Shown here piece after piece: positions 1-64,000 of a stretch of DNA of 64,000 nt. Origin of the DNA: Pelagerythrobacter aerophilus. Its GTDB lineage: Bacteria; Pseudomonadota; Alphaproteobacteria; Sphingomonadales; Sphingomonadaceae. Numbering within the stretch: position 1 is the first letter of the stretch; each line of letters starts with the position of its first letter. A program made the position numbers and the translations under genes. The stretch spans positions 620,001 to 684,000 of the forward strand of contig NZ_QXFK01000019.1 in NCBI RefSeq assembly GCF_003581645.1, in the 5' to 3' direction. Under the pieces are notes generated by a model. The model did not search any database. It worked only from the letters and a program-made list of their open reading frames with translations, and had not been told where the DNA came from.

Positions 1-105
1 AAGGCGCTGCACCTCTATGCCGGCACCGAGCACCCGCACGACGGGCAGCAGCCCGAAGCGCTCGACGTCGCCTCCATGAACCGCAAGAACAAGGTTACCG
101 CCTGA
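1..105 (+). CDS. rplM: 50S ribosomal protein L13, C-terminal end (partial)
   Basis: Only the last 34 codons are in the window, read in frame from base 1 to a TGA at 103-105. The peptide runs through [19 protein letters not shown] and ends in NRKNKVTA, the usual tail of bacterial L13, a large-subunit protein. The stop overlaps the ATG of rpsI (TGATG), the standard rplM-rpsI arrangement, so the two are translationally coupled. The start lies outside the window. Confidence 0.93.
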
Positions 106-620
106 TGGCTGACGACAAGAACACTGTGTCCGATCTGTCGGACCTCAAGAACATCGCTGGCGACGCCCCCGAGAGCGACGCGGTGACGATCGCCGAGAGC
201 ACCGCCCCGCTGCGCGAGCAGGAGCTCGACCAGCAAGGCCGCGCCTATGCCACCGGACGCCGCAAGGACGCGGTCGCCCGTGTGTGGATCAAGCCGGGCA
301 AGGGCAAGATCACCATCAACGGCCGCGACCAGGAAACCTACTTCGCACGGCCGACGCTGCGCCTGATCATCAACCAGCCCTTCGCGATCACCGATCGCGC
401 GGAGCAGTTCGATGTCGTCGCCACCGTCAAGGGCGGTGGGCTTTCGGGCCAGGCCGGCGCGGTGAAGCACGGCATCTCGCAGGCGCTCGCCAAGTACGAG
501 CCCGCGCTGCGCGCCACGGTCAAGGCCGCGGGCTTCCTCACCCGCGACAGCCGCGTGGTCGAACGCAAGAAGTACGGCCGCGCCAAGGCCCGCCGCAGCT
601 TCCAGTTCTCGAAGCGCTAA
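105..620 (+). CDS. rpsI: 30S ribosomal protein S9
   Basis: This is a 171-residue small-subunit ribosomal protein. The conserved core begins near residue 45 with [18 protein letters not shown] and ends with the diagnostic C-terminus [17 protein letters not shown], whose tail reaches the ribosomal P site in the family. The first 40 or so residues are an acidic extension ([20 protein letters not shown]) absent from the shorter S9 of enterobacteria; such extensions are common in alphaproteobacteria. The ATG overlaps the rplM stop. A strong hairpin terminator follows 25 bases after the stop. Confidence 0.97.
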
Positions 621-645
621 GGCTTCCGCACACCGGACAAACGGA

Positions 646-675
646 AGGGCGGTCCCGCAAGGGGCCGCCCTTTTT
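646..675 (+). terminator. Rho-independent terminator of the rplM-rpsI operon
   Basis: An 11-bp stem (AGGGCGGTCCC paired with GGGGCCGCCCT, one G-T pair), a four-base GCAA loop and a run of T at 671-675 lie just after rpsI. Confidence 0.85.
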
Positions 676-749
676 CGTGCCGACCAGCCGGCTCCTTCCG
701 GCGACCTCACACCGCATTGTGGATGACGGGCGCCGTTGCATGTCCCCGG

Positions 750-778
750 CAATCATCATTCTGTCACGCAACCGCCAC
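750..778 (+). promoter_or_regulatory. Candidate Pho box upstream of the TonB receptor and phytase
   Basis: Three 7-base units spaced by 4 bases occur in tandem: CAATCAT (750-756), CTGTCAC (761-767) and CCGCCAC (772-778). The PhoB consensus is direct repeats of CTGTCAT/C with 4-base AT-rich spacers; the middle unit matches best and the flanking units match 5 of 7. A -10-like TGTAAT follows at 784-789. The phosphate-releasing phytase downstream makes PhoB control plausible. This is pattern matching by eye. Confidence 0.5.
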
Positions 779-837
779 ACGCGTGTAATGCCCTGCCCCT
801 AGCGGCCCCTCCAACAAGGTTCAGGAGGGCAACGGGA

Positions 838-3666
838 ATGTTAAGCCGCAAACGTTATCTGCTTTCATCCGCCAGCGCAGTGCTGGCGGCCACGATCGCC
901 AACCCCGCATTCGCCGGCGACCTCGTCGGCAGCGTCTATGATGCGAGCAAGACGATCGCCCTGCAGGCCGCGCAAGTACGGCTGGTAGAGCTCGATCGCG
1001 TCGCGACAACCGAGCGCGACGGCAGCTTCCTCTTCTCCGACGTCCCGGCGGGCGAATACACGCTCGAAGTCAACTATGTCGGCGCGCCGAGCGTGCGCCA
1101 GAGCGTGAACGTTCCGGCGGACGGCTATGTCCGCACCGACGTGCTGATCGGCGGTGACGACGCGCGCGAGATCCTGGTCGTCGGCCAGAGCGCCAATCTC
1201 GCAAGCGCACTTTCCCGCAAGCGCGGAAACGACGGCGTGAGCGACGTGCTGACGCGTGACGCGATCGGCCAGTTTCCCGACCAGAACGTCGCCGAATCGC
1301 TGCGCCGTCTGCCCGGGGTCAATGTGCTCAACGACCAGGGCGAGGGCCGCTTCGTGTCGGTCCGCGGGCTCGATCCCGAGCTCAACGCGACCTCGCTCAA
1401 CGGCGTGCGCCTGCCCGCCCCGGAATCGGACGTCCGCTCGGTCGCGCTCGACGTGATATCGAGCGACATCATCGAATCGATCGAGATCAAGAAATCGCTG
1501 ACGCCCGACATGGACGCGGACACCATCGGCGCTTCGATCGAGATCGAGACCACCAGCGCCTTCGACCGCCGCAAGGACCTGCTCACCGCCAAGATCGAGG
1601 GCAGCTACAACGACTACGCCGATCATGTCTCGCCCAAGGGCAGCGTCGATTTCGCCACCAAGCTGAGCGACAACTTCGGCATCTCGGGCGGCGCATCGTA
1701 CTACAAGCGCAAGTTCGAGACGGACAATGTCGAAGCCGACGGCTGGGATGATGACGACGGCCTGATCTTCCCCGAGGAGGTCAACTATCGCGACTACAAC
1801 GTCGAGCGCGAACGCATCAGCGCCAACCTCAATTTCGATGTCCGCCTGAGCGATACGACCGCGCTCTATCTGCGCGGGATCTACAGCCAGTTCGACGACC
1901 AGGAATACCGGCGCGAGACCAGCTTCAAGCTGGAGGATGCCGGCGAGACTTCGGGGAGCGGCGCCAGCGTCGACTTTTCCGACGAGGACGGCGAAATCCA
2001 GCTCCAGCGCTCGATCAAGGACCGCTTCGAAACGCAGAAGATCCGGTCGGTCGTCCTCGGCGGCGAAACCGATACGGGAACCTGGAAAGCAAGCTACTCC
2101 GCCAGTTGGGCCAAGAGCTCCGAACGCGAGAACGGCTCGGTCGATCCGGCCAACTTCGAGCAGAGCTTCGAGGACACGGGTCTGGTCACCACCTTCGACT
2201 TCTCCGATCCACGCATCCCGCTCTATACGGTCAGCGGACCAACGGACGATTTCTATAACCCGCAGAAGTACTCGCTCGACGACATTACCGTCACCGCACT
2301 GTCTGATTCGGTGGACGAGGAATTCGCCGGCAAGCTCGATATCGGGCGTGAGTTTGCCATGGGCTCGGGGAGCTTCACGGTTCAGGCCGGCGCCAAGGGC
2401 CGTTGGCGTGACAAGAGCTACAATCTCGAGGCCGAGTACTGGGAGAACGAAGATCTCACCCTTGCCGACGTGCTCGGCGAACAGAACTATGGCCTCGCGG
2501 ATATCTCGCCGGTGCCTAACTACGGCGGCGCGCGCGACATCTTCTTCGGCAACAGGGACGACTTCGCCCTCAACGAAGCCAAGACCGCGTTCGATTCCAA
2601 TGTCGAGGACTACTCGGTCACCGAAGACGTCATGGCCGGCTACCTGCTGGGCCGCTGGGACAGCGCGACGCTGCGCGTGATCGGCGGCGTCCGTTACGAG
2701 CATACGAAGAACGATATCACGGGCAACAGCGTTCTGCTGGTCGAGGAGGGCGGCGAACTTCCCGATGGGGAAGAGGCGGAAGAGGACACGGTGATCGTTT
2801 CCCCGGTCGCCTATGAGCGCGACTACGGCCACTGGCTGCCGAGCCTCACCATTCGCTATGAGCCTCGATCCGATGTCGTGCTGCGCGCGGCGGGCTATCG
2901 CAGCCTGGTTCGCCCCAAGCTCTCCAAGCTCGCCCCGAGTTTCACTGTCGAGGAGAGCGACGATGGCGAACGCGAGGGCGAATTCGGCAACCCCGATCTG
3001 CTGCCCTATGAAGCGTGGAACCTCGACGCCTCGGCCGAATGGTACTTCTCCGGCAACGGCGCGATCACGGCGGCGGTGTTCTACAAGGACATCAAGAACT
3101 TCATCGTCGATACGGTTCGCGAGGACGGCATCTACCAGGGTATTGTGTTCGACGAAGCGGAAATCCCGATCAATGGCGAGAGCGCCGAGGTATTCGGCGC
3201 AGAGTTCTCGATCGCGCAGAAGCTCGATATGCTGCCGTCACCCTTCGACGGGCTGCTGATGCAGGCGAACTACACTTATACCGACGCGACCGGAATGGTG
3301 CCGAACGACGGCGATCCCACGGACCTGCGCGAGATCACGCTGCCGGCAACGTCGAAGCATACGGCCAACCTTGCGCTCGGCTACGAGAAAGGCCCGATCA
3401 GCCTGCGCCTCGCAGGCACCTATCGCGACTCCTACCTCGACGAGCTCGGCGACGTGGCCGAGGAAGACCGGCTGGTCGACGACCACTTCCAGCTCGATCT
3501 GAGCGCCAAGTACCGTGTCAGCGACAACGTTCAGCTGTTCTACGAATGGGTGAACATCAACAACGCCAAGTACTTCGCCTACAACACCTACGGCGGGCGC
3601 CGGAATCTCTACCAGTACGAGGAATATGGCTGGACGATGAAATTCGGTGCGCGGGTGAACTTCTGA
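838..3666 (+). CDS. TonB-dependent receptor with N-terminal carboxypeptidase-like regulatory domain
   Basis: This is a 942-residue outer-membrane active transporter. I chose the ATG at 838 because AGGAGGG precedes it and it begins a clean signal peptide (MLSRKRYLLSSASAVLAA, cleaved after NPAFA). Residues about 27-110 form a carboxypeptidase-D regulatory-like fold (GSVYDASKTIALQAAQVRL then DGSFLFSDVPAGEY). The plug follows with REILVVGQ as probable TonB box and RLPGVNVLNDQGEGRFVSVR, then the barrel, ending in a terminal Phe. Its stop overlaps the ATG of a phytase gene, so the cargo is inferred to be inositol phosphates or another organophosphate, with TonB energising uptake. An upstream reading-frame extension to 736 has no signal peptide and was not used. 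Confidence 0.9.
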   Translation: MLSRKRYLLSSASAVLAATIANPAFAGDLVGSVYDASKTIALQAAQVRLVELDRVATTERDGSFLFSDVPAGEYTLEVNYVGAPSVRQSVNVPADGYVRTDVLIGGDDAREILVVGQSANLASALSRKRGNDGVSDVLTRDAIGQFPDQNVAESLRRLPGVNVLNDQGEGRFVSVRGLDPELNATSLNGVRLPAPESDVRSVALDVISSDIIESIEIKKSLTPDMDADTIGASIEIETTSAFDRRKDLLTAKIEGSYNDYADHVSPKGSVDFATKLSDNFGISGGASYYKRKFETDNVEADGWDDDDGLIFPEEVNYRDYNVERERISANLNFDVRLSDTTALYLRGIYSQFDDQEYRRETSFKLEDAGETSGSGASVDFSDEDGEIQLQRSIKDRFETQKIRSVVLGGETDTGTWKASYSASWAKSSERENGSVDPANFEQSFEDTGLVTTFDFSDPRIPLYTVSGPTDDFYNPQKYSLDDITVTALSDSVDEEFAGKLDIGREFAMGSGSFTVQAGAKGRWRDKSYNLEAEYWENEDLTLADVLGEQNYGLADISPVPNYGGARDIFFGNRDDFALNEAKTAFDSNVEDYSVTEDVMAGYLLGRWDSATLRVIGGVRYEHTKNDITGNSVLLVEEGGELPDGEEAEEDTVIVSPVAYERDYGHWLPSLTIRYEPRSDVVLRAAGYRSLVRPKLSKLAPSFTVEESDDGEREGEFGNPDLLPYEAWNLDASAEWYFSGNGAITAAVFYKDIKNFIVDTVREDGIYQGIVFDEAEIPINGESAEVFGAEFSIAQKLDMLPSPFDGLLMQANYTYTDATGMVPNDGDPTDLREITLPATSKHTANLALGYEKGPISLRLAGTYRDSYLDELGDVAEEDRLVDDHFQLDLSAKYRVSDNVQLFYEWVNINNAKYFAYNTYGGRRNLYQYEEYGWTMKFGARVNF

Positions 3667-4694
3667 TGCGGCAGGTTTCGAAGCTTGTACCGCTGGCAGC
3701 ACTGCTCGCCGCCGGCTGCGCAACCGCGCCGATCATGGGCGATCCGGCCGTCGAGGTCGCCGCCTCGGCCGAAACCCGGCCCGTCGGGACCGCAAACGAA
3801 GATGCAGCCGACGATCCGGCGATCTGGCGCAATGCGGAAAATCCTGCGGCGAGTCTGATCGTCGCCACCGACAAGAAGGCGGGTCTTTACGTCTACGGCC
3901 TCGACGGCGAAGTGCGCGATTTCCTGTCTGGGGGGCTGCTCAACAACGTCGATCTCGTCGAGCTTTCCGATGGCACGGTGCTCGTCGGTGCGAGCGAGCG
4001 GACTAATCCGGCGACGGCGAAAGTGGCGCTGTTCACACTCGATCCGGACAGCGGAAAGCTGCGCCGTGCGGCCACAATTGATGTCGGCCCCGGCGAGGGT
4101 TACGGCTTCTGCATGGGGCCGGGCCGCGGCGGCGCCGACGTCATGCTCTACTCGCCGGTCAAGGACGGTTCGCTCCATGGGCAGGCCCTGCGCTGGAACG
4201 GCGGGGAGCCGGTGGTCGAGACGGTCTTCCGGCACAAGCTCGCAACACAACCCGAAGGGTGCGTGGTCGATCCGCGCGAGGGCACGCTCTACGTCGGCGA
4301 GGAAATGGCGGGAATCTGGCGCTTCAGCATGGATGGAACGCCGGGAGAGCTCGTGGCCGCGGTCGACAACGCCATGCTCGTCGCCGATGTCGAGGGCCTC
4401 GCCATCGCGCCCGAGGGCGAGAGCGGCGGACTGCTGGTCGCCTCGAGCCAGGGCGACAACGCCTACGCCGTGTTCCGTCTCCCCGGCATGGAGCCGGTCG
4501 GCCGCTTCCGCATCACTGCCGGTGCGGTGGGCAGCGCGGAGGAGACCGACGGCATCGATCTTGAGCTGGGCGATTTCGGACCGGAATTTCCCGCAGGGCT
4601 TTTCATCGCCCAGGACGGTATGAACGAACCCGCGGCGCAGAACTTCAAACTCGTCCGCTGGGACAGCGTGCTCGAGGCGCTCGGCGAACGCTGA
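3666..4694 (+). CDS. Beta-propeller phytase (3-phytase) lipoprotein
   Basis: This 342-residue protein resembles beta-propeller phytases, which remove phosphate from myo-inositol hexakisphosphate in a calcium-dependent manner. It begins with a lipoprotein signal (LLAAGCATAP, Cys at residue 18), so it is probably anchored to a membrane. The family signature DDPAIW occurs near residues 48-53, followed by propeller-blade segments such as TDKKAGLYVYGLDG, YGFCMGPG, YVGEEMAGIWRF and DVEGLAI. The ATG overlaps the stop of the TonB receptor (TGATG), so both are made together. With the candidate Pho box upstream, the pair looks like a phosphate-scavenging unit: hydrolysis at the surface or periplasm plus uptake. 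Confidence 0.88.
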   Translation: MRQVSKLVPLAALLAAGCATAPIMGDPAVEVAASAETRPVGTANEDAADDPAIWRNAENPAASLIVATDKKAGLYVYGLDGEVRDFLSGGLLNNVDLVELSDGTVLVGASERTNPATAKVALFTLDPDSGKLRRAATIDVGPGEGYGFCMGPGRGGADVMLYSPVKDGSLHGQALRWNGGEPVVETVFRHKLATQPEGCVVDPREGTLYVGEEMAGIWRFSMDGTPGELVAAVDNAMLVADVEGLAIAPEGESGGLLVASSQGDNAYAVFRLPGMEPVGRFRITAGAVGSAEETDGIDLELGDFGPEFPAGLFIAQDGMNEPAAQNFKLVRWDSVLEALGER

Positions 4695-4709
4695 ACGCGC
4701 GCGGCGGGT

Positions 4710-5570
4710 TCAGTGCACCGGCGGATCGGTGCGCGGGATCTGCCGTACGGGCGCCACCGGCTCGCCGGGTTCGCGCGGGGGCCGCGCATCCTCGGGCACA
4801 TCGTCGATCTGCATGTCGCGCGTGCGCACGTCCTCCAGATTGCGCACGCGCACGTGCACGGCGGCGCCGTCCCAGGTCAATTCGTTGAAGCTGGGCGGGG
4901 TCGAGCGGGTTCGCTTCGACAGTGTCCCCGCGCCGATCATGCGCACCGGTCCGTTCGGCGTATTCTCGACGATATCGAACGCGTCGTGGACATGCCCGCT
5001 CAGCACTGCAAGCACGGGGCGGCGGGCGAGCTCGGCGAGCGCATTGCTCCCGCCGTGGGTCAGCGCCGTACCGGCCGTGCCGACCTCGCGCAGCGGATGG
5101 TGGCAGGCGACGAGCGCCTGCACGCCCTCGGGCAGGGCATCGATCGCGGCCAGGCATTTCCGAAGCGCCCGGCGGCTGACCCAGCCTTTCGACCAGTTGA
5201 AGCGCGGCTGCGCGCGCACCGCCGTCTTGAGCGGCACGATGGCGAGCCCCGGCAGGTCGATCTCGCGCTCGATCCGATCCTCGATCCCGCGAATGCGCCG
5301 ATAGGGCTGGAAGAACCGCTCGACGAGATTGAAATAGGGCAGGTCGTGGTTGCCGACTTCCACCGTCACCGGCACGTCGAGCGACTGGATCCAGTGGCAG
5401 GCGGCATCGAACTCGCGCGTTCGGGCGCGCATCGTCAGGTCGCCGGTGATCGCCACAGCGTCCGGGCTCTGCTCGGCGATCTCCTGCTTCACCCAGTCGA
5501 GCGCGCGGTTGTCCTCGAGCCCGAAGTGAATGTCGCTCAAGTGGAACAGAAGCGTCGTGTCAGCAGCCAT
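4710..5570 (-). CDS. Calcineurin-like metallophosphoesterase
   Basis: This 286-residue protein has the complete metallophosphoesterase motif set: DIH at residues 13-15, GD in AITGDLTMRAR, GNHD in VGNHDLPYFN, the H of ACHHPL, and GHVH in VLSGHVHD. These residues bind the dinuclear metal centre. No signal peptide is visible, so it should be cytoplasmic; the substrate is unknown (3',5'-cyclic nucleotides or other phosphodiesters are possible in this family). The start overlaps the 3' end of the upstream lipid kinase gene by 11 bases, indicating an operon. Confidence 0.88.
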   Translation of the reverse strand: MAADTTLLFHLSDIHFGLEDNRALDWVKQEIAEQSPDAVAITGDLTMRARTREFDAACHWIQSLDVPVTVEVGNHDLPYFNLVERFFQPYRRIRGIEDRIEREIDLPGLAIVPLKTAVRAQPRFNWSKGWVSRRALRKCLAAIDALPEGVQALVACHHPLREVGTAGTALTHGGSNALAELARRPVLAVLSGHVHDAFDIVENTPNGPVRMIGAGTLSKRTRSTPPSFNELTWDGAAVHVRVRNLEDVRTRDMQIDDVPEDARPPREPGEPVAPVRQIPRTDPPVH

Positions 5571-6414
5571 TCTCGGTCGCTAGCAGATCGACCTCGCACG
5601 CGGCCACGGTGAATTCCTCCTGAGCTTGCCCCTGCGCATGTTCGCCGTCGATCAGGAGACCGATCGGCTCACCGTCGCGGTCGGCCACCCGAAGGCGGTC
5701 GATCAGCCCCAGCCGATCGTGCGGCCCCTCGCGGAACTGGCGGCGCAGCAGCGCCCAGCCCTGCTGGAGGAACTCACCCGTGTTCTCGGCATGGTAGGCA
5801 TCGATCTGCAGGCCCCACTGGCCGGGGGTGATCTCGATCAGCGGATAGCCGTCGTTCTGCCCGAGTCCGGGATCGACGCAGCGCAGCATTGATCCACCGG
5901 TGGTTTCCGCGAATGCCTCGCCCGCACTGCCCGCGGCTGCGGCAATGTCGACGTCGCGCAGCGCCTCGCGAACGGCGTACCAGGCGGTACCGGGGCCGGC
6001 GAGAAGGCCCGCCAGCGCATCGCCGCGGGCCGTGCGCGCGACCATGGGTCGCACCCGCCGGGCCGCACCAGCACCCGCGCGGGCCACAATCTCCTCCGTC
6101 GGGGATTCTCCGTGGAGCCGCTTCGCGAGCAGGTTCATGGTTCCGCCGGGCAACACCAGGATCGCGCCGCTCCAACCGTAAAGACCCGTCACCGCAGCGT
6201 TGACCGTTCCGTCACCGGCGTAGACCGCCAGTATGTCGACGCCCGCTGCATCGAGCGCCGCCGCGTCGGGCAGCGGCTCTTCCGGAAAGGCGATGCGCCG
6301 TTCGAGTGCAAAGCCGTTGTCGCCGCAGCATGTCTCCAACGCCTCCACGGCGGCCGGGCTGTTGCTGCCACTGGCAGGATTGGCGATCAACCAGATCGGG
6401 CGCGCTTCCTTCAT
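5560..6414 (-). CDS. Diacylglycerol kinase-family lipid kinase
   Basis: This 284-residue protein has the catalytic-domain signatures of diacylglycerol/sphingosine-type kinases: IANPASGSN near the N-terminus, GDGT in VYAGDGTVNAAV, and LPGGTMNLLAKRLHG. These enzymes phosphorylate a lipid hydroxyl with ATP. In sphingomonads, which make sphingolipids, sphingoid-base kinase activity is conceivable, but nothing here fixes the substrate. I took the ATG at 6414 because the IANPASGS motif follows within ten residues; the reading frame is open much further upstream only because of high GC. It is co-transcribed with the metallophosphoesterase downstream. Confidence 0.85.
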   Translation of the reverse strand: MKEARPIWLIANPASGSNSPAAVEALETCCGDNGFALERRIAFPEEPLPDAAALDAAGVDILAVYAGDGTVNAAVTGLYGWSGAILVLPGGTMNLLAKRLHGESPTEEIVARAGAGAARRVRPMVARTARGDALAGLLAGPGTAWYAVREALRDVDIAAAAGSAGEAFAETTGGSMLRCVDPGLGQNDGYPLIEITPGQWGLQIDAYHAENTGEFLQQGWALLRRQFREGPHDRLGLIDRLRVADRDGEPIGLLIDGEHAQGQAQEEFTVAACEVDLLATENGC

Positions 6415-6452
6415 GCCCCGATAGCGCCGGAAGCGGCCATGGGTTCCGGCGC

Positions 6453-6782
6453 TCAGACCCGGCCGCTCAGGATCAGCCAGGCCGACGCCATGTTGAGCAC
6501 GGTGTAGAGCAGATAGGCCCAGGCCAGCGCCGACCAGCCGTTGGCAACCAGCAGCATTGCCGCGAGCAGCACGAGGAATTCGGTCACCAGCGTGATACGC
6601 CCGCCGAGCATGTGCACGAACCACGGCATCCGCCCGAGGAGTGGATGGCCGCTTTCGAGTACCGCCTTGTGCAAGGCGAAATTTCCGATCCCGAGAACGA
6701 AGATGAGGATCACGGCCATCGCCGTACCATGCACCAGCGCCGGTCGCTTGCCAAACGCGGTTCGTCGGGCGGTTCGGTGCAT
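6453..6782 (-). CDS. Small hypothetical membrane protein
   Basis: This 109-residue protein has three likely membrane helices (AVILIFVLGIGNFALH, RITLVTEFLVLLAAMLLV and WSALAWAYLLYTVLNMASA) after a basic N-terminus. I do not recognise a family. It sits upstream of the lipid kinase on the same strand with a 38-base gap, so it may share its transcript. The start is uncertain: neither the ATG at 6782 nor an internal ATG at 6719 has a clear ribosome-binding site. Confidence 0.6.
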   Translation of the reverse strand: MHRTARRTAFGKRPALVHGTAMAVILIFVLGIGNFALHKAVLESGHPLLGRMPWFVHMLGGRITLVTEFLVLLAAMLLVANGWSALAWAYLLYTVLNMASAWLILSGRV

Positions 6783-6869
6783 CGGTCGGGAGGGCGCATC
6801 GCCGGTCGACGGGCGGCGACACGCAGTCGATGAACGCGCGCGAACGCCCGCAGGCAGGCGTATCCATCG

Positions 6870-6914
6870 ATCTTGCGAGAGGGCCTTCTACCCCCGACGG
6901 GCCCCTCGCAAGAT
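6870..6914 (+). promoter_or_regulatory. Hairpin abutting the ribosome-binding site of the UrcA-family gene
   Basis: Ten paired bases (ATCTTGCGAG at 6870-6879 with CTCGCAAGAT at 6905-6914), a bulged A and a further five GC pairs form a strong stem. The GGAGG at 6915-6919 follows without a gap. It could act in the leader RNA as a stability or translation-control element. Confidence 0.55.
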
Positions 6915-6928
6915 GGAGGACACGAACC

Positions 6929-7225
6929 ATGAAACGCCACCTTGCCACTCTGACCGCCGCCGCCGTTCTCGGCGCGGCTGCCACCCCGGCTGTCGCGGAA
7001 AGCCTGTCCATTCCCTACAAGGATCTGAACCTCGCCTCGGCCGAAGGGCAGAAGACGCTCGACCTCCGCATCGAGAGCGCAGTCCGCGACTTCTGCGGAA
7101 TGAACCAGACGAGCACCGGCACGCGCATCGTCTCAGGCGAAGCCCGGCAATGCTACGCGGAGACGAAGAAGCAGGCGCAGAAGCAATTCGCCGCCATCAT
7201 CGACCGGCACCGGCTAGGCGGCTGA
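6929..7225 (+). CDS. UrcA family protein
   Basis: This 98-residue exported protein has a signal peptide (MKRHLATLTAAAVLGAAA, cleaved after TPAVA) and a mature domain typical of UrcA-family proteins: the LSIPYKDLNLASAEGQ segment and two cysteines, in DFCGMN and QCYAETKK, likely forming a disulfide. The family is common in sphingomonads and related alphaproteobacteria and has no established function. The start at 6929 is supported by GGAGG ten bases upstream, next to a strong leader hairpin. Confidence 0.82.
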   Translation: MKRHLATLTAAAVLGAAATPAVAESLSIPYKDLNLASAEGQKTLDLRIESAVRDFCGMNQTSTGTRIVSGEARQCYAETKKQAQKQFAAIIDRHRLGG

Positions 7226-7245
7226 AACACTCCACAGCCGCTGCT

Positions 7246-7280
7246 CGGCCCGAACCGGTTCAGTCCCCCGGTTCGGGCCG
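7246..7280. terminator. Bidirectional stem-loop between convergent genes
   Basis: A perfect 13-bp inverted repeat (CGGCCCGAACCGG with CCGGTTCGGGCCG) with a nine-base loop lies between the UrcA-family gene and the convergent response-regulator gene. It has no T run, so it may act as a terminator with help from Rho or as a 3'-end stabiliser. Confidence 0.6.
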
Positions 7281-7299
7281 ACTTGCGTCCGGGCTGCGG

Positions 7300-8040
7300 C
7301 TAGCGGCCCGCCATCGCCTTGACCTTCGGCAGATAGGTCCGCCCGATCCGCAGGGCGTCGCCGCCTTCGAGCTCGGCCGACCACACCCCCAGCCCATCGT
7401 GGCGTAGGCCACGGATACGGTCCTTGCGCAGGATCGTGGACCGGTGAATGCGAATGAACGCAGCCGGATCGAGCCGCTCTTCCAGCCCCGCAATGGTCTG
7501 CAGCAGCAGATAGCTGCGATCACCGAGGTGGAGCCGCACATAATCGCGCTCCGCATCGATCCGGTGAACCTGATCGACGTCGACCCGCAGCAGTTCGGAA
7601 CGATGCGGCACCCACAGCTCCTTCAGCCAGCGGCTTTCACCGCGCGTCGGGCGCGCGCCGCGCGAAACCGCACGCTCGATGGCCCGCGCCAGCCGGTCGT
7701 GCGCGACGGGCTTGAGGACGTAGTCGACCGCATCGAGATCAAACGCCTCGACCGCGAAATGATCGTGCGCGGTGACGAAGATCACCGCAGGCCGCGAATC
7801 CCGCTCCGCCAGCTTGCGTGCGACCGCGAGCCCGTCGACCTCGGGCATCGTCATGTCGAGCAGCACCAGGTCGGGCGTCAGCGCCTCGATCAGCCGCAGC
7901 GCGGCCGCCCCGTCGCTGGCCGTGCCGACCACGGCCAGTTGCGGCAGCTTGGCGCAGATGACCTGCATGCGTTCGACGGCGAGCGGCTCGTCATCGACGA
8001 TCAGAGTGCGCAGCGGTTCGGTTTCGTTGTCGTCAGCCAT
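7300..8040 (-). CDS. LytTR-family response regulator
   Basis: This 246-residue protein has an N-terminal receiver domain (IVDDEP, phospho-acceptor Asp62 in LVLLDMTMPEVDG, conserved Thr and Lys in FVTAHD and YVLKPV). A C-terminal LytTR DNA-binding domain follows from about residue 150 (IDAERDYVRLHLGDRSYLL, FIRIHRSTILRKDRI). LytTR domains bind short direct repeats in promoters. Its start overlaps the end of the sensor kinase gene by eight bases, so the two form a coupled two-component system. Targets cannot be told from the window. Confidence 0.92.
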   Translation of the reverse strand: MADDNETEPLRTLIVDDEPLAVERMQVICAKLPQLAVVGTASDGAAALRLIEALTPDLVLLDMTMPEVDGLAVARKLAERDSRPAVIFVTAHDHFAVEAFDLDAVDYVLKPVAHDRLARAIERAVSRGARPTRGESRWLKELWVPHRSELLRVDVDQVHRIDAERDYVRLHLGDRSYLLLQTIAGLEERLDPAAFIRIHRSTILRKDRIRGLRHDGLGVWSAELEGGDALRIGRTYLPKVKAMAGR

Positions 8041-9271
8041 GATTCACCAGCGGGATGCGGATTTCGGTGAGATAACCGCCGTCGACCGGGCCGGAAGTGA
8101 CCGTCGCCTCGTTGCCGAAGCGGGCCTGCAGGCGGTCGCGGACATTGGCGAGACCGATGCCGAAACCGGAGTCGCAGGCGTGGGAGGCGCCGGGTCCGTT
8201 GTCCTCGACGGTGATCGCCAGCCGGCCGTAGTCCTCGCGCGCGGCGATGCGGATCGTCACAGGCGCCTTGTGCGGGGCGACGGCATACTTGACCGAGTTC
8301 TCGACCAGCGGCTGCAGGATCATGCCCGGCACGCGCGCTTCGGCGAGATCATCGGGCAGGTCGAACACGGCCGAGAGCCGATCGGGGAAGCGGACCGCTT
8401 CGATCGCGAGATACTGGCGCTGGAGCTCGAATTCGTCGGTCAGCGCAACGTCGCCGGTCGGATCGTCGGCGAGACTGTGGCGGTAGAACGTCGAGATCGT
8501 CTGGATCATCGTCTCGGCCCGTTCGGCCTTGCCGGTCATGACCAGGGCGGACAGCGAGTTCAGCGTGTTGAACAGGAAGTGCGGATTGACTTGGTAACGC
8601 AGCGAGCGAAGTTCGGCCGCCTTGGCGGCGCTGCGGAAGCGCTCCTCCCGCCGCTCCGCCGCCCGCGCCTGCGCACCGGCAAGCATCGCGAAATAGAGCG
8701 ACGCCCAGGCGAGCAGGAGGAAATAGCGGCCCAGTGCGATGTCGACGACCTGCAGCCACTGGTCGACCTTCGACGGAGCGGGAGCGATCATGACGGTGGT
8801 AGGCGTTCCTGCGGCCACCTCGTCGCTCACACCCAGCCCGGTCAGGTCGTGAAACCGTTCGGGCGGGATGTCGACGAGCAGGTTTCCTGCCTCGTCGCGG
8901 CGGATATTTATCCCACGCTCTTCGCCGAAGTTCTTCTCCACCTGACGTTGAATGTCGGCGAAGATCCACTGGTTGGTCTGCGCGATCGGGATCGAGATCG
9001 GGATCGCGACCAGCACCGCGGCGAGGATCTTCACCCATAAGGCGCGATCGTCGAACAGGCGCAGAATGGCCCATAGCAGCACCGTCATGCCAATGCCGAC
9101 CAATGTGACCACGCCGCGGCGCCAGAGCATCTCCCCCTGAGGCTCGAAGCCAACGACGCTAGCGCGCACGGTGGTTAGCAGGAAATAGCACAGCCACAGC
9201 CCGGCCATGGAGGCGAGGACGGTGACGACGGGCACTCGGGTGCGGTCTTCGGAGGATATCTGTCGAGCCAT
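8033..9271 (-). CDS. Sensor histidine kinase of the LytS/YehU type
   Basis: This 412-residue membrane kinase has about four transmembrane helices: three between residues 12 and 95, and one near 190-210. A periplasmic segment of about 85 residues lies between the third and fourth, presumably the sensing part. The His_kinase motif QVNPHFLFNTLNSLS carries the phosphorylated His, and the ATPase domain shows VENSVKYAV and DNGPG. It partners the overlapping LytTR regulator. A class I fumarase gene ends 84 bases upstream on the same strand; whether they share a transcript is unknown. Confidence 0.9.
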   Translation of the reverse strand: MARQISSEDRTRVPVVTVLASMAGLWLCYFLLTTVRASVVGFEPQGEMLWRRGVVTLVGIGMTVLLWAILRLFDDRALWVKILAAVLVAIPISIPIAQTNQWIFADIQRQVEKNFGEERGINIRRDEAGNLLVDIPPERFHDLTGLGVSDEVAAGTPTTVMIAPAPSKVDQWLQVVDIALGRYFLLLAWASLYFAMLAGAQARAAERREERFRSAAKAAELRSLRYQVNPHFLFNTLNSLSALVMTGKAERAETMIQTISTFYRHSLADDPTGDVALTDEFELQRQYLAIEAVRFPDRLSAVFDLPDDLAEARVPGMILQPLVENSVKYAVAPHKAPVTIRIAAREDYGRLAITVEDNGPGASHACDSGFGIGLANVRDRLQARFGNEATVTSGPVDGGYLTEIRIPLVNHG

Positions 9272-9355
9272 GATCCGGGCTTTCGCTCTAGCCGCGATCG
9301 GTCCCGTCCGGCCAGCGCGGTCGTCGGAACGCTTGTGCGCTTCGTCGAACAGCCG

Positions 9356-10897
9356 TCACGCGCCCTCGAGCAGTCCTTCGCGTGCGATCCGCTCCTTCCA
9401 CTGCGCGGGCGCGAGCGTATGGACGTTGTTGCCCTGCGCATCGACCGCGACCGTCACCGGCATGTCCTCCACGGTGAACTCGTAGATCGCCTCCATGCCG
9501 AGATCCTCGAACGCGACGACCTTCGCTTCCTTGATCGCCCGCGCGACGAGATAGGCCGCGCCGCCTGTCGCCATCAGGTAGGCGACCTTGAAGCGGCTGA
9601 TCACCTGGACGGCATCGTGCCCGCGCTCGGCCTTGCCGATCATCGCCAGGAGGCCGAGGTCGAGCATCATCTCGGTGAACTTGTCCATCCGCGTCGCGGT
9701 GGTCGGACCTGCCGGACCCACGACTTCGCCGAGGACCGGATCGACCGGGCCAACGTAGTAGATCGCGCGACCGCGGAAATCGACCGGGAGCTCCTCGCCC
9801 TTCGCCAGCATGTCCTGGATGCGCTTGTGCGCCGCATCGCGCCCCGTGAGCATCTTTCCGGACAGCAGCAGCCGGTCGCCGTGCTGCCAGCTCTCGACTT
9901 CTTCCTTGGTCAGTGTGTCGAGATTCACACGCCGGGCGGCCGCGTCGGGCTTCCAGTGAACGTCCGGCCATTCGTCGAGCTTCGGCGGCTCGAGATACGT
10001 CGGCCCGGAGCCGTCGAGCACGAAATGCGCGTGGCGCGTCGCCGCGCAGTTCGGGATCATCGCCACCGGCTTGCCCGCCGCGTGACACGGCGCATCGTAG
10101 ATCTTGACATCGAGCACCGTCGACAGCCCGCCGAGCCCCTGCGCGCCGACGCCTTGCGCGTTGACCGCATCGTAGATCTCGATCCGCAGCCGCTCGATAT
10201 CGCTCTGCGGCCCGCGCGCCTTGAGCTGCGCCATGTCGATCGGCTCCATCAGGCTCTGCTTGGCGAGCTTGACGCAGTGCTCGGCCGTTCCGCCGATGCC
10301 GATCCCGAGCATGCCCGGCGGGCACCAGCCGGCGCCCATCGAAGGTATCTGCTCGAGCACCCAGGCGACGATGTTGTCGCTCGGATTCATCATCTTGAAC
10401 TTCGACTTGTTCTCGCTCCCGCCGCCCTTGGCCGCAACGTCGATCTCGACCTTGTCGCCCGGCACCATCTCGACCGAGAGCACGCAGGGCGTGTTGTCGC
10501 GCGTGTTGCGGCGGGTGAACGCCGGATCGGCAAGGATCGAGGCGCGCAGCTTGTTGTCGGGATGGGTGTAGGCCCGCCGCACCCCCTCGTCGACGACGTC
10601 CTGCAGGCTCCTGGCCGAATCGAGACGGCAATCCTGGCCCCATTTGATGAAGACGTTGACGATCCCCGTATCTTGACAGATCGGCCGGTGCCCCTCGGCG
10701 CACATGCGGCTGTTGGTCAGGATCTGCGCAATTGCGTCCTTCGCCGCCGGTCCCTGCTCCGCTTCGTAAGCAGCGCCGAGCGCCCGGATATAGTCCATCG
10801 GATGGTAGTAGGAGATGTACTGGAGCGCGTCCGCCACGCTCTCGATCAGGTCCCCCTCGCGGATCGTTACGAGGGGCCGCCCATCAAAGTCGCTCAT
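9356..10897 (-). CDS. Fumarate hydratase, class I (iron-sulfur)
   Basis: This 513-residue enzyme interconverts fumarate and malate in the citric acid cycle using a labile [4Fe-4S] cluster. It has the class I architecture: an N-terminal catalytic domain with cluster-ligand segments (EGHRPICQDTGI, GWCPPGMLGIGIGG and AMIPNCAATRH) and a C-terminal swivelling domain from about residue 340 (GKMLTGRDAAHKRI). I placed the start at 10897 (MSDFDGRPLV) because AGGAAGG lies 12 bases upstream; a longer in-frame version to 10960 lacks one. The iron-sulfur cofactor fits the SUF genes at the other end of the window. Confidence 0.93.
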   Translation of the reverse strand: MSDFDGRPLVTIREGDLIESVADALQYISYYHPMDYIRALGAAYEAEQGPAAKDAIAQILTNSRMCAEGHRPICQDTGIVNVFIKWGQDCRLDSARSLQDVVDEGVRRAYTHPDNKLRASILADPAFTRRNTRDNTPCVLSVEMVPGDKVEIDVAAKGGGSENKSKFKMMNPSDNIVAWVLEQIPSMGAGWCPPGMLGIGIGGTAEHCVKLAKQSLMEPIDMAQLKARGPQSDIERLRIEIYDAVNAQGVGAQGLGGLSTVLDVKIYDAPCHAAGKPVAMIPNCAATRHAHFVLDGSGPTYLEPPKLDEWPDVHWKPDAAARRVNLDTLTKEEVESWQHGDRLLLSGKMLTGRDAAHKRIQDMLAKGEELPVDFRGRAIYYVGPVDPVLGEVVGPAGPTTATRMDKFTEMMLDLGLLAMIGKAERGHDAVQVISRFKVAYLMATGGAAYLVARAIKEAKVVAFEDLGMEAIYEFTVEDMPVTVAVDAQGNNVHTLAPAQWKERIAREGLLEGA

Positions 10898-11003
10898 CGA
10901 AGCCAGGTTCCTTCCTATCGATTGGCGAATCCCATAGGCGCGGGCGGTGCCTAGCGTCAAAGCGCTTGGCCGGGCGGGGCGATACGCCTAAAGCCATGCC
11001 CGA

Positions 11004-11033
11004 TTGACCAACTGTATTAAGCGTGTAATACAG
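11004..11033 (+). promoter_or_regulatory. Promoter with palindromic operator upstream of the PCMT-tolC genes
   Basis: A -35-like TTGACC (11004-11009) and -10-like TAATAC (11026-11031) flank and overlap a perfect inverted repeat, CTGTATTA-N6-TAATACAG (11012-11033). The position between and over the -10 is what a TetR- or MarR-type repressor would occupy. No such regulator gene lies next to it. Confidence 0.55.
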
Positions 11034-11048
11034 CGCGCCGAGGCCCAC

Positions 11049-11666
11049 ATGACACTTGCCGAAACCCGCACTCTCCCAACCAGCGCCCATCAGGCCGACT
11101 TCGCCGCCGCTCGCCGCGCGATGATCGACAGCCAGCTCCGCACGAGCGGCGTCAACGACGCGGGCGTGCTCCGGCAAATGGCGTCCGTGGCGCGCGAGGC
11201 ACACGTTCCGGACAGCGCGCGCGGGGTCGCCTATATGGACCGCGGTATCGCGTTCGACGACGGCGGGCACATCGCCGCGCCGGTGTTTTACGGGATGGCG
11301 TTGCAGGAAGCGCGCCCCGAACCGAGCGACGAGGTTCTCGTGGTCGATGGCGGCAGTGGCTATCTGCCGGCGCTGCTCGAGCCGCTCGTCAAGTCGGTCA
11401 AGGTGATCACGCCCGAACAGGCGCTGGGTTCGCTGCGCGGCACGTTCTCGCTGATCCTGGTCGACGGCGCCGTCGAGCAGTTTCCCGACACGCTGACCCG
11501 GCGCCTGGCCGATGACGGACGAGTGGTGGCCGGCCTTGTCGAGGACGGCGTGACCCGGCTCGCAGCCGGACGCCCGGCAAGCGGCACGATCGGGTGGCTC
11601 CGCCTGGTCGAGATGGGCATTCCGCGCTTGAGGCAGTTCGACGCGCCGAAACGATGGAGCTTCTGA
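11049..11666 (+). CDS. Degenerate protein-L-isoaspartate O-methyltransferase-like protein
   Basis: This 205-residue protein resembles PCMT enzymes in layout: an N-terminal helix pair (AARRAMIDSQLRTSGV), an IAAPVFYGMALQEA segment like the substrate loop, and a Rossmann-like half. The SAM-binding motif I reads VLVVDGGSGYLPALL rather than the usual VLEIGTGSGYQAA, and the C-terminal part is short, so methyltransferase activity is doubtful. Such PCMT-like genes often sit directly before tolC in alphaproteobacteria; here the tolC start is two bases after the stop. The start at 11049 has only a weak ribosome-binding site. Confidence 0.75.
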   Translation: MTLAETRTLPTSAHQADFAAARRAMIDSQLRTSGVNDAGVLRQMASVAREAHVPDSARGVAYMDRGIAFDDGGHIAAPVFYGMALQEARPEPSDEVLVVDGGSGYLPALLEPLVKSVKVITPEQALGSLRGTFSLILVDGAVEQFPDTLTRRLADDGRVVAGLVEDGVTRLAAGRPASGTIGWLRLVEMGIPRLRQFDAPKRWSF

Positions 11667-11668
11667 GA

Positions 11669-13159
11669 ATGAAGAGGAGGGGGGCGAAGCTGGCTCTGCT
11701 GGCGGGAGCGGCGCTCGTTGCCGCGCCTGCGAATGCCGATACGCTGCGCGAGGCGCTGGTCGATGCCTATCGCGGCAATCCGACCCTCCAGTCGGCGCGG
11801 GCGCAGCAGCGCGCGACCGACGAGAACGTCCCCATCGAAAAGTCCGCCGGACGCCCCGACATCGGCGCGACCGGGCGATACACCGAATATCTCAAGCAAA
11901 GCTCGACCAGCTTCGCGGCTCCCGAACGCGTCGTGACTCTTGGCGTCGAACTCGGAGTGCCGATCTATTCGGGCGGCGCGGTGAAGAATGCGGTTCGCGC
12001 AGCCGAGCAGCGGGTCCAGGCCGGCCAAGCCGATCTGCGCGGCACCGAATCCACGGTCTTCAGCCAGGTCGTCGCCGCCTATATGGATGTGATCCGCAAC
12101 GAGGCGATCGTTGGGCTGGCGGCCAATCAGGTCGACGTGCTGTCGACCAACCTGCAGGCAACCAGCGACCGGTTCGAGATCGGCGATCTGACGCGCACCG
12201 ACGTGGCGCAATCCGAAGCGCGCCTGGCCGTCGCACAAAGTGACCTGCGGGCGGCACAGGCGAACCTGATCACCGCACGCGAGGATTATATCGCGCTCGT
12301 CGGTCAGGCGCCGACCGATCTGCAGCCGCCCCCGCCGCTGCCGGGCCTCCCGAGCACCCCGGACGAAGCCGTGGCCGTGGCGCTGGAGAACAATCCCGAT
12401 CTCATCGCGGCGCGCGAACGCGCCGAAGCTGCCGGATACGACATCGAGGTCGCCGGCGCAGGCCGTTTGCCGCGCGTTTCCCTGTTCACCGGCTACACCT
12501 ACGACAACTACCTCGGCACGATCGGGGGCGCGGTCGTCGACGATCCGACGGTTCCCCGCGACGACGTCTCGCAAACGTCGTCGGGCGCGCAGGCGGGTGT
12601 CTCGATTTCGATCCCGATCTTCCAGGGCGGGCGCCCGGCCGCGCTGCAGCGGCAGGCGCAGGCACGCGCCTCGGCCGCGCTGGAGGACATCATCGCAGCC
12701 GAGCGCGACGTGATCGCGCAGGTCCGCGCTGCCTATTCGAGCTGGCAGGCCTCGCTCGCGATCATCGAAAGCTCGCAATCCGCCGTCTCGGCCGCCGAGC
12801 TGAGCCTCGAAGGCGTTCGCGCGGAGAATTCGATCGGCAATCGCACAATCCTCGACGTGCTCAATGCCGAGCAGGAACTGCTGAACGCTCAGGTCGAACT
12901 CGTGACCGCGCGGCGCAACGCCTATGTCGCCGGGTTCAGCCTGCTCGCCGCCATGGGCCGCGCCGAAGCGCGCGATCTGGGGCTCGATAGCGAGGGGCTG
13001 CTCTACGACCCGCAGCTCAATTTCGAGCGGGTCGAAGGCAAGTGGTTCGACTGGGATCGCGATCCCGATCCGGTACCGCAATCGACGAGAACCGTTGACA
13101 TCCCCGCTCAGGATGCGGAGATTCCCCGCAGTGAATCGCAGCCCGTCTCGACCGACTGA
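11669..13159 (+). CDS. tolC: TolC family outer-membrane channel protein
   Basis: This 496-residue outer-membrane efflux protein forms the exit duct for tripartite pumps and type I secretion. It has a signal peptide (MKRRGAKLALLAGAALVAA, cleaved after PANA) and two repeated halves typical of the family, for example LREALVDAYRGNPTLQSAR and DEAVAVALENNPDLIAARER. The long helices include TILDVLNAEQELLNAQVELV. I chose the ATG at 11669, which has GGAG at suitable distance inside the PCMT stop region. A second, more divergent TolC is encoded with the adhesin exporter at 49813, so this copy is probably the general efflux duct. Confidence 0.92.
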   Translation: MKRRGAKLALLAGAALVAAPANADTLREALVDAYRGNPTLQSARAQQRATDENVPIEKSAGRPDIGATGRYTEYLKQSSTSFAAPERVVTLGVELGVPIYSGGAVKNAVRAAEQRVQAGQADLRGTESTVFSQVVAAYMDVIRNEAIVGLAANQVDVLSTNLQATSDRFEIGDLTRTDVAQSEARLAVAQSDLRAAQANLITAREDYIALVGQAPTDLQPPPPLPGLPSTPDEAVAVALENNPDLIAARERAEAAGYDIEVAGAGRLPRVSLFTGYTYDNYLGTIGGAVVDDPTVPRDDVSQTSSGAQAGVSISIPIFQGGRPAALQRQAQARASAALEDIIAAERDVIAQVRAAYSSWQASLAIIESSQSAVSAAELSLEGVRAENSIGNRTILDVLNAEQELLNAQVELVTARRNAYVAGFSLLAAMGRAEARDLGLDSEGLLYDPQLNFERVEGKWFDWDRDPDPVPQSTRTVDIPAQDAEIPRSESQPVSTD

Positions 13160-13187
13160 GCGGGCGGAACCCGGGGTACTCGGCAAC

Positions 13188-13646
13188 ATGCGTCAGCAGG
13201 GCGAAGCGTCCGTCGAGGAAATCCTCGAATCGATCAAGAAGGTGATCGCGCGCGATAATCGCACGATCGCGACCGAAACGCGCCGCCGGCGCGAGGAAGA
13301 CGGCGTGGGAGGTCACGGCGCCGCGGACGATCGGGACACCGAAGAAGTGCTCGACCTCGGCACGGCCGAATTCGTCGAGCAAGCGGACGACGACGGCGAC
13401 GAGAGTTCACCGTTGACGACCGACGCGGTTCGCGATTCGTTACGCGAGAATCTCGCCGCGCTCGCGATGCTGGCCGAGCCGAGCGCACCGCCGCAAATCG
13501 TCCGTTCGGGCGAGACCTCGCTCGAGGGGCTGGTTCGCGACATGCTGCGCCCGATGCTGGCGGAATGGCTGGACCAGAAGCTGCCGGAAATGGTCGAAAG
13601 GCTGGTGAAGGCCGAGATCGCCCGGATCGCCGGCAAGCGCGTCTGA
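13188..13646 (+). CDS. DUF2497 / PopZ-like polar organizing protein
   Basis: This 152-residue protein has the layout of PopZ: a short N-terminal helix (QQGEASVEEILESIKKVI), a disordered, very acidic middle (about residues 45-80), and a C-terminal helical oligomerisation region (SLEGLVRDMLRPMLAEWLDQ, then KLPEMVERLVKAEI). In Caulobacter PopZ forms a polar condensate that tethers the chromosome centromere through ParB. The gene follows tolC by 28 bases. The related alphaproteobacterial arrangement often has valS next; here an S9 peptidase gene follows instead. Confidence 0.8.
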   Translation: MRQQGEASVEEILESIKKVIARDNRTIATETRRRREEDGVGGHGAADDRDTEEVLDLGTAEFVEQADDDGDESSPLTTDAVRDSLRENLAALAMLAEPSAPPQIVRSGETSLEGLVRDMLRPMLAEWLDQKLPEMVERLVKAEIARIAGKRV

Positions 13647-13701
13647 CGCACGCGGCCTAAACCGCTTCCCCCATGCGCGCCGAGCCGCTAGTCCGTGGCG
13701 C

Positions 13702-15804
13702 ATGATCAGAAGAACGGGTTTCGCAATCTCGCTCGCCGCGCTGGCCTTCGCCGCGCCTTCCCTCGCCCAGGATACGGCGCCGATGACGGCGCAGGATCTC
13801 GTGACCATGCCGCGCCTCGGCGCCCCGGTCGCGTCGTCCGACGGCCGTTTGGCGATCTACACCGTCGCTTCGACCGATCCCGAAAGCTACGCCCGGACGA
13901 CGACGCTCTATCTGCGCGATCTCGCGGCGCCCCAGGCGACGGCGGTCGCGCTCGATCTGGGCGGCAGCGCGAGCAGCCCTGCCTTCGGCGCCGATGGGGC
14001 GCTCTACTTCCTCTCCGACCGCGGCGCCGGCGGCACGACCCAGGTGTGGCGCGCCCCGCTGGACGCGAGCGGCACCACCGGCAGCCCCGTTCAGGTGACC
14101 AATGTCGCCACTGACGTGGCCGGGTTCGAACTCTCGCCCGATGGCCGCAAGATCGCGCTGTTCGGCGACGTGGCACGCGATTGCCCGACCTTCGGCTGCG
14201 AAGGCGACGGCACCGCACATCTTCCCGGGCCGGGCGACGGCCTGCTCTACAGTTCGGAAGACGGCTTCGTCCGCCACTGGGATGCCTGGGAAACGCCGGG
14301 TACGTTCGGCCGTGTGTTCGCCTTCGACCTGGTCGGCGGGAAGGCCGCCGGCGCCGGTATTCCGCTCGACGGTCCGGCCGGGGAGGGCGCGCTGGTGGGC
14401 GACACCCCGACCAAGCCGTTCGGCGGCGGTGAGGAAATCGCCTGGGCGCCCGACGGATCGGGCGTGTTCTTCGCCGCGCGGCGATCGAACGCGGACGAAC
14501 CGACGTCGACCAACGTCGACATCTGGTGGAACGACCTGACGGGCAGTGCGCCGGTCAATCTCACTGACGCCAACGAGGCGACCGACACGCTGCCGGCACC
14601 CTCGCCCGACGGCAAATGGCTCGCCTACGCTGCAATGGCGCGCCCCGGCTATGAGGCCGACCGGCTGGTGATCCACCTGCGCAATCTCGCGACGGGCGAA
14701 ACCCGCGCGCTGACCGAGAGCTTCGACCGCTCGTTCGGTTCGCTCGCCTGGACGCCCGACTCGCGCTGGATCGTCGCCACCGCGCAGGATGTTCTCGACA
14801 CGCCCGCCTTCCGCATCGACCCGGCGACCGGCGAGGTCGAAGAGCTCGACCTCATGGCCGGCAACGAGGCGCACATCGGCAATGTCGTGCCGCTTTCCGG
14901 CGAGCGCCTGCTCTTCACCCGCGATTCGATCGGCGCGCCGCCCGAGCTGTTCCTGTCGCAGGGCTGGCAGCAGGCCGCGCCTCTGACCGAAGTGGCCGGG
15001 CGCCATCTCGGCCGGCTGGCGCCGATCGTGACCCGCCGCTTCAGCTTTGCCGGCGCGAACGGCGATACGGTATGGGGCCAGATCACGAAGCTCGACGGGC
15101 AGGACGGCCCGATGCCCGCGATCCTCTACGTTCATGGCGGGCCGCAGGGCTCGTTCAACGACGCATGGTCCTCGCGCTGGAACCCGCGCGTAGTCGCCAG
15201 TCAGGGTTATGCGGTGATCTCGGTCGATTTCCACGGGTCGACCGGCTACGGTCAGGCCTTCACCGACGCCATCAACCGCGACTGGGGCGGCAAGCCGCTC
15301 GAGGACCTGCAGAAGGGCCTCGCCGCCGCACTCACGCTCGATCCGCAGATCGACGGCACGCGCGCCTGCGCCATGGGTGCCAGCTACGGCGGATACATGA
15401 TGAACTGGATCGCCGGACGCTGGCCCGACCGGTTCGACTGCCTGGTGCAGCATGACGGCCTGTTCGACATGCGCAGCTTCTACTACGCGACCGAGGAACT
15501 GTGGTTTCCCCGCTGGGACTTCGGCGGCTCCTATGCCGAGAACCCCGAGCTCTACGAGAAGTGGAACCCGGTCCACCACGTCGGCAACTGGAAGACACCG
15601 ATGCTCGTGGTGACCGGGCAGAAGGACTTCCGCGTGCCTTACACCCAGGCGCTGGGCGCCTTCACCGCCCTGCACCAGCAGGACGTGCCGGCGCAGCTGC
15701 TCGTCTTCCCGGAGGAGAACCACTGGGTGCTCGATCCGAAGAACTCGCTGCAGTGGCACGAGACGGTCTTCGCCTGGCTCGACCGCTGGCTCGGGAAGGA
15801 ATGA
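13702..15804 (+). CDS. S9 family prolyl oligopeptidase-type peptidase
   Basis: This is a 700-residue exported serine peptidase. A signal peptide (MIRRTGFAISLAALAFAA, cleaved after PSLA) is followed by a WD-like beta-propeller of about 410 residues (SPDGRKIALFGD, SPDGKWLAYAAM, WTPDSRWIVATA). The alpha/beta-hydrolase domain follows: ILYVHGGPQGSFND, nucleophile Ser in GASYGGYMMNW, Asp in VTGQKDFRVPY and His in EENHWVL. The arrangement fits dipeptidyl/acylaminoacyl peptidases acting on short peptides in the periplasm. Its TGA overlaps the ATG of the ferredoxin gene. Confidence 0.92.
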   Translation: MIRRTGFAISLAALAFAAPSLAQDTAPMTAQDLVTMPRLGAPVASSDGRLAIYTVASTDPESYARTTTLYLRDLAAPQATAVALDLGGSASSPAFGADGALYFLSDRGAGGTTQVWRAPLDASGTTGSPVQVTNVATDVAGFELSPDGRKIALFGDVARDCPTFGCEGDGTAHLPGPGDGLLYSSEDGFVRHWDAWETPGTFGRVFAFDLVGGKAAGAGIPLDGPAGEGALVGDTPTKPFGGGEEIAWAPDGSGVFFAARRSNADEPTSTNVDIWWNDLTGSAPVNLTDANEATDTLPAPSPDGKWLAYAAMARPGYEADRLVIHLRNLATGETRALTESFDRSFGSLAWTPDSRWIVATAQDVLDTPAFRIDPATGEVEELDLMAGNEAHIGNVVPLSGERLLFTRDSIGAPPELFLSQGWQQAAPLTEVAGRHLGRLAPIVTRRFSFAGANGDTVWGQITKLDGQDGPMPAILYVHGGPQGSFNDAWSSRWNPRVVASQGYAVISVDFHGSTGYGQAFTDAINRDWGGKPLEDLQKGLAAALTLDPQIDGTRACAMGASYGGYMMNWIAGRWPDRFDCLVQHDGLFDMRSFYYATEELWFPRWDFGGSYAENPELYEKWNPVHHVGNWKTPMLVVTGQKDFRVPYTQALGAFTALHQQDVPAQLLVFPEENHWVLDPKNSLQWHETVFAWLDRWLGKE

Positions 15805-16193
15805 GCGCGGCGAAGGATCTCGCCAAGGCGCGGGTGGCGCTGGCCAAGATCGGCGGCGAGACGATCGAGCGCCATATCTTCCTCTGCGCGATGTCGGAGA
15901 AGCAGAAGTGCTGCCGCCGCGAGGAGGGCGAGCGGGCCTGGAAATATCTCAAGAAGCGGCTGAAGGAACTCGGCCTCGCCGGGCCGAAGCGGGCGGACGG
16001 CTCGGGCGGCGTACAGCGGACCAAGGCCGATTGCCTGCAGATCTGCGAGGCCGGGCCGATCGCGCTCGTCTGGCCCGACCGGGTCTGGTATCATTCGTGC
16101 AGCGAGCCGGTGCTCGAACGGATCATCCAGCAGCACCTGATCGGCGGCGAGCCGGTGGAAGAATTCCGCCTGCGAGATCCCCAGGATAGCTAA
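15801..16193 (+). CDS. (2Fe-2S) ferredoxin domain-containing protein
   Basis: This 130-residue protein has a thioredoxin-like [2Fe-2S] ferredoxin fold. Cluster ligands are visible in CAMSEKQKCC near residues 29-38 and in DCLQICEAGP about 45 residues later, matching the family spacing of C-x(8-11)-C and C-x(3)-C. It is probably a cytoplasmic electron carrier with unknown partner. The ATGA overlap with the S9 peptidase gene shows translational coupling, though no functional link is obvious. It converges on mmcB with a two-base gap. Confidence 0.86.
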   Translation: MSAAKDLAKARVALAKIGGETIERHIFLCAMSEKQKCCRREEGERAWKYLKKRLKELGLAGPKRADGSGGVQRTKADCLQICEAGPIALVWPDRVWYHSCSEPVLERIIQQHLIGGEPVEEFRLRDPQDS

Positions 16194-16195
16194 CG

Positions 16196-16702
16196 CTAGG
16201 CCGGCGTTCCCCAGGGCGTGCATTCGGGGTCGAGACCGACGAGATTCCGCCTGAGCGCGGCGCGCGCCAGCCGCTCCACTTCCACCTTGCGGCGGGCGGC
16301 AGCGAGCGGCTGCGAGGGTGCGGGGCGCACGATCTCCGCGTCGTAGCCGTCGGCGACGATCACGCCGCAGCAGTCCGGCCGGTAGTCGGCACCCTCCAGC
16401 GGACCGCGATCGAGCCCCACGGGCAGCCCCCAGTAGAAGCGGTCGCAGAAGTCGAGATAATCGGGCCACTTGCCATCGCCGAGCAGGTCGGCGCGGCTGA
16501 CCTTGATCTCGACGATCACGATCCGCCCTTTTACGTCGATTCCCATCAGGTCCGCCCTGCGGCCATTGCGCAGCGGCATTTCGGACAGGCACCAGACGTC
16601 GTTGCGAGCGAAGAGCCGGCAGATGCCGCGCGCGACATCCGCAGCGGTCGCACTTGCAACGGCGGGGACGGCAGCGGGCTGGGAGTTCAGGGCGTGACTC
16701 AT
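16196..16702 (-). CDS. mmcB: MmcB family DNA repair protein
   Basis: This 168-residue protein matches the MmcB family: a PD-(D/E)xK nuclease-like core is visible as RRADLMGIDVKGRIVIVEIKVS (D and the E-x-K of VEIK). In Caulobacter, MmcB belongs to the mitomycin-C damage response. The conserved segments WPDYLDFCDRFYWGLP and CGVIVADGYDAEIVR also fit the family. I chose the ATG at 16702; a TTG 18 bases further upstream is possible. The absence of a signal peptide fits a cytoplasmic DNA-acting protein. Confidence 0.83.
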   Translation of the reverse strand: MSHALNSQPAAVPAVASATAADVARGICRLFARNDVWCLSEMPLRNGRRADLMGIDVKGRIVIVEIKVSRADLLGDGKWPDYLDFCDRFYWGLPVGLDRGPLEGADYRPDCCGVIVADGYDAEIVRPAPSQPLAAARRKVEVERLARAALRRNLVGLDPECTPWGTPA

Positions 16703-16762
16703 ATGCGCTGCCTGGAACAAACGGCGAACTCGGTCAACCCGTTTGCGGCGGGTGCACGCGGA

Positions 16763-17152
16763 TCAGGCGCTGCGGCGCGGCCCCATGATCCCTGCCTCGG
16801 GCGCGAGCGCGAGCAATGCGTCGCGCGCGGCGCGGTATTCCTCCCATAGCGTGAGCGCGGCGCCGCTCGCGTCATTGCCGCGCGCCTTTACCGCAAGCAG
16901 CGCGGAGAGACCCGGCTGGAGCATCGCACGCAGATCGGCCATGCCATCGCGCGCCAGTTCGAGCCGCCAACCGCCCGCATCCCGGATCGCAGCGACAAAA
17001 CCGCGCTCGGCCGTGCAGGGCTTCTCCGCCGCAACCCCGGCCAGCATCGCGACGGCCGCGCCCGCATCGAGCATGGCCGACCACTGCGCGCTCAGCGACG
17101 CTTCGCCGCGCAGCTCGCGCTGGGTTTGATCGGGAGGAAACGGCGCATTCAT
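16763..17152 (-). CDS. Hypothetical protein
   Basis: This 129-residue, Ala-rich, mostly helical protein has no signal peptide or membrane segment. I do not recognise the family. It lies 60 bases upstream of mmcB on the same strand and may share its transcript. The start at 17152 is the first ATG and is preceded by a GC-rich stretch without a clear ribosome-binding site. Confidence 0.6.
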   Translation of the reverse strand: MNAPFPPDQTQRELRGEASLSAQWSAMLDAGAAVAMLAGVAAEKPCTAERGFVAAIRDAGGWRLELARDGMADLRAMLQPGLSALLAVKARGNDASGAALTLWEEYRAARDALLALAPEAGIMGPRRSA

Positions 17153-17271
17153 ACGGCCCGCCTAGCACCCGCGCACTTGCCAAATCGCTAATGTCGCATC
17201 CGCGCACCGCCGGACCGGCAAATTCGTCTGGCAAGCGGCCGTGCCCTTTGCTAAGCGCCGCGCTCGCTCAC

Positions 17272-17348
<77 letters not shown>

Positions 17349-17489
17349 GCTTTCATCCCAGCAGAGAACGCCGACAGGCAGTCGTTGGCTTGACGCCGTG
17401 TGACGCGCGGGCATCGCACATGCGTTCCAGCCCGCTTGCAATCGAGGCTCGGGCGGCACGAATAACTGTAGCTTTCGGATGCGATCAAC

Positions 17490-18428
17490 TTAGCCCACGG
17501 GGCGCGGCACGCCTTTCCGGCCGAGCGCGCAGCTCAGATCCTTATCCCAGCCGGCGAGCCCTGCCGCAGCGTCGAAGGTCGATGTCAGAAATTCCAGCAA
17601 CGCCTGGCGTGGGTCCGGGGCGGAACGGACTGCTTCGTACGGCAGAACGAATTCCCCCAGGTTCTGGTCGAACCGTACCGCCTCCGGCCTGACAGGCTGG
17701 TCGGCGAACCCGCCCGGAGTCGGGTAGGCGTAGGAATAGAAGCACGGTTCATCGATCCCGCCACCGCCGGGCCAGAAACCTGCAGAACTGACTTCGTGGC
17801 TGTAGGCCTCCCGGGTAACAGCGTCGGGCAGATTGGGGATGCCGCCGGGATGTAACGGGGCGGGCCTGCCCGAGAAACGCGTCACCGCAAGATCGAAGCT
17901 TCCCCAGAACAGATGCACCGGACTGACCTTGCCGAGAAATCCGGTGCGGAATTCGTTGAACACCGCGTCGATCCGCACCAGCGCGCGATGGAAGCGAGAG
18001 ATGGCATCGGCATCCCATGGCCGCTCCGCGGTATCCTTGGTGAACGGCGTCACATCGGGCAATTCGTTAGGACAGCCGTCGTATTCGGGCGAGCCGCCGA
18101 GCGTCGCGATCGTTTCCTTGAACCTGCTGTCGAACGCAGCGATCGACATCGGTTCGAGCGGGAACCCGTCGCTTTTGCCGGTCGAGCACGACGCCATCAG
18201 GCGCTGGCGCTGGAGGTCGAACTGGACGGTGATGCCCGGACCGTCGGGGATCAGCCCGGTCGTAAGGCCGTCGGCATTGACGTAGAGCGTCGCGTGCCAC
18301 GAGTGGTTGACCCAGGGTGTGTGGGCCAAGCGATACTTGCCGACAATCTGCGTTTGCAGGTGCAAGGCGGCGCAACTGTCCTTCCATGGTTCGAACGGAA
18401 CGGCCGGCCAGTCGGTATTATCGCTCAT
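17490..18428 (-). CDS. DUF5996 family protein
   Basis: This 312-residue cytoplasmic protein matches the DUF5996 family. Conserved features are the opening WPAVPFEPWKDSCAALHLQT, the PWVNHSWHATLYV segment, FHRALVRIDAVFNEFRTGF, and the His-rich HLFWGSFDLAVTRFSGR with EVSSAGFWPGGGG and FYSYAYPTPGGF later. No function is established. Its start overlaps the end of an HxlR regulator gene by 11 bases, so it is probably under that regulator. Confidence 0.8.
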   Translation of the reverse strand: MSDNTDWPAVPFEPWKDSCAALHLQTQIVGKYRLAHTPWVNHSWHATLYVNADGLTTGLIPDGPGITVQFDLQRQRLMASCSTGKSDGFPLEPMSIAAFDSRFKETIATLGGSPEYDGCPNELPDVTPFTKDTAERPWDADAISRFHRALVRIDAVFNEFRTGFLGKVSPVHLFWGSFDLAVTRFSGRPAPLHPGGIPNLPDAVTREAYSHEVSSAGFWPGGGGIDEPCFYSYAYPTPGGFADQPVRPEAVRFDQNLGEFVLPYEAVRSAPDPRQALLEFLTSTFDAAAGLAGWDKDLSCALGRKGVPRPVG

Positions 18429-18771
18429 CCAATTCTCCGTGATCTCTCTCGGGTTGGCTCTGCGCCCACTCTTCCATCGCCTGCAAGACAGGCTCGAGAC
18501 TGCGGCCGCGGTCGGTGAGCGAGTAGTCGACACGGGGCGGAATCTCGCCGTAGTCCTTGCGCTGGACCAGCCCGTCCGCCTCCATCTCCTTCAGCGTCTT
18601 CGACAACGTGCGATGGGTGATCGCACCGAGCCGCCGCTGCAGCTCGTTGAAGCGCAGCGGCCCCTCCCTGAGCCAGAAGATCACCATGGGGCGCCATTTG
18701 CCCGAGAGGAAATCGAGCGTCCGTTCTGCCGGGCAGTGCCAGCCTTCCGCTGCGGTTGCGGACCGGTTCAT
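18418..18771 (-). CDS. HxlR family transcriptional regulator
   Basis: This 117-residue winged-helix protein has the HxlR signatures: CPAERTLDFLSGKWRPMVIF, LREGPLRFNELQRRLG, ITHRTLSKTLKEMEADGLV and IPPRVDYSLTDRGRSL. HxlR proteins often sense quinones or electrophiles through a conserved Cys near the N-terminus; the Cys in EGWHCPAE is in that position. The ATG at 18771 follows an AAAGGA. Transcription is divergent from a pirin gene, with a 16-bp perfect palindrome between them that is the likely operator. Confidence 0.9.
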   Translation of the reverse strand: MNRSATAAEGWHCPAERTLDFLSGKWRPMVIFWLREGPLRFNELQRRLGAITHRTLSKTLKEMEADGLVQRKDYGEIPPRVDYSLTDRGRSLEPVLQAMEEWAQSQPERDHGELDER

Positions 18772-18795
18772 AGCAGTATCCTTTGGGATCGTACT

Positions 18796-18811
18796 TGCTG
18801 ACATGTCAGCA
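18796..18811. promoter_or_regulatory. Perfect palindrome, probable HxlR operator
   Basis: TGCTGACATGTCAGCA is a perfect 16-bp palindrome in the divergent region between the HxlR gene and the first pirin gene. HxlR-type dimers bind such sites near their own promoter. Confidence 0.6.
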
Positions 18812-18889
18812 CATACATATGTTCCGGCCAACACGAAAGCAATGCCCCGGGGCGAGGCAGGCGATACGCCCCCGCGAAAGGTCCATGCA

Positions 18890-19753
18890 ATGAAGACACT
18901 CGACACCATCCTGCGCAACGACACCCCTCACTGGGTCGGCGACGGTTTCCCCGTGCGCTCTTTGTTCAGCTATCAGGGCGATACTGCGGCGATCAGCCCC
19001 TTCCTCCTGTTCGACTATGCCGGACCGTGGAATTTCGAGCCCGTGAAGGGCCATCCGCGCGGTGTGGGCGAACATCCGCACAAGGGCTTCGAGACGGTGA
19101 CCATCGTCTATGACGGCGAGGTCAGTCACCGCGATTCCACCGGCGGTGGCGGCACCATCGGTGCGGGCGAGGTCCAGTGGATGACCGCCGGGTCCGGCGT
19201 GCTGCACGAGGAGTTCCATTCGCCCGGCTATTCGAAGACCGGCGGGCCGTTCCGCATGGTGCAGTTGTGGGTCAATCTGCCGGCCAAGGACAAGCTGACC
19301 CCGGCGAAGTATCAGGCGATCACACGCGACACGATCGCGGAGGTTACCTTCGACGGTGGCCGCGCGCGGATCATCGCCGGCGGTTTTGAGGGCATCAAGG
19401 GGTCTGCCAGCACCTTTACGCCGATCAACCTGTGGGACGTTCGGCTGGATGCCGGTGCGGAGGTCATCTTGCCCCTGCCGGATGGACACACCAGCATGAT
19501 CGCGGTGCTCTCGGGCCACATCACCATCGACGGCAAGGGCGTGGGCGAGGCCGAGATCGCGCGGCTCTCCCGCGATGGCAAAGGCGTGGCGATCAAGGCC
19601 GATGGCGACGCCATGCTGCTGGTGATGACCGGCGAGCCGATCGACGAACCCGTATTCGGATACGGGCCTTTCGTGATGAACACCGAGACCGAAATCCGTG
19701 AAGCGATCGCGGAGTTCAACTCGGGCAAGTTCGGCGCGCTGGCCCCGGCCTGA
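18890..19753 (+). CDS. Pirin family protein (first copy)
   Basis: This 287-residue bicupin belongs to the pirin family, whose members bind iron and in some cases act as quercetinases. The metal-ligand motif is complete: HPHKGFETVTIVYDGEVSHR followed by the second set in VQWMTAGSGVLHEEFH. GAAAGG nine bases upstream supports the ATG at 18890. The gene is divergent from HxlR/DUF5996 across a palindrome, so quinone or electrophile control is likely. A second pirin gene follows after a terminator-like hairpin. Confidence 0.9.
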   Translation: MKTLDTILRNDTPHWVGDGFPVRSLFSYQGDTAAISPFLLFDYAGPWNFEPVKGHPRGVGEHPHKGFETVTIVYDGEVSHRDSTGGGGTIGAGEVQWMTAGSGVLHEEFHSPGYSKTGGPFRMVQLWVNLPAKDKLTPAKYQAITRDTIAEVTFDGGRARIIAGGFEGIKGSASTFTPINLWDVRLDAGAEVILPLPDGHTSMIAVLSGHITIDGKGVGEAEIARLSRDGKGVAIKADGDAMLLVMTGEPIDEPVFGYGPFVMNTETEIREAIAEFNSGKFGALAPA

Positions 19754-19760
19754 GCCATTG

Positions 19761-19795
19761 GTGCCCGGAGGGAACGATCTCTCCGGGCACTTTTG
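19761..19795 (+). terminator. Terminator between the two pirin genes
   Basis: A 10-bp perfect stem (GTGCCCGGAG with CTCCGGGCAC), a ten-base loop and a TTTTG tail follow the first pirin gene by a few bases. Confidence 0.75.
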
Positions 19796-19856
19796 TTCGC
19801 GGCTGTCACGCTCTCGTCCTCACACCCCGTCAAACACCCGCTGAAGGAAATCACGA

Positions 19857-20744
19857 ATGATCGAACGCATTATCGACAAACGCACGCATGACCTTGGCGG
19901 CGGGTTCGAGGTAGGCCGCGTGCTGCCGTTCCACGGTCGCCGCACGGTCGGACCCTATATCTTCTTCGATCACATGGGGCCTGCAGACCTCGCGCCGGGC
20001 TTCCCGCGAGAGATGGACGTGCGTCCGCATCCGCACATCGGCATCTCTACCGTGACTTACCTCTACGATGGCGCTCTGACCCATCGCGACAGTCTGGGTG
20101 TGACGCAGGATATCCGTCCGGGCGAGGTCAACTGGATGGTTACCGGCAGCGGCATCACCCATTCGGAGCGCTTCGATCACGCGCGCGAACACGGGGCCCA
20201 TATGCATGGGATTCAGGCCTGGGTCGCCCTGCCGATCGAGCATGAAGAAACCGATCCGGCGTTCTACCACCATGAAGGCTCTGCCGACTTGCCGACGTGG
20301 GAAGAGAAGGGCCTGCGCGGTCGCCTGATCGCAGGAAGCGCCGAAGGGATGCGCTCGGCGGTGAAGGTCCACAGCCCGCAATTCTACATGCACTGGGATA
20401 TGGACGCGGGTGCGAGCCGCACTCTGCCCGCCGAATACGAAGAGCGCACGGTTTACGTCGCCGCCGGGGTCGCGGAGGTCGCGGGCCAGATACTGCAGAC
20501 GGGACAGATGGCGGTGCTCGAGCCGGGCAGGGACGTGCCCGTCACCGCAAGGGAAGCGGCCACCCTCATGGTGCTGGGCGGCGATCCCATCGGTGAGCGT
20601 TTCATGCTGTGGAACTTCGTCAGCTCGTCGAAAGATCGGATCGAACAGGCCAAGGAAGACTGGAAGCAAGGGCGGATGAAGCTACCCGATGCGGACGACG
20701 AAGAGTTCACTCCCTTCCCGGAAGGTCGCGATTATGCCCCATGA
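19857..20744 (+). CDS. Pirin family protein (second copy)
   Basis: This 295-residue bicupin is clearly a pirin but only distantly similar to the first copy. The metal site is HPHIGISTVTYLYDGALTHR with the second part VNWMVTGSGITHSER. The C-terminal cupin contains RTVYVAAGVAEVAGQ. GAAGGAAA precedes the ATG by a suitable distance. It overlaps a small acetyltransferase gene by 11 bases. Having two divergent pirins side by side suggests different ligands or a heteromeric role; neither can be shown here. Confidence 0.9.
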   Translation: MIERIIDKRTHDLGGGFEVGRVLPFHGRRTVGPYIFFDHMGPADLAPGFPREMDVRPHPHIGISTVTYLYDGALTHRDSLGVTQDIRPGEVNWMVTGSGITHSERFDHAREHGAHMHGIQAWVALPIEHEETDPAFYHHEGSADLPTWEEKGLRGRLIAGSAEGMRSAVKVHSPQFYMHWDMDAGASRTLPAEYEERTVYVAAGVAEVAGQILQTGQMAVLEPGRDVPVTAREAATLMVLGGDPIGERFMLWNFVSSSKDRIEQAKEDWKQGRMKLPDADDEEFTPFPEGRDYAP

Positions 20745-21090
20745 GAAACCCGAAATCACCGTCACGCTGGAAGATGGCGAAAGCCATGGCCGATATGTCG
20801 GCAAGGTCGCCGGGATCGATGCGGAGGGCGAAATCACCTTCACCCATCGCGGGCCGGCTCTGATCAGCGCAGACCACACCGGCGCACCGGATGAACTGCG
20901 AGGCACGGGTCTCGCTGCTGCGATGGTCGACTACCTCGTCGCCGATGCACGGGCGCGCGGGTTCAAGGTCATCCCGATCTGCCCCTACGTCCGCGCACGA
21001 TATGAAAGACACCCGGAATGGCGCGATGTCTTTACCGTTGGCCCGGGCGAAAAACCGAAGCTGACCGCGGCACAACTCCGAAGGAAGTGA
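20734..21090 (+). CDS. Small GNAT-type N-acetyltransferase (YjdJ/NAT-like)
   Basis: This 118-residue minimal acetyltransferase has the signature of the short Gcn5-related group: ITFTHRGPALISADHTGAPD, the acetyl-CoA loop LRGTGLAAAMVDYLVADAR, and FKVIPICPYVRARYERHPEW. The substrate is unknown. Its ATG lies inside the 3' end of the second pirin gene with GAAGG upstream, so the two are coupled. Confidence 0.85.
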   Translation: MPHEKPEITVTLEDGESHGRYVGKVAGIDAEGEITFTHRGPALISADHTGAPDELRGTGLAAAMVDYLVADARARGFKVIPICPYVRARYERHPEWRDVFTVGPGEKPKLTAAQLRRK

Positions 21091-21159
21091 CCACGCCGTA
21101 GACCTCGGACATCAATGATCCGCCAGATCGTCAGCCAACAGGGTCATCCGGGCAGCGCA

Positions 21160-21699
21160 TCAGAGCATCTTCTCCATTCGCAGCAGGGGCACTTGCACGC
21201 CACCGACCTGTGCGAATTGAAGCTTCGTCTTGGGCGTGTATCCGCAACTTTCGTATAGCGGCACGCCGACGGCGGTCGCCATCAGTTCGGCGCGGCGATA
21301 ACCGGCCGAGCGAGCGGCCTGTTCGCACAGCTTGAGGATGCGCCTGCCAATGCCGCGCCGCGTGAAGTCGGGGTCGGTGTACATGGCCCGTATCTTCGCA
21401 GCGCCGCTCGATGGATCCACGATCGATGGCTCGCGCGCGATTATGCTCTCATCGCCCCCGTAAAGGGTCTCGCGAAAGCTCCAGCCACCGCACCCGGCGA
21501 TGCGATCGCCACATTCGACCAGGAAATAGGTGCCGTCGCGCACGAGCAGGCTATCGAGCCCCATCACCCGGTGACTAGCAGTGACTTGCTCCGGCGTAAG
21601 GAATTCGGTCTGGAGCTGCGCGATCGATCGGCTCATGACGCGATGCAAAGCGTCCAGATCGTCCAGTCTGGCCATGCGGTCGATGAAGCGGTCAGTCAT
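21160..21699 (-). CDS. GNAT family N-acetyltransferase
   Basis: This 179-residue acetyltransferase has the acetyl-CoA pyrophosphate-binding loop in FTRRGIGRRILKLCEQAARS, followed by AELMATAVGVPLYESCGY, the usual beta-strand and Tyr region. The N-terminal DLDALHRVMSRSIAQL fits the family. The gene starts eight bases after the MFS transporter stop, so they form an operon; the pair could modify and export a toxic amine or drug, but this is inference. It converges on the small acetyltransferase gene. Confidence 0.88.
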   Translation of the reverse strand: MTDRFIDRMARLDDLDALHRVMSRSIAQLQTEFLTPEQVTASHRVMGLDSLLVRDGTYFLVECGDRIAGCGGWSFRETLYGGDESIIAREPSIVDPSSGAAKIRAMYTDPDFTRRGIGRRILKLCEQAARSAGYRRAELMATAVGVPLYESCGYTPKTKLQFAQVGGVQVPLLRMEKML

Positions 21700-21707
21700 C
21701 CCGGTTG

Positions 21708-23141
21708 CTAGCCTGGCGATTGGCGCGCTGGACTTATCGTGAGCGCCGCGATCAACGCGCCGAGAGCGGCGCAGCCTGCGGCGGCAAGCATCACGAGCCG
21801 ATAAGCGTGGGCCAATGCGCTACCTTCGAAATCGGGTGGAGCGGTGCCACCGAATGCGAGGCCGAGCGCGGCCACGGCGATCAGGCTGCCCGCTCGCGCA
21901 GCCGCGTTGTTTATACCGGAAGCCGTGCCGCTTTTGTTTTCGGGCGCAGCGTCGAGGACGGTTGTGGTCAGTGGCGCGACGGCGATCGTCATTCCGGTCC
22001 CAATAACGATGAGGCCCGGCAGAAAGCCGCTCCAATAGTTCGGATCATCTCCTGACACAGCCAGAACCATAAAGCCTACCGCGGTCACTCCGGGGCCGAC
22101 GACCAGGGGGAGCCGTGCACCGAACCGATCGACCAATCCCCCCGACCAGCGCGAGCCGGCGCCCATGATCAACGAGAATGGCAGGAAGGCGGCACCCGCC
22201 GCCATGGCGGTGTAGCCGTGCACCTCTATGAGCAGGAACGGCAGGAGAAAAAGGGCCCCGCCAAGTGCTGCGTAGAGAACGATCGTCAACGTATTCGCGC
22301 CGCTGAAATTGGAGCTTCGGAACAGGGACAACGGCATCATCGGCGCGCTTGCGGCTGCTTCCCTCCTGATGAAGAGCCAGGCAGCCGCCAGGGCGGCGAT
22401 CAGCGCCAGGGCGCCTCTCGTCCATGCCCCCTCGCCGATCGTGATGAGGCCGTAGCTCAGTAGCCCAAGTGTCAGTACGGCCAGCACGCCTCCAGATCGA
22501 TCGAGCGGCGCGGCATGTCCGGTTCCCCGATCCCTCGGCAGCTTGCGCGCGAGTAACAGCACCGCGACTGCGATCGGCAGATTGATGAAGAAGATCGAAC
22601 GCCAGCCAACCGTGTCCACCAGCCATCCGCCGAGCGCGGGTCCGAGGGCTGTGGTGAAAGCGCCCGCCGCCGCCCACGTGCCGATTGCAGGCCCCCGCGC
22701 CTCACCACGATAGGCTCCACCAATGATTGCCAGGCTGGCAGGTGTCAGCAAGGCTGCCGCCGCGCCCTGGGCAACGCGCGCAGCAATCAGCCAGGTCGCC
22801 GAAGGCGCGAGGCCGCAGGCCAGCGAAGCTGCAGCAAAACCGGCGATCCCGATCATGAAGATGCGCCGGCGCCCGAAACGGTCACCGGCAGAACCGCCCA
22901 GCAGAATCAGGCTGGCGAGCGTCAGCATGTACCCGTTGATGACCCACTGCATCGCACCGAAGCCGGTCTCAAGGCCGCGCTGCATGGCCGGCAAAGCGAC
23001 GTTCACCACCGAGCTATCGATGAAGCCAAGGCTTGAGCCGAGGATCGTAGTAGGCAGCACCCACCTCGTATCGTCGCCGGCGAAATCGCTCGGCTCATTC
23101 GCCGCTGGAATTTCGCAGGGAAGACGATGCGCGCCCACCAT
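21708..23141 (-). CDS. MFS drug transporter, DHA2 (14-helix) type
   Basis: This 477-residue inner-membrane proton antiporter resembles EmrB/QacA pumps. The DHA2 features are visible: DSSVVNVALPAMQRG (motif D1), GDRFGRRRIFMIGIAG (motif A), ARVAQGAAAALLTPASLA (motif B) and GPALGGWLVDTVGWRSIFF (motif C), with 14 hydrophobic stretches. I chose the ATG at 23141, which has AAGGA eight bases upstream. A MerR gene lies 163 bases upstream on the same strand, but its own divergent operator points to the CDF gene, so control of this pump is unclear. Confidence 0.9.
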   Translation of the reverse strand: MVGAHRLPCEIPAANEPSDFAGDDTRWVLPTTILGSSLGFIDSSVVNVALPAMQRGLETGFGAMQWVINGYMLTLASLILLGGSAGDRFGRRRIFMIGIAGFAAASLACGLAPSATWLIAARVAQGAAAALLTPASLAIIGGAYRGEARGPAIGTWAAAGAFTTALGPALGGWLVDTVGWRSIFFINLPIAVAVLLLARKLPRDRGTGHAAPLDRSGGVLAVLTLGLLSYGLITIGEGAWTRGALALIAALAAAWLFIRREAAASAPMMPLSLFRSSNFSGANTLTIVLYAALGGALFLLPFLLIEVHGYTAMAAGAAFLPFSLIMGAGSRWSGGLVDRFGARLPLVVGPGVTAVGFMVLAVSGDDPNYWSGFLPGLIVIGTGMTIAVAPLTTTVLDAAPENKSGTASGINNAAARAGSLIAVAALGLAFGGTAPPDFEGSALAHAYRLVMLAAAGCAALGALIAALTISPARQSPG

Positions 23142-23304
23142 TTTGCGATCCTTACGTCCAACGTCGAGACGGCAAGCCAAGCCACTGCGGCCAAGCTTTC
23201 CGGAACTCGCTAGGTGAACAGATGGCTGGTTTTGGATGAGTACGCCAGTGGCGGGAACGTCCGCGACCTTGGCCGAAGCGGATTTCGCTCTGCAGGTCGA
23301 TAGG

Positions 23305-23730
23305 TCAACCGCCCGCGTGGTCGCTCCGGCACAGGCTGTGGTCGGCGAGCGTTTCGATGATGCGGCAATTTCCGACCCGCCCGCCGCGGCACTGGCCGAT
23401 CATGCGGTTCAGTTCCTCCTGCAGCAGGACCAGGCGCGCGATCTTGTCTTCGACGGCCTGCAGATGGCCTGACGCGATCCGGTCGACCTCGGCGCAGTCA
23501 CGCTCGGGCTGGTCGGCCAGGTCGAGGAGCGAGCGGATGTCGGCAATGTCGAAACCGAGCCGGCGTGCGTGGCGGATAAAGTTCAGCTGATCGAGGTGTG
23601 CGGGGGTGTAGCTGCGATAGTTGCCGCTCGTCCGCTCCGCTTCGGGCAAGAGGCCGATGCGTTCGTAGTATCGTACCGTTTCGACCTTGGTACCGGTCGC
23701 CTGCGCCAGTTCGCCGATTTTCAGACCCAT
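23305..23730 (-). CDS. MerR family heavy-metal-responsive regulator (CadR/PbrR/ZntR type)
   Basis: This 141-residue regulator has the MerR winged helix (MGLKIGELAQATGTKVETVR, YYERIGLLP, NYRSYT), the dimerisation helix, and metal-site cysteines: one in RDCAEVDRIA near residue 79 and the C-terminal set QCRGGRVGNC. That spacing fits divalent metal sensors of the CadR/PbrR group (Cd, Pb, Zn). It is divergent from a CDF transporter gene, and the intergenic region carries a textbook MerR promoter. MerR proteins twist this promoter into an active form on binding metal. Confidence 0.9.
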   Translation of the reverse strand: MGLKIGELAQATGTKVETVRYYERIGLLPEAERTSGNYRSYTPAHLDQLNFIRHARRLGFDIADIRSLLDLADQPERDCAEVDRIASGHLQAVEDKIARLVLLQEELNRMIGQCRGGRVGNCRIIETLADHSLCRSDHAGG

Positions 23731-23734
23731 GTCC

Positions 23735-23765
23735 TTGACCCTGTAGCCGCTACAGGGTGCATATG
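23735..23765 (+). promoter_or_regulatory. MerR-type promoter and operator of the CDF transporter gene
   Basis: A -35 TTGACC (23735-23740) and -10-like CATATG (23760-23765) are separated by 19 bases, the long spacer diagnostic of MerR promoters. The spacer holds a perfect palindrome with arms ACCCTGTAG and CTACAGGGT around CCG (23738-23758), close to known CadR/PbrR/ZntR operators. Confidence 0.85.
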
Positions 23766-23800
23766 GGGCGCCGACTCGGAATTTGTCCAGGAGACGGCAT

Positions 23801-24442
23801 ATGGCAGGCGGGTGCTGCAACAGCTCGTGTTCGAGCACCGGCGGAAGCAACGATCCGCGCTGGCGGCGCGCGCTGTGGATCGCGCTGGCGGTAAACTTCG
23901 GGATGTTCGGCACGGAGATCGTCGCCGGGGCGGCCGCGGATTCGCGCGCGCTGATGGCCGACGCGCTGGATTTCTTCGGCGATGCCGCAAACTACGCGAT
24001 CAGCCTGGCGGTTGCCGGCCTTGCCCTGACGTGGCGCTCCCGCGCGGCTCTGCTCAAGGGCGCGACGCTGATCGTTCTGGGCCTGTGGGTGCTCGGCAGC
24101 AGCATCTATGCCGCCCTCGCGGGAGCCGCCCCGGACGCCCGCACCATGGGCGTCATCGGCGTGCTGGCACTGCTGGCCAACACCGGCGTCGCTCTGTTGC
24201 TCTACCGCTTCCGCACCGGCGACGCGAACATGCGCTCCGTCTGGATCTGTTCGCGCAACGACGCGATCGGCAACATCGCGGTGGTGGCGGCGGCGGCGGG
24301 CGTCTTCGGCACCGGCACGGCCTGGCCCGACCTGATCGTCGCGTCGGTGCTCGCTGGGCTGGGGCTCTCGGGCGGCGCCCAGATCATGCGCGAAGCTTCA
24401 AAGGAACTGCGCAGCGAGCGCGCTCCCCAACCTGCCGAATAG
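23801..24442 (+). CDS. Cation diffusion facilitator family metal exporter
   Basis: This 213-residue inner-membrane protein has six hydrophobic helices like CDF proton/metal antiporters but lacks the usual C-terminal cytoplasmic domain. The helix-2 metal motif reads ALDFFGDA (D-x3-D) and the helix-5 motif SRNDAIGN (D-x3-N), instead of the common H-x3-D pairs. A Cys-rich N-terminus (MAGGCCNSSCSS) may collect metal. AGGAG precedes the ATG at 23801. The MerR promoter directly upstream says it responds to a soft divalent metal such as Cd, Pb or Zn. Confidence 0.85.
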   Translation: MAGGCCNSSCSSTGGSNDPRWRRALWIALAVNFGMFGTEIVAGAAADSRALMADALDFFGDAANYAISLAVAGLALTWRSRAALLKGATLIVLGLWVLGSSIYAALAGAAPDARTMGVIGVLALLANTGVALLLYRFRTGDANMRSVWICSRNDAIGNIAVVAAAAGVFGTGTAWPDLIVASVLAGLGLSGGAQIMREASKELRSERAPQPAE

Positions 24443-24462
24443 CCGGTGCGGCGGCGCGCGGG

Positions 24463-25392
24463 TTAGGCGCCCGCCAGCTCCGCAGCGTTGGCCGCGAGCG
24501 CGATCGACCCCAGCGGGCCGGCTTGAACGCCCAGCTCGGGTTGAACGATGAAATCGCCCGAGTCCGGCAGATCGATATAGCCGTTCAGGCTGTCGATCAG
24601 CCGCGCCTCGATCCGGCCGAGAAGATGGGCCTGGCTCGACACGACACCGCCGCCGATCGCGATGCGGTGCGGACCGGTCGTGCAGACGAGATCGTGGCAC
24701 ATGGCAGCCAGCGCATCGACGATCGGGGTCCAGACCGGATCGTCGGGCGCGACGTCGCGCACCCGCTGCACGCCGAGGCGCGCCTTCAAGGCGGTGCCCG
24801 ATGCCAGGCCCTCCACGCAGTCCTCGTGGAAGAGGCACACGCTGCGGTGCGCATCGCCCGGAGTGCGGGGCACGCGCAGATGCCCGATCTCGCTGTGGCC
24901 GATGCCCCGCGTCGGGCGGCCATGGACGATCAGCCCGACACCGATGCCGGTGCCGACGGTGACATAGGCGAAATCCTCGAGCCCCTGCGCACAGCCCCAG
25001 CGGATTTCGGCGAGCGCGGCGCCGTTGACGTCGGTGTCGAAACCCGTCGGCACGTCGAACGCGGCCGACAGACTGTGCAGCACGTCGGTGCCGGACCAGC
25101 CGGGCTTGTTGGTTCTCAGGATCTGCCCGTACCGCTCGGAAGTGGGCCGCAGCTCGATCGGCCCGAAGGACGCGATGCCCAGGGCGCGAAACCCGCCATC
25201 GAGCCGCCACTTGTGGAGAATGCCCGCGATCGCCGGCAAAGTCTCATCCGGATGCGTCGTGGGGATTGTCCGCTGATCGAGCACGGCGCCGGGGCCATGC
25301 GCCAGGGTGGCGATGCATTTCGTGCCCCCAAGCTCGACGCCTGCGAACGGTAACTGTCGTATCTGCCCGTCGTCCCTCGCGCTCATTCGCAT
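24463..25392 (-). CDS. ROK family sugar kinase (fructokinase-like)
   Basis: This 309-residue kinase has the ROK signatures: VELGGTKCIATL (ATP phosphate loop), the catalytic Asp in TDVNGAALAE, VTVGTGIGVGLI, and a Zn-binding His/Cys cluster across EIGHLRVPRTPGDAHRSVC and FHEDCVEG. This layout matches fructokinases of the Bacillus YdhR/ScrK type, several of which also take mannose. As the last gene of the mannosidase locus it probably phosphorylates released mannose or fructose, feeding mannose-6-phosphate isomerase at 43496. ATG at 25392 was used; ATG at 25386 is equally possible. Confidence 0.85.
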   Translation of the reverse strand: MRMSARDDGQIRQLPFAGVELGGTKCIATLAHGPGAVLDQRTIPTTHPDETLPAIAGILHKWRLDGGFRALGIASFGPIELRPTSERYGQILRTNKPGWSGTDVLHSLSAAFDVPTGFDTDVNGAALAEIRWGCAQGLEDFAYVTVGTGIGVGLIVHGRPTRGIGHSEIGHLRVPRTPGDAHRSVCLFHEDCVEGLASGTALKARLGVQRVRDVAPDDPVWTPIVDALAAMCHDLVCTTGPHRIAIGGGVVSSQAHLLGRIEARLIDSLNGYIDLPDSGDFIVQPELGVQAGPLGSIALAANAAELAGA

Positions 25393-25492
25393 GCCCCCGG
25401 AGCGTCGAAGTGCATCAGTTTCTCCTTGTCAATCGATCTGGTGCGCGAATGCGCCGAACAAAGCCGCGCATCGTATGCGAGTGCGGCGCCAA

Positions 25493-27826
25493 TCATGATG
25501 GATTTCCGGCCGCTCGCCCGAAGGATGGCGGACGATCCGCCAGAGCCGTACCGAAGCGCGACGGCTGCGCGCCCATCTCGAACACCAGCTCGCCGCCCTT
25601 GGCGAGCTCGGCATGGTCGATCCAGTTGCGCGTCCAGGGCTTACCGTTCCAGCGAACCGACTGGACGTAGGGCGCGTCCGGCCCGTTGCCCCGCGCACGG
25701 ACGCGCAGGGTCTTGCCGCCGCCGAGATCCACGTCCGCCTCGTCGAACAATGGCGAACCGAAGACGTAGACCGCGCTCACCGGGTCGACCGGGTAGAAGC
25801 CGAGCGCGGACATGATGAACCAGGCGCTCATCTGACCGCAGTCGTCGTTGCCGATCACACCGTCGGGATCGGCCTTGTACATCTCGGTCAGCAGGCGGCG
25901 GACCATCGCCTGCGTCTTATGCGGCGCACCGGCATAGGCGTAGAGATAGGCGACGTGATGGTTGGGCTCGTTGCCGTGGGCATATTGCCCGACCAGCCCG
26001 GAGATGTCGGGCGGCGCATTGTCAGGCAGGGTCGAGGGCGCGTTGAACAGGTCGTCGAGCTTCTTCTCGAACGCCGCGTCGCCGCCGAACAGCTCGATCT
26101 GGCCGTAGATGTCGTGCTGGTTGAGGAACGTTGCCTGCCAGCCGTTCGCCTCCGTATAGTCGCGCCACCAGGGCTTGGGCATGTGGCCGATCTGGACCGG
26201 ATCGTACGGCGCCCACCATGTCCCGTCCGAGAACCTGGGCCGCGCGAAGCCGATCGAGGCGTCGAGCACGTTGCGATAGTTGAGGCTGCGCTTGCGCAGC
26301 GTCTCGGCATCGCCGTGCGCGCCGGCCGCTTCGGCGAGAACGACCATGGCCCAGTCGTCGTAGGCATATTCCTGCGTGCGGCTGACCGATTCCCACACTT
26401 TGTCGGCGGGGATATAGCCGAGGTCGTAGTAGTGACCGCGGCCGAGCGAGCTGTCGCTGTCCTTGAATTCTCGGTCGAAGGCGCGCTTGCGGATGTTGGG
26501 CCAGGCGGCCGCATAGTCCGCTTCGATGCCCTTGATCTTCGCTTCGGCGAGCGTGACCACCGAGTGCCAGCCGATCATCGTGCCGGTCTCGACGCCCTGG
26601 AGTGGCCAGACCGGCGGGCCATAGGGACTTTCTTGCGTCTGCCGGATCAGATCGCGGGTGAAGACCGCCGCGCGCTCAGGCTGCACCAGCGTCAACAGCG
26701 GGTGGAGCGTGCGGTAGGTGTCCCACAGCGAATAGGTGCTGAAGGCCGCCTCGCCTTCCGGCGCCTGGTGCTCCTCCCCGTCAAGGCCGATGTAGCGGCC
26801 GTCGCGGTCGGTGAAGAGGGTCGGGGCGAGAAAAGCATGGTAGAGTGCGCTCGCCATGATCGTGCGCTGCGCCTCGGTGCCGCCTTTCACGCGCACGCAA
26901 TTGAGCTCGCGCGCCCAGGCGGCCCGCGCGGCCTTGCTCGCGCCGTCGAAGTCCCAGCCAGGCGCTTCGGCTGCCAGCGCGGCTTTCGCGCCCTCGACCG
27001 AGACGCCGGAGAGGCCGGTCTTAATCAGGACCGGATCGCCGCCGGCATCGTCGAAGAACAGCGCGACCTTGAGGGTCCGGCCCTGCACGCCGGTCGAGCC
27101 TTCCATCGCCGGCGTGTCGCCGTCGTCGAAGAACTGGACCCGGTCGGGCTTACGCGACAGCTCCATCGCGAAGTGGATGTGCCGCCCCTTGGCCCAGCGA
27201 TTGACCTGGCGGTGGCCGGTCAGCATTCCGTCGGGCTGGAGCAGGAGCGAGGCCTGCTCGATCAGCGCGCCGGTGTCCCAATCGTCGAGGATCATGTGCG
27301 CGAAGTCGATCAGGATATGGCCCGGCCCGCTGGGGAAGCGGTAGCGATGGAGGCCGCAGCGTTCGGTGACCGTCAGCTCCGCCTGAACGCCCGATTCGAG
27401 GCGCACACGATAATAGCCGGGCTCGGCGAACTCGTCGGTGAAACGCTGGCGATAGCCGGCGTCCGGGCTGCCGAGCTTGCCCGGCGTCAGCTCCAGCTTG
27501 CCGCGCGTCGGCACCACCAGCACGTCGAGCATGTCACCGATACCGGTGCCCGAGAGGTGCGTGTGGGAGAAGCCCATGATCGAGCCGTCGGTATCATGGT
27601 AGCCCGAGCAGGCATCCCACCGCGCGTTGTCGGTATCGGGGCTGAGCTGCGCCATGCCGAACGGCAGCGAGGCGCCGGGGAAGGTATGCCCATGCCCGCC
27701 GGTGCCGACGAACAGATCCGGCTTGCCCGCACTCGGCGCCTGCGCCCAGGCGGTATGCGGAGCAAGGCCTGCCAGCGCGGTGAAACCGGTTCCGGCAAGC
27801 AATTGACGTCGGCTGGTGCGCAGCAT
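25493..27826 (-). CDS. GH92 family alpha-mannosidase (first copy)
   Basis: This 777-residue calcium-dependent exo-alpha-mannosidase starts with a Tat-type signal (TSRRQLLAGTGFTALAG, cleaved after AWA). Family motifs are complete: PGASLPFGMAQLSPDT, YHDTDGSIMGFSHTHLSG, FSTYSLWDTYRTLHPL, YTEANGW (region of the catalytic acid in the family), GNEPNHHVAYLY and NDDCGQMSAWFIMSALGFYP (region of the catalytic base). GGAGGAGG precedes the ATG. The gene lies 14 bases after the GH125 gene. It probably trims alpha-1,2/1,3-linked mannose in the periplasm. Confidence 0.92.
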   Translation of the reverse strand: MLRTSRRQLLAGTGFTALAGLAPHTAWAQAPSAGKPDLFVGTGGHGHTFPGASLPFGMAQLSPDTDNARWDACSGYHDTDGSIMGFSHTHLSGTGIGDMLDVLVVPTRGKLELTPGKLGSPDAGYRQRFTDEFAEPGYYRVRLESGVQAELTVTERCGLHRYRFPSGPGHILIDFAHMILDDWDTGALIEQASLLLQPDGMLTGHRQVNRWAKGRHIHFAMELSRKPDRVQFFDDGDTPAMEGSTGVQGRTLKVALFFDDAGGDPVLIKTGLSGVSVEGAKAALAAEAPGWDFDGASKAARAAWARELNCVRVKGGTEAQRTIMASALYHAFLAPTLFTDRDGRYIGLDGEEHQAPEGEAAFSTYSLWDTYRTLHPLLTLVQPERAAVFTRDLIRQTQESPYGPPVWPLQGVETGTMIGWHSVVTLAEAKIKGIEADYAAAWPNIRKRAFDREFKDSDSSLGRGHYYDLGYIPADKVWESVSRTQEYAYDDWAMVVLAEAAGAHGDAETLRKRSLNYRNVLDASIGFARPRFSDGTWWAPYDPVQIGHMPKPWWRDYTEANGWQATFLNQHDIYGQIELFGGDAAFEKKLDDLFNAPSTLPDNAPPDISGLVGQYAHGNEPNHHVAYLYAYAGAPHKTQAMVRRLLTEMYKADPDGVIGNDDCGQMSAWFIMSALGFYPVDPVSAVYVFGSPLFDEADVDLGGGKTLRVRARGNGPDAPYVQSVRWNGKPWTRNWIDHAELAKGGELVFEMGAQPSRFGTALADRPPSFGRAAGNPS

Positions 27827-27840
27827 GGTCCCTCCTCCGG

Positions 27841-29274
27841 TCAGATACGGCCGGCGATCAACGCGGGCTTGCGGCGTTCGAGATCGAGGATCAGGTCGCC
27901 GAACAGGCCGTTCGCCCAGGCGAACCAACTGCGCGTAAAGTTGGCCGGATCGTCCTTGTGGAAGGATTCGTGCATGAAGCCGGTGCCGCCATGCGTGGTC
28001 TTGAGCCACTTGAGGCACTGGCGGATTTCGGCATCGTCGTCGCTCATCAGGCCGCGGGTGATGATCGACATCGGCCAGACCATGTCCATCCCGATATGCG
28101 GCCCGCCGATCCCCTCGGCCGCGGCCCCCTTGAAGAAGTACGGGTTCCGCTCGCTCCAGGCCAGGTCGGCCGTGCGGCGATAGAGCGGATCGTTGCGGTC
28201 GGCGGAGCCCAGTAGCGGCAGGGCCGACAGGCTGGGAACGTTGGCGTCGTCCATGAAGATGGCATTGCCGTAGCCGTCGACCTCGTAGGCCCAGACTTCG
28301 CCGCCTTTGCCGTCGGACATCTTGCCGTGCGCATTGAGCGCCGCCTCGACCTCGCTCGCCAGCGCCTCGCAATCGCGCGCGAACGCGGAATCGTTGCGCG
28401 TATCGCGCAGCACGGCCGCAAGCATGCGCAGCGCCGAGACTGCGAACAGGTTGGAGGGGATCAGGAACGGATAGCGGCAAGCATCGTCCGAGGGACGGAA
28501 GCCCGAATGAATCAGCCCCACCTTGCGCGTCGGCGCGCCGTAGCCGCCGAACATCAATGTCTCGGTCGGCGACTTGTCGACGCGCTGGAAGTGATAGGGA
28601 CCGGGCCCGTCCTTGCGCTGCTGGACGCGCAGCGTGTCGACCGCGGTGCGCATCGCTTGCGCCCAGATGTCGTCGAACGGCGCCTTGTCGCGCGTGTTCG
28701 TCCAGTAACCGTGCGCGAGGCGCATCGGATAGCAGAGCGAGTCGATCTCCCACTTCCGTTCGGCCACGCCCGGCTTCATGTCGGTCAGATCATCGATCGC
28801 CGGCAGGTTCGACTTGGCGTTCGGATCGTGCGTGTAGGCGTTGGCATAGGGATCGATCAGGATGCAGCGCGCCTGGCGCTGGATCGCGCCATGGAACAGC
28901 CGGCGAAGCTCAGGGTCCTTGCCGGTCAGATGCACGTAAGTCTGGAGCTGCGCAGAGCTGTCGCGCAGCCACATCGCGTCGATGTCGCCGGTGATGACGA
29001 AAGTGTCGGGCTTGCCGCCCGCCTGCCCCGCGAAGACGGTCGTGTCGAGCGTGTTGGGATAGCAATTCTCGAACAGCCAGGCGAGTTCGGGATCGCCGAT
29101 CTTCGCCTTCACCCGCGCGATCTCGGCCTCGACGGCCTTGCTGGTGAAGCGGCGCTTGGCCTTCGGGGGGCGCTGCGAGACCCCCTGCTGGGCAGCCATG
29201 GCGGCCCCGGGCAGCGTCGCAGCCACGGCAAGGGCACCTGCACTCGACAGCATGTCGCGGCGGCTGAGGTTCAT
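27841..29274 (-). CDS. GH125 family exo-alpha-1,6-mannosidase
   Basis: This 477-residue metal-independent glycosidase carries a Tat-like signal (MNLSRRDMLSSAGALAVAA). The family motif GDIDAMWLRDSSAQLQTYV near residue 95 contains the catalytic Asp region, and further conserved parts are DPYANAYTHDP, KWEIDSLCYPMRLAH and FRPSDDACRYPFLIPSN. GH125 enzymes release alpha-1,6-linked mannose, the backbone linkage of yeast mannan and N-glycan cores, complementing the side-chain GH92 enzymes next to it. ATG at 29274 has GGAG upstream. Confidence 0.92.
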   Translation of the reverse strand: MNLSRRDMLSSAGALAVAATLPGAAMAAQQGVSQRPPKAKRRFTSKAVEAEIARVKAKIGDPELAWLFENCYPNTLDTTVFAGQAGGKPDTFVITGDIDAMWLRDSSAQLQTYVHLTGKDPELRRLFHGAIQRQARCILIDPYANAYTHDPNAKSNLPAIDDLTDMKPGVAERKWEIDSLCYPMRLAHGYWTNTRDKAPFDDIWAQAMRTAVDTLRVQQRKDGPGPYHFQRVDKSPTETLMFGGYGAPTRKVGLIHSGFRPSDDACRYPFLIPSNLFAVSALRMLAAVLRDTRNDSAFARDCEALASEVEAALNAHGKMSDGKGGEVWAYEVDGYGNAIFMDDANVPSLSALPLLGSADRNDPLYRRTADLAWSERNPYFFKGAAAEGIGGPHIGMDMVWPMSIITRGLMSDDDAEIRQCLKWLKTTHGGTGFMHESFHKDDPANFTRSWFAWANGLFGDLILDLERRKPALIAGRI

Positions 29275-29308
29275 CACGGTCTCTCCACTGATTTTCGGTG
29301 CGTCGCAG

Positions 29309-31687
29309 TCACTGACCGGCCGGCGCGCTCATCGAGAAGGGCGCGGCGTCCTGGCCGGTGCCCCATTGCTTGTTAGGCTTTGGTCCCATCACGAAAGTGA
29401 GCGTGCCGCCCTGCTGCAGCGCCTCGCGGTCAAGCCAGGTCACCTCGTGCGGCTGGCCGTTGAACGTCACCGACTGGATGTAGACGTTCTCGTCGCTGTT
29501 GTTCTCCGCGATGATTGTGAGCGCCTTGCCACCCGGCATCGTCAGATCGACCCGGTCGAACAGCGGACTGCCGATCGCGTACTCGCCGACCGCCGGCGTC
29601 ACCGGATAGAAGCCGAGCGCGGAGAAGACGTACCAGGCCGAAGTCTGGCCGTTGTCCTCGTCGCCCGGGTAGCCGATCGGCCCGTGCGAGTAGAGCTTCT
29701 CCAGCACGTTGCGGACATGGTACTGCGCCTTCCACGGCGCACCGGCCCAGTCGTAGAGATAGATCATGTGCTGGATCGGCTGGTTGCCGTGCGCATACTG
29801 GCCCATGTCGACGATCTGCATCTCGCGGATCTCGTGGATCGTCTGGCCGTAGTAGCTGTCGTCGAAGATCGGCGGCGTGGTGAAGATCGAATCGAGCCGC
29901 TCGACGAACTTCTGGTCTCCGCCCATCAGGTCGATGAGGCCCTGGACGTCCTGCATCACCGACCAGCTATAGTGCAGCGAGTTGCCTTCGGTGAACGCGT
30001 CGCCCCACTTGTACGGGTTGAACGGCGTAGCCCAGCTTCCGTCCTGGTTGCGGCCACGCATCCAGCCGCTCTCGGCGTCGTAGAGCTTGCGGTAGTTCTG
30101 CGCCTGCCTGGCGTACTTCTGGGCATCCTCGGTCTTGCCGAGTGCCGCAGCGAGCCGCGACAGCGCGAAGTCAGCCGTCGCATATTCGAGCGTACGCGCG
30201 GCATTCTCCTTGATGCCCACGTCGTAGGGCACGTAGCCAAGGCGGTTGTAATATTCGACGCCTTCGCGCCCGACCGCATTGATGACGCGGCCGCTGTCGT
30301 CGCGCGGGCGGCCCTCGGACGTGGTCGCGTTCTTGACCATCGCCTCGTAGAGCTTCTCGGCATCGAAGCCGCGCACGCCGTTGAGGTAGGCGTCGGCGAT
30401 GAGGATCGCCGAGTTCGAACCGATCATCACGTTGCGGTGCCCCGGGCTTGCCCACTCGGGCAGCCAGCCCGATTCCTCGTAGGTGTTGACCAGACCCTGC
30501 ATCACCTTGCTGTCGAAGTCGGGATACATCAGCGCGAAGAAGGGGAAGACCGCGCGCCAGGTGTCCCAGAACCCGTTGTCGGTGTAGAGATAACCGTCCT
30601 CGACCTTGCCGTTATAGGGGCTGTAGTGGACGGTCTTCCCGTCGGCAGTGACCTCGTGCAGCGGACGCGGGAACAGCAGCATGCGGTAGAGCGCCGAATA
30701 GAACGTCTTGCGGTTGTCGATGTCGGAATCGGTCACGCGGATACGCGACAGTTCCTTCTCCCACTCAGCACGCGCCGCGGCTTCGGTCTGTTCGAAGCTC
30801 TTGTCGCCAACTTCACGCTCGAGGTTGAGCAATGCCTGCTCGGGGCTGATGAAGGACGAGGCGACCTTGACGCCGACCTGGTCGCCCTTCTCGGTCTTGA
30901 AGCTGACGACCGCCCCGACGTGGCCGCCTTCGCTCTTGAGTTCGTCATGAAGCTGGAAGTTCTGGTCCCAGGTTCGCGTGACGGTGAAGTCCCGGTCGAA
31001 CTCGAGCACGAAGTAGTTGTGGAAGTTCTCGGGCACCCCGCCGCTGTTGTTTCGGACATAGCCGGTGATGCGGCGACGCTTCGGGTCGATCGTCACCATC
31101 GAGCCTTCGTTGTAGGCGTCGAGGACGATGTGTGCGTCGTCGCTTTCGGGGAAGGTAAAGCGGAACTGCGCCGCGCGGCTGGTCGGTACGACCTCGGCCG
31201 TCACGTCATGATCCGCGAGATAGACCTGGTATTTGTAGGGCTTGCTCACCTCGGCCATGTGGCTGAACCAAGAGGCGCGCTCTTCCTGCTTGATGCGGAC
31301 CGGGCCGGTCACCGCCATCAGCTCGAACGCGGCGTAGTCATTCATCCACGGGCTGGGCTGGTGGGTCTGCTTGATGCCGCTGATCTTGTGCGCGTCGTAG
31401 GTATAGCCCCAGCCGCTGCCCATCTCGCCCGTCACCGGGGTCCAGAAGTTCATGCCCCACGGGACCGCGACGGCGGGATAGGTGTTACCGTAGGACAGCG
31501 CGTACTCGCTGTCGGTGCCCATCAGCGGATTGACGAGATCGACCAGTGCCTCACCTTCGCTCGCATTCCGCTGCGCGTTCTGGGCCGCCGCGGGCAGCGG
31601 CAGCGAGAGGCTGACCGCAAGCAGCATCGTGGTCGCGCCGCGCAGCGTGCGGCTCAGGCTGTTTCTCAAGGTTTCCCTCCCCATCAT
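29309..31687 (-). CDS. GH92 family alpha-mannosidase (second copy)
   Basis: This 792-residue GH92 enzyme has a signal peptide (TMLLAVSLSLPLPAAAQ). Motifs include VNPLMGTDSEYALSYGNTYP, TDNGFWDTWRAVFPFFALMY, FTEGNSLHYSWSVMQDVQGL, GNQPIQHMIYLYDWAG and DEDNGQTSAWYVFSALGFYP. It differs from the first copy by having GNQP instead of GNEP and NGQT instead of CGQM, so its linkage preference may differ. The stop of the GH43 gene is two bases upstream of the ATG. A TTG at 31669 preceded closely by GGGAGGG is an alternative start giving a tidier signal peptide. Confidence 0.92.
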   Translation of the reverse strand: MMGRETLRNSLSRTLRGATTMLLAVSLSLPLPAAAQNAQRNASEGEALVDLVNPLMGTDSEYALSYGNTYPAVAVPWGMNFWTPVTGEMGSGWGYTYDAHKISGIKQTHQPSPWMNDYAAFELMAVTGPVRIKQEERASWFSHMAEVSKPYKYQVYLADHDVTAEVVPTSRAAQFRFTFPESDDAHIVLDAYNEGSMVTIDPKRRRITGYVRNNSGGVPENFHNYFVLEFDRDFTVTRTWDQNFQLHDELKSEGGHVGAVVSFKTEKGDQVGVKVASSFISPEQALLNLEREVGDKSFEQTEAAARAEWEKELSRIRVTDSDIDNRKTFYSALYRMLLFPRPLHEVTADGKTVHYSPYNGKVEDGYLYTDNGFWDTWRAVFPFFALMYPDFDSKVMQGLVNTYEESGWLPEWASPGHRNVMIGSNSAILIADAYLNGVRGFDAEKLYEAMVKNATTSEGRPRDDSGRVINAVGREGVEYYNRLGYVPYDVGIKENAARTLEYATADFALSRLAAALGKTEDAQKYARQAQNYRKLYDAESGWMRGRNQDGSWATPFNPYKWGDAFTEGNSLHYSWSVMQDVQGLIDLMGGDQKFVERLDSIFTTPPIFDDSYYGQTIHEIREMQIVDMGQYAHGNQPIQHMIYLYDWAGAPWKAQYHVRNVLEKLYSHGPIGYPGDEDNGQTSAWYVFSALGFYPVTPAVGEYAIGSPLFDRVDLTMPGGKALTIIAENNSDENVYIQSVTFNGQPHEVTWLDREALQQGGTLTFVMGPKPNKQWGTGQDAAPFSMSAPAGQ

Positions 31688-31689
31688 CG

Positions 31690-32751
31690 TTAGTCCGAAC
31701 CTGCCGCCGCAAACGGCCGCGGATCGACACCTTCGTTGGTCATCACGACAGGACGAATCGTCCCGTCCTCGTTGAAATACATGCGGTCGATCGCGATCTG
31801 CCGGTGCTCGCCCCGGTCGGTGTCGAGCGGGCGGCGGTGGTAGGCGATATACCACTCATCGGTCCCCGGCACATTGACCACCGAGTGGTGGCCCGCGCCG
31901 CGCGCAATGCTGAAATCCTGCTCGAGAATGACACCCTTGGGCTCGAACGGGCCCGTCGGGCTCGGCCCCATGGCGTAGGCGACGCGGTAGTCGGGCCCGG
32001 TCCAGCCACCTTCGGACCACATCAGGTAGTAGATGCCGTTCCGCTCGACCATGAACGATCCCTCGACGTAGCCGGGCGGCGTGATCTCCTTGAACATCGT
32101 GCCATCCTCGAACGGCAGGATCGAGGTCAGATCGTCGCCCAGACGCACGACGTTGCAGTGCTTCCAGCCGCCGTAATAGAGGTAGTGCTGGCCGTCCTTG
32201 TCGCGGAACACGAACTGGTCGATCGGCTGCGCCCCGTTGTGGAACTTGCCTATCAGCGGTTTGCCGATCGCGTCCTTGAACGGCCCCGCAGGGCTGTCGC
32301 TGACCGCGACACCGATCCCGCCGAGCTGATCGTCCGACTGGATGTCGTTGGCACCGAAAAACAGGTAATACTTGCCGTCCTTCTCGATCGCCGACGGGGC
32401 CCAGACGGCATAGGCGGCCCACTCGACGTTCTCGACGTCGATGACATGGCTGTGCTTGGTCCAGTTGACCAGATCGGGCGAGGAGAACGCGTTGAAGAAG
32501 GTCTGGATGGCGTAGGACGGACGGACCATCTGCTGCTGGCGCAGTTCCTGCTGCTTTTCGCTGAAATGCTCCGACACGTCGGGCGTTTCGGTATGATCCG
32601 AGTAGGTCGGATAGACCCAGTAGCGGTCGCCGAAGACCCGAATTTCGGGGTCGGCGTACCACCCCGGAACGACCGGGTTCTCGGCCGCCGCGGCGCCGCC
32701 CCAGACCAGCGTTGCCGCAATCAGAACCGACTTCAACCAACCGCGTGTCAC
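31690..32751 (-). CDS. GH43 family glycoside hydrolase
   Basis: This 353-residue five-bladed propeller glycosidase has a signal peptide (VLIAATLVWGGAAAA). The GH43 catalytic residues are visible as the Asp of GWYADPEIRVFG (base), the WAPSAIEKDGKYYLFF segment, and the Glu of GYVEGSFMVERNG (acid). GH43 members act on arabinose-, xylose- or galactose-containing side chains; which one applies cannot be told. It uses a GTG start with GAGAGGG immediately upstream. It is the first gene of the GH43-GH92-GH125-GH92-kinase group and lies downstream of a TonB receptor terminator. Confidence 0.87.
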   Translation of the reverse strand: MTRGWLKSVLIAATLVWGGAAAAENPVVPGWYADPEIRVFGDRYWVYPTYSDHTETPDVSEHFSEKQQELRQQQMVRPSYAIQTFFNAFSSPDLVNWTKHSHVIDVENVEWAAYAVWAPSAIEKDGKYYLFFGANDIQSDDQLGGIGVAVSDSPAGPFKDAIGKPLIGKFHNGAQPIDQFVFRDKDGQHYLYYGGWKHCNVVRLGDDLTSILPFEDGTMFKEITPPGYVEGSFMVERNGIYYLMWSEGGWTGPDYRVAYAMGPSPTGPFEPKGVILEQDFSIARGAGHHSVVNVPGTDEWYIAYHRRPLDTDRGEHRQIAIDRMYFNEDGTIRPVVMTNEGVDPRPFAAAGSD

Positions 32752-32815
32752 GACCCTCTCCTTGCCCGCCTGATCCGCGCGGGCGACGTAGTAATAATCT
32801 CCGCTCTCTCTTACC

Positions 32816-32850
32816 CCGAAAAAGGTGGGTGGCTCCTTTCGGAGCCACCC
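32816..32850 (-). terminator. Terminator after the mannan-locus TonB receptor
   Basis: Read on the minus strand, a perfect 10-bp stem (GGGTGGCTCC with GGAGCCACCC) with a GAAA loop is followed by a T run (complement of the AAAAA at about 32819-32823). It lies between the receptor gene and GH43. Confidence 0.85.
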
Positions 32851-32878
32851 AGGGGGGAGAAAATGGCGAACGCTTGCC

Positions 32879-35857
32879 TCAGAAGTTGTAGGACAACCCC
32901 AGATAGAAGCGACGACCGGAATAGACGTTCGAAATGAAACGGTCCTTCGTGTCGTTGCCGAGATGCGCGCGCTGTTCCGATTTGGTCAGGTTGATGATCG
33001 AGGCGGTTAGCTGCAGATCGTCCAGGATGTTGTACGACGCATTGAGATCGACCTGTTCATACGGATCGTCATAGACGTTCAGGCCCGATTGCAGACCGCG
33101 AACGACTTCGCCGCGACGGTTGTACGACGCACGCAGCAGCACCGGTCCACGCTCGTAGAAGACCGACGCGTTGAGCTGCGTTTTGGCGCTCCCGACCAAG
33201 GGCGACGTACCGACCTTTTCGCCGTTGAGGCTGACGTCGGCGACCGAGGTGTCGTTGTAGGTGAAGTTCACCTGTGCGCCGAGGCCGAAGTCCAGCGTGT
33301 GCTGGGCATAGACCTCGATGCCCTGAGACACCGCGGACGAGCCGTTGGCTTCCGTCGAATATTCCTGGATCGTCACCGTCTCGCCGGCAACCTCGCTCTG
33401 GAGGTCGAGCACGACCGGAACGATGAAGTCGCCAACATCCTTGCGGAACAAGGTCGCGCCAACGACCGAGCCGCGATTGAAATACCATTCGATCCCGAGA
33501 TCGTACTGCCAGGCGTTGAATGGCTGGAGGTCGAAATTGCCGCCATTGCCGAACCAGCCGGGCCGTGCGCCGAACTCGTCACGGTCGTAAACGAACGGGT
33601 CGGCGTTGAAGGTCAGCGACCGCGCGCCGGCGAGCGAACCGTAGCCGGGCCGCGAGATCACCTTGGAAACCGCGCCGCGAATCAGCAGGTCCGGGGTCAC
33701 GTTCCACGCGATATTGAAGCTCGGCAGAATATCGGTGTAGCTCTTCGATTCATTGACTGGACTGAACACCTTGACCAGGCGACCGTCCTCGGGAATCACC
33801 TCGCAGTTGCCATCTTCGCCTACCGGCGGGGGCGAGAACGGGCCGCCCGGACCGTCCACACAATAGTCGTTGTTATAGTACAGGACGTCGGTCGACACGC
33901 CGCTCTGCTTGGTGTTCGCGACGCGCACGCCGATGTTACCGCGGATGGTGTCGGTCTCGAAGTTCAACTGGGCGTAACCGGCCAGAATGCGCTCCCCGAT
34001 GCTGTAGCGGTTCTCCGGTTCGGGCACTCGTACGGGCCCGTTGTACGTCTCCGTCAGATAATCGACGTAGTTGGCGATATTGATGGCGGGAAAGACATTG
34101 GTCTCGAAACCGCCCGCAATATTCCCCATCGATTCGTCATAGAAGAATTCCGGCAGCGCCAAGGCGCCACCCGGCGTATCCTGGAAGCGCAGGGTATTGT
34201 CGGGATCCGAGTACCACTCGAAGCGCCCCCGGCTGCGCTTAATGCTGGCGTCCTTCCACTTGCCGCCAACCTGAATCGAGTCGATGAAGCCATCGAAGCT
34301 GCGTGTCACATCCACCTGGGCGTAACGCTGCGAGATCGAGCTGTTGGTGAAGCCCGAACCCGTCGAGCCGAGGTCGATCTGGGCTGTGCCGGCGAGCATG
34401 TTTTCCAGCACGTCGGGCGAGAACTGCATCGCTAGCGACTGGTCGGTGAAATTCCACGCACTGAGCATATTGCCGTTGTCGGTGCCATTGCGCGGCTTGG
34501 CCTGAGCGAAGAAGTGGAACGACGGGCCGCCCTTGGCCTTGGTCTTGCCGACCACGAAGTTCACGGCCAACTGATCGTGAGTCCATTCGCCGCGCACATC
34601 ATAGGTGTTGGAGATGGTCTTTTCGCGCGTGAGCGTGTTTTGCGGCGCCGGCGTTTCCATCGTGCAGGGCCGCTCATTGGCTCGGCATTCGGTTCCTTCG
34701 GGCGGCACTTCGAACGACGCGCCGGTGAAGATCGTGCCGCTCGGATCGAGCGTCGCGCCGGTGAAGAAGTTGCCGTAACCCCATTCCGGAAGCTTGATGG
34801 TGTTCGACGTGTAGTCGCCCTTCAGCTCGAAGCGGAAGTAATTCGCGGTGATCGTCAGGTTGTCCGTCGGCCGTATCTGCGCGGTCGCCTGGATGCCGAG
34901 GCGCTGGCGCTTTTGCTCGAGGATGGTCTGGCCAACCGATTGAGGTGCCCAATAACCGCTATAATGCGTGCCGTCCCGCGTCGTGGTTCCGGCGTCATTA
35001 CCGCTGTTCCAATAGTTGATGGCATCGTCGTTCGCGAACGTATTACCGTTGACGTCGACCGCCGGGTTGGTCTCCCTGTCGTCGGTCCACCAATGCCAGC
35101 TTGTCCCGTAGGCGCTCAGCGAGCGGTTGGTCCGCTCCTGGTAGGTCGCGCCGACCAGGAAACCGAGTGTTTCGTCCGGGTTATGCCAGGAGATAAGGCC
35201 TGAAACGCTCGGCTCGATCTTGTCGGTGACGTCGGCATAGGTGCCTTCGACCTGGACGTTGCCGGACCACGGATCGAGATCGAACGGCTTGCGCGTGTGA
35301 TTGATGATGACGCCGCCGACGCCGCCCGAGTCCAGCCGCGCTTCGGACGACTTGTATACCTCGACGCTGCCGATGAAGCTGGACGGCAGCAACAGGTAGT
35401 TGAACGAACGCGAAGGATCGCCGGAGGTTGCCGACGCGATGAAGTTGCCGTTGAGCTGAGTGAGTGTCAGATCGGAGCTGAGACCGCGGATGCTGACACG
35501 GCTCCCTTCGCCGCCGTCGCGGTCGATGATGATGCCCGGCACACGCTGCAATGAGTCAGCCACGTTCTTGTCGGGAAACTTGCCGATGTCCTCGGCCGTG
35601 ACCACGTCGATGAATGCGTCCGCGTTACGCTTCTGCGCCAACGCTGCTTCGATCGACTGGCGATACCCGGTGACGACAATCGCGCCTTCCGTGGCACCAG
35701 CCTCCGCCACCTGCTGGTCCTGGGTTTCCTGAGACGCATCGTCCGCCGTCTGGGCATGCGCAGTACCGGCAAAGCCGACGATCATGCTTGCGGATAGCAT
35801 CAGTTCCCGTGCGAGCCGCCCGTTGCCGTAGCGCCGCGAAATCTGCCTGTCATTCAT
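32879..35857 (-). CDS. TonB-dependent receptor of the carbohydrate locus
   Basis: This 992-residue outer-membrane receptor has a long signal peptide (residues 1-35, ending GTAHA), a TonB-box-like GAIVVTGYRQSIEAAL, a plug domain (DIGKFPDKNVADSLQRVPG, RDGGEGSRVSIRGLS) and a barrel ending in LSYNF. Its place among mannosidase genes points to uptake of manno-oligosaccharides; sphingomonads and Caulobacter use such receptors without a SusD partner, and none is present here. It is transcribed separately from the GH genes below, with its own terminator. Confidence 0.92.
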   Translation of the reverse strand: MNDRQISRRYGNGRLARELMLSASMIVGFAGTAHAQTADDASQETQDQQVAEAGATEGAIVVTGYRQSIEAALAQKRNADAFIDVVTAEDIGKFPDKNVADSLQRVPGIIIDRDGGEGSRVSIRGLSSDLTLTQLNGNFIASATSGDPSRSFNYLLLPSSFIGSVEVYKSSEARLDSGGVGGVIINHTRKPFDLDPWSGNVQVEGTYADVTDKIEPSVSGLISWHNPDETLGFLVGATYQERTNRSLSAYGTSWHWWTDDRETNPAVDVNGNTFANDDAINYWNSGNDAGTTTRDGTHYSGYWAPQSVGQTILEQKRQRLGIQATAQIRPTDNLTITANYFRFELKGDYTSNTIKLPEWGYGNFFTGATLDPSGTIFTGASFEVPPEGTECRANERPCTMETPAPQNTLTREKTISNTYDVRGEWTHDQLAVNFVVGKTKAKGGPSFHFFAQAKPRNGTDNGNMLSAWNFTDQSLAMQFSPDVLENMLAGTAQIDLGSTGSGFTNSSISQRYAQVDVTRSFDGFIDSIQVGGKWKDASIKRSRGRFEWYSDPDNTLRFQDTPGGALALPEFFYDESMGNIAGGFETNVFPAINIANYVDYLTETYNGPVRVPEPENRYSIGERILAGYAQLNFETDTIRGNIGVRVANTKQSGVSTDVLYYNNDYCVDGPGGPFSPPPVGEDGNCEVIPEDGRLVKVFSPVNESKSYTDILPSFNIAWNVTPDLLIRGAVSKVISRPGYGSLAGARSLTFNADPFVYDRDEFGARPGWFGNGGNFDLQPFNAWQYDLGIEWYFNRGSVVGATLFRKDVGDFIVPVVLDLQSEVAGETVTIQEYSTEANGSSAVSQGIEVYAQHTLDFGLGAQVNFTYNDTSVADVSLNGEKVGTSPLVGSAKTQLNASVFYERGPVLLRASYNRRGEVVRGLQSGLNVYDDPYEQVDLNASYNILDDLQLTASIINLTKSEQRAHLGNDTKDRFISNVYSGRRFYLGLSYNF

Positions 35858-36005
35858 GTCGGTCGTCCTCCCTACTGTTGGAGCTCAAGGCTCCCCTTCC
35901 TGTTCATCTCCGCGGCGCTTCGTCGGCTGTGCCTTTGCGAGTCGGCGCGAAACCTCATCTCAGAATAAAAAAATCAAATTTCCAATAGAATTCGCTGAGA
36001 CCTGC

Positions 36006-36034
36006 CGCATTCGCTTTGGTCTGTGGCGAATGCG
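36006..36034. repeat. Inverted repeat between GH2 and the TonB receptor gene
   Basis: Perfect 9-base arms CGCATTCGC and GCGAATGCG are separated by 11 bases. On the minus strand it lies just after the GH2 stop and 150 bases before the receptor start. It may be a Rho-dependent 3' end or an operator; no T run follows. Confidence 0.45.
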
Positions 36035-36043
36035 CGCCACTCC

Positions 36044-38017
36044 CTAGGGGTCGCCTCCTTTTTCCCAGAGCGGAGCTGCGATCTCAGCGAGGGTTTCCGG
36101 CGGCGCCTTCGGCCGTGCCCGGTCGTACGTGAGCAGGCCGTTGATCTCGTCCTCGACGTCGGTGGTCTGGGTATAGACCGCGGCGCTGAGACCGTGCTCC
36201 TTGGCCTGGCGGATCACCGCCTCGAGCTTGCGGCGATAGCGGGCCACATAGTCTGCTTCGTCGGTGGCCGTCTGATAGCCCCAGTTGCGCTCGCTCTTAC
36301 GCCAGAGATGTCCCTCGACCGGCAGGCCGATGCCGCCGTATTCGCCGAGCACGATCGCGCGGTTGCTCTTGCGTTCGGGCGTCCTCGGCTCGTCCTCGTA
36401 GGTATGGATGTCGAACACGTCCGACGCTTCCGGCGCGACGTCGAGCCAGCCGCTGTCGGCGTTGACCAGCCGGCTCGGATCGATGCCCTTCGCGAGCTCT
36501 GTCAGAGTCTCGGAATCGTACTGGCCCCAGCCTTCGTTGTTGATCACCCACATCACAATCGACGGGAACGCGCGGAAATCGCCGATCATGCGGGTGAGTT
36601 CGTCCTGATGCTGCGCCATCGTGTCGGACGAGAGCACCGCCTGGCTCTTGCTGGTGCCGGTGACGAACTGATCCTCGCCGCCGCCCGAGGGCATGTCCTG
36701 CCAGACCAGCATGCCGAGACGGTCCGCGTCGTAGTAGTAGCGGGCGGGCTCGGTCTTGATGTGCTTGCGGACCATGTTGAAGCCGGCCTTCTTGAGGAAG
36801 ACCAGGTCGCTCACCATCGCCTCTTCCGAAGGCGGGGTGTAGAGCCCGTCAGGCCACCAGCCCTGGTCGAGCGTGCCATGCTGGAAGTACGGTTCGTTAT
36901 TGAGCAAGATCACCGGCTGACCATGTATCGGGCCGGCGCCGACCGAGATCTTGCGCATGCCGAAATAGGTTTCGACATGATCGCGCGGCGCGCCGACGAC
37001 TTGAGCCGCGGCATAGGTGTTCTGCTCGCGCTCGGTGAAGCGCGCGTCGTAGGAGACGCGATTGCGGTCCTCCATCCCGGCATAGGGATCGCGCACCGTG
37101 ACCAGCTCTGCGGTCAGATCGTACAGGAACGGATCCTCCGGCGACCAGAGCCGCGCGTCCGGGATCGCGAGCGTCGCATGGCGATTGGCGCGGATGACCG
37201 TGGAGGCGATCGTCTTGCCGCCCGCGCTCGCGGTCAGGCGCACCGCGTCGGTGTCGTCGGCCCAGCCGCTCAGTGCCACGTCGACTTCGATTACGCCGCG
37301 GTCGATGTCGGGCGTGGCACGCACGTCGGCGATATGGAGCTTCGGCACCGGCTCGAGCCAGACCGTCTGCCAGATGCCACTGACCGCGGTGTACCAGATG
37401 CCCGCCGGCTCGAGGATCTGCTTGCCGCGCGGCTGTGTGCTGGCGCTCGTGGGATCGGCGACCTGGATCAGCAGCTCGTTCTCGCCGCTGCGAAGATAGG
37501 GGGTGATGTCCAGGCCGAAGGCGTCGAAGCCGCCCGTGTGCGAGCCGACTATCGCGCCGTTGACCCAGACATGCGCCTCGTAGTCGACCGCACCGAAGTT
37601 CAGCATCACGTTCTGACCGGCCCAGTCGGCGGGAACGGTGAAGCTGCGGCGGTACCAGATGCGGTCCTCGGGCCCGACCCGGCGCGCAACGCCGGAGAGG
37701 CGCGATTCGACCGCGAAGGGAACGAGGATCTGCCCATCCATCCGCTCGGGCCGCACCACGTCGGGCGAAGTGATCGCGTAGTCCCACAGGCCGTTGAGGT
37801 TGAGCCAGGCATCGCGCTTGAGCTGCGGGCGCGGGTAGCTGCGCCAGGCGTTCTCGGGCGTGACCTCGCGGCCCCAACTGGTCGTGACCTCGCCGGTAAA
37901 GACCTTGTCGTCCGCCGGCCCCTGCGCGTGCAGCGCCGGGGCGGCGCCGAATGCCGCGATCGCACAGAACAGCGCCAGGAGCGTCCGCACACCCGGGGCT
38001 TCGATCATCCGCCTCAT
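36044..38017 (-). CDS. GH2 family glycoside hydrolase
   Basis: This 657-residue exported enzyme (signal peptide TLLALFCAIAAFGAAPALHA) has the GH2 order: jelly-roll sugar-binding domain (LNGLWDYAI, WYRRSFTVPADW, VNGAIVGSHTGGFDAF), Ig-like domain and TIM barrel. The acid/base Glu is in VINNEGWGQYD and the nucleophile Glu in VLGEYGGIG. GH2 covers beta-galactosidase, beta-mannosidase and beta-glucuronidase; beta-mannosidase would fit the N-glycan core, but the specificity is not visible. Its ATG overlaps the stop of the broken GH92 gene (ATGA), so translation may depend on that upstream gene. Confidence 0.88.
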   Translation of the reverse strand: MRRMIEAPGVRTLLALFCAIAAFGAAPALHAQGPADDKVFTGEVTTSWGREVTPENAWRSYPRPQLKRDAWLNLNGLWDYAITSPDVVRPERMDGQILVPFAVESRLSGVARRVGPEDRIWYRRSFTVPADWAGQNVMLNFGAVDYEAHVWVNGAIVGSHTGGFDAFGLDITPYLRSGENELLIQVADPTSASTQPRGKQILEPAGIWYTAVSGIWQTVWLEPVPKLHIADVRATPDIDRGVIEVDVALSGWADDTDAVRLTASAGGKTIASTVIRANRHATLAIPDARLWSPEDPFLYDLTAELVTVRDPYAGMEDRNRVSYDARFTEREQNTYAAAQVVGAPRDHVETYFGMRKISVGAGPIHGQPVILLNNEPYFQHGTLDQGWWPDGLYTPPSEEAMVSDLVFLKKAGFNMVRKHIKTEPARYYYDADRLGMLVWQDMPSGGGEDQFVTGTSKSQAVLSSDTMAQHQDELTRMIGDFRAFPSIVMWVINNEGWGQYDSETLTELAKGIDPSRLVNADSGWLDVAPEASDVFDIHTYEDEPRTPERKSNRAIVLGEYGGIGLPVEGHLWRKSERNWGYQTATDEADYVARYRRKLEAVIRQAKEHGLSAAVYTQTTDVEDEINGLLTYDRARPKAPPETLAEIAAPLWEKGGDP

Positions 38018-40388
38018 CGTGCCGGCTCCGACATCGAAGGCGGCGCCGCATTCGGGGCGCTACCCCAGTTCGGATTGGGCTGCGGCCCCATCGTCAGCAC
38101 CAGTTTCGCGCCGTCCTTGACGTCGTCGTGGCTGAACCACGGCTTGTTCCATGGACGGCCGTTGAGCGTTGCCGACTGGATGTAGATGTTCTCCGCCGAA
38201 TTGTTCTCGGCGACGATCTCCAGCGCCTTGCCGTTACCCATGCTCAGGCGGACGGTGTCGAACACGGGGCTGCCGATGATGTAGTGCGGCGTCGAAGGGT
38301 CGACCGGATAGAAGCCCATCGCGCTCATCGCGTACCACGACGAGGTCGCGCCCTGGTCGTCCATGCCGGGATAGCCGTAGCCGGCGGCGTCGCTGCCATA
38401 GAGCGTGCCGAGGATTTCCCGCACCAGCTTCTGCGTCTTCCAGGGCTGTCCGCTCCAGGCATAGAGATAGGGGGCGTGCTGGTCGGGCTGGTTGCCCTGC
38501 ACGTACTGCCCGAGCATGCCGGTGCAGTCGCGGCAGATGCCCTTCGGGTTGTACGGCGTCTCGAAGAACTCATCGAGCTTGGCGTTGAACGCTTCGCGTC
38601 CGCCGAGCAGGTTCACAAGCCCCTGCACGTCGTGCGGCACCAGCCCGAGGCCTCCTTCATCATGAAGTTGTAGTACGGCTCGCCCGGATCGAAGGGGGAT
38701 ATCCAGCTCCCGTCCTCGGTCCGCCCGCGCATGAATCCGGCCGAGCTGTCGAAGACGTTCCGGTAGTTGCCCGCGCGCCGCAGGAACATGCGGTAATCGT
38801 CCATCTTGCCGAGACGGCGCGCCATCAGGGCCAGGGCGTGATCGTCCCATGCATATTCGAGCGTCTTGTCGGCGCCGGCCTTGCCGCCGGCATAGGGTGG
38901 GCTGGGATTGCCTTCGGGCACGATGTCCGAGATCCAGCCCTTGCTCAGATACTCGTCCATGTAACCGCGCGGCCCCTTAGGGTCGGTCGCGTTCTTGCGG
39001 AGATATTCGTAGGCCGCCTCGTAGTCGAACGGGATGCCCCGCTCCATCGCGCCGAGGTAGAGAAACACCGCATTGTCGCCGTGGAACGAGGTGTTCATGA
39101 ACCCGCGTTCGCGTGCCATGTCGAGTTCGGAGCGCATGATGTCCTGCACCAGCTCGGGCTCCATCAGCTCGAGCAGCACGATCTGGTTGCGGCCCGTATC
39201 CCAGAACGGAACCGGGCTGTAGCGGTCGTACGCCGCCGTCTTCACATCGCCGTCGCGGCCGGTGAAGGTGTCACCCTTTTCCGCAAGCAGGCGGGGGCTG
39301 GCGAAGGACTGGAACAGCGTCGAGTAGAATAGCTTGCGCTGCTCGGGCGTGCCGCCGGTGACCTGGACGCGGTCGAGCAGCTCCGCCCATTGCGCGCGCG
39401 CCGAGTTGTGGACGCGCTGGAAGTCCCAGCCGGGATTTTCCTCGCGCAGGCGCTGCTCGGCCTCGGCATAGCTGTGGCCGTGGGCGACTTTCATCAGCAC
39501 CTGCTCGCCCTGATCGGTGGCGAAGGTGACGTAGGCTCCGGCATAGTTGCCGGAGATCTCGCGCCGGCCCCGCTCGACGTCCTTGGTGCCGATGCCCCAG
39601 CCCTTGTCCTCCAGGTTCGCGCGGAACGTGCCGAGCGCTGCGAAGGACTTGGAGAACTCGGCGACGAAATAGGGCCCGTCGGCGCTGCTGCGCTTCTCGG
39701 CCGAGACGCCGCGCACGGTGCGGTCGCCGACGATCTCGACCTCACCGCCCTCGCGCGGCAGGTTGACGATCACGTTGGCCCGATCGGTTTCGGGAAAGGT
39801 GAACCGCATCATGCTGGTCCACTGCGTCGCGGTCAGCTCCGCCTGGGTGCGGAACGTGTCGAGATAGACCGAATAATAGCCGGGCGACGCCTTCTCGCGC
39901 GCCTTGTCGTAATAGGACGGCGTGTATGCCGGCGGCACCGTCCAGTCGCCCACCACGGGCATGATGAATGGCTTGGCATTGCCGCCGTAGGTGGCGCCGC
40001 CGCCGCCGGTGAAGGCGATCATGGTGGGGTTCGGATAGTGATACGGCGCCGGGACGCCGTTGGGATAGGTAAGCTCGAGATTGACGTTGACGGGCGATGC
40101 CTCGACCGAGCTGTGCGGCAGCCGCGCACCCGGCGACGTTTGCCCGGAATAGAGCGGCTCGCCCGGAGGCGGCGCATTGCCGATCAGATCGCCATCGTCG
40201 AGCGGAGCGGTGCCGACCAGAGGATCGGCCAGTTCGACGGGCTGGCTGGGGGATTGCGTGTTGTCGTGCGTCTGCGCGGCACCCGGCGCGCCGATGAGAC
40301 TGGCGCCCGCCATGAGCAATGCAGTGGTTCGGAACCACGTCCCGATTCGCGAGCTGCGAATCACAGGTTGTGCGCGATCGTTCCTCAT
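38014..40388 (-). pseudogene. GH92 family alpha-mannosidase, third copy, frameshifted
   Basis: The gene reads as GH92 from MRNDRAQPVIRSSRIG at 40388 down to EPYYNFMMKEASGW near 38655, then runs to a premature stop at 38613 after 591 residues. The family sequence resumes in another frame as VPHDVQGLVNLLGG and continues intact to 38014, including GNQPDQHAPYLY and MDDQGATSSWYAMSAMGFYP. Compared by eye with the two intact GH92 proteins in this window, about five residues are also missing at the junction, so the lesion is probably a 16-base deletion. It falls next to the TE/KE motif region that holds the catalytic acid in the family. Start supported by GAGGGAGCAGGG upstream. Confidence 0.85.
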
Positions 40389-40476
40389 TCCCTGCTCCCT
40401 CTCCCCAAGGGGCCGCAACGAGCCCCCTTGCCCGGACGGATTTTCTCCGCTCCCGGCTATCGGAAACGACTCCTCG

Positions 40477-40505
40477 ATTAATTAAATCATTTTGTCAAAT
40501 AAAAT
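40477..40505. promoter_or_regulatory. AT-rich element upstream of the third GH92 gene
   Basis: A conspicuous AT block in GC-rich DNA contains TTAATTAA, the 9-mer AAATCATTT (40484-40492) and ATTTTGTCAAATAAAAT. The same AAATCATTT forms the core of the palindrome at 43388-43400. It is a candidate ROK-repressor operator or promoter for the GH92-GH2 operon. Confidence 0.45.
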
Positions 40506-40606
40506 GGCACGCAAGTTTGGCGAGAGCCGTCAGCGCGCGACACAGGGTCGCGTCGCCTGCTCGGGCGGACGCAGCAATGGACCGGTTTGAAAGGGAGCTG
40601 CCTAGG

Positions 40607-41809
40607 CTAGATGCGGGCTGGGGCTTTCCAGAGGGCGTTCGGCTTGGGCAGCAGGAAATGGCTGAACGGCAGGATAGCCGCGCCGACGGCGGGCGCATCT
40701 TCCGCCAGCATCGCCCGCTTGATCGGGGCGAGCACCGGTGCGTTGGTGGCGCGCTGCTGCAGCAAAGCGCTCAACCGTTCGGCCAGCCGGTCAACATAAG
40801 GACCGGGCAGGCGACCGCCGATCAGCACCGCGGCAGGGTTGATCAGGCAGTTGATCGCCGTCAGCGGCTCCTTCAACCGCTCCACCGCTTCGTCAATCCA
40901 GGCATCGACGATCGGCTCGATCTTTTCGTTCCGCCCCTGGGACTGCAGCATGTCGACAATGCTGAAGCCGCCCGCCTCCAGCGGCCTGGATAGACCGGAG
41001 AGAGACACGAAGTTCTGTATCTGGCTGCGCCCCCCACGGCCGTCGTCGCTCATCAGAAAGCCCATCTCGCCGCTGCGCCCGTCCGCACCGCGGAAGTAGG
41101 CGCCGTCGACTACCAGACCGCCGCCCAGGGCGGACGAGATCAGGATATAGAAGAAGCTGGAGAAACCCTGGCCGAGGCCGAGTTGAAGCTCGCCCATCGC
41201 CGCCGCCGCCGCATCGTTCTCCACGAATACGGGCAGGTTGAGCGGTTCGGCGAACAGACTCGCCACGTCCAGGTTCTCCCACTCGGCATAGGCCGCAGGG
41301 CGCCCGGGAAGATCCACGAGGCCGAGATCGTCCGGCTGGGCGATCCCTACGCCCACGAGCTGCGAGACGTCGATCTTCGCCCGCTTGAGCACCTTGTCGA
41401 CCGAACTGAGATAGAACGATCGGACCTCGTCCGGCAGCGCGAACTCCACCTCGCGCGAGACACGGGCCATCGTCTGGCCGAGGAAGTTCACCACCACGAT
41501 CGTCACATGGTCGCGGTCGATGTTGACGCCCAGCGAATAGCAGGCGTTCGGATTGACGACCAGCTTGGCCGGCGGTTGGCCGCGTCCGCCGCGCAACCGC
41601 CCCGCTTCCTCGATCAGTCCTTCGGCGAGGAGGCGTTTGGTTATGTTTGCTATCGTTGCGTGTGTGAGGCCTGTAATGTTTGCCAGGTCGACCCGGGTGA
41701 GCGGGCCGTTGACGCGGATCGCGTGGAGGGTGACACGCTGGTTGTGGTCCGCGGCGCGTTCGAGATTGGTGCCGGACAGCCCTATGCGAGGGCGCGAAGC
41801 CTCGGTCAT
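40607..41809 (-). CDS. ROK family transcriptional regulator (NagC/XylR type)
   Basis: This 400-residue repressor has an N-terminal winged helix (QRVTLHAIRVNGPLTRVDLA, TGLTHATIANITKRLLAEGL) and a sugar-kinase-like ROK effector domain (LGVNIDRDHVTIVVVN, ENDAAAAAMGELQ, SSALGGGLVVDG). The Zn cluster typical of ROK kinases is not evident. ROK repressors bind AT-rich palindromes and release on binding sugar or sugar phosphate. Here it is flanked by the mannosidase genes and the permease and should control them; two AT-rich sites sharing AAATCATTT are candidates. ATG at 41809 chosen because the helix-turn-helix follows at the usual distance. Confidence 0.88.
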   Translation of the reverse strand: MTEASRPRIGLSGTNLERAADHNQRVTLHAIRVNGPLTRVDLANITGLTHATIANITKRLLAEGLIEEAGRLRGGRGQPPAKLVVNPNACYSLGVNIDRDHVTIVVVNFLGQTMARVSREVEFALPDEVRSFYLSSVDKVLKRAKIDVSQLVGVGIAQPDDLGLVDLPGRPAAYAEWENLDVASLFAEPLNLPVFVENDAAAAAMGELQLGLGQGFSSFFYILISSALGGGLVVDGAYFRGADGRSGEMGFLMSDDGRGGRSQIQNFVSLSGLSRPLEAGGFSIVDMLQSQGRNEKIEPIVDAWIDEAVERLKEPLTAINCLINPAAVLIGGRLPGPYVDRLAERLSALLQQRATNAPVLAPIKRAMLAEDAPAVGAAILPFSHFLLPKPNALWKAPARI

Positions 41810-41895
41810 GGGCGCGCCCCGGAGATGGGACGGCTGGGCCACAAGCACTTGGAAATACAGTCAGATATCACGCACCAACCTCTTCTCGGGCTGCG

Positions 41896-43263
41896 TCAAT
41901 GGAGCACGACCGCGGCGGGCGCGCGCGAAGGCGACTTCGCCCGCACGGCCGCGATCGCGAAAATGCAGATCAGGAGATAACACACCATCGGGACACTGAA
42001 GGAGAACGAATACCCCGCCAGCTGCGAAACGCTGCCCGTCAGGACCGGAATGAACGCGCCGCCGACGATCGCGGTGCACAGCAGGCCCGACGTCGCCGCC
42101 TGGCTCGCGCTGGAGCGCTCGAGCGTCAACGTGAAGATCGTCGGGAACATGATCGAGTTGAACAGCCCGATGCCAAGCGCGACGAAGCCCGCCTCCACGC
42201 CGCCGATCAGCGCGACATAGGCGCAGGCCGCCGCGGCAATGGTCGAGAAGATCGCGAGCAGCCATCCGGCGTTGAAACGGGCGAGAAGAGCAGAGCCGAT
42301 CAGGCGCCCGACCATCGCACCGCCCCAGTAGAGCGAAACGGCCCGGCCGGCTTCCTGAAGCGAGACGCCCGGCGTACCGTCGAGCTGCATGAAGCGGGCC
42401 AGCGCCCCGATCTCGGCCGGCGCGTTCGACCGTCCCCATACGTCGGGCGAGTTCAGGAACAGGGCCATTTGCGTCCCGATCGCGACTTCCGCCCCGACGT
42501 AGAGGAAGATCGCGAGACCGCCGAAGATCGCCCACGGCGACTTCATCGTCTCGCGCAGAGTGGCGCCGACGCCGGCGGAGACGTCCGCCGCGGCCGCCGG
42601 TGCAGCCCGGTCGACCCGCTTGCGCTGGAGGAAGAAGAACAGAAACAGCGCCGCGATCATCCCTGCGATCCACAGGAACGCCGAATCGATTCCTGCGAGC
42701 GCATTCCGCCGCGCCGCTTCGGTTACAGCCGCGCCGCCTTGGACATGGACGCCTTCGAGGAACAGGGTCGCCCCCAGATAGGGCCCGATGAACGTGCCGA
42801 CGCTGTTGAAGCTCTGGCTGAGCGTCAGCCGGAAATGACTGTACTTGGGATTGCCCAGCGCCGCGGCCAGCGGATTGGCGGCGACTTGCAGGATCGTGAT
42901 CCCGCTGGCGACGATGAACAGTCCGAACAGCACGATCGCATAGCTGCCGGCATTCGTGGCGACGAGCATCACCAGGCATCCGGCGAGCATCGTCGCCAGC
43001 GCGATCAGGATCGATGCACCGGCTTGCCGGCGGCGGAGCAGTACGGCCGCCGGAAGCGAAACGAGCCCATAGGCGATGAAGAAGGCCGAGGCCGATAATT
43101 GCGCCTCGACGTCGGTGAGCGTGAACACGCCTTTCACCGCGGCAACCAGCGGATCGATCAACGAGGTGATGAATCCCCATGCGAAGAACAGGGTCGTGAC
43201 CGCCAGGAAGGCCCCCAGAGTCGAACGCTGTGATGACGTCAAAGGGCGAACTCCTCGTCGCAT
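41896..43263 (-). CDS. FucP-type sugar:proton symporter (MFS)
   Basis: This 455-residue inner-membrane transporter of the FucP/GluP group has 12 hydrophobic helices and family motifs such as FFAWGFITSLIDPLVAAVKG near the N-terminus, AANPLAAALGNPKYSHFRLT, and SQSFNSVGTFIGPYLGA. FucP relatives import fucose, glucose, galactose or mannose. Next to the ROK repressor and divergent from manA, it is expected to bring free mannose into the cytoplasm. The ATG at 43263 lacks a ribosome-binding site; a TTG at 43242 with GAGGAG nine bases upstream may be the real start. Confidence 0.9.
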   Translation of the reverse strand: MRRGVRPLTSSQRSTLGAFLAVTTLFFAWGFITSLIDPLVAAVKGVFTLTDVEAQLSASAFFIAYGLVSLPAAVLLRRRQAGASILIALATMLAGCLVMLVATNAGSYAIVLFGLFIVASGITILQVAANPLAAALGNPKYSHFRLTLSQSFNSVGTFIGPYLGATLFLEGVHVQGGAAVTEAARRNALAGIDSAFLWIAGMIAALFLFFFLQRKRVDRAAPAAAADVSAGVGATLRETMKSPWAIFGGLAIFLYVGAEVAIGTQMALFLNSPDVWGRSNAPAEIGALARFMQLDGTPGVSLQEAGRAVSLYWGGAMVGRLIGSALLARFNAGWLLAIFSTIAAAACAYVALIGGVEAGFVALGIGLFNSIMFPTIFTLTLERSSASQAATSGLLCTAIVGGAFIPVLTGSVSQLAGYSFSFSVPMVCYLLICIFAIAAVRAKSPSRAPAAVVLH

Positions 43264-43387
43264 GGCCGGGGCCGGGCAAGGCCGGCACAGTCTGTTTTGC
43301 CCCCGCGGAGCCGATCCGACCTAGCCCGCCGGCCCCGCCGAGACCAGCGCGTTTACCCCGACTTAGGCCATTGCACAGCAAAATATC

Positions 43388-43400
43388 CCAAATCATTTGG
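43388..43400. promoter_or_regulatory. Palindrome between divergent permease and manA genes
   Basis: CCAAATCATTTGG is a perfect 13-base palindrome in an AT-rich patch of the divergent promoter region. It shares AAATCATTT with the site upstream of the GH92-GH2 genes. Likely operator of the ROK repressor. Confidence 0.5.
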
Positions 43401-43455
43401 ATTATTCAGCCCGTGCCGCTACTTCGGCCTGCCCGTAAGACGATCATCGTAGCCG

Positions 43456-43479
43456 ATGCGACTCGACACCGAGTCGCAT
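43456..43479. promoter_or_regulatory. Inverted repeat just upstream of the manA ribosome-binding site
   Basis: Perfect 10-base arms ATGCGACTCG and CGAGTCGCAT with a four-base ACAC centre end three bases before GGGAGGAG. It can be a repressor operator or an RNA hairpin that influences manA translation. Confidence 0.55.
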
Positions 43480-43495
43480 TGTGGGAGGAGTTGAG

Positions 43496-44302
43496 ATGAA
43501 GCTTGTTGCGCGCCACGTCGAAAAGCCATGGGGCCGCACCTCACTCCCCATTCCGATCGATGGCCACGAGGGCGGCGAGCGGATCGGCGAGATCTGGTTC
43601 ACCCGCGACGATGCGCAGCCGATGCCGCTGCTGGTCAAGCTGCTCTTTACCAGCGAGCGCCTCTCGATCCAGGTTCATCCCGACGACGAACAGGCGCGGG
43701 ACCGCGGGCTCGCAGCCGGCAAGACCGAGTGCTGGTACGTGACCGCCGCGGAGCCCGGCGCCGTGCTGGGGATCGGAACCCGCGAACCGCTCGACGGCGA
43801 GCGGCTGCGCGCGCTGGCACTCGACGGCGGTATCGAGGCGATGATGGACTGGAAGCCGGTCCAGCCGGGCGATTTCTTTCTTATTCCAGCGGGTACGGTC
43901 CATGCGATCGGGGCCGGCGTCTCGCTCGTCGAGGTGCAGCAGAATTCCGACGTCACCTACCGGCTCTACGACTACGGCAGGCCGCGCGAGCTCCATCTCG
44001 ATGACGGCGTGGCCGTCGCGCGGGCCGAACCCTATGCCGACGACCTCTTCCTGCGGACCGGCGACAGCCAAGCCGATTGCCGGATCCTGGTGAGCAATCG
44101 CCACTTCACCGTGGCGAAGGGCGTCGATGCCTCCGCCATCATGGCGGGTCTCGGCAGCGGCCCCGTCTGGATGGTACCCCTTGAAGGGGAGGTGACGTGC
44201 GGCGCGGATCGCGCAGGCGTGGGAGAGTGCCTTCTGGTCGAGGGAGAAGAACCGAGGTTCGCTCCCGGAACAGAGGTTCTTGCAGCCGGGCGGCCCGGCT
44301 GA
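43496..44302 (+). CDS. manA: Mannose-6-phosphate isomerase, class I
   Basis: This 268-residue cytoplasmic Zn enzyme converts mannose-6-phosphate to fructose-6-phosphate. It matches the short class I type: KPWGRTSLPIPIDG, RLSIQVHPDDEQARDRGL (Zn-binding His), KTECWYVTAAEPGA (Zn-binding Glu) and FFLIPAGTVHAIGAGVSLVE (His near the active site). GGGAGGAG upstream fixes the ATG at 43496. It completes the mannose route started by the mannosidases, permease and ROK kinase. A strong inverted repeat sits directly before the ribosome-binding site. Confidence 0.93.
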   Translation: MKLVARHVEKPWGRTSLPIPIDGHEGGERIGEIWFTRDDAQPMPLLVKLLFTSERLSIQVHPDDEQARDRGLAAGKTECWYVTAAEPGAVLGIGTREPLDGERLRALALDGGIEAMMDWKPVQPGDFFLIPAGTVHAIGAGVSLVEVQQNSDVTYRLYDYGRPRELHLDDGVAVARAEPYADDLFLRTGDSQADCRILVSNRHFTVAKGVDASAIMAGLGSGPVWMVPLEGEVTCGADRAGVGECLLVEGEEPRFAPGTEVLAAGRPG

Positions 44303-44736
44303 AGCCGCGGCGGGTTTTGCCGAACCCACCCTAAGACATGGCCCGGCATCGATCGCCGCAAAGGCGGCGACAACCGGCACGGTTCAATAGAAATTCCCGG
44401 CGAACGCCGAGTCGCGTTCCGCAGCCGCGCATCGCACGCCTGCGAACGCCATAAACCGCGGCCAGACCGAAGATTTTCACGCGATATGGCTGCTTGATGG
44501 CTGCCGTCCGGTCCTCCCGGGCAGCTTTCCGCACGCGGTCACCCTAGGAAAGCAAAAGTAACTATTCCGAAAACGGAGTGATTCCGTCGCGATCTGTTGC
44601 GTACTTAAATATCGTTGATAGGATATCCCCAGAAATCCAATAAATTGCCATGTGAACCCGTTAGTTCACATCACTTAACTGCACGCTCCGTAAATAACGG
44701 GGTGGTATACGTGCGCGCAAAACAGGGGAGTTGAAC
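44303..44736. other. 434-base intergenic region before the adhesin gene
   Basis: This is the longest gene-free stretch. A weak hairpin (GGGTT with AACCC near 44311-44328) may end manA. From about 44540 the sequence turns clearly AT-rich, with TTGATA at 44615-44620 and AAT-rich DNA about 18 bases later as a possible promoter, and a perfect inverted repeat at 44650-44671. AGGGGAG at 44724-44730 is the ribosome-binding site for the ATG at 44737. The length and AT-richness suggest a regulated promoter. Confidence 0.5.
44650..44671. promoter_or_regulatory. Inverted repeat operator candidate upstream of the adhesin gene
   Basis: Perfect 8-base arms ATGTGAAC and GTTCACAT are separated by six bases, about 65 bases before the adhesin start. 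A dimeric regulator is expected; the MarR-type protein encoded at the end of this gene group is one candidate, and a CRP/FNR-like protein (TGTGA..TCACA) another. Confidence 0.5.
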
Positions 44737-47700
44737 ATGCCTGCCGAAATTTACGACAAGGCTACTGGTGAGAGCCGTTCCGTTCCGCTGGAATCCATTG
44801 AATTGAACGGCCCGAGCATCGTCAAGCTGCAGCTCGAGCGCGCCGATATCGCCAGCCTCGAACGCGAGGGTGACGATCTTCTGATCCGCCTCAAGTCAGG
44901 CGAGGTCATTCGGCTGGCGAATTTCTACGGCCTGACCGACGACTACAGCGAAGTCGTGCTCGAGGAAGCCGACGGGTCGATGTGGGTCGCCAGGCCCGGC
45001 GATGGCGTGCAGTTCTACGAACTTGGCGAGGTCGGCGATCTCTTCACTCAGGTCGCTGCGGGATCCGCCGAAGCAGGCGGGGCCGGCGCGGGCATGATTC
45101 TGCCTCTGGTTGGTCTGCTGGGAGCCGCCGGAATCGCCGCGGCCGCGGGCGGCGGCGGCGGCAGTGACGATTCGGATGCAGATGCCGATGCGGATGCTGA
45201 CGCTGACGCTGACGCAGATGCGGACGCCGATGCAGACGCTGATGCGGACGCTGACGCAGATGCAGATGCAGATGCGGACGCTGATGCTGATGCCGACGCT
45301 GATGCCGACGCTGATGCTGACGCCGATGCTGATGCTGACGCCGATGCAGACGCTGACGCAGATGCGGACGCCGATGCTGATGCCGACGCAGACGCGGACG
45401 CCGATGCAGACGCCGATGCTGATGCTGACGCCGATGCAGACGCTGACGCAGATGCGGACGCCGATGCTGATGCCGACGCAGACGCGGACGCCGATGCGGA
45501 CGCCGATGCAGACGCCGATGCCGACGCAGACGCTGATGCTGATGCGGACGCCGATGCAGACGCCGATGCTGATGCTGACGCCGATGCAGACGCTGACGCA
45601 GATGCGGACGCCGATGCTGATGCCGACGCAGACGCGGACGCCGATGCGGACGCCGATGCAGACGCCGATGCTGATGCAGACGCTGATGCCGACGCAGACG
45701 CTGATGCTGATGCTGATGCGGACGCCGATGCTGACGCGGACGCGGACGCTGACGCTGACGCTGACGCGTTCGACGATACGGCCAGCGTGGAGTTCCCGCT
45801 GACCGTCGAGACCACGGCGGATAGCGAGAGCACGACCTACACTCTGGCGGTCGGAACCTTCAGCGAGACCTACGACTTTGCGGTTGCCGCCGGTGCGGAA
45901 ACCGATGCCTCATTCACGCTAACCGCGGATAGCGTGGCGACCGTGCTCTCGGACGTCGAGTTCACTCTGCAGAGGGAACTGCCCGACGGGACGTTCGAGG
46001 ACGTCGCCAGCACCTCGGGAGGTGGTGCGCTTGACCTGCTTTCGCTCACTGTCCTTGGCGACAACCAGGTCCAGGTCACGGCCGACGACCTCCCCCCGGG
46101 GAACTATCGGGTGGTCTACGAAGGTGGCGGCCTGCTGTCGCTGGGCATCACGCTCACGCTCGATGTTGAATTCCAGACCACGACGGTCGATGGCGATCCG
46201 GTAAGCGGCAACGTGCTCGCGAACGATGTGGACGCGGGCGAGGCGGTGCTTGAGATCGATACCGGCGACGGCAACTTCGTCGCCGTGACCAACGGTCTCG
46301 TCATCGAGGGCGAATACGGCTCGCTCCTCATCAATGCGGACGGAAGCTACACCTACACGCCGAACGACGAGGCAGTGGGTGTGGGCGAGTCGGAAGTGTT
46401 TACCTACCGGCTCGTGAATCCCGACGGGACCAGCGATACGGCTACGCTGACGATCGACCTGGTGGAGGGCGACACCACATCGCCCGACACCACACCGCCC
46501 GACGCACCGACAGCGGATGTCGACGATGCGACCGGCGGTGTGGTGTCGGGCACGGGTGAGGTCGGTGCGACGATCACAGTCTATGCTCCCGACGGCACGA
46601 CCGAGCTTGGCACCGGCACGGTCGAGGCCGACGGCACCTATAGCGTGACCATCCCGGCACAGACCGATGGCGAGGACCTCTTGGTCACGGCCACCGATGC
46701 GGCCGGCAACGAGTCGACGCCGACCACGGCCGAGGCACCGGATCTCACACCACCTGCGGCACCGACGGCCGATGTCGACGATGGGACCGGCACCCTGGTG
46801 ACCGGTACGGGTGAAGTCGGCGCGACGATCACGGTCTATGCTCCCGATGGCACGACCGAACTCGGAACCGGCACGGTCGAGGCCGACGGCACCTATAGCG
46901 TGACCATCCCGGCGCAGACCGATGGCGAGGACCTCCTGGTCACCGCCACCGATGCGGCCGGCAACGAGTCCACGCCGACCACGGCCGAGGCACCGGATCT
47001 CACACCACCTGCGGCACCGACGGCCGATGTCGACGATGGGACCGGCACCCTGGTGACCGGTACGGGTGAAGTCGGCGCGACGATCACGGTCTATGCTCCC
47101 GATGGCACGACCGAACTCGGAACCGGCACGGTCGAGGCCGACGGCACCTATAGCGTGACCATCCCGGCGCAGACCGATGGCGAGGACCTCCTGGTCACCG
47201 CCACCGATGCGGCCGGCAACGAGTCCACGCCAACCACTGCCGAGGCACCCGACCTTACGCTGCCGGCAGCGCCTGAAGCTGCCCTCGAAACCGATACCGG
47301 CGTCGATGGCGACGGCATCACCAGCGACGGTACCGTCGGGATCAGCGGCCTCGAGGACGGAGCGTCCTGGGAGTACTCGATCGACGGCGGCACGAGCTGG
47401 GTGGCCGGTGCGGGCACCAGCTTCGAACTGGCTGCCGGCGAATATGCCGCCGGCGACGTGCAGGTCCGTCAGACCGACGCGGCCGGCAACACCGGACCGA
47501 GCGCTCAATTGGGCGCCGTGACGGTGGCGGTTCTCCTGGCGGTGGACGATACGGCCACGGCAGACCTGGGGGCCCGGGACTCGGTCACCCAGGCCCCGGT
47601 GACGGACGACAACCTGCAGGTCCTCGGGCTGCTCGATGACGGCAACGCCACCAACAGCCTCGCGATCTCCGTCGCCGAAGGAACCTCGGGCGATGTCGCC

Positions 47701-49740
47701 ATCGAAGTCAGCCAGACGTCGCTGCTCGCAGTGGCGGACGCCTTCAACGTCGAGATCTACGACTCGGCGGGCGAGCTGATCGGGGTCCTGACCACCGGCA
47801 ACGATCCGCTGCTTGGCGACGTGGCCGGACTGGGCGTGCTCGGGGTTACCAGCGACAATACGCTGGTCGCCAATGTGACCGGGCTCGAACCGGGCGACTA
47901 CACGATCGTGGTCCGCAAGGGCGAAAGCACCGCGGGCAGCCTGCTCGACACCGACGGCAACGGCCTGTCGCTCGAGGAACTGGGCGAAGGCGGCGTGGTC
48001 CTCGGCACCGAGAACCAGGCGCTCGTTCTTGACTCGGTCGAGACCGCACTGAACGGCGAGATCCTACCAGGCATCGGACTTCCGCTGGGAACCGTCGTCA
48101 GGAACCTCCTGGAGCCGGTGCTCGACACCACCACCAGTCTCGGTGCGGGTGAGCTGGTGGAAGTCCTGGCGGACGGTCTCAACTCGCTGGGCCTGGGCGC
48201 ATCTCTCGATGCGGTCCTCGGGGCTGTCACGGAGGCGCTGCTCAGCAACACGCTCACGGTCATCCAGGACACCTCGGTCACGGCGACCGTCACCGAGCAC
48301 AGCTTCTCGGCTATCGGTACGCCGGTCACCGGGAACGTGATCGACCCCGACGCGGTCGCCAGCGGAGAGGCGGGTGAAGATACCGCTGTTCCCGGCACGA
48401 CGGTAACGCAGGTCGAGAACGGTGCCGGCGAGGTCCAGACACTCGCCGGTGGCAGCGCGACGATCGAGGGTGCCTACGGCACGCTCGTCATCAACGCCGA
48501 CGGTTCCTACAGCTACACGGCGAACGGCGACTCCGCCTCGATCGGACTGTCCGACGTGTTCACCTACACCATCTCGGACGGGACTAACTCAGTCGAGGCG
48601 ACGCTTACGGTCGAGGTCGCGGGTGAACAAGTGGCCGACGATACGGCGCAGGCCGGGATCGAGTACGAGTACGAGGTGACCGCAGGCGATCCGATACCCG
48701 ATGCGGTGGACTATGCGTGGACCGGAGTGCTGCTTGGCGCGCCGCTCGGCGCGACTGGCGATCTCGTCAGCGACAGCTTCATCGTCGCTGCCGACACCAC
48801 CCAGGACGTGACGCTCGCCGTCGATGCCGGAAGTCTCCTCGGCGTAGGCGGCGGCGTCACGGTCTTCGTCGAGTTGCTGGACACGACGAGCGGCACCTGG
48901 AGCACTTACGCGAGCTACGATGGCAGCCAGTTGCTGAGCCTGCTGGGCAGCGGCGGCACCGGTGACATCCTCGTTCCGGACGTGCCCGCGGGCGAGTACC
49001 GGGTCCGGGCCGACGTCAACTTCGGCCTGGTCTCGGTGGCCGGGGGCGTCAACATCGACGTTACCTCGACGGTCACCCATCTCGACAGCTTCCTCGTCGG
49101 CCAGACTTTCCCGGCCGAAGGCGATCTGTTTGCGAACGACCTGCTCGGGGACGTGGATCCGCCGCTGGCGATCTCGGCCGATGGCACGACCTTTACGGAC
49201 GTGACCAGCGGCACTCCAGTGACCGTCCAGGGCACCTATGGTGCGCTGGAGGTCAATGCCGACGGCACCTACACCTACACGCCCAACACGGCGGCGCACC
49301 TGACCGAACCGGCGCTCGATACCTTCGAGTACCAGGTCACGCTTCCGTCGGGCGAGGTAGAGGAGGGCACGCTCGAGGTGACCGTCCAGCCGTCCGGCGC
49401 CGGGGTGCCCGACGCCGATGCGGCGGCCTTCATGAGCATGTTCGCAGCCGACGCCATCCCGCTCGAGCTGGCGGATGCCGACGGCAGCGAGACCATCGCG
49501 GCCACCGGCGAGACCGGGCTCCCCGAGTTCGACCTGCTCGAAGGGCAGGGCACGCTCGAGGAAGTGCTCGATCGCTATCTCGGGGAAAGCGGCGACGATG
49601 CGCCGATGCCCCTGGCGACCGAGCCGACCGGAGAGATCGCACTCGTGCAGACCGCCTTGGATCCCGTCCAGGATCCGCTCGGCTACCTGGGTACGGACCC
49701 GCGGGACGACCTCGACGGCAGTAACGTTTCGGTTGTCTAA
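44737..49740 (+). CDS. BapA-like secreted adhesin with Asp-Ala repeat tract
   Basis: This is a 1667-residue, very acidic secreted protein. Residues 1-105 resemble the Bap/LapF prefix domain ([36 protein letters not shown]). A hydrophobic Gly/Ala segment ([19 protein letters not shown]) and Gly linker follow, then 99 uninterrupted Asp-Ala dipeptides (residues 147-344). After that come BapA-type beta domains, three 85-residue Ig-like repeats (residues 587-841), a further Ig-like domain, and more BapA/VCBS-like modules with [19 protein letters not shown]-type motifs. The C-terminus ends in hydrophobic NVSVV, typical of type I secretion signals. The type I exporter genes follow directly, so it is probably a biofilm or cell-surface adhesin. 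AGGGGAG supports the ATG; a TTG at 44731 is rejected. Confidence 0.88.
45175..45768 (+). repeat. Asp-Ala coding tract with higher-order duplications
   Basis: 594 bases encode 99 Asp-Ala dipeptides using mixed synonymous codons (GAT/GAC, GCN). Within it a 128-base stretch (45394-45521) recurs identically 150 bases later (45544-45671), and an earlier related copy is offset by 90 bases, showing expansion by unequal exchange or slippage in multi-codon blocks. Confidence 0.93.
46495..47259 (+). repeat. Three tandem 255-base Ig-like domain repeats
   Basis: Units begin at 46495, 46750 and 47005, each encoding 85 residues with [27 protein letters not shown] and [18 protein letters not shown]. The second and third units are almost identical in DNA, the first slightly diverged, indicating recent duplication. 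They resemble bacterial Ig-like (Big_6-type) adhesin domains. Confidence 0.92.
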
Positions 49741-49754
49741 TCGACTGTATTCTC

Positions 49755-49787
49755 AAGGGGCTCGCGCCGAAATCGGCGCGGGCCCTT
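49755..49787 (+). terminator. Intercistronic hairpin between adhesin and exporter genes
   Basis: A GC-rich stem of about 14 pairs with one bulge (AAGGGGCTCGCGCCG with CGGCGCGGGCCCTT), AAAT loop, then GTT. The weak T run suggests partial termination, which would make more adhesin than exporter mRNA. Confidence 0.65.
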
Positions 49788-49812
49788 GTTACCGCAGTAC
49801 GAGTGAGAATGT

Positions 49813-51135
49813 GTGAAATCTAATCGGGTGAAGTGGGGGGATGCTTGGTTTGTCGCAGCCGGATGGGCCTGCGGGCTCGGCCTTTCGTCGAGCCTCGCAG
49901 CCTCGCCTCCTGAGAGCCCGGCGCCCCTCATGATCGACCGTGCTGCGCGCGAGGCGGTTGCCTGGCTTCCCTCAGTGGTAGAGGCGGGTGCGCGACTGGA
50001 TTCGCGAGCCGAGGAGATCGACGTCGCCGAAGCCGGCTATCTGCCGCAGATCAACGCCGGCGTGGGCACAGGATACGACAACATCGGCCAGAGCCGCTGG
50101 CGCCCCCGCGCCAACGTCTCCGTCTCGCAGATGCTCTACGACTTCGGGAAAGTGCGCAGCTCGGTCGACTCGGCAGAGGCCGGTGTCGCGATCGGCGAGG
50201 CGCGGCTCCTGCTTGCGGTGGATTCGCTGATCCGCGACACCAGCTACTCGGTCATCGAACTCCAGCGCACCGAAGCGCTGCGGCAGATCGCGCTCGACCA
50301 GCTCGAAAGTGTCCGCGGCATCAGCGATCTCGTGCGGCACCGCTTCGAGCAAGGCGCGGCGACCAAGGCGGACATGCTGCAGGCCGACGCCCGCGTGCAG
50401 GCCGCCCAGGCGACGATCGAGGAGATCGAGGCCGAGCACCAGCGCTGGCAGACAACCCTCGCCCATCTTCTCGGACGCGGAGAAGCTCCCGCAGTGTCGT
50501 CGGAATTGCCCGACGACTTCATGCAATCCTGCGCGCAGGGGGAGCCGGACTGGGAAACGATTCCGGCGATCCGCGAGGTCCGGGCCGAGCGCGACCAGGC
50601 GCTCGCCGACCTGGAGCGCAGCCGGGCAGAGAGCCTGCCCACCGTGTCGCTCGGTGCCGGTGGCGCGACCGACATCCACGATCCGTTCGGAGGCCGCGAA
50701 GAGTACAATTTCGGGATCAACGTCTCCACCTCGCTCTACAACGGCGGAGCCAACCAGGCGCGGATCCGAGGCGCCTCCCACGCGCTCGGCGCCGCCGACG
50801 CGGCGGAAGCGCGCATCCGCAACGATGTGAGCCGCACGCTGAGCGAAGCGCAGCGGCAAGTGGCGAGCTTCGGCCGCGTACTCGACACGCTCGCCTTTCG
50901 CGAGGCGAGCATGCGCGAGACCGGCAAGCTTTACCGCCTGCAATATCTGGAGATGGGGACCAAGACGCTGGTCGACCTGCTCAACGCGGAGCAGGAGCTG
51001 CATCAGGTCCGCTTCGACAGAGTCAACACGCAGCATGATCTCCGCCGTCTGCAGGTCGATTGCCTGGTGAATTCGGGAACCGCACGCGAGGCGGTCGGAC
51101 TCGCGGGCGCCACCATCGGCGGCACGGTCCTGTGA
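49813..51135 (+). CDS. TolC-family outer-membrane protein of the type I secretion system (LapE-like)
   Basis: This 440-residue outer-membrane channel completes the adhesin exporter. It has an N-terminal hydrophobic segment (WFVAAGWACGLGLSSSLAA) and the repeated TolC helices (AREAVAWLPSVVEAGARLDS, LVDLLNAEQELHQVRFDRVN). Motifs QMLYDFGKVRSSVDSAEAGV and SLYNGGANQARIRGA are usual in type I secretion TolC proteins. It starts with GTG at 49813. Its stop overlaps the GTG of the ABC transporter gene (GTGA). It differs strongly from the general tolC at 11669. Confidence 0.9.
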   Translation: MKSNRVKWGDAWFVAAGWACGLGLSSSLAASPPESPAPLMIDRAAREAVAWLPSVVEAGARLDSRAEEIDVAEAGYLPQINAGVGTGYDNIGQSRWRPRANVSVSQMLYDFGKVRSSVDSAEAGVAIGEARLLLAVDSLIRDTSYSVIELQRTEALRQIALDQLESVRGISDLVRHRFEQGAATKADMLQADARVQAAQATIEEIEAEHQRWQTTLAHLLGRGEAPAVSSELPDDFMQSCAQGEPDWETIPAIREVRAERDQALADLERSRAESLPTVSLGAGGATDIHDPFGGREEYNFGINVSTSLYNGGANQARIRGASHALGAADAAEARIRNDVSRTLSEAQRQVASFGRVLDTLAFREASMRETGKLYRLQYLEMGTKTLVDLLNAEQELHQVRFDRVNTQHDLRRLQVDCLVNSGTAREAVGLAGATIGGTVL

Positions 51136-53273
51136 CGGTCGAGGCCGCCCCGGACGCGGATTTCCGCCCGCACGCCTGGATCGAGGCCTTCCATCTCGTC
51201 GCTCGCCAATACGGGCTGCCGGTATCGGCCGAGACGGCCCGGCTGTCCGATCGCTGGCTGCATACCAAGGGGAATGAGGAGCGTATCCGCATGCTCGCGC
51301 GGCACGCGGGCTTGCAGGTCCACTTCGCCGAACCCGCCTCGCTGTCGTTGACGAGCTGGCGCCTACCGGTCGTCGCACGGATGCGGGACGGCGATCTGGC
51401 CGTGATCACGGCGGTCAGCGCGTCGGGGGAAGTCAGCCTGGCCGTCGCGGGCGAGGCCGGATTGCAGCAGCGCATGGAACTGGCCGAGCTGATCGAGGCC
51501 AGCGAGAGCTTCGTCGTCCCGCGCCCCGCCGGCGCCATCCCGGACGCGCGGGTCGATACCTATATCCGCCCCTACGAGGAGCACTGGCTGCGGCGAATTC
51601 TGCTGAAGGACCGCCGCTCCTACGCCAGCGTCGTCGTCGCATCGCTGGTGACGAACACGCTCGCGCTGGCCGGCGTGCTGTTCTCGATGCAGGTCTACGA
51701 CCGCGTCGTGCCGGCGGGATCGTTCCCGACGCTCTACGTCCTGTTCATCGGCGTGCTGTTCGCGATCGGTTTCAGCTTCCTGCTGACCAAGCTGCGCACC
51801 AATATCATCGACGTGCTGGGCCGGCGGGCGGACCTGCGCATTTCCGATCGGGTGTTCGGCCATGCCTTGCGGGTGCGGAACAGCGACCGTCCCGCCTCCA
51901 CCGGAACGTTCATCGCCCAGCTCCGCGATCTCGAGCAGGTGCGCGAACTGCTCACCTCGACGACGGTGTCCGCCATCGCCGACATTCCGTTCTTCCTCCT
52001 GTTCCTGGCGGCGTTCTGGTTCATCGCCGGGCCGCTCGCCCTGGTCCCGCTCGGCGCGATGCTGCTGCTGCTCGTGCCCGGCTGGCTCGCCCAGCGGAAG
52101 CTGCGTGCCTACGCGACCGAGGCAATGCGCGAGTCCTCCCTGCGCAACGCCATGCTGGTGGAAGCGATCCAGCGGATCGAGGACGTGAAGACGCTCCAGG
52201 CCGAAGACCCGCTGCAGCAGCGGTGGAACCACTTCAACGCCGTGGCGGGCGAGGCGCAGCTCAAACTCCGGGGCCTCACCAACGGGCTGACCGCCTGGGC
52301 GCAGAACGTGCAGAACGCCGTTTACGCCACGATCGTGTTCGTCGGCGCGCCATTAGTGATCGCGGGCGACATGACGACCGGCGCGCTCGTCGGCGCATCG
52401 ATCCTGGGCTCGCGCATGATGGCGCCGATCTCGCAGGTGGCGCAAGTCCTGAACCGGTTGCAGCAGGCGAAAGTCGGCATTCAGGGCGTGGACCAGATCA
52501 TGGCGCTGCCGGTCGACAACCCCGAGCACGGACACCGCCTCCAGATCCCGGCGATACAGGGGAATTTCGGCCTCCGCTCGGCCATCTTCACTTACGGAGA
52601 CGCCAACGCGCCCCCCGCGCTGGCCGTGCCGCAGCTGGACATCGCCGCGGGCGAGAAGATCGCACTGCTCGGCCGCAACGGGGCCGGCAAGTCGACCCTG
52701 CTGCAGGCGCTTTCCGGGCTGCTCCCGCCGATCGCGGGCGAAGTGCTGGTCGACGACCTGGCGCTGCAGCAGATCGATCCGGCCGATGTGCGGCGCGACA
52801 TCGGCCTGCTCAGCCAGAACAGCCGCTTGTTCCACGGGACCTTGCGCGACAACCTGACGATGGGTGCGCCCAATGCGTCCGACCAACAGATCGCGGCCAT
52901 GCTGGAAATGGTCGGCGCCGACGATTTCGTGCGCCGGACCCAGTCGGGGCTCGACTACATGATCCTCGAAGGCGGTCTGGGCCTCTCGGGCGGACAGACG
53001 CAGGCCCTGCTCCTCGCGCGGCTGTTGCTGCGCGAACCCTCGGTCGTCCTGCTCGATGAGCCCACCGCCGCGATGGACGAGGCGGCCGAGCGGCACTTCA
53101 TCGAACGCTTCGCGGACTGGAGCAAGAGCCGCACCGTGATCATCGCCACGCACCGCATGCGGGTGCTCGAACTCGTCGAGCGGATCGTCGTGATCCACAA
53201 CGGCGCGGTCAAGCTGGACAAACCCAAGCACGCCGCGCTGGCGACGATGCAGGGCAAGGGCAAGGCCGCATGA
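51132..53273 (+). CDS. Type I secretion ABC transporter with C39-like domain (LapB-like)
   Basis: This 713-residue inner-membrane ATPase energises export. Residues 1-130 are a C39 peptidase-like domain without any cysteine, so it cannot cut a leader and probably only binds substrate, as in HlyB. A six-helix membrane domain follows (about 160-440, e.g. VVASLVTNTLALAGVLFSMQ), then the nucleotide-binding domain with Walker A GRNGAGKST, signature LSGGQ, Walker B VVLLDEPT and switch His in ATH. The GTG start overlaps the TolC stop, and its TGA overlaps the HlyD ATG. Confidence 0.93.
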   Translation: MTVEAAPDADFRPHAWIEAFHLVARQYGLPVSAETARLSDRWLHTKGNEERIRMLARHAGLQVHFAEPASLSLTSWRLPVVARMRDGDLAVITAVSASGEVSLAVAGEAGLQQRMELAELIEASESFVVPRPAGAIPDARVDTYIRPYEEHWLRRILLKDRRSYASVVVASLVTNTLALAGVLFSMQVYDRVVPAGSFPTLYVLFIGVLFAIGFSFLLTKLRTNIIDVLGRRADLRISDRVFGHALRVRNSDRPASTGTFIAQLRDLEQVRELLTSTTVSAIADIPFFLLFLAAFWFIAGPLALVPLGAMLLLLVPGWLAQRKLRAYATEAMRESSLRNAMLVEAIQRIEDVKTLQAEDPLQQRWNHFNAVAGEAQLKLRGLTNGLTAWAQNVQNAVYATIVFVGAPLVIAGDMTTGALVGASILGSRMMAPISQVAQVLNRLQQAKVGIQGVDQIMALPVDNPEHGHRLQIPAIQGNFGLRSAIFTYGDANAPPALAVPQLDIAAGEKIALLGRNGAGKSTLLQALSGLLPPIAGEVLVDDLALQQIDPADVRRDIGLLSQNSRLFHGTLRDNLTMGAPNASDQQIAAMLEMVGADDFVRRTQSGLDYMILEGGLGLSGGQTQALLLARLLLREPSVVLLDEPTAAMDEAAERHFIERFADWSKSRTVIIATHRMRVLELVERIVVIHNGAVKLDKPKHAALATMQGKGKAA

Positions 53274-54457
53274 CCGCGCAGGCCGCGAGCGAGGACTGGC
53301 TGTTCGGTGAGGAGACGGATCCCCGCCTGAAGCTCTCCAGCCGCCTGGTCTGGACGCTCGGCGCACTGTTTGCCGCCGCCATCCTCTGGGCATGGTTCGC
53401 CACGCTCGACGAAGTGGCGACCGGCAGCGGCCGGGTTGTGCCGACCATGCGCGAACAGGTCATCGAATCGCTCGAAGGCGGCATCGTCGCGAAGCTGCAC
53501 GTCCAGCAGGACGATCTGGTCGAGGCCGGGCAGATTCTCGCACAGCTCGACCCGACCCAGGCGAGCTCGACCTTCGAGGAAAGCGCCGCGAAGTACCGCG
53601 CGGCGCTTGCGGCGTCGGCCCGGTTGCAGGCGGAAGTCAACCAGACGGCGCTGACCTTTCCCGCCGAGCTCGAGGAGTTTCCGGACCTCAAACAAGCGGA
53701 AACCCGCCTCTACGAAACTCGCCGGCGCAGCCTGAACGAGTCGGTTCGCCTGATCGATCAGTCGATCGCACTGATCCGCCGTGAAGTCGCGATCGGGGAA
53801 TCGCTGATCGAGGTCGGCGCCGCGAGCAACGTTGAGGTGATCCGGCTGCGGCGCCAGCTTTCCGAGCTCGAGCTGAAGAAGGCGGATCTGCGCTCGCAAT
53901 ATCTCGTCGAGGCACGGCAGCAGCTCTCCGAAGCAAACGAGCAAGTGGAGGCTCTCGCTCCGGTCGTGCGCGGGCGTTCCGACACCGTGAGCCGGCTGAC
54001 GCTCCGCTCCCCGGTCAAGGGGATCGTCAAGAGCATCGAGGTTTCGACCGTGGGCGGGGTGATCCCGCCGAACGGGCGGCTGATGGAGATCATTCCGCTG
54101 GAGGACCAGCTCATGATCGAGGCGCGCATGTCGCCGCGCGACATCGCCTTCATCCATCCGGGGCAGAGGGCGACGGTGAAAGTCACCGCCTTCGACTATT
54201 CGATCTACGGCGGCCTCGAAGGCGAAGTCGCGTCAATCTCCCCCGATACCATCCGCGACGAGGTCAATCCCGAAGTCTATTACTACCGCGTCTTCGTCCG
54301 CACGACGTCGAACGCGCTGGTCAACGATGCGGGCGAACGCTTCCCGATCGTCCCGGGCATGATCACCACCGTCGACGTTCACACCGGGCAGAAGACGGTG
54401 CTGCAATACCTGATGAAGCCGATCAACCGGGCACAGGAGGCTCTTCGGGAGAGGTGA
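53270..54457 (+). CDS. HlyD-family periplasmic adaptor of the type I secretion system (LapC-like)
   Basis: This 395-residue membrane-fusion protein has one N-terminal helix (LVWTLGALFAAAILWAWFAT), a biotinyl-lipoyl-like motif (EGGIVAKLHVQQDDLVEAGQ), a long coiled coil (about 110-230) and the HlyD C-terminal RSPVKGIVKSIEVSTVGGVI with PGQRATVKVTAFDYSIYGGL. It links the ABC transporter to the TolC duct. It is coupled by ATGA to the transporter gene and by GTGA to the Mur-ligase fusion gene downstream. Confidence 0.93.
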   Translation: MTAQAASEDWLFGEETDPRLKLSSRLVWTLGALFAAAILWAWFATLDEVATGSGRVVPTMREQVIESLEGGIVAKLHVQQDDLVEAGQILAQLDPTQASSTFEESAAKYRAALAASARLQAEVNQTALTFPAELEEFPDLKQAETRLYETRRRSLNESVRLIDQSIALIRREVAIGESLIEVGAASNVEVIRLRRQLSELELKKADLRSQYLVEARQQLSEANEQVEALAPVVRGRSDTVSRLTLRSPVKGIVKSIEVSTVGGVIPPNGRLMEIIPLEDQLMIEARMSPRDIAFIHPGQRATVKVTAFDYSIYGGLEGEVASISPDTIRDEVNPEVYYYRVFVRTTSNALVNDAGERFPIVPGMITTVDVHTGQKTVLQYLMKPINRAQEALRER

Positions 54458-57400
54458 CGGATCGGCTCGAAACCTGCCTGGAGCGCCTCCGCACCCGTCT
54501 GGGGCAGGTCCCATCCGTGCAGGTCGAAGGCCAGGCGCGCGCGGTCCTGTTCTTCTCTTTCACCGACGGAACCCGGCGAGCGACGACCGTAACCGCGAGC
54601 GGGGACACCGTGGAGGAGGCCTGGCAGGCCGGCGTCGAGCGGATCGCCGCCAGCGGCAGGGCGGTTCGCTGGTTGCGCCTCGACTGGGTCGACGCGGTGG
54701 AGCGCAGGACCTGGGGCGAACTCAAGGCAGCGCTGCGCACCATCAAGCGCAACTATTTCCGCCTCGGCGTCTCGCTCGATCCCGGCTTCGAGCACGCGTT
54801 CCTCGAGACCGAGATCAACGCCAACGCCATGCTCTACGGCGGAAACCGGAACCCGGCGGCCGTCCTCAACGAGAAGAACTTCCGCATCTACGCCGAAAAG
54901 CGCCACCGGCTGGCGGATCTGACGTTCGGCGACGACGATCCGGTCTGGCTGTTCACCACCAGGGGCGCATTCGTCGGCGACGATCTCGCGGTCCACGAGC
55001 TTTCCGGCGCCGGTCTCGACTCCGGGCGGCGTACGATGGGCGCGCTGCAGCCGGAGGATGCGGCACAGCTCGTCCGGTCGGGCAGCGCCTATCTCGCCAC
55101 GCAGGTTCTCGACGACGGGCGCTTCCATTACGGCTGGCATCCGTGCTTCGACCGCCCCATCCGGGCCTACAACACGCTGCGCCATGCGAGCACCGTCTAT
55201 GCCATGCTCGAAGCATGGGAAGTCACCCGCGACGAGGATCTGGAGCAAGCGATCAGCCGCGCCCTCGCCTATTTGACGGGGGAGCTCATTCGAATCGCGC
55301 CACTCCCTTCGGAGGAGAAGGCAGCGTTCCTCGTCGACGTCGGGGACGAGATCAAGCTGGGTGGGAACGCCGTGGCGATCCTTGCGCTGCTCAAGCACCA
55401 TGCACTGACGGGAACCGCCGAAAGCCTCGCGCTCGCCGAGCAGTTGGGTGCGGGAATCCTGCACATGCAGGATCCCGATAACGGATCGTTCTCCCATGTG
55501 CTCGCCTATTCTTCGCTGAACGAGAAGGAGCGCTTCCGGATCATCTACTACGATGGCGAGGCGGCCTTCGCCCTTATGCGCCTCTACGAGGCCACCGGCG
55601 ACGAGCGCTGGTTGTCCGCGGTGGAGAAGGCGTTCGCATACTTCATCGACCAGGAGCACTGGAAGGCACACGACCACTGGCTCAGCTATGCCGTCAATGA
55701 ACTGACCCGCTATCGGCCCGAGGAGCGCTATTTCCGGTTCGGGCTCGACAACTTTCGCACCCATCTCGGCTTCGTCCTCGAACGGATCACGACTTTCCCG
55801 ACGCTGCTGGAGCTGATGACCGCGGCGGAGAGCATGGTCGCCCGGCTGCGCGCCGATCCCGAGCGGCGGCACCTGCTCGACGGGATCGACCTGACGCGCT
55901 TCTACCAGGCGCTCGACTTTCGCGCGCACTATCTGCTCAATGGCCACTTCTGGCCCGAGCTGGCGATGTTCTTCGCCCGGCCGGAGAAGATCGCCGGCAG
56001 CTTCTTCATCCGCCACCACGCCTTCCGCATCCGCATCGACGACGTTGAGCACTACTTGTCGGGCCTGGCCGCCTATCGCCGCTATCTTCTGGCTCGCGAT
56101 GGCGAAGACGCTGCCGCCCACCGTCCTCCGGTGGAGAAGAACCAGCGTCACTGGACCGCGGCGGATGTCGAGAAGGCGACAGGCGGGGAATGGCTGAGGC
56201 GTCCAGAGGCGGACTGGTCGACGAGCGGATTGTGCACCTACCTTCCGGCATTCCGCGATGGAGACATGATCGCGCTGCGCCCGCCCGATGGCCAGCGCGG
56301 TGTCTCGGAACGTCACATTCCCCGCCTGGCGAACCGTGCCGCGGCCTATATCGGCAGCGACCCCGTGCAACTCGAAGACACTGGCGCGCCGGCTCTGCTT
56401 GTGAGCGATGTCGAGGCGGCAATTCTCGACCTCGGCGAATATGCGCGCCGAAAGATGGCTGGAAAGGTCGTCGCCGTCACCGGCAGCGCCGGAAAGACGA
56501 GCACGGTCGCAATGCTGGCGCACGCGATGGAAGGCTACGGCGCAGTCGGGACGACACGCCACAATGCCAACCTGCCGCACGGGATCGCCTGGAATCTCGC
56601 CTCGATCCCGTGGGACGTGCCGCATATCGCTCTGGAGCTGGCGATCGGCCGGATGGCGCAGAATTCACGCCTGACCCGGCCGGACGTGGCAATCTTCACC
56701 AACATCCTGCCCGCGCATCTCGAATACCACCGCGATCTCGCGACGATCGCCCGGCGAAAGAGCGCGATCTTCCAAGGCATGCGCCCCGGCGGGGTGGCGG
56801 TGCTCAACCGCGAGATGGCCGAATGGGCGCGGGTCCACATGGCCGCCCGCAGCCGCGGCCTGCGCGTGATCAACTACGGCCGGGCGGCGGGATGCGAGGT
56901 CAGGCTCGCCGGCTACGATGCATCGTCCCGCGTTGCCGAGGCGTGCATCGGCGGGCGCAGCGTCGCCTTCGCGCTGGGGGCCGCCGGGGAACACATGGCG
57001 CTGAACGCGCTGGCGGTTCTCGCCGCGCTATGGGCGCTCGGCCGCGATCTCGAACCGGCGCTGTCGCGACTGGCGACCTTCGTCCCGCTGGAAGGGCGCG
57101 GCCGGGAATTCGAAGCCGATATCGAGGGGCGGCGGGTGCTCGTCCTCGACGAGGCCTACAATGCCAATCCCGGTTCGATGGAAGCGGCGCTAGCGCTGCT
57201 GGGCACGAAGACAGGGGCCGCACGCCGCATCGCCGTCCTGGGCGAAATGGCCGAGCTCGGTCCCGACGCGGGTTCATACCACACGCAGCTTGCCGCCGCC
57301 GTGGCCCGCCAGCCGATAGACCGGGTCTATGCGCTTGGCCCCCTATACGACGAGTTCTGGTCCAATCTGCCCGAAAAAATCAGGGGAGCCCGACCTTCTT

Positions 57401-57531
57401 CCTTAGAAAAGTTAAGAAGCTGTTTACTATCCGACCTGAAAACTGGGGACGCAATACTTTTCAAAGGTTCACACAGCACTGCTATACATCAACTTGTTTC
57501 TGATATAGAAACGACAGAAGAAAGGAACTGA
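54454..57531 (+). CDS. Helical-toroid / MurF-like ligase fusion protein
   Basis: This is a 1025-residue cytoplasmic protein without signal peptide. Residues 1-190 are an unrecognised domain. About 195-550 is helix-rich with repeated hairpins (SGSAYLATQVLDDGRFHYGW, YNTLRHASTVYAMLEAWEV, YYDGEAAFALMRLYEATGDE) like alpha/alpha-toroid enzymes. About 555-1025 is a complete MurF-like ligase: an N-domain starting WTAADVEKATGGEWL, P-loop VTGSAGKTST, AHLEYHRDLATIARRKSAIF (including the Lys carbamylated in the family), LDEAYNANPGSMEAALALL (the MurF motif) and the C-domain end GDAILFKGSHS. Mur ligases join an amino acid or peptide to a carboxyl with ATP. The GTG start overlaps the HlyD stop, so it belongs to the adhesin secretion operon and may modify the adhesin. 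The last 150 bases are AT-rich with rare codons such as TTA and AGA. Confidence 0.85.
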   Translation: MTDRLETCLERLRTRLGQVPSVQVEGQARAVLFFSFTDGTRRATTVTASGDTVEEAWQAGVERIAASGRAVRWLRLDWVDAVERRTWGELKAALRTIKRNYFRLGVSLDPGFEHAFLETEINANAMLYGGNRNPAAVLNEKNFRIYAEKRHRLADLTFGDDDPVWLFTTRGAFVGDDLAVHELSGAGLDSGRRTMGALQPEDAAQLVRSGSAYLATQVLDDGRFHYGWHPCFDRPIRAYNTLRHASTVYAMLEAWEVTRDEDLEQAISRALAYLTGELIRIAPLPSEEKAAFLVDVGDEIKLGGNAVAILALLKHHALTGTAESLALAEQLGAGILHMQDPDNGSFSHVLAYSSLNEKERFRIIYYDGEAAFALMRLYEATGDERWLSAVEKAFAYFIDQEHWKAHDHWLSYAVNELTRYRPEERYFRFGLDNFRTHLGFVLERITTFPTLLELMTAAESMVARLRADPERRHLLDGIDLTRFYQALDFRAHYLLNGHFWPELAMFFARPEKIAGSFFIRHHAFRIRIDDVEHYLSGLAAYRRYLLARDGEDAAAHRPPVEKNQRHWTAADVEKATGGEWLRRPEADWSTSGLCTYLPAFRDGDMIALRPPDGQRGVSERHIPRLANRAAAYIGSDPVQLEDTGAPALLVSDVEAAILDLGEYARRKMAGKVVAVTGSAGKTSTVAMLAHAMEGYGAVGTTRHNANLPHGIAWNLASIPWDVPHIALELAIGRMAQNSRLTRPDVAIFTNILPAHLEYHRDLATIARRKSAIFQGMRPGGVAVLNREMAEWARVHMAARSRGLRVINYGRAAGCEVRLAGYDASSRVAEACIGGRSVAFALGAAGEHMALNALAVLAALWALGRDLEPALSRLATFVPLEGRGREFEADIEGRRVLVLDEAYNANPGSMEAALALLGTKTGAARRIAVLGEMAELGPDAGSYHTQLAAAVARQPIDRVYALGPLYDEFWSNLPEKIRGARPSSLEKLRSCLLSDLKTGDAILFKGSHSTAIHQLVSDIETTEERN

Positions 57532-57588
57532 CTTCAAGATAAAGCTGAATTGTTAAATATTGTTTCGGAGCATTTGACAAATATCGTC

Positions 57589-58086
57589 ATGAGAAGTTCG
57601 AAGGACAGGATCATCCCGCTTCCCGCGGATCCGTCACCCTCCTCCCGGCGGACGGTCGAATCCCTGGCGCAGGCCGGCCACGGCCGGACGATTCTCGAAC
57701 GGGAGCTCGTCGATTGCGCGCGGCGGCTCATCCGCCTCCGCAAGGAAATGGACCAGCACATTCCGCCCGGTCTGGTGAAGGACTACGCCTGGGACATACT
57801 CCTGGAGTTGTTCGTCAACGGCGAGGAAGGCGGCATCGTTTACGTCAAGCAGCTGATGCTCGTTTCAAGTATAACTCCGACATCGGCGATGCGGCTGATC
57901 GACCGGCTCGAAGACGAAGCGCTGATAGAGCGGCAACCCGATCCGCTCGACCATCGGCGCGTCATCGTCGGCCTCTCCGACCGCGGGCGCAGCGCAATGG
58001 TCACCCTCCTGCGGAAAATTCTGGAGCAGCCGGCCGAGAGCGATACCGCAGCCCGGCCAAAGCCGTTCGTCCCCCGCGGCCGATAG
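57589..58086 (+). CDS. MarR-type winged-helix regulator
   Basis: This 165-residue protein has a MarR-like core: helical dimerisation region (ILERELVDCARRLIRLRKEM), winged helix (GGIVYVKQLMLVSSITPTSA, MRLIDRLEDEALIERQPDP) and wing (DHRRVIVGLSDRGRSAM). It follows the ligase fusion gene by 57 AT-rich bases and probably belongs to or controls this gene group; the inverted repeat at 44650-44671 is a possible target. The ATG at 57589 lacks a clear ribosome-binding site, and a TTG at 57550 is an alternative. Confidence 0.8.
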   Translation: MRSSKDRIIPLPADPSPSSRRTVESLAQAGHGRTILERELVDCARRLIRLRKEMDQHIPPGLVKDYAWDILLELFVNGEEGGIVYVKQLMLVSSITPTSAMRLIDRLEDEALIERQPDPLDHRRVIVGLSDRGRSAMVTLLRKILEQPAESDTAARPKPFVPRGR

Positions 58087-58095
58087 CGGCTCGGC

Positions 58096-59307
58096 TCAGG
58101 CGAATCCGCTTTCGAGGAAGCGCAGTGCGCAGCCGGCGAGCATGGCGGTCCCCTGCGGCAGTGCGCTTTCGTCGACAGTCATCCGCGGGGAGTGGATGCC
58201 GCAGCACTGGCGCCAGTCCTCCCCCTCGGGCGCGACGCCAAGAAAGAACATGGCGCCCGGGACTTTCTCCAGCACGTAGGCAAAATCCTCCGCGCCCATG
58301 ATCGGCGCCGGCAACTCGCGCCACGAACCTTCGCCCAGCGCCTCGTGAACGACCTCGCGGCCGAGCGCGACCGCGCGTTCGTCGCAGATGGTGACGGGAA
58401 AGCCCTCGGTCACGGTCAGCTCGGCGTCCACCCCATGCACCTGCGCCACGCCGCGCACGACCGCCTCCATCGCCTCGCGCACGGCGGTGCGGTGGCGGGG
58501 CGACAGTGTGCGGATCGTGCCGCGCAGGCTCGCATGATCGGGGATGACGTTGTGCGCGGTGCCGGCCTGGAGCTGAGTCACGGTGACGACCACCGCATCG
58601 GCCGCGTTGAAGCGCCGCGTGACCATCGCCTGCAGCGCGCCTACGATCTCGCATGCGGCGGGCACCGGATCGCGCGCGTCGTGCGGCATTGAGGCATGGC
58701 CGCCCTGCCCAGTCACCAGGACATCGAACTGATCGGCCGCGGCCATCAGCGGCCCCGCACGGCCCGCGAGCACCCCGTAGGGCGCGTTGGGCATGATGTG
58801 GAGCGCGAAGGCCGCTTCCGGCAGCGGGCCGTGCGCGCCGCCGCCGAGCAGCCCGTCCTCCAGCATGAAGCGCGCGCCGTGGAAGCCTTCCTCGCCGGGC
58901 TGGAACATGAACAGCACTTCGCCGGCCAGTTCGCCCTGCCGGGCCGCGAGCAGCTCCGCAGCGCCGGCGAGCATCGCGGTGTGCGTATCATGTCCGCAGG
59001 CGTGCATCCGCCCCTCGATGGTGGAGGCGAAGTCGAGCCCTGTCTCCTCGCGCATCGGCAGTGCGTCCATGTCGCCGCGCAGCAGGACACGCCGCCCCGG
59101 TCGTGCACCCTTGAGCACCGCGACCTGGCCGGTCGTCGACGAACCTTCACGCCATTCGAGCGGCAGATGCGCAAGCGCGGCGCGCACTTTCGCCATCGTC
59201 ATCGGGGTGTGAAGCCCGAGCTCTGGTTCGGCATGGATCGCGCGGCGCAGGGTGACAATGCGGTCGGACAGCGCGCGGGCGGAGTCGAGCAGATCGGGAT
59301 GGAGCAT
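58096..59307 (-). CDS. M20 family amidohydrolase (hippurate hydrolase-like)
   Basis: This 403-residue metallo-amidohydrolase has the M20D features: RRAIHAEPELGLHT, LLRGDMDALPMREETG, HACGHDTHTAMLAGAAELL, MFQPGEEGFHGA, a lid domain with GQGGHASMPHDARDPV, and the C-terminal GAEDFAYVLEKVPGAMFFLG. It cleaves N-acyl amino acids or similar amides, probably in the cytoplasm; the substrate is unknown. It converges on the MarR gene with a nine-base gap, so the adhesin group ends here. Confidence 0.92.
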   Translation of the reverse strand: MLHPDLLDSARALSDRIVTLRRAIHAEPELGLHTPMTMAKVRAALAHLPLEWREGSSTTGQVAVLKGARPGRRVLLRGDMDALPMREETGLDFASTIEGRMHACGHDTHTAMLAGAAELLAARQGELAGEVLFMFQPGEEGFHGARFMLEDGLLGGGAHGPLPEAAFALHIMPNAPYGVLAGRAGPLMAAADQFDVLVTGQGGHASMPHDARDPVPAACEIVGALQAMVTRRFNAADAVVVTVTQLQAGTAHNVIPDHASLRGTIRTLSPRHRTAVREAMEAVVRGVAQVHGVDAELTVTEGFPVTICDERAVALGREVVHEALGEGSWRELPAPIMGAEDFAYVLEKVPGAMFFLGVAPEGEDWRQCCGIHSPRMTVDESALPQGTAMLAGCALRFLESGFA

Positions 59308-59389
59308 GGGCCGAGGTTACAGGACCGGACCGGGCCGGCGAAGCGAAAATGTCTAGGTCCGCACCCCACTCTCCGGCTAAGGCGCCCTC

Positions 59390-60382
59390 ATGACTCCCGC
59401 CGACGCCAATCTGCCCGTGCCCGAGGTGCGGATCGCCACCGCAGGGCCGTCGGTGGGCGTGATCTACAACCCGCGCAGCCACCGCAACAAGGGTCAGGAC
59501 CTCTATCTCGGGGTGAAGGCCAACATCTTCGTCGCCCAGCCGCCCGACACCGCCCGTCTGAAGGAGGAGCTGGCCCGCTTCGCCGCGCGCGGGATCGACT
59601 ATCTGGTCATCAACGGCGGGGACGGCACTGTGCGCGACGTGCTCTCGGCCGGGCTCGACGTGTTCGGCGATGCCTGGCCCGACGTCGCCGTTCTGCCCAA
59701 GGGCAAGACGAACGCCCTCAACGTCGATCTCGGCGCACCGCCGGCATGGACGATCGGCGCGGCGATCGGGGCCTATGCCTCGGGCCGCCGCGTGGTCCGC
59801 CGGCCGGTTCGGGTCGATGCGCTCGATCGGGCGGCAGCGCCGATGCTCGGCTTCATCTTCGGTGCCGGCGCCTATACGCTCGGCATCCGTGCCGGGCAGG
59901 ACGCCCACCGGCTGGGTGCGTTCGACAGCCTCGCGGTGGGAGTCACGGCGGGGTGGGGCATTCTCCAGGCCCTGCTCGGCAGCGATCGCAACCGCTGGCG
60001 CCGCGGCGTTCCGATGGAACTGACAATCGGCCCCGAAGGCCGCGCACTGCCGCACGTTCCTGCCGGCGACCCGGCACGGCGCCATTTCCTTCTCGCCTCG
60101 ACGCTCGAGAGGTTCCCCGCCGGCCTCAATCCCTTTGGCGAGCCGCGCGAAGGGCTCAAGCTCGCGGTCCTCGACCATCCCGCGCGAGGCCTGCTGCTGC
60201 AAATGCCGGCGATCGTCCGCGGGCACGGATCCGAGCGTCTGCGCGAGCAAGGCTTCCACCGCGTCGCCGCTGACCCGATCGAGATCGCGGTTGACGACGA
60301 GATCATCCTCGACGGCGAGGCCTTCCCCGCCGGGCGCTACCGGCTGACGAGCGGCCCCGAGCTGCGCTTCGTGGTACCGTGA
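59390..60382 (+). CDS. Diacylglycerol kinase-family lipid kinase (second copy)
   Basis: This 330-residue protein has the lipid-kinase catalytic motifs VGVIYNPRSHRNKG, VINGGDGTVRDVL and LPKGKTNALNVDLGAP. It is distinct from the copy at 5560. It overlaps by four bases (GTGA) a gene for a nucleotidyltransferase-like protein, suggesting a two-step lipid head-group pathway such as phosphorylation then cytidylylation, which is inference. The ATG at 59390 is the first start in frame. Confidence 0.85.
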   Translation: MTPADANLPVPEVRIATAGPSVGVIYNPRSHRNKGQDLYLGVKANIFVAQPPDTARLKEELARFAARGIDYLVINGGDGTVRDVLSAGLDVFGDAWPDVAVLPKGKTNALNVDLGAPPAWTIGAAIGAYASGRRVVRRPVRVDALDRAAAPMLGFIFGAGAYTLGIRAGQDAHRLGAFDSLAVGVTAGWGILQALLGSDRNRWRRGVPMELTIGPEGRALPHVPAGDPARRHFLLASTLERFPAGLNPFGEPREGLKLAVLDHPARGLLLQMPAIVRGHGSERLREQGFHRVAADPIEIAVDDEIILDGEAFPAGRYRLTSGPELRFVVP

Positions 60383-61272
60383 ACGGCGCGCTGGCGCAGC
60401 GGATCGAGGAAGGACTCGAGGCTGCGGTTCACCCTGCGGTCACTGTTTTCGCCGCGCGACTCGCCGAGGAAGCGGGCGCGGCGGCAGCGCTGTTCTACGG
60501 TTCCAACCTGCGCACGGGCGAGCTCGAAGGCGTGCTCGACTTCTACCTCCTGCTGCCGGGCGATCAGGCAGAGCGCATCTGGCCGCGCGTGAGCTATCAC
60601 GAATGGGAGCACGAGGGGCGCGTGCTGCGTGCGAAAGTCGCGCGGATGGCCTTCGCGACATTCGTTCGGGCGGCCGAGGGGGAGAGCCGCGACACGACGA
60701 TCTGGGCGCGTTTCGTGCAGCCGAGCGCGCTGGTTTGGCTGTCGGCCGAGGATTGGCGTCCGCGCGTCGCTGCCGCGATCGCGAGCGCCGCGAAGACGGC
60801 GGCCCGGCTCGCCGCGGCGCTCGGGCCGGAAAGCGGTACGGCCGGGGATTACTGGCGCGCGCTGTTCCGCGCGACTTATCAGGCCGAGTTCCGGGTCGAG
60901 AAGCCGGGGCGCGAGGATTCGATCCTGTCGGTCAACGCCGCTCATTTCGAAGGGCTGTTGCCGCTCGCCTGGGAGGCACAGGGTATTCCCTTCGCGCGCG
61001 ATGGAGAACGGCTCGCGCCGCGCCTTTCGGCCACCGAGCGGCGGCGTATCCTGAGCTGGTGGGGGCGCCGGCGGCGTTTCGGCAAGCCGCTCAATCTCGC
61101 GCGACTGGTCAAGGCGAGCACGACCTTCGACGGGGCCGCGCGCTACGCGGCTTGGAAGATCGAACGGCACACGGGCGTTCCCGTAGCGATCACGCCTTGG
61201 CGCGAACGGCACCCGGTGCTGGCCGCGCCGGGCGTGCTCTTCAGAGTCTGGCGCGCGCGCCGGCGCGGTTAG
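60379..61272 (+). CDS. Nucleotidyltransferase-like protein, possibly Tam41-type phosphatidate cytidylyltransferase
   Basis: This is a 297-residue protein. Residues 34-58 read AALFYGSNLRTGELEGVLDF, matching the G-S ... D-F pattern of nucleotidyltransferase-fold Tam41 proteins (mitochondrial CDP-diacylglycerol synthases), followed by YLLLPG. The remainder is helical and basic with no membrane helix. Coupling to a lipid kinase gene by a GTGA overlap supports a lipid role. I am not sure of the family; another NTase-fold group is possible. It converges on sufA with a four-base overlap. Confidence 0.6.
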   Translation: MNGALAQRIEEGLEAAVHPAVTVFAARLAEEAGAAAALFYGSNLRTGELEGVLDFYLLLPGDQAERIWPRVSYHEWEHEGRVLRAKVARMAFATFVRAAEGESRDTTIWARFVQPSALVWLSAEDWRPRVAAAIASAAKTAARLAAALGPESGTAGDYWRALFRATYQAEFRVEKPGREDSILSVNAAHFEGLLPLAWEAQGIPFARDGERLAPRLSATERRRILSWWGRRRRFGKPLNLARLVKASTTFDGAARYAAWKIERHTGVPVAITPWRERHPVLAAPGVLFRVWRARRRG

Positions 61273-61625
61273 ACCATGAAGCTTTCGCCGCAGCCGCAGG
61301 CACCCTTGGCATTAGGATTCTCGAACACGAAGCCGGCGGTGAAATCGTCCTCGCGCCAGTCCATCACGCTGCCGACGAGGTAGAGCACGCTCGCTCCATC
61401 AATGTAGAACGTGCCGCCGGGCGTTTCGATCTTCTCATCGAACGCCTGTTCCTCGGTCACATAATCGACCGAATAGGCGAGGCCCGAGCAGCCGCGCCGC
61501 GGCGTCGAGAGCTTGACCCCGATGGCGCCTTCGGGCGCCTTCGCCATGAGGTCGGCGATGCGCCGCTCGGCCGCTTCTGTCAGCGTGACGGCGGCAGGGC
61601 GTTGGCGGGTTTTGGTCTCGGTCAT
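61269..61625 (-). CDS. sufA: Iron-sulfur assembly scaffold/carrier, A-type (SufA/HesB)
   Basis: This 118-residue protein has the A-type carrier signature: a first Cys in TPRRGCSGLAYSVDYV and the C-terminal CGCGESF pair. It shuttles Fe-S clusters to apo-enzymes. It is the last gene of the suf cluster here, 27 bases after the SufT gene. The fumarase and ferredoxin elsewhere in the window are the kind of clients it would serve. Confidence 0.92.
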   Translation of the reverse strand: MTETKTRQRPAAVTLTEAAERRIADLMAKAPEGAIGVKLSTPRRGCSGLAYSVDYVTEEQAFDEKIETPGGTFYIDGASVLYLVGSVMDWREDDFTAGFVFENPNAKGACGCGESFMV

Positions 61626-61652
61626 GATACAAATCTATCCTTCGGAGATCGC

Positions 61653-62168
61653 CTAGAGCATCCCCAGTTCGAGCCGCGCCTCGTCGGTCATCTTGTCCGG
61701 GCCCCATGGCGGGTCCCACACCAGGTTCACTTCGGCATCGCGCACCCCGGGTACGGAGGCCGCACGCAGCTCGACCTCGCCGGGCATGGATTCGGCGACG
61801 GGGCAGTGCGGCGTGGTCAGCGTCATGGTGATCGTCACGCCGCTTTCGCCGTCGACGTCGACGCCGTAGATCAGGCCCAGATCGTAGATATTGACCGGAA
61901 TCTCGGGGTCGTAGATCTCCTTGAGCGCTGCGATCACCGCCTCGTAGAGCTCGCCGCCCGGCGCGCCGGCCGACACGGTCTCCGGTTTCTTCTGCAGAAA
62001 GCCTTCGAGATAATCGCGCTTGCGCTCCAGCTTCTCGCCCATCGTCTCCCCCGAGCTTTCCTCGGGGTCGACCGCATCCGACACGCGCGCGCGGGGCGGT
62101 TTCGCGAAACCCTCGTTCGGCGCGGGCGCGGCCACGTATTCCTTCTTCTTTTCGCTCGCTTCGGTCAT
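61653..62168 (-). CDS. sufT: SUF system Fe-S assembly protein SufT (DUF59/MIP18)
   Basis: This 171-residue protein has a disordered Lys/Glu/Pro-rich N-terminus of about 75 residues and a MIP18/DUF59 domain: YEAVIAALKEIYDPEIPVNI, YDLGLIYGVDVD, TLTTPHCPVAESMPGEV (conserved Cys) and VNLVWDPPWGPDKM. SufT helps mature Fe-S proteins. The ATG overlaps the sufS stop (ATGA), so they are coupled. Confidence 0.92.
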   Translation of the reverse strand: MTEASEKKKEYVAAPAPNEGFAKPPRARVSDAVDPEESSGETMGEKLERKRDYLEGFLQKKPETVSAGAPGGELYEAVIAALKEIYDPEIPVNIYDLGLIYGVDVDGESGVTITMTLTTPHCPVAESMPGEVELRAASVPGVRDAEVNLVWDPPWGPDKMTDEARLELGML

Positions 62169-63430
62169 CCGAAGATCCTCCTGGTGCGATCGATCCCGCG
62201 CAGCAGCGCCTCGACGTCGCTTTCGTCCGAATAGAGCCCGAAGCTCGCCCGCGCGGTGGCGGGGACGCCGAGATGGGCCATCAGCGGCTGCGCGCAGTGG
62301 TGTCCGGCGCGGATCGCGACGTGTTCCTCGTCCAATATGGTGCCGAGATCGTGCGGGTGAACCCCGCGCATCGCGAAACTTACGATTCCCGCGCTGTCGG
62401 CGGGGCCGAACAGCGTCACGTCGTTCATCCCGTAGAGCGCCTCGCGCAAGTGCCCGACCAGCGCGCACTCGTGCGCGTGGATGCGATCGATCCCGATGCT
62501 CTCGACATAGTCGCATGCGGCGGCGAAGCCGATCGCCTCGACGATCGCGGGGGTGCCCGCCTCGAACCGCTGCGGCGGGGGGGCATAGGTCGTGCGTTCG
62601 AAAGTCACCTTCTCGATCATCGAGCCGCCGCCCTGCCACGGTGGCATAGCATCGAGCAGCTCGGCCCGGCCCCAGAGCGCGCCCACCCCGGTCGGGCCGT
62701 AGAGCTTGTGCGCGCTGAAGGCGTAGAAGTCGCAGCCGATCGCCGCGACATCGACCGGCAGGCGCGGCACGGCCTGGCATCCGTCGAGCAGCAGCTTCGC
62801 CCCCACTGAATGCGCCAGCTCCGCCGCGCGCTTCGCGTCGACCACCGAGCCAAGCACGTTCGAGATATGTGCGAAGGCGACCATGGTGTGGTCCTTCGTC
62901 AGCATGCGCTCGGCCGCGTCTAGATCGATCCTGCCGTCTTCGGTCAGCGGGCAGACATCGACCTCCCACCCGGCAAGCTGCCAGGGAACGATGTTCGAAT
63001 GATGCTCGAGCGTGGAGAGCAGCACGCGGCCCTTATGGGGGTAGCTGTAGGCGACGAGGTTGATCGCCTCAGTCGCGCCGCGGCTGAAGATCAGCTCCTC
63101 CTCGCGCCCGCCGACAAAGCCCGCAACCCGCCGCCGCGCCGCCTCGTAGCCGAGCGTCATCTCGGCCGAGCGCGTATAGACGCCGCGGTGGACCGTTGCG
63201 TAGTCCGCCCCGATCGCGCGGGAGACGGCGTCGATCACCGCTTGCGGCTTCTGCGCAGTGGCAGCGGTGTCGAGATAGTGCCACGGCTTGCCCTCGGCGG
63301 TGACGAGGCCGGGGAAATCCTTGCGAACATCGCGAGCCCCGGTGAAGGCCGGGGCCTCAGGCCGCTGGCGCTCGGCGAGCGGGCTAAGGTCTCCGCCTTC
63401 GCGGGAGTTCGGGGAGACACGCCCGCTCAC
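62165..63430 (-). CDS. sufS: Cysteine desulfurase SufS
   Basis: This 421-residue PLP enzyme takes sulfur from cysteine for Fe-S cluster building. Class II features are visible: YLDTAATAQKPQAVIDAV, TVHRGVYTRSAEMTLGYEAA, HHSNIVPWQ, the PLP Lys in FSAHKLYGPTGVGAL and the catalytic Cys in RAGHHCAQPL. The first 30 residues are a variable extension. It uses a GTG start that overlaps the sufD stop (GTGA). Confidence 0.95.
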   Translation of the reverse strand: MSGRVSPNSREGGDLSPLAERQRPEAPAFTGARDVRKDFPGLVTAEGKPWHYLDTAATAQKPQAVIDAVSRAIGADYATVHRGVYTRSAEMTLGYEAARRRVAGFVGGREEELIFSRGATEAINLVAYSYPHKGRVLLSTLEHHSNIVPWQLAGWEVDVCPLTEDGRIDLDAAERMLTKDHTMVAFAHISNVLGSVVDAKRAAELAHSVGAKLLLDGCQAVPRLPVDVAAIGCDFYAFSAHKLYGPTGVGALWGRAELLDAMPPWQGGGSMIEKVTFERTTYAPPPQRFEAGTPAIVEAIGFAAACDYVESIGIDRIHAHECALVGHLREALYGMNDVTLFGPADSAGIVSFAMRGVHPHDLGTILDEEHVAIRAGHHCAQPLMAHLGVPATARASFGLYSDESDVEALLRGIDRTRRIFG

Positions 63431-64000
63431 AGGTGCAGATCCAGCTTGGCAAGAGCGATGCCCATCAGTCGCTCGCGCTCGGCTTCATCGTCCAGCGCCA
63501 CGAACGCGTCGCCGATGAAGGCCTGGACCAGCAGACGCCGCGAAAGCTCGGGCGAGAGGCCGCGTGCCGCCATGTAGAAGCGCGCCGCCTCGTCGAGCTG
63601 GCCGACGCTCGCGCCGTGGGCGCATTTCACGTCGTCGGCGAAGATCTCGAGCTGCGGCACCGCGTTTACGCTCGCGCCTTTTTCGAGCAGCAGCCCCTTG
63701 AAGCTCTGCGCCGCATCGGTCTTCTGCGCGTCTCGCACGACGTCGATCTGGCCGAGGAAATTGCCGGTGCCCTTGCCCCAGTGGGCCGCGCGAACGACCT
63801 GGTTGCTGGTCGCTTCGGGCTCGGCATGGATCACATGGGTGACGAACTCGCGCACGGTGTCGCGCCCGCCGAGGGTGACGCCGCCGAGCTCGAAATGCGC
63901 GCCCTTCGCAAGCCGCACTTCAACCTCGATCCGGCCCAGCTTCCCGGCGGCGATCACCGCAAACAGCTCGCACTGCGCGCCTTCGCCGACCGAGAAGCGC
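63427..64000 (-). CDS. sufD: Fe-S cluster assembly protein SufD (partial, 5' end outside window)
   Basis: Only the C-terminal 190 or so residues are present, running open to the window edge. They show the SufB/SufD beta-helix pattern with GKGTGNFLGQIDVVRDAQKT, FKGLLLEKGASVNAVPQLEI and the conserved DDVKCAHGASVGQLDEAARF and YMAARGLSPELSRRLLVQAF. SufD forms the SufBCD scaffold with SufB and SufC, presumably encoded beyond base 64000. It is coupled to sufS by a GTGA overlap. Confidence 0.94.
   Translation of the reverse strand, partial: RFSVGEGAQCELFAVIAAGKLGRIEVEVRLAKGAHFELGGVTLGGRDTVREFVTHVIHAEPEATSNQVVRAAHWGKGTGNFLGQIDVVRDAQKTDAAQSFKGLLLEKGASVNAVPQLEIFADDVKCAHGASVGQLDEAARFYMAARGLSPELSRRLLVQAFIGDAFVALDDEAERERLMGIALAKLDLHL

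Follow-up and report, generated by a model that had tools for sequence, protein, structure and literature searches.

Two described enzyme systems act, or have been proposed to act, on Asp-rich chains. The staphylococcal Ser-Asp repeats are glycosylated on Ser by the dedicated GT4 enzymes SdgA and SdgB, and a Mur-type ligase, that of cyanophycin synthetase (TIGR02068), has been proposed to load the Asp side chains of a backbone made without ribosomes. Of the adhesins with Asp-Ala tracts, BapA of Paracoccus denitrificans has been studied best. It is a type I-secreted biofilm adhesin with 891 Asp-Ala repeats and an adjacent exporter, BapBCD (PMC5588039). In the main text of that report, BapA migrates too high on gels, a modification could not be excluded by the authors, only calcium or mineral binding could be suggested for the tract, and neither the word 'ligase' nor 'Mur' occurs (PMC5588039). 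The CapA-family enzyme MslH is a proven peptide epimerase acting on lasso peptides (PMC10406935, PMC9266682). In the literature that was covered, with most subscription journals and preprints outside its scope, no paper joined a Mur ligase with an adhesin and type I secretion, or with serine-aspartate; matches for a Mur ligase with LPXTG were, judged by title, on other subjects.

The window, a stretch of 64,000 nucleotides from one contig of Pelagerythrobacter aerophilus, contains an operon (Table 1) that resembles the Paracoccus BapA locus, as an adhesin with an Asp-Ala tract lies next to its exporter (PMC5588039). It is a BapA/LapA-type type I-secreted adhesin system with a BapA_N prefix, Ig-like repeats, an LssB-type ABC transporter, HlyD and TolC in a single operon. 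As an earlier interpretation made from the letters alone (hereafter the sequence-only reading) had described, the adhesin gene with its 99 Asp-Ala pairs is followed by TolC, ABC and HlyD genes, a 1,025-residue toroid/MurF-like fusion and a MarR-like gene, with the HlyD stop overlapping the fusion start. Indeed, the TolC/ABC, ABC/HlyD and HlyD/fusion junctions are all 4-bp NTGA overlaps, the first of them given the proposed GTG start at 51132, which overlaps the TolC stop in an ABC frame open from TTG 51060. A MarR-like ORF was also found downstream in the other six genomes of the genus and in genomes G499 and G596, and was not found in this place in G013.

Table 1. Features of the adhesin operon, with positions in the window.
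Feature	Position	Strand	Basis
BapA-type large adhesin, 1667 aa	44737..49740	+	PF22783 BapA_N 7e-22; NF045619 adhesin C-term 3e-105
Asp-Ala tract, 99 DA units in 200 residues	45169..45768	+	translation, codon count
Ig-like repeats (Big_6 / Ca_tandemer), about three, 255 bp each	46504..47249	+	repeat and profile search
TolC-family outer membrane protein	49813..51135	+	PF02321 6e-43; TIGR01844 208 bits, below the 225-bit cut-off
Type I secretion ABC transporter, LssB type	51132..53273	+	TIGR03375 1e-228, 761 bits, above cut-off
HlyD-family adaptor	53270..54457	+	TIGR01843 3e-98
Toroid/MurF-like fusion, 1025 aa, GTG start overlapping HlyD stop	54454..57531	+	translation, profile matches
N-terminal alpha/beta domain (aa 1-195), conserved together with toroid	54454..55038	+	alignment, structure model
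Alpha/alpha toroid (aa 196-552), AGE / cellobiose 2-epimerase fold	55039..56109	+	structure model
MurF-like domain (aa 566-1019)	56149..57510	+	PF08245 3e-30, PF02875 7e-15
Walker A loop (aa 675-682)	56476-56499	+	motif within MurF-like domain
MarR-family regulator-like ORF, start uncertain	57550..58086	+	PF12802 5.5e-8

The adhesin runs from BapA_N through the Asp-x tract and the Big_6/Ca_tandemer repeats to a BapA/Bap/LapF-type C-terminus. Because its Asp and Ala codons are mixed (GAC 51 and GAT 49 for Asp; four codons used 33, 27, 22 and 17 times for Ala), the tract looks maintained as protein sequence rather than being a recent DNA repeat. SdgA and SdgB are comparable as dedicated enzymes whose substrate is a dipeptide repeat in a surface adhesin, but as GT4 enzymes they place a sugar on Ser, whereas the window fusion has no GT match and only one Ser, at the second residue, occurs among the 200 residues of the window tract.

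The C-terminal part of the fusion had been called a complete MurF-like ligase, a name that suits its ATPase and C-terminal domains but not fully its N-terminal part. Like MurF, the fusion combines a central ATPase and a C-terminal domain with the P-loop (VTGSAGKT), YNANP, LGxMxEL (VLGEMAEL) and KGS (LFKGS) motifs, and thus has both the ATP loop and the C-terminal ligase motifs. When 19 fusions were compared with 23 true MurFs, the ATP-site and C-terminal residues were mostly retained. In contrast, five N-domain residues (equivalents of 596, 598, 606, 615 and 617), which we take to be the UDP-MurNAc site, were each present in 23/23 MurFs and in 0/19 fusions. The fusion also differs from MurF in carrying a toroid and in its coupling to adhesin tracts. 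By motif count, Walker A was missing in 25 of 59 Mur-bearing proteins, from 24 Comamonadaceae loci (Variovorax/Pseudacidovorax/Xenophilus) and L133. Cyanophycin synthetase shares a Mur-type ligase with the fusion, and a gene of cyanophycin-like layout (ATP-grasp + Mur) adjoins one toroid gene, in L137; however, the window protein has no ATP-grasp match and scores 37.5 against a TIGR02068 cut-off of 850, so that identity with this enzyme was rejected.

Structure prediction bore out the toroid-like helical region. Residues 1-554, comprising the N-domain and an AGE-fold alpha/alpha toroid, were modeled with a pLDDT of 93.9 and a pTM of 0.92; a full-length model based on 10 sequences was of low quality (pLDDT 75.7, pTM 0.45). 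By structure comparison (VIA), the toroid matches the fold of AGE / cellobiose 2-epimerase with Z 27.5 and rmsd 2.7 over 323 aligned residues. The fusion differs from these enzymes in its extra N-domain and in its adhesin rather than sugar context, and no sequence link was found, as hhalign gave no alignment of the toroid with three AGE proteins. Residues 1-554 had no Pfam match at cut-off. In the model, the relation to AGE appears to be one of fold only. A total of 46 toroid-region positions, including 4 His and many Arg, Glu and Asp, are identical from Pelagerythrobacter through Staphylococcus, Listeria, Enterococcus and Acinetobacter, a pattern that would suit an active site better than a chaperone. 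Public records label the toroid-family protein 'hypothetical', 'Mur ligase' or 'poly(glycerol-phosphate) alpha-glucosyltransferase'.

The co-occurrence of the toroid with Asp-Ala adhesins, which the sequence-only reading had proposed to test, was strict in a sample of 397 genomes of the family, for which about 1.5 kb was read behind each BapA_N. The 10 genomes with the toroid were exactly the 10 with a DA tract in a BapA-type adhesin, and the other 15 BapA_N genomes had neither (Fisher 3e-7 by genome, 0.001 by genus). In G596, from the same family, a toroid without MurF accompanies a short tract. A pattern-based scan yielded at least 117 toroid relatives, 80 of which gave the locus counts below. 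An Asp-x tract accompanied the toroid in 62/80, within the locus in 43 and in a BapA_N adhesin encoded at a distant site of the same genome in 19; three in-locus tracts span only 24-34 residues, beginning at a contig end, and the distant tract of the L121 genome has 19 residues and lies in a shortened locus. Contig ends interrupt 17 of the 18 tract-less loci, the BapA_N search having covered genomes other than those of L160, L164, L173 and L182. No tract was seen within about 1.5 kb in 7/30 BapA_N loci from toroid genomes, some of them cut by contig ends. On plasmids, a tract gene was nearby in 16/18 loci, including all nine Gram-positive ones, where the partner of the toroid is a DA/DS-tract protein that has an LPXTG-type motif at its end. 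No tract was seen within 10 kb of the toroid on a Variovorax plasmid (L250), nor within about 12 kb on each side in A. baumannii L243, where toroid and adhesin are both present. The toroid family thus adjoins genes for adhesins that carry long runs of Asp-Ala or Asp-Ser across many unrelated bacteria (Proteobacteria, Firmicutes), and neither in the family sample nor in most judgeable relatives did the fusion lie mostly in genomes lacking such adhesins. Because Gram-positive toroids adjoin LPXTG-type tract adhesins, the coupling is, judged from gene neighborhoods, to the tract as the common factor, and the idea of a tie peculiar to type I secretion was rejected.

The partners of the toroid, fused or neighboring, vary and belong to enzyme classes whose targets are peptides or side chains: MurF-like (some with a DD-peptidase), CapA/MslH-like, Asp-beta-hydroxylase-like, Fic-like, methyltransferase and glycosyltransferase. 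A DD-peptidase-type domain (Peptidase_S11) is fused in 3/80 loci and in G499. The likeness to MslH lies in a PGA_cap domain that some toroid proteins carry in fusion; three that were scanned matched NF038314 (E 2e-18, 6e-25 and 1e-16) at 60-88 bits, far under the cut-off of 700. The window protein lacks PGA_cap, and the lasso substrates of MslH are short peptides (PMC10406935, PMC9266682). Asp-beta-hydroxylase-like (Pfam 17-20 bits, cut-off 22.6) and Fic-like partners (20.9 bits, cut-off 24) also scored below threshold, and LPG_synthase_C joins the methyltransferase among the partners. A search of 98 loci with two GT sequences matched only K. aerogenes, with a toroid-GT4 fusion, and a neighboring gene on one S. 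epidermidis plasmid. In Sulfitobacter, a further gene annotated as a glycosyltransferase is found at about 13 kb from the toroid. Among the five loci with Ser-rich tracts, a hydroxyl-modifying partner was not found in L147 and L252. The toroid has no attached enzyme in 17/80 loci and, since it also stands alone in G596, the Mur domain is not required everywhere. As far as the aligned proteins tell, the invariant component of the system is residues 1-554 (N-domain and toroid), not the ligase.

The sequence-only reading had offered either decoration of the tract or a wall link, and both are still proposals. Tract modification is the likely function, favored from the co-occurrence of the toroid with Asp-Ala adhesins in the family sample and in most judgeable far relatives; the ATP-grasp + Mur gene beside one toroid is consistent with it, whereas a MurF part that is missing or without ATP loop in many relatives speaks against a general role of the ligase. 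A wall link, with D-Ala-D-Ala stems added to the tract and transpeptidases joining the adhesin to peptidoglycan, is improbable. The retained MurF-like C-terminal residues and the few S11 fusions would fit, but most family members have no S11, the tract proteins of the nine Gram-positive loci already end in an LPXTG-type motif, and type I secretion is generally described as taking its substrates past the periplasm. That the fusion simply serves peptidoglycan synthesis as a second MurF, in the operon by chance, would agree with its best PDB and NCBIfam matches, which are to MurF (NCBIfam under cut-offs), yet we give it hardly any weight. A plain extra MurF was rejected on account of another MurF-like gene, within the Mur ligase cluster on contig C3 of the source genome, together with the lost N-domain residues, and the coupling to tracts in two phyla argues the same way.

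More serious, although still unlikely, is that the toroid is a tract-specific chaperone or export gate keeping a highly acidic, disordered tract soluble, with accessory or degenerate attached domains. It would account for the pairing with the tract, the toroid-only loci and the Comamonadaceae Mur domains without a P-loop motif; against it, most domains that recur in fusion with the toroid or next to it are of group-transfer, ligase, epimerase-like or hydroxylase-like enzymes, and the 46 identical positions look more like those of an active site. PGA_cap and Mur domains also recall CapA/CapB, and condensation-domain genes lie upstream in Sulfitobacter, as might be expected if the enzymes built a product of their own, a polymer or small molecule (capsule, poly-gamma-glutamate-like) that leaves the cell along with the adhesin. 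This seems as poor a prospect as the wall link, since the tight partner is the tract-bearing protein and the CapA family includes MslH, a proven peptide epimerase (PMC10406935, PMC9266682).

We therefore prefer modification of the tract, in which a toroid-family protein probably alters the Asp-x runs of the adhesin chemically before surface display. For the window, the balance tips slightly toward the fusion working inside the cell as an enzyme reserved for the Asp-Ala tract of the adhesin from its own operon. Residues 1-554, whose invariant residues include many Arg and His, would bind the unfolded tract and, as the AGE fold is one of epimerases and isomerases, may catalyze a first change on it. 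The MurF-like domain would next use ATP to turn Asp beta-carboxylates into acyl phosphates and join an amine to them, D-Ala-D-Ala or D-Ala being the simplest choices; the adhesin so modified would then leave by LssB/HlyD/TolC. Amide formation on Asp by the Mur domain has about an even chance of being correct; D-Ala(-D-Ala) as the group added is a tentative and rather doubtful choice. More broadly, the evidence leaves evenly poised the idea that N-domain and toroid form the core of an undescribed modification system rewriting Asp-x tracts of giant surface proteins in Gram-negative and Gram-positive bacteria, whichever way these proteins are secreted. The chemistry would be set by an exchangeable second enzyme (Mur-type amide ligase, Mur with DD-peptidase, CapA/MslH-type epimerase, Asp hydroxylase, Fic, methyltransferase/aminoacyl transferase or glycosyltransferase), perhaps matched to Ala or Ser as the partner residue. 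If true, RiPP-like chemistry would act on adhesins of up to thousands of residues, this class of protein modification would be new, and Mur ligases would gain a function beyond peptidoglycan. Tracts of Asp-Ala and Asp-Ser are a recurring feature of biofilm adhesins and surface proteins in both environmental and clinical bacteria, and their conserved toroid partner makes the question of tract modification directly testable.

The operon recovered in the window runs adhesin, TolC, LssB-type ABC transporter, HlyD, toroid/MurF fusion and MarR-like gene (contig C6 of the genome, G000). This order, the 99 Asp-Ala (DA) units of the adhesin tract and the HlyD/fusion overlap were all recovered as the sequence-only reading had described them. 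With a proposed GTG start for the ABC gene, 4-bp overlaps occur at the TolC/ABC, ABC/HlyD and HlyD/fusion junctions, a sign that the four genes may be translationally coupled. Neither the adhesin nor the exporter is unusual on its own; each is a typical representative of a known kind. The codons of the tract are freely mixed (GAC 51, GAT 49; GCT 33, GCC 27, GCA 22, GCG 17), so selection apparently maintains its protein sequence. The Ig-like repeats of the adhesin (255 bp) are near-identical (95% matches) and probably reflect a recent expansion. A second operon copy was found on contig C14 of G000, where the stretch read starts within the adhesin. It is probably an assembly duplicate, because its proteins are 100% identical over the parts compared and the genome has 4.71% contamination.

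Coordinates of the features discussed in the text
Feature	Source	Position
Adhesin secretion operon	window	44737-58086
Adhesin Ig-like repeats	window	46504-47249
Proposed GTG start of ABC gene	window	51132
Toroid/MurF fusion (N-domain and toroid, residues 1-554; Mur domain, 566-1019)	window	54454-57531
Second operon copy	G000 contig C14 (locus L062)	114000-133999
Recombinase-/transposase-like ORFs beside the G499 operon	L074	4273-5576; 17508-18428
Fusion ending within the Mur domain	L125	9983-12649
alpha/beta-hydrolase gene	L130	13127-14197
alpha/beta-hydrolase gene	L141	13883-14929
alpha/beta-hydrolase gene	L245	17078-18124
Two condensation-domain genes	L246	10854-13736

Among 397 genomes of the family, the toroid region was present in 10 (4 genera) and a match to the adhesin domain BapA_N in 25 (14 genera). 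The 10 toroid genomes were exactly those with a DA tract in the BapA_N adhesin, and none was seen in the other 15 over the approximately 1.5 kb examined behind BapA_N. The proposed co-occurrence of toroid and Asp-Ala adhesin is strict in this sample (10/10 vs. 0/15 BapA_N genomes), with Fisher's test values (3e-7 by genome, 0.001 by genus) that are descriptive only because the genomes are related. Genomes G499 and G596 retain the operon order of the window; in G596 the toroid has no MurF part at all, and the tract is short, with 20 DA. In G013, adhesin and fusion lie next to each other in divergent orientation with no exporter genes in between, and the DA run extends for about 1,000 residues up to the contig end. 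The ORFs flanking the G499 operon, judged by eye from their sequences, hint at cassette mobility. Across 385 genomes sampled from the whole class, the only strong toroid match was in the window's own genome, the other eight being weak (best, 36% over about half of the query). The tract was absent from all 23 class-wide BapA_N loci fetched besides the window's own, most BapA_N matches there being below cut-off.

When a collection of 84,980 species genomes was searched with a pair of peptide patterns taken from the toroid alignment, at least 117 relatives were confirmed. The best 80 of these 117, on which the locus counts rest, belong to Sphingomonadales, Rhizobiales, Burkholderiales, Pseudomonas/Halopseudomonas, Methylobacter, Halomonas and others. 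An ABC match of at least 450 residues and a HlyD match were found in 59 of the 80 loci, and the toroid directly follows HlyD in 31. Asp at alternate positions (Asp-x tract) was observed within 43 loci, mostly as pure DA, with Asp-Ser (DS) in L136 and L147 and clearly mixed DA/DS in L149 and L150. For a further 19, the genome has such a tract in a BapA_N adhesin outside the locus, based on a BapA_N search of 50 toroid genomes (32 with BapA_N) and, for L106, on the family sample. Of the 18 tract-less loci, four (L160, L164, L173, L182) stood outside that search. In 17 of the 18, the contig breaks off within the locus, upstream of the toroid. For the remaining one, L134, the BapA_N locus of the genome is likewise cut short, seemingly where its contig ends.

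Toroid homologues (31-61% identity) were also found in 54 plasmid-collection records, some of them chromosome-sized, including Staphylococcus (15), Enterococcus (6) and Listeria (2). A gene with an Asp-x tract lies near the toroid in 16 of the 18 loci examined; none was visible in Acinetobacter baumannii L243 and Variovorax L250. The expected pairing with an Asp-Ala adhesin and a type I exporter therefore held for the tract, but in all nine Gram-positive loci the tract protein, just upstream of the toroid, carries a C-terminal LPXTG-type motif (7 LPxTG, 2 YPATG). In the Sulfitobacter plasmid locus L246, two condensation-domain (PF00668) genes lie directly upstream of a toroid-Mur fusion, and a DA-tract BapA gene lies on its other side. 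Public annotation lists toroid proteins as hypothetical, Mur ligase family, glutamate ligase or poly(glycerol-phosphate) alpha-glucosyltransferase. The last label also occurs on proteins without a GT domain (matches H24, H28, H34 and others), where it is likely a misannotation, perhaps spread from toroid-GT4 fusions.

No Pfam model scored above cut-off for residues 1-554 of the fusion in 62 homologues, the weak matches being GH88, GH76 and GH127. The AlphaFold2 model of this region, built from the 62 sequences, had a mean pLDDT of 93.9 and a pTM of 0.92. Residues 196-552 of the model adopt a cellobiose 2-epimerase type fold (VIA Z 27.5, rmsd 2.7, 323 aligned, 15% identity), a predicted likeness of fold only, from which function does not follow. 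Of 83 positions invariant across the 62-sequence alignment, 46 are also unchanged in six distant homologues; these positions include R193, R243, H244, E299, H348, R362, R376, D407, H408, R444, R490, H521, R525, R527, D529, D530 and E532. Such deep conservation is as expected for, and would fit, an enzyme or a polyanion-binding cleft.

Profile and structure-database matches to MurF span residues 566-1019. We aligned 19 fusion Mur domains with 23 true MurFs from related genomes. The earlier description as a complete MurF-like ligase stands for the catalytic and C-terminal positions, which are mostly common to both groups (e.g., G677, E728, R882, D899, S908, M909, H943 and K1004, in 18 or 19 of 19), but not for the N-domain, where 596 D, 598 R, 606 F, 615 D and 617 H occur in 23/23 MurFs and 0/19 fusions. 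These five lie in the part of MurF that binds UDP-MurNAc, so the ligase engine is retained and the usual acceptor site appears to be lost. In Sphingomonas sp. 7/4-4 (L125), the fusion stops within the Mur domain (888 aa), a truncation or frameshift.

Of the best 80 of 117 relatives, 27 have a Mur domain with a P-loop motif. A ligase step common to the whole group is opposed by 17 toroid-only proteins and by 24 toroid-Mur proteins (among L152-L182; all Variovorax, Pseudacidovorax or Xenophilus) that lack the P-loop (Walker A) motif and are candidate pseudo-ligases; the constant part is the toroid. The other 12 carry PGA_cap + Mur (4), Mur + Peptidase_S11 (3: L115, which is G013, L118 and L141), a beta-hydroxylase-like part (3), Fic-like + Mur (1) or methyltransferase + LPG_synthase_C (1). 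Classes were assigned by Pfam for 15 proteins and by tblastn or motifs for the remainder; G499 is an additional Mur + Peptidase_S11 case outside the 80. NCBIfam scans of three of the four PGA_cap proteins each gave a match to the model epimerase_MslH (E 2e-18, 6e-25, 1e-16; far below cut-off). In PMC10406935 and PMC9266682, MslH is described as a peptide epimerase of the CapA family that acts at C-alpha. For the beta-hydroxylase-like part, the Pfam match is weak (17-20 bits vs. a cut-off of 22.6) but agrees with solved beta-hydroxylases (E 3e-4); the L148 copy has lost His residues that the other two conserve. In L136, the Fic-like part scored 20.9 of 24 bits in Pfam, below cut-off, and 1e-29 with an NCBIfam Fic-type model.

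Partners fused in some loci adjoin the toroid in others, which argues for one predicted pathway. Separate neighbours include an ATP-grasp+Mur gene after the toroid (L137), a hydroxylase homologue (L250), and PGA_cap homologues (L172, L243). The toroid is also followed by a separate Mur ligase gene in Staphylococcus aureus pWBG759 and in S. simulans, by a short Mur fragment in S. lugdunensis and by a separate MurF-like gene in Nitratireductor. An alpha/beta-hydrolase gene recurs right beside the toroid in several alphaproteobacterial loci, such as L130, L141 and L245, and is a possible further partner. In Klebsiella aerogenes, the toroid is fused to GT4, and this fusion comes after genes of a type I exporter and a 376 Asp-Ser run; in S. 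epidermidis ADQBG, an almost pure DS tract has a glycosyltransferase gene as its neighbour. The hydroxyl-modifying partners (two glycosyltransferases, one Fic-like) all accompany Ser-rich tracts, at three of five Ser-rich loci, small numbers that hint at partner chemistry matched to the tract residue.

The sequence-only reading proposed that the fusion may decorate Asp side chains of the adhesin or prepare a cell-wall link. The mechanism proposed here builds on the observed set of genes, their coupling, the residues kept and lost, and the fold; its substrate, place, chemistry and order of steps we infer. The fusion would most likely meet the adhesin in the cytosol, before export; the N-domain and toroid would grip the tract and may alter it, and the Mur domain would make amides on Asp carboxylates. 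The simplest guess for the group added would be D-Ala-D-Ala, since the fusion retains the C-domain signature of MurF and some relatives have a fused DD-peptidase-type domain. According to PMC5588039, BapA of Paracoccus denitrificans has 891 Asp-Ala repeats, is required for biofilm and shows odd gel mobility.

In full-text literature searches, neither a Mur ligase paired with an adhesin and type I secretion nor one paired with serine-aspartate gave any paper; for Mur ligase with LPXTG, the papers returned were all on other subjects, judged by title. MurF, cyanophycin synthetase and SD-repeat glycosylation were each considered as the identity of the system and rejected on their defining tests. 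For this reason, we rate the toroid/tract system, as a predicted system, as new in kind.
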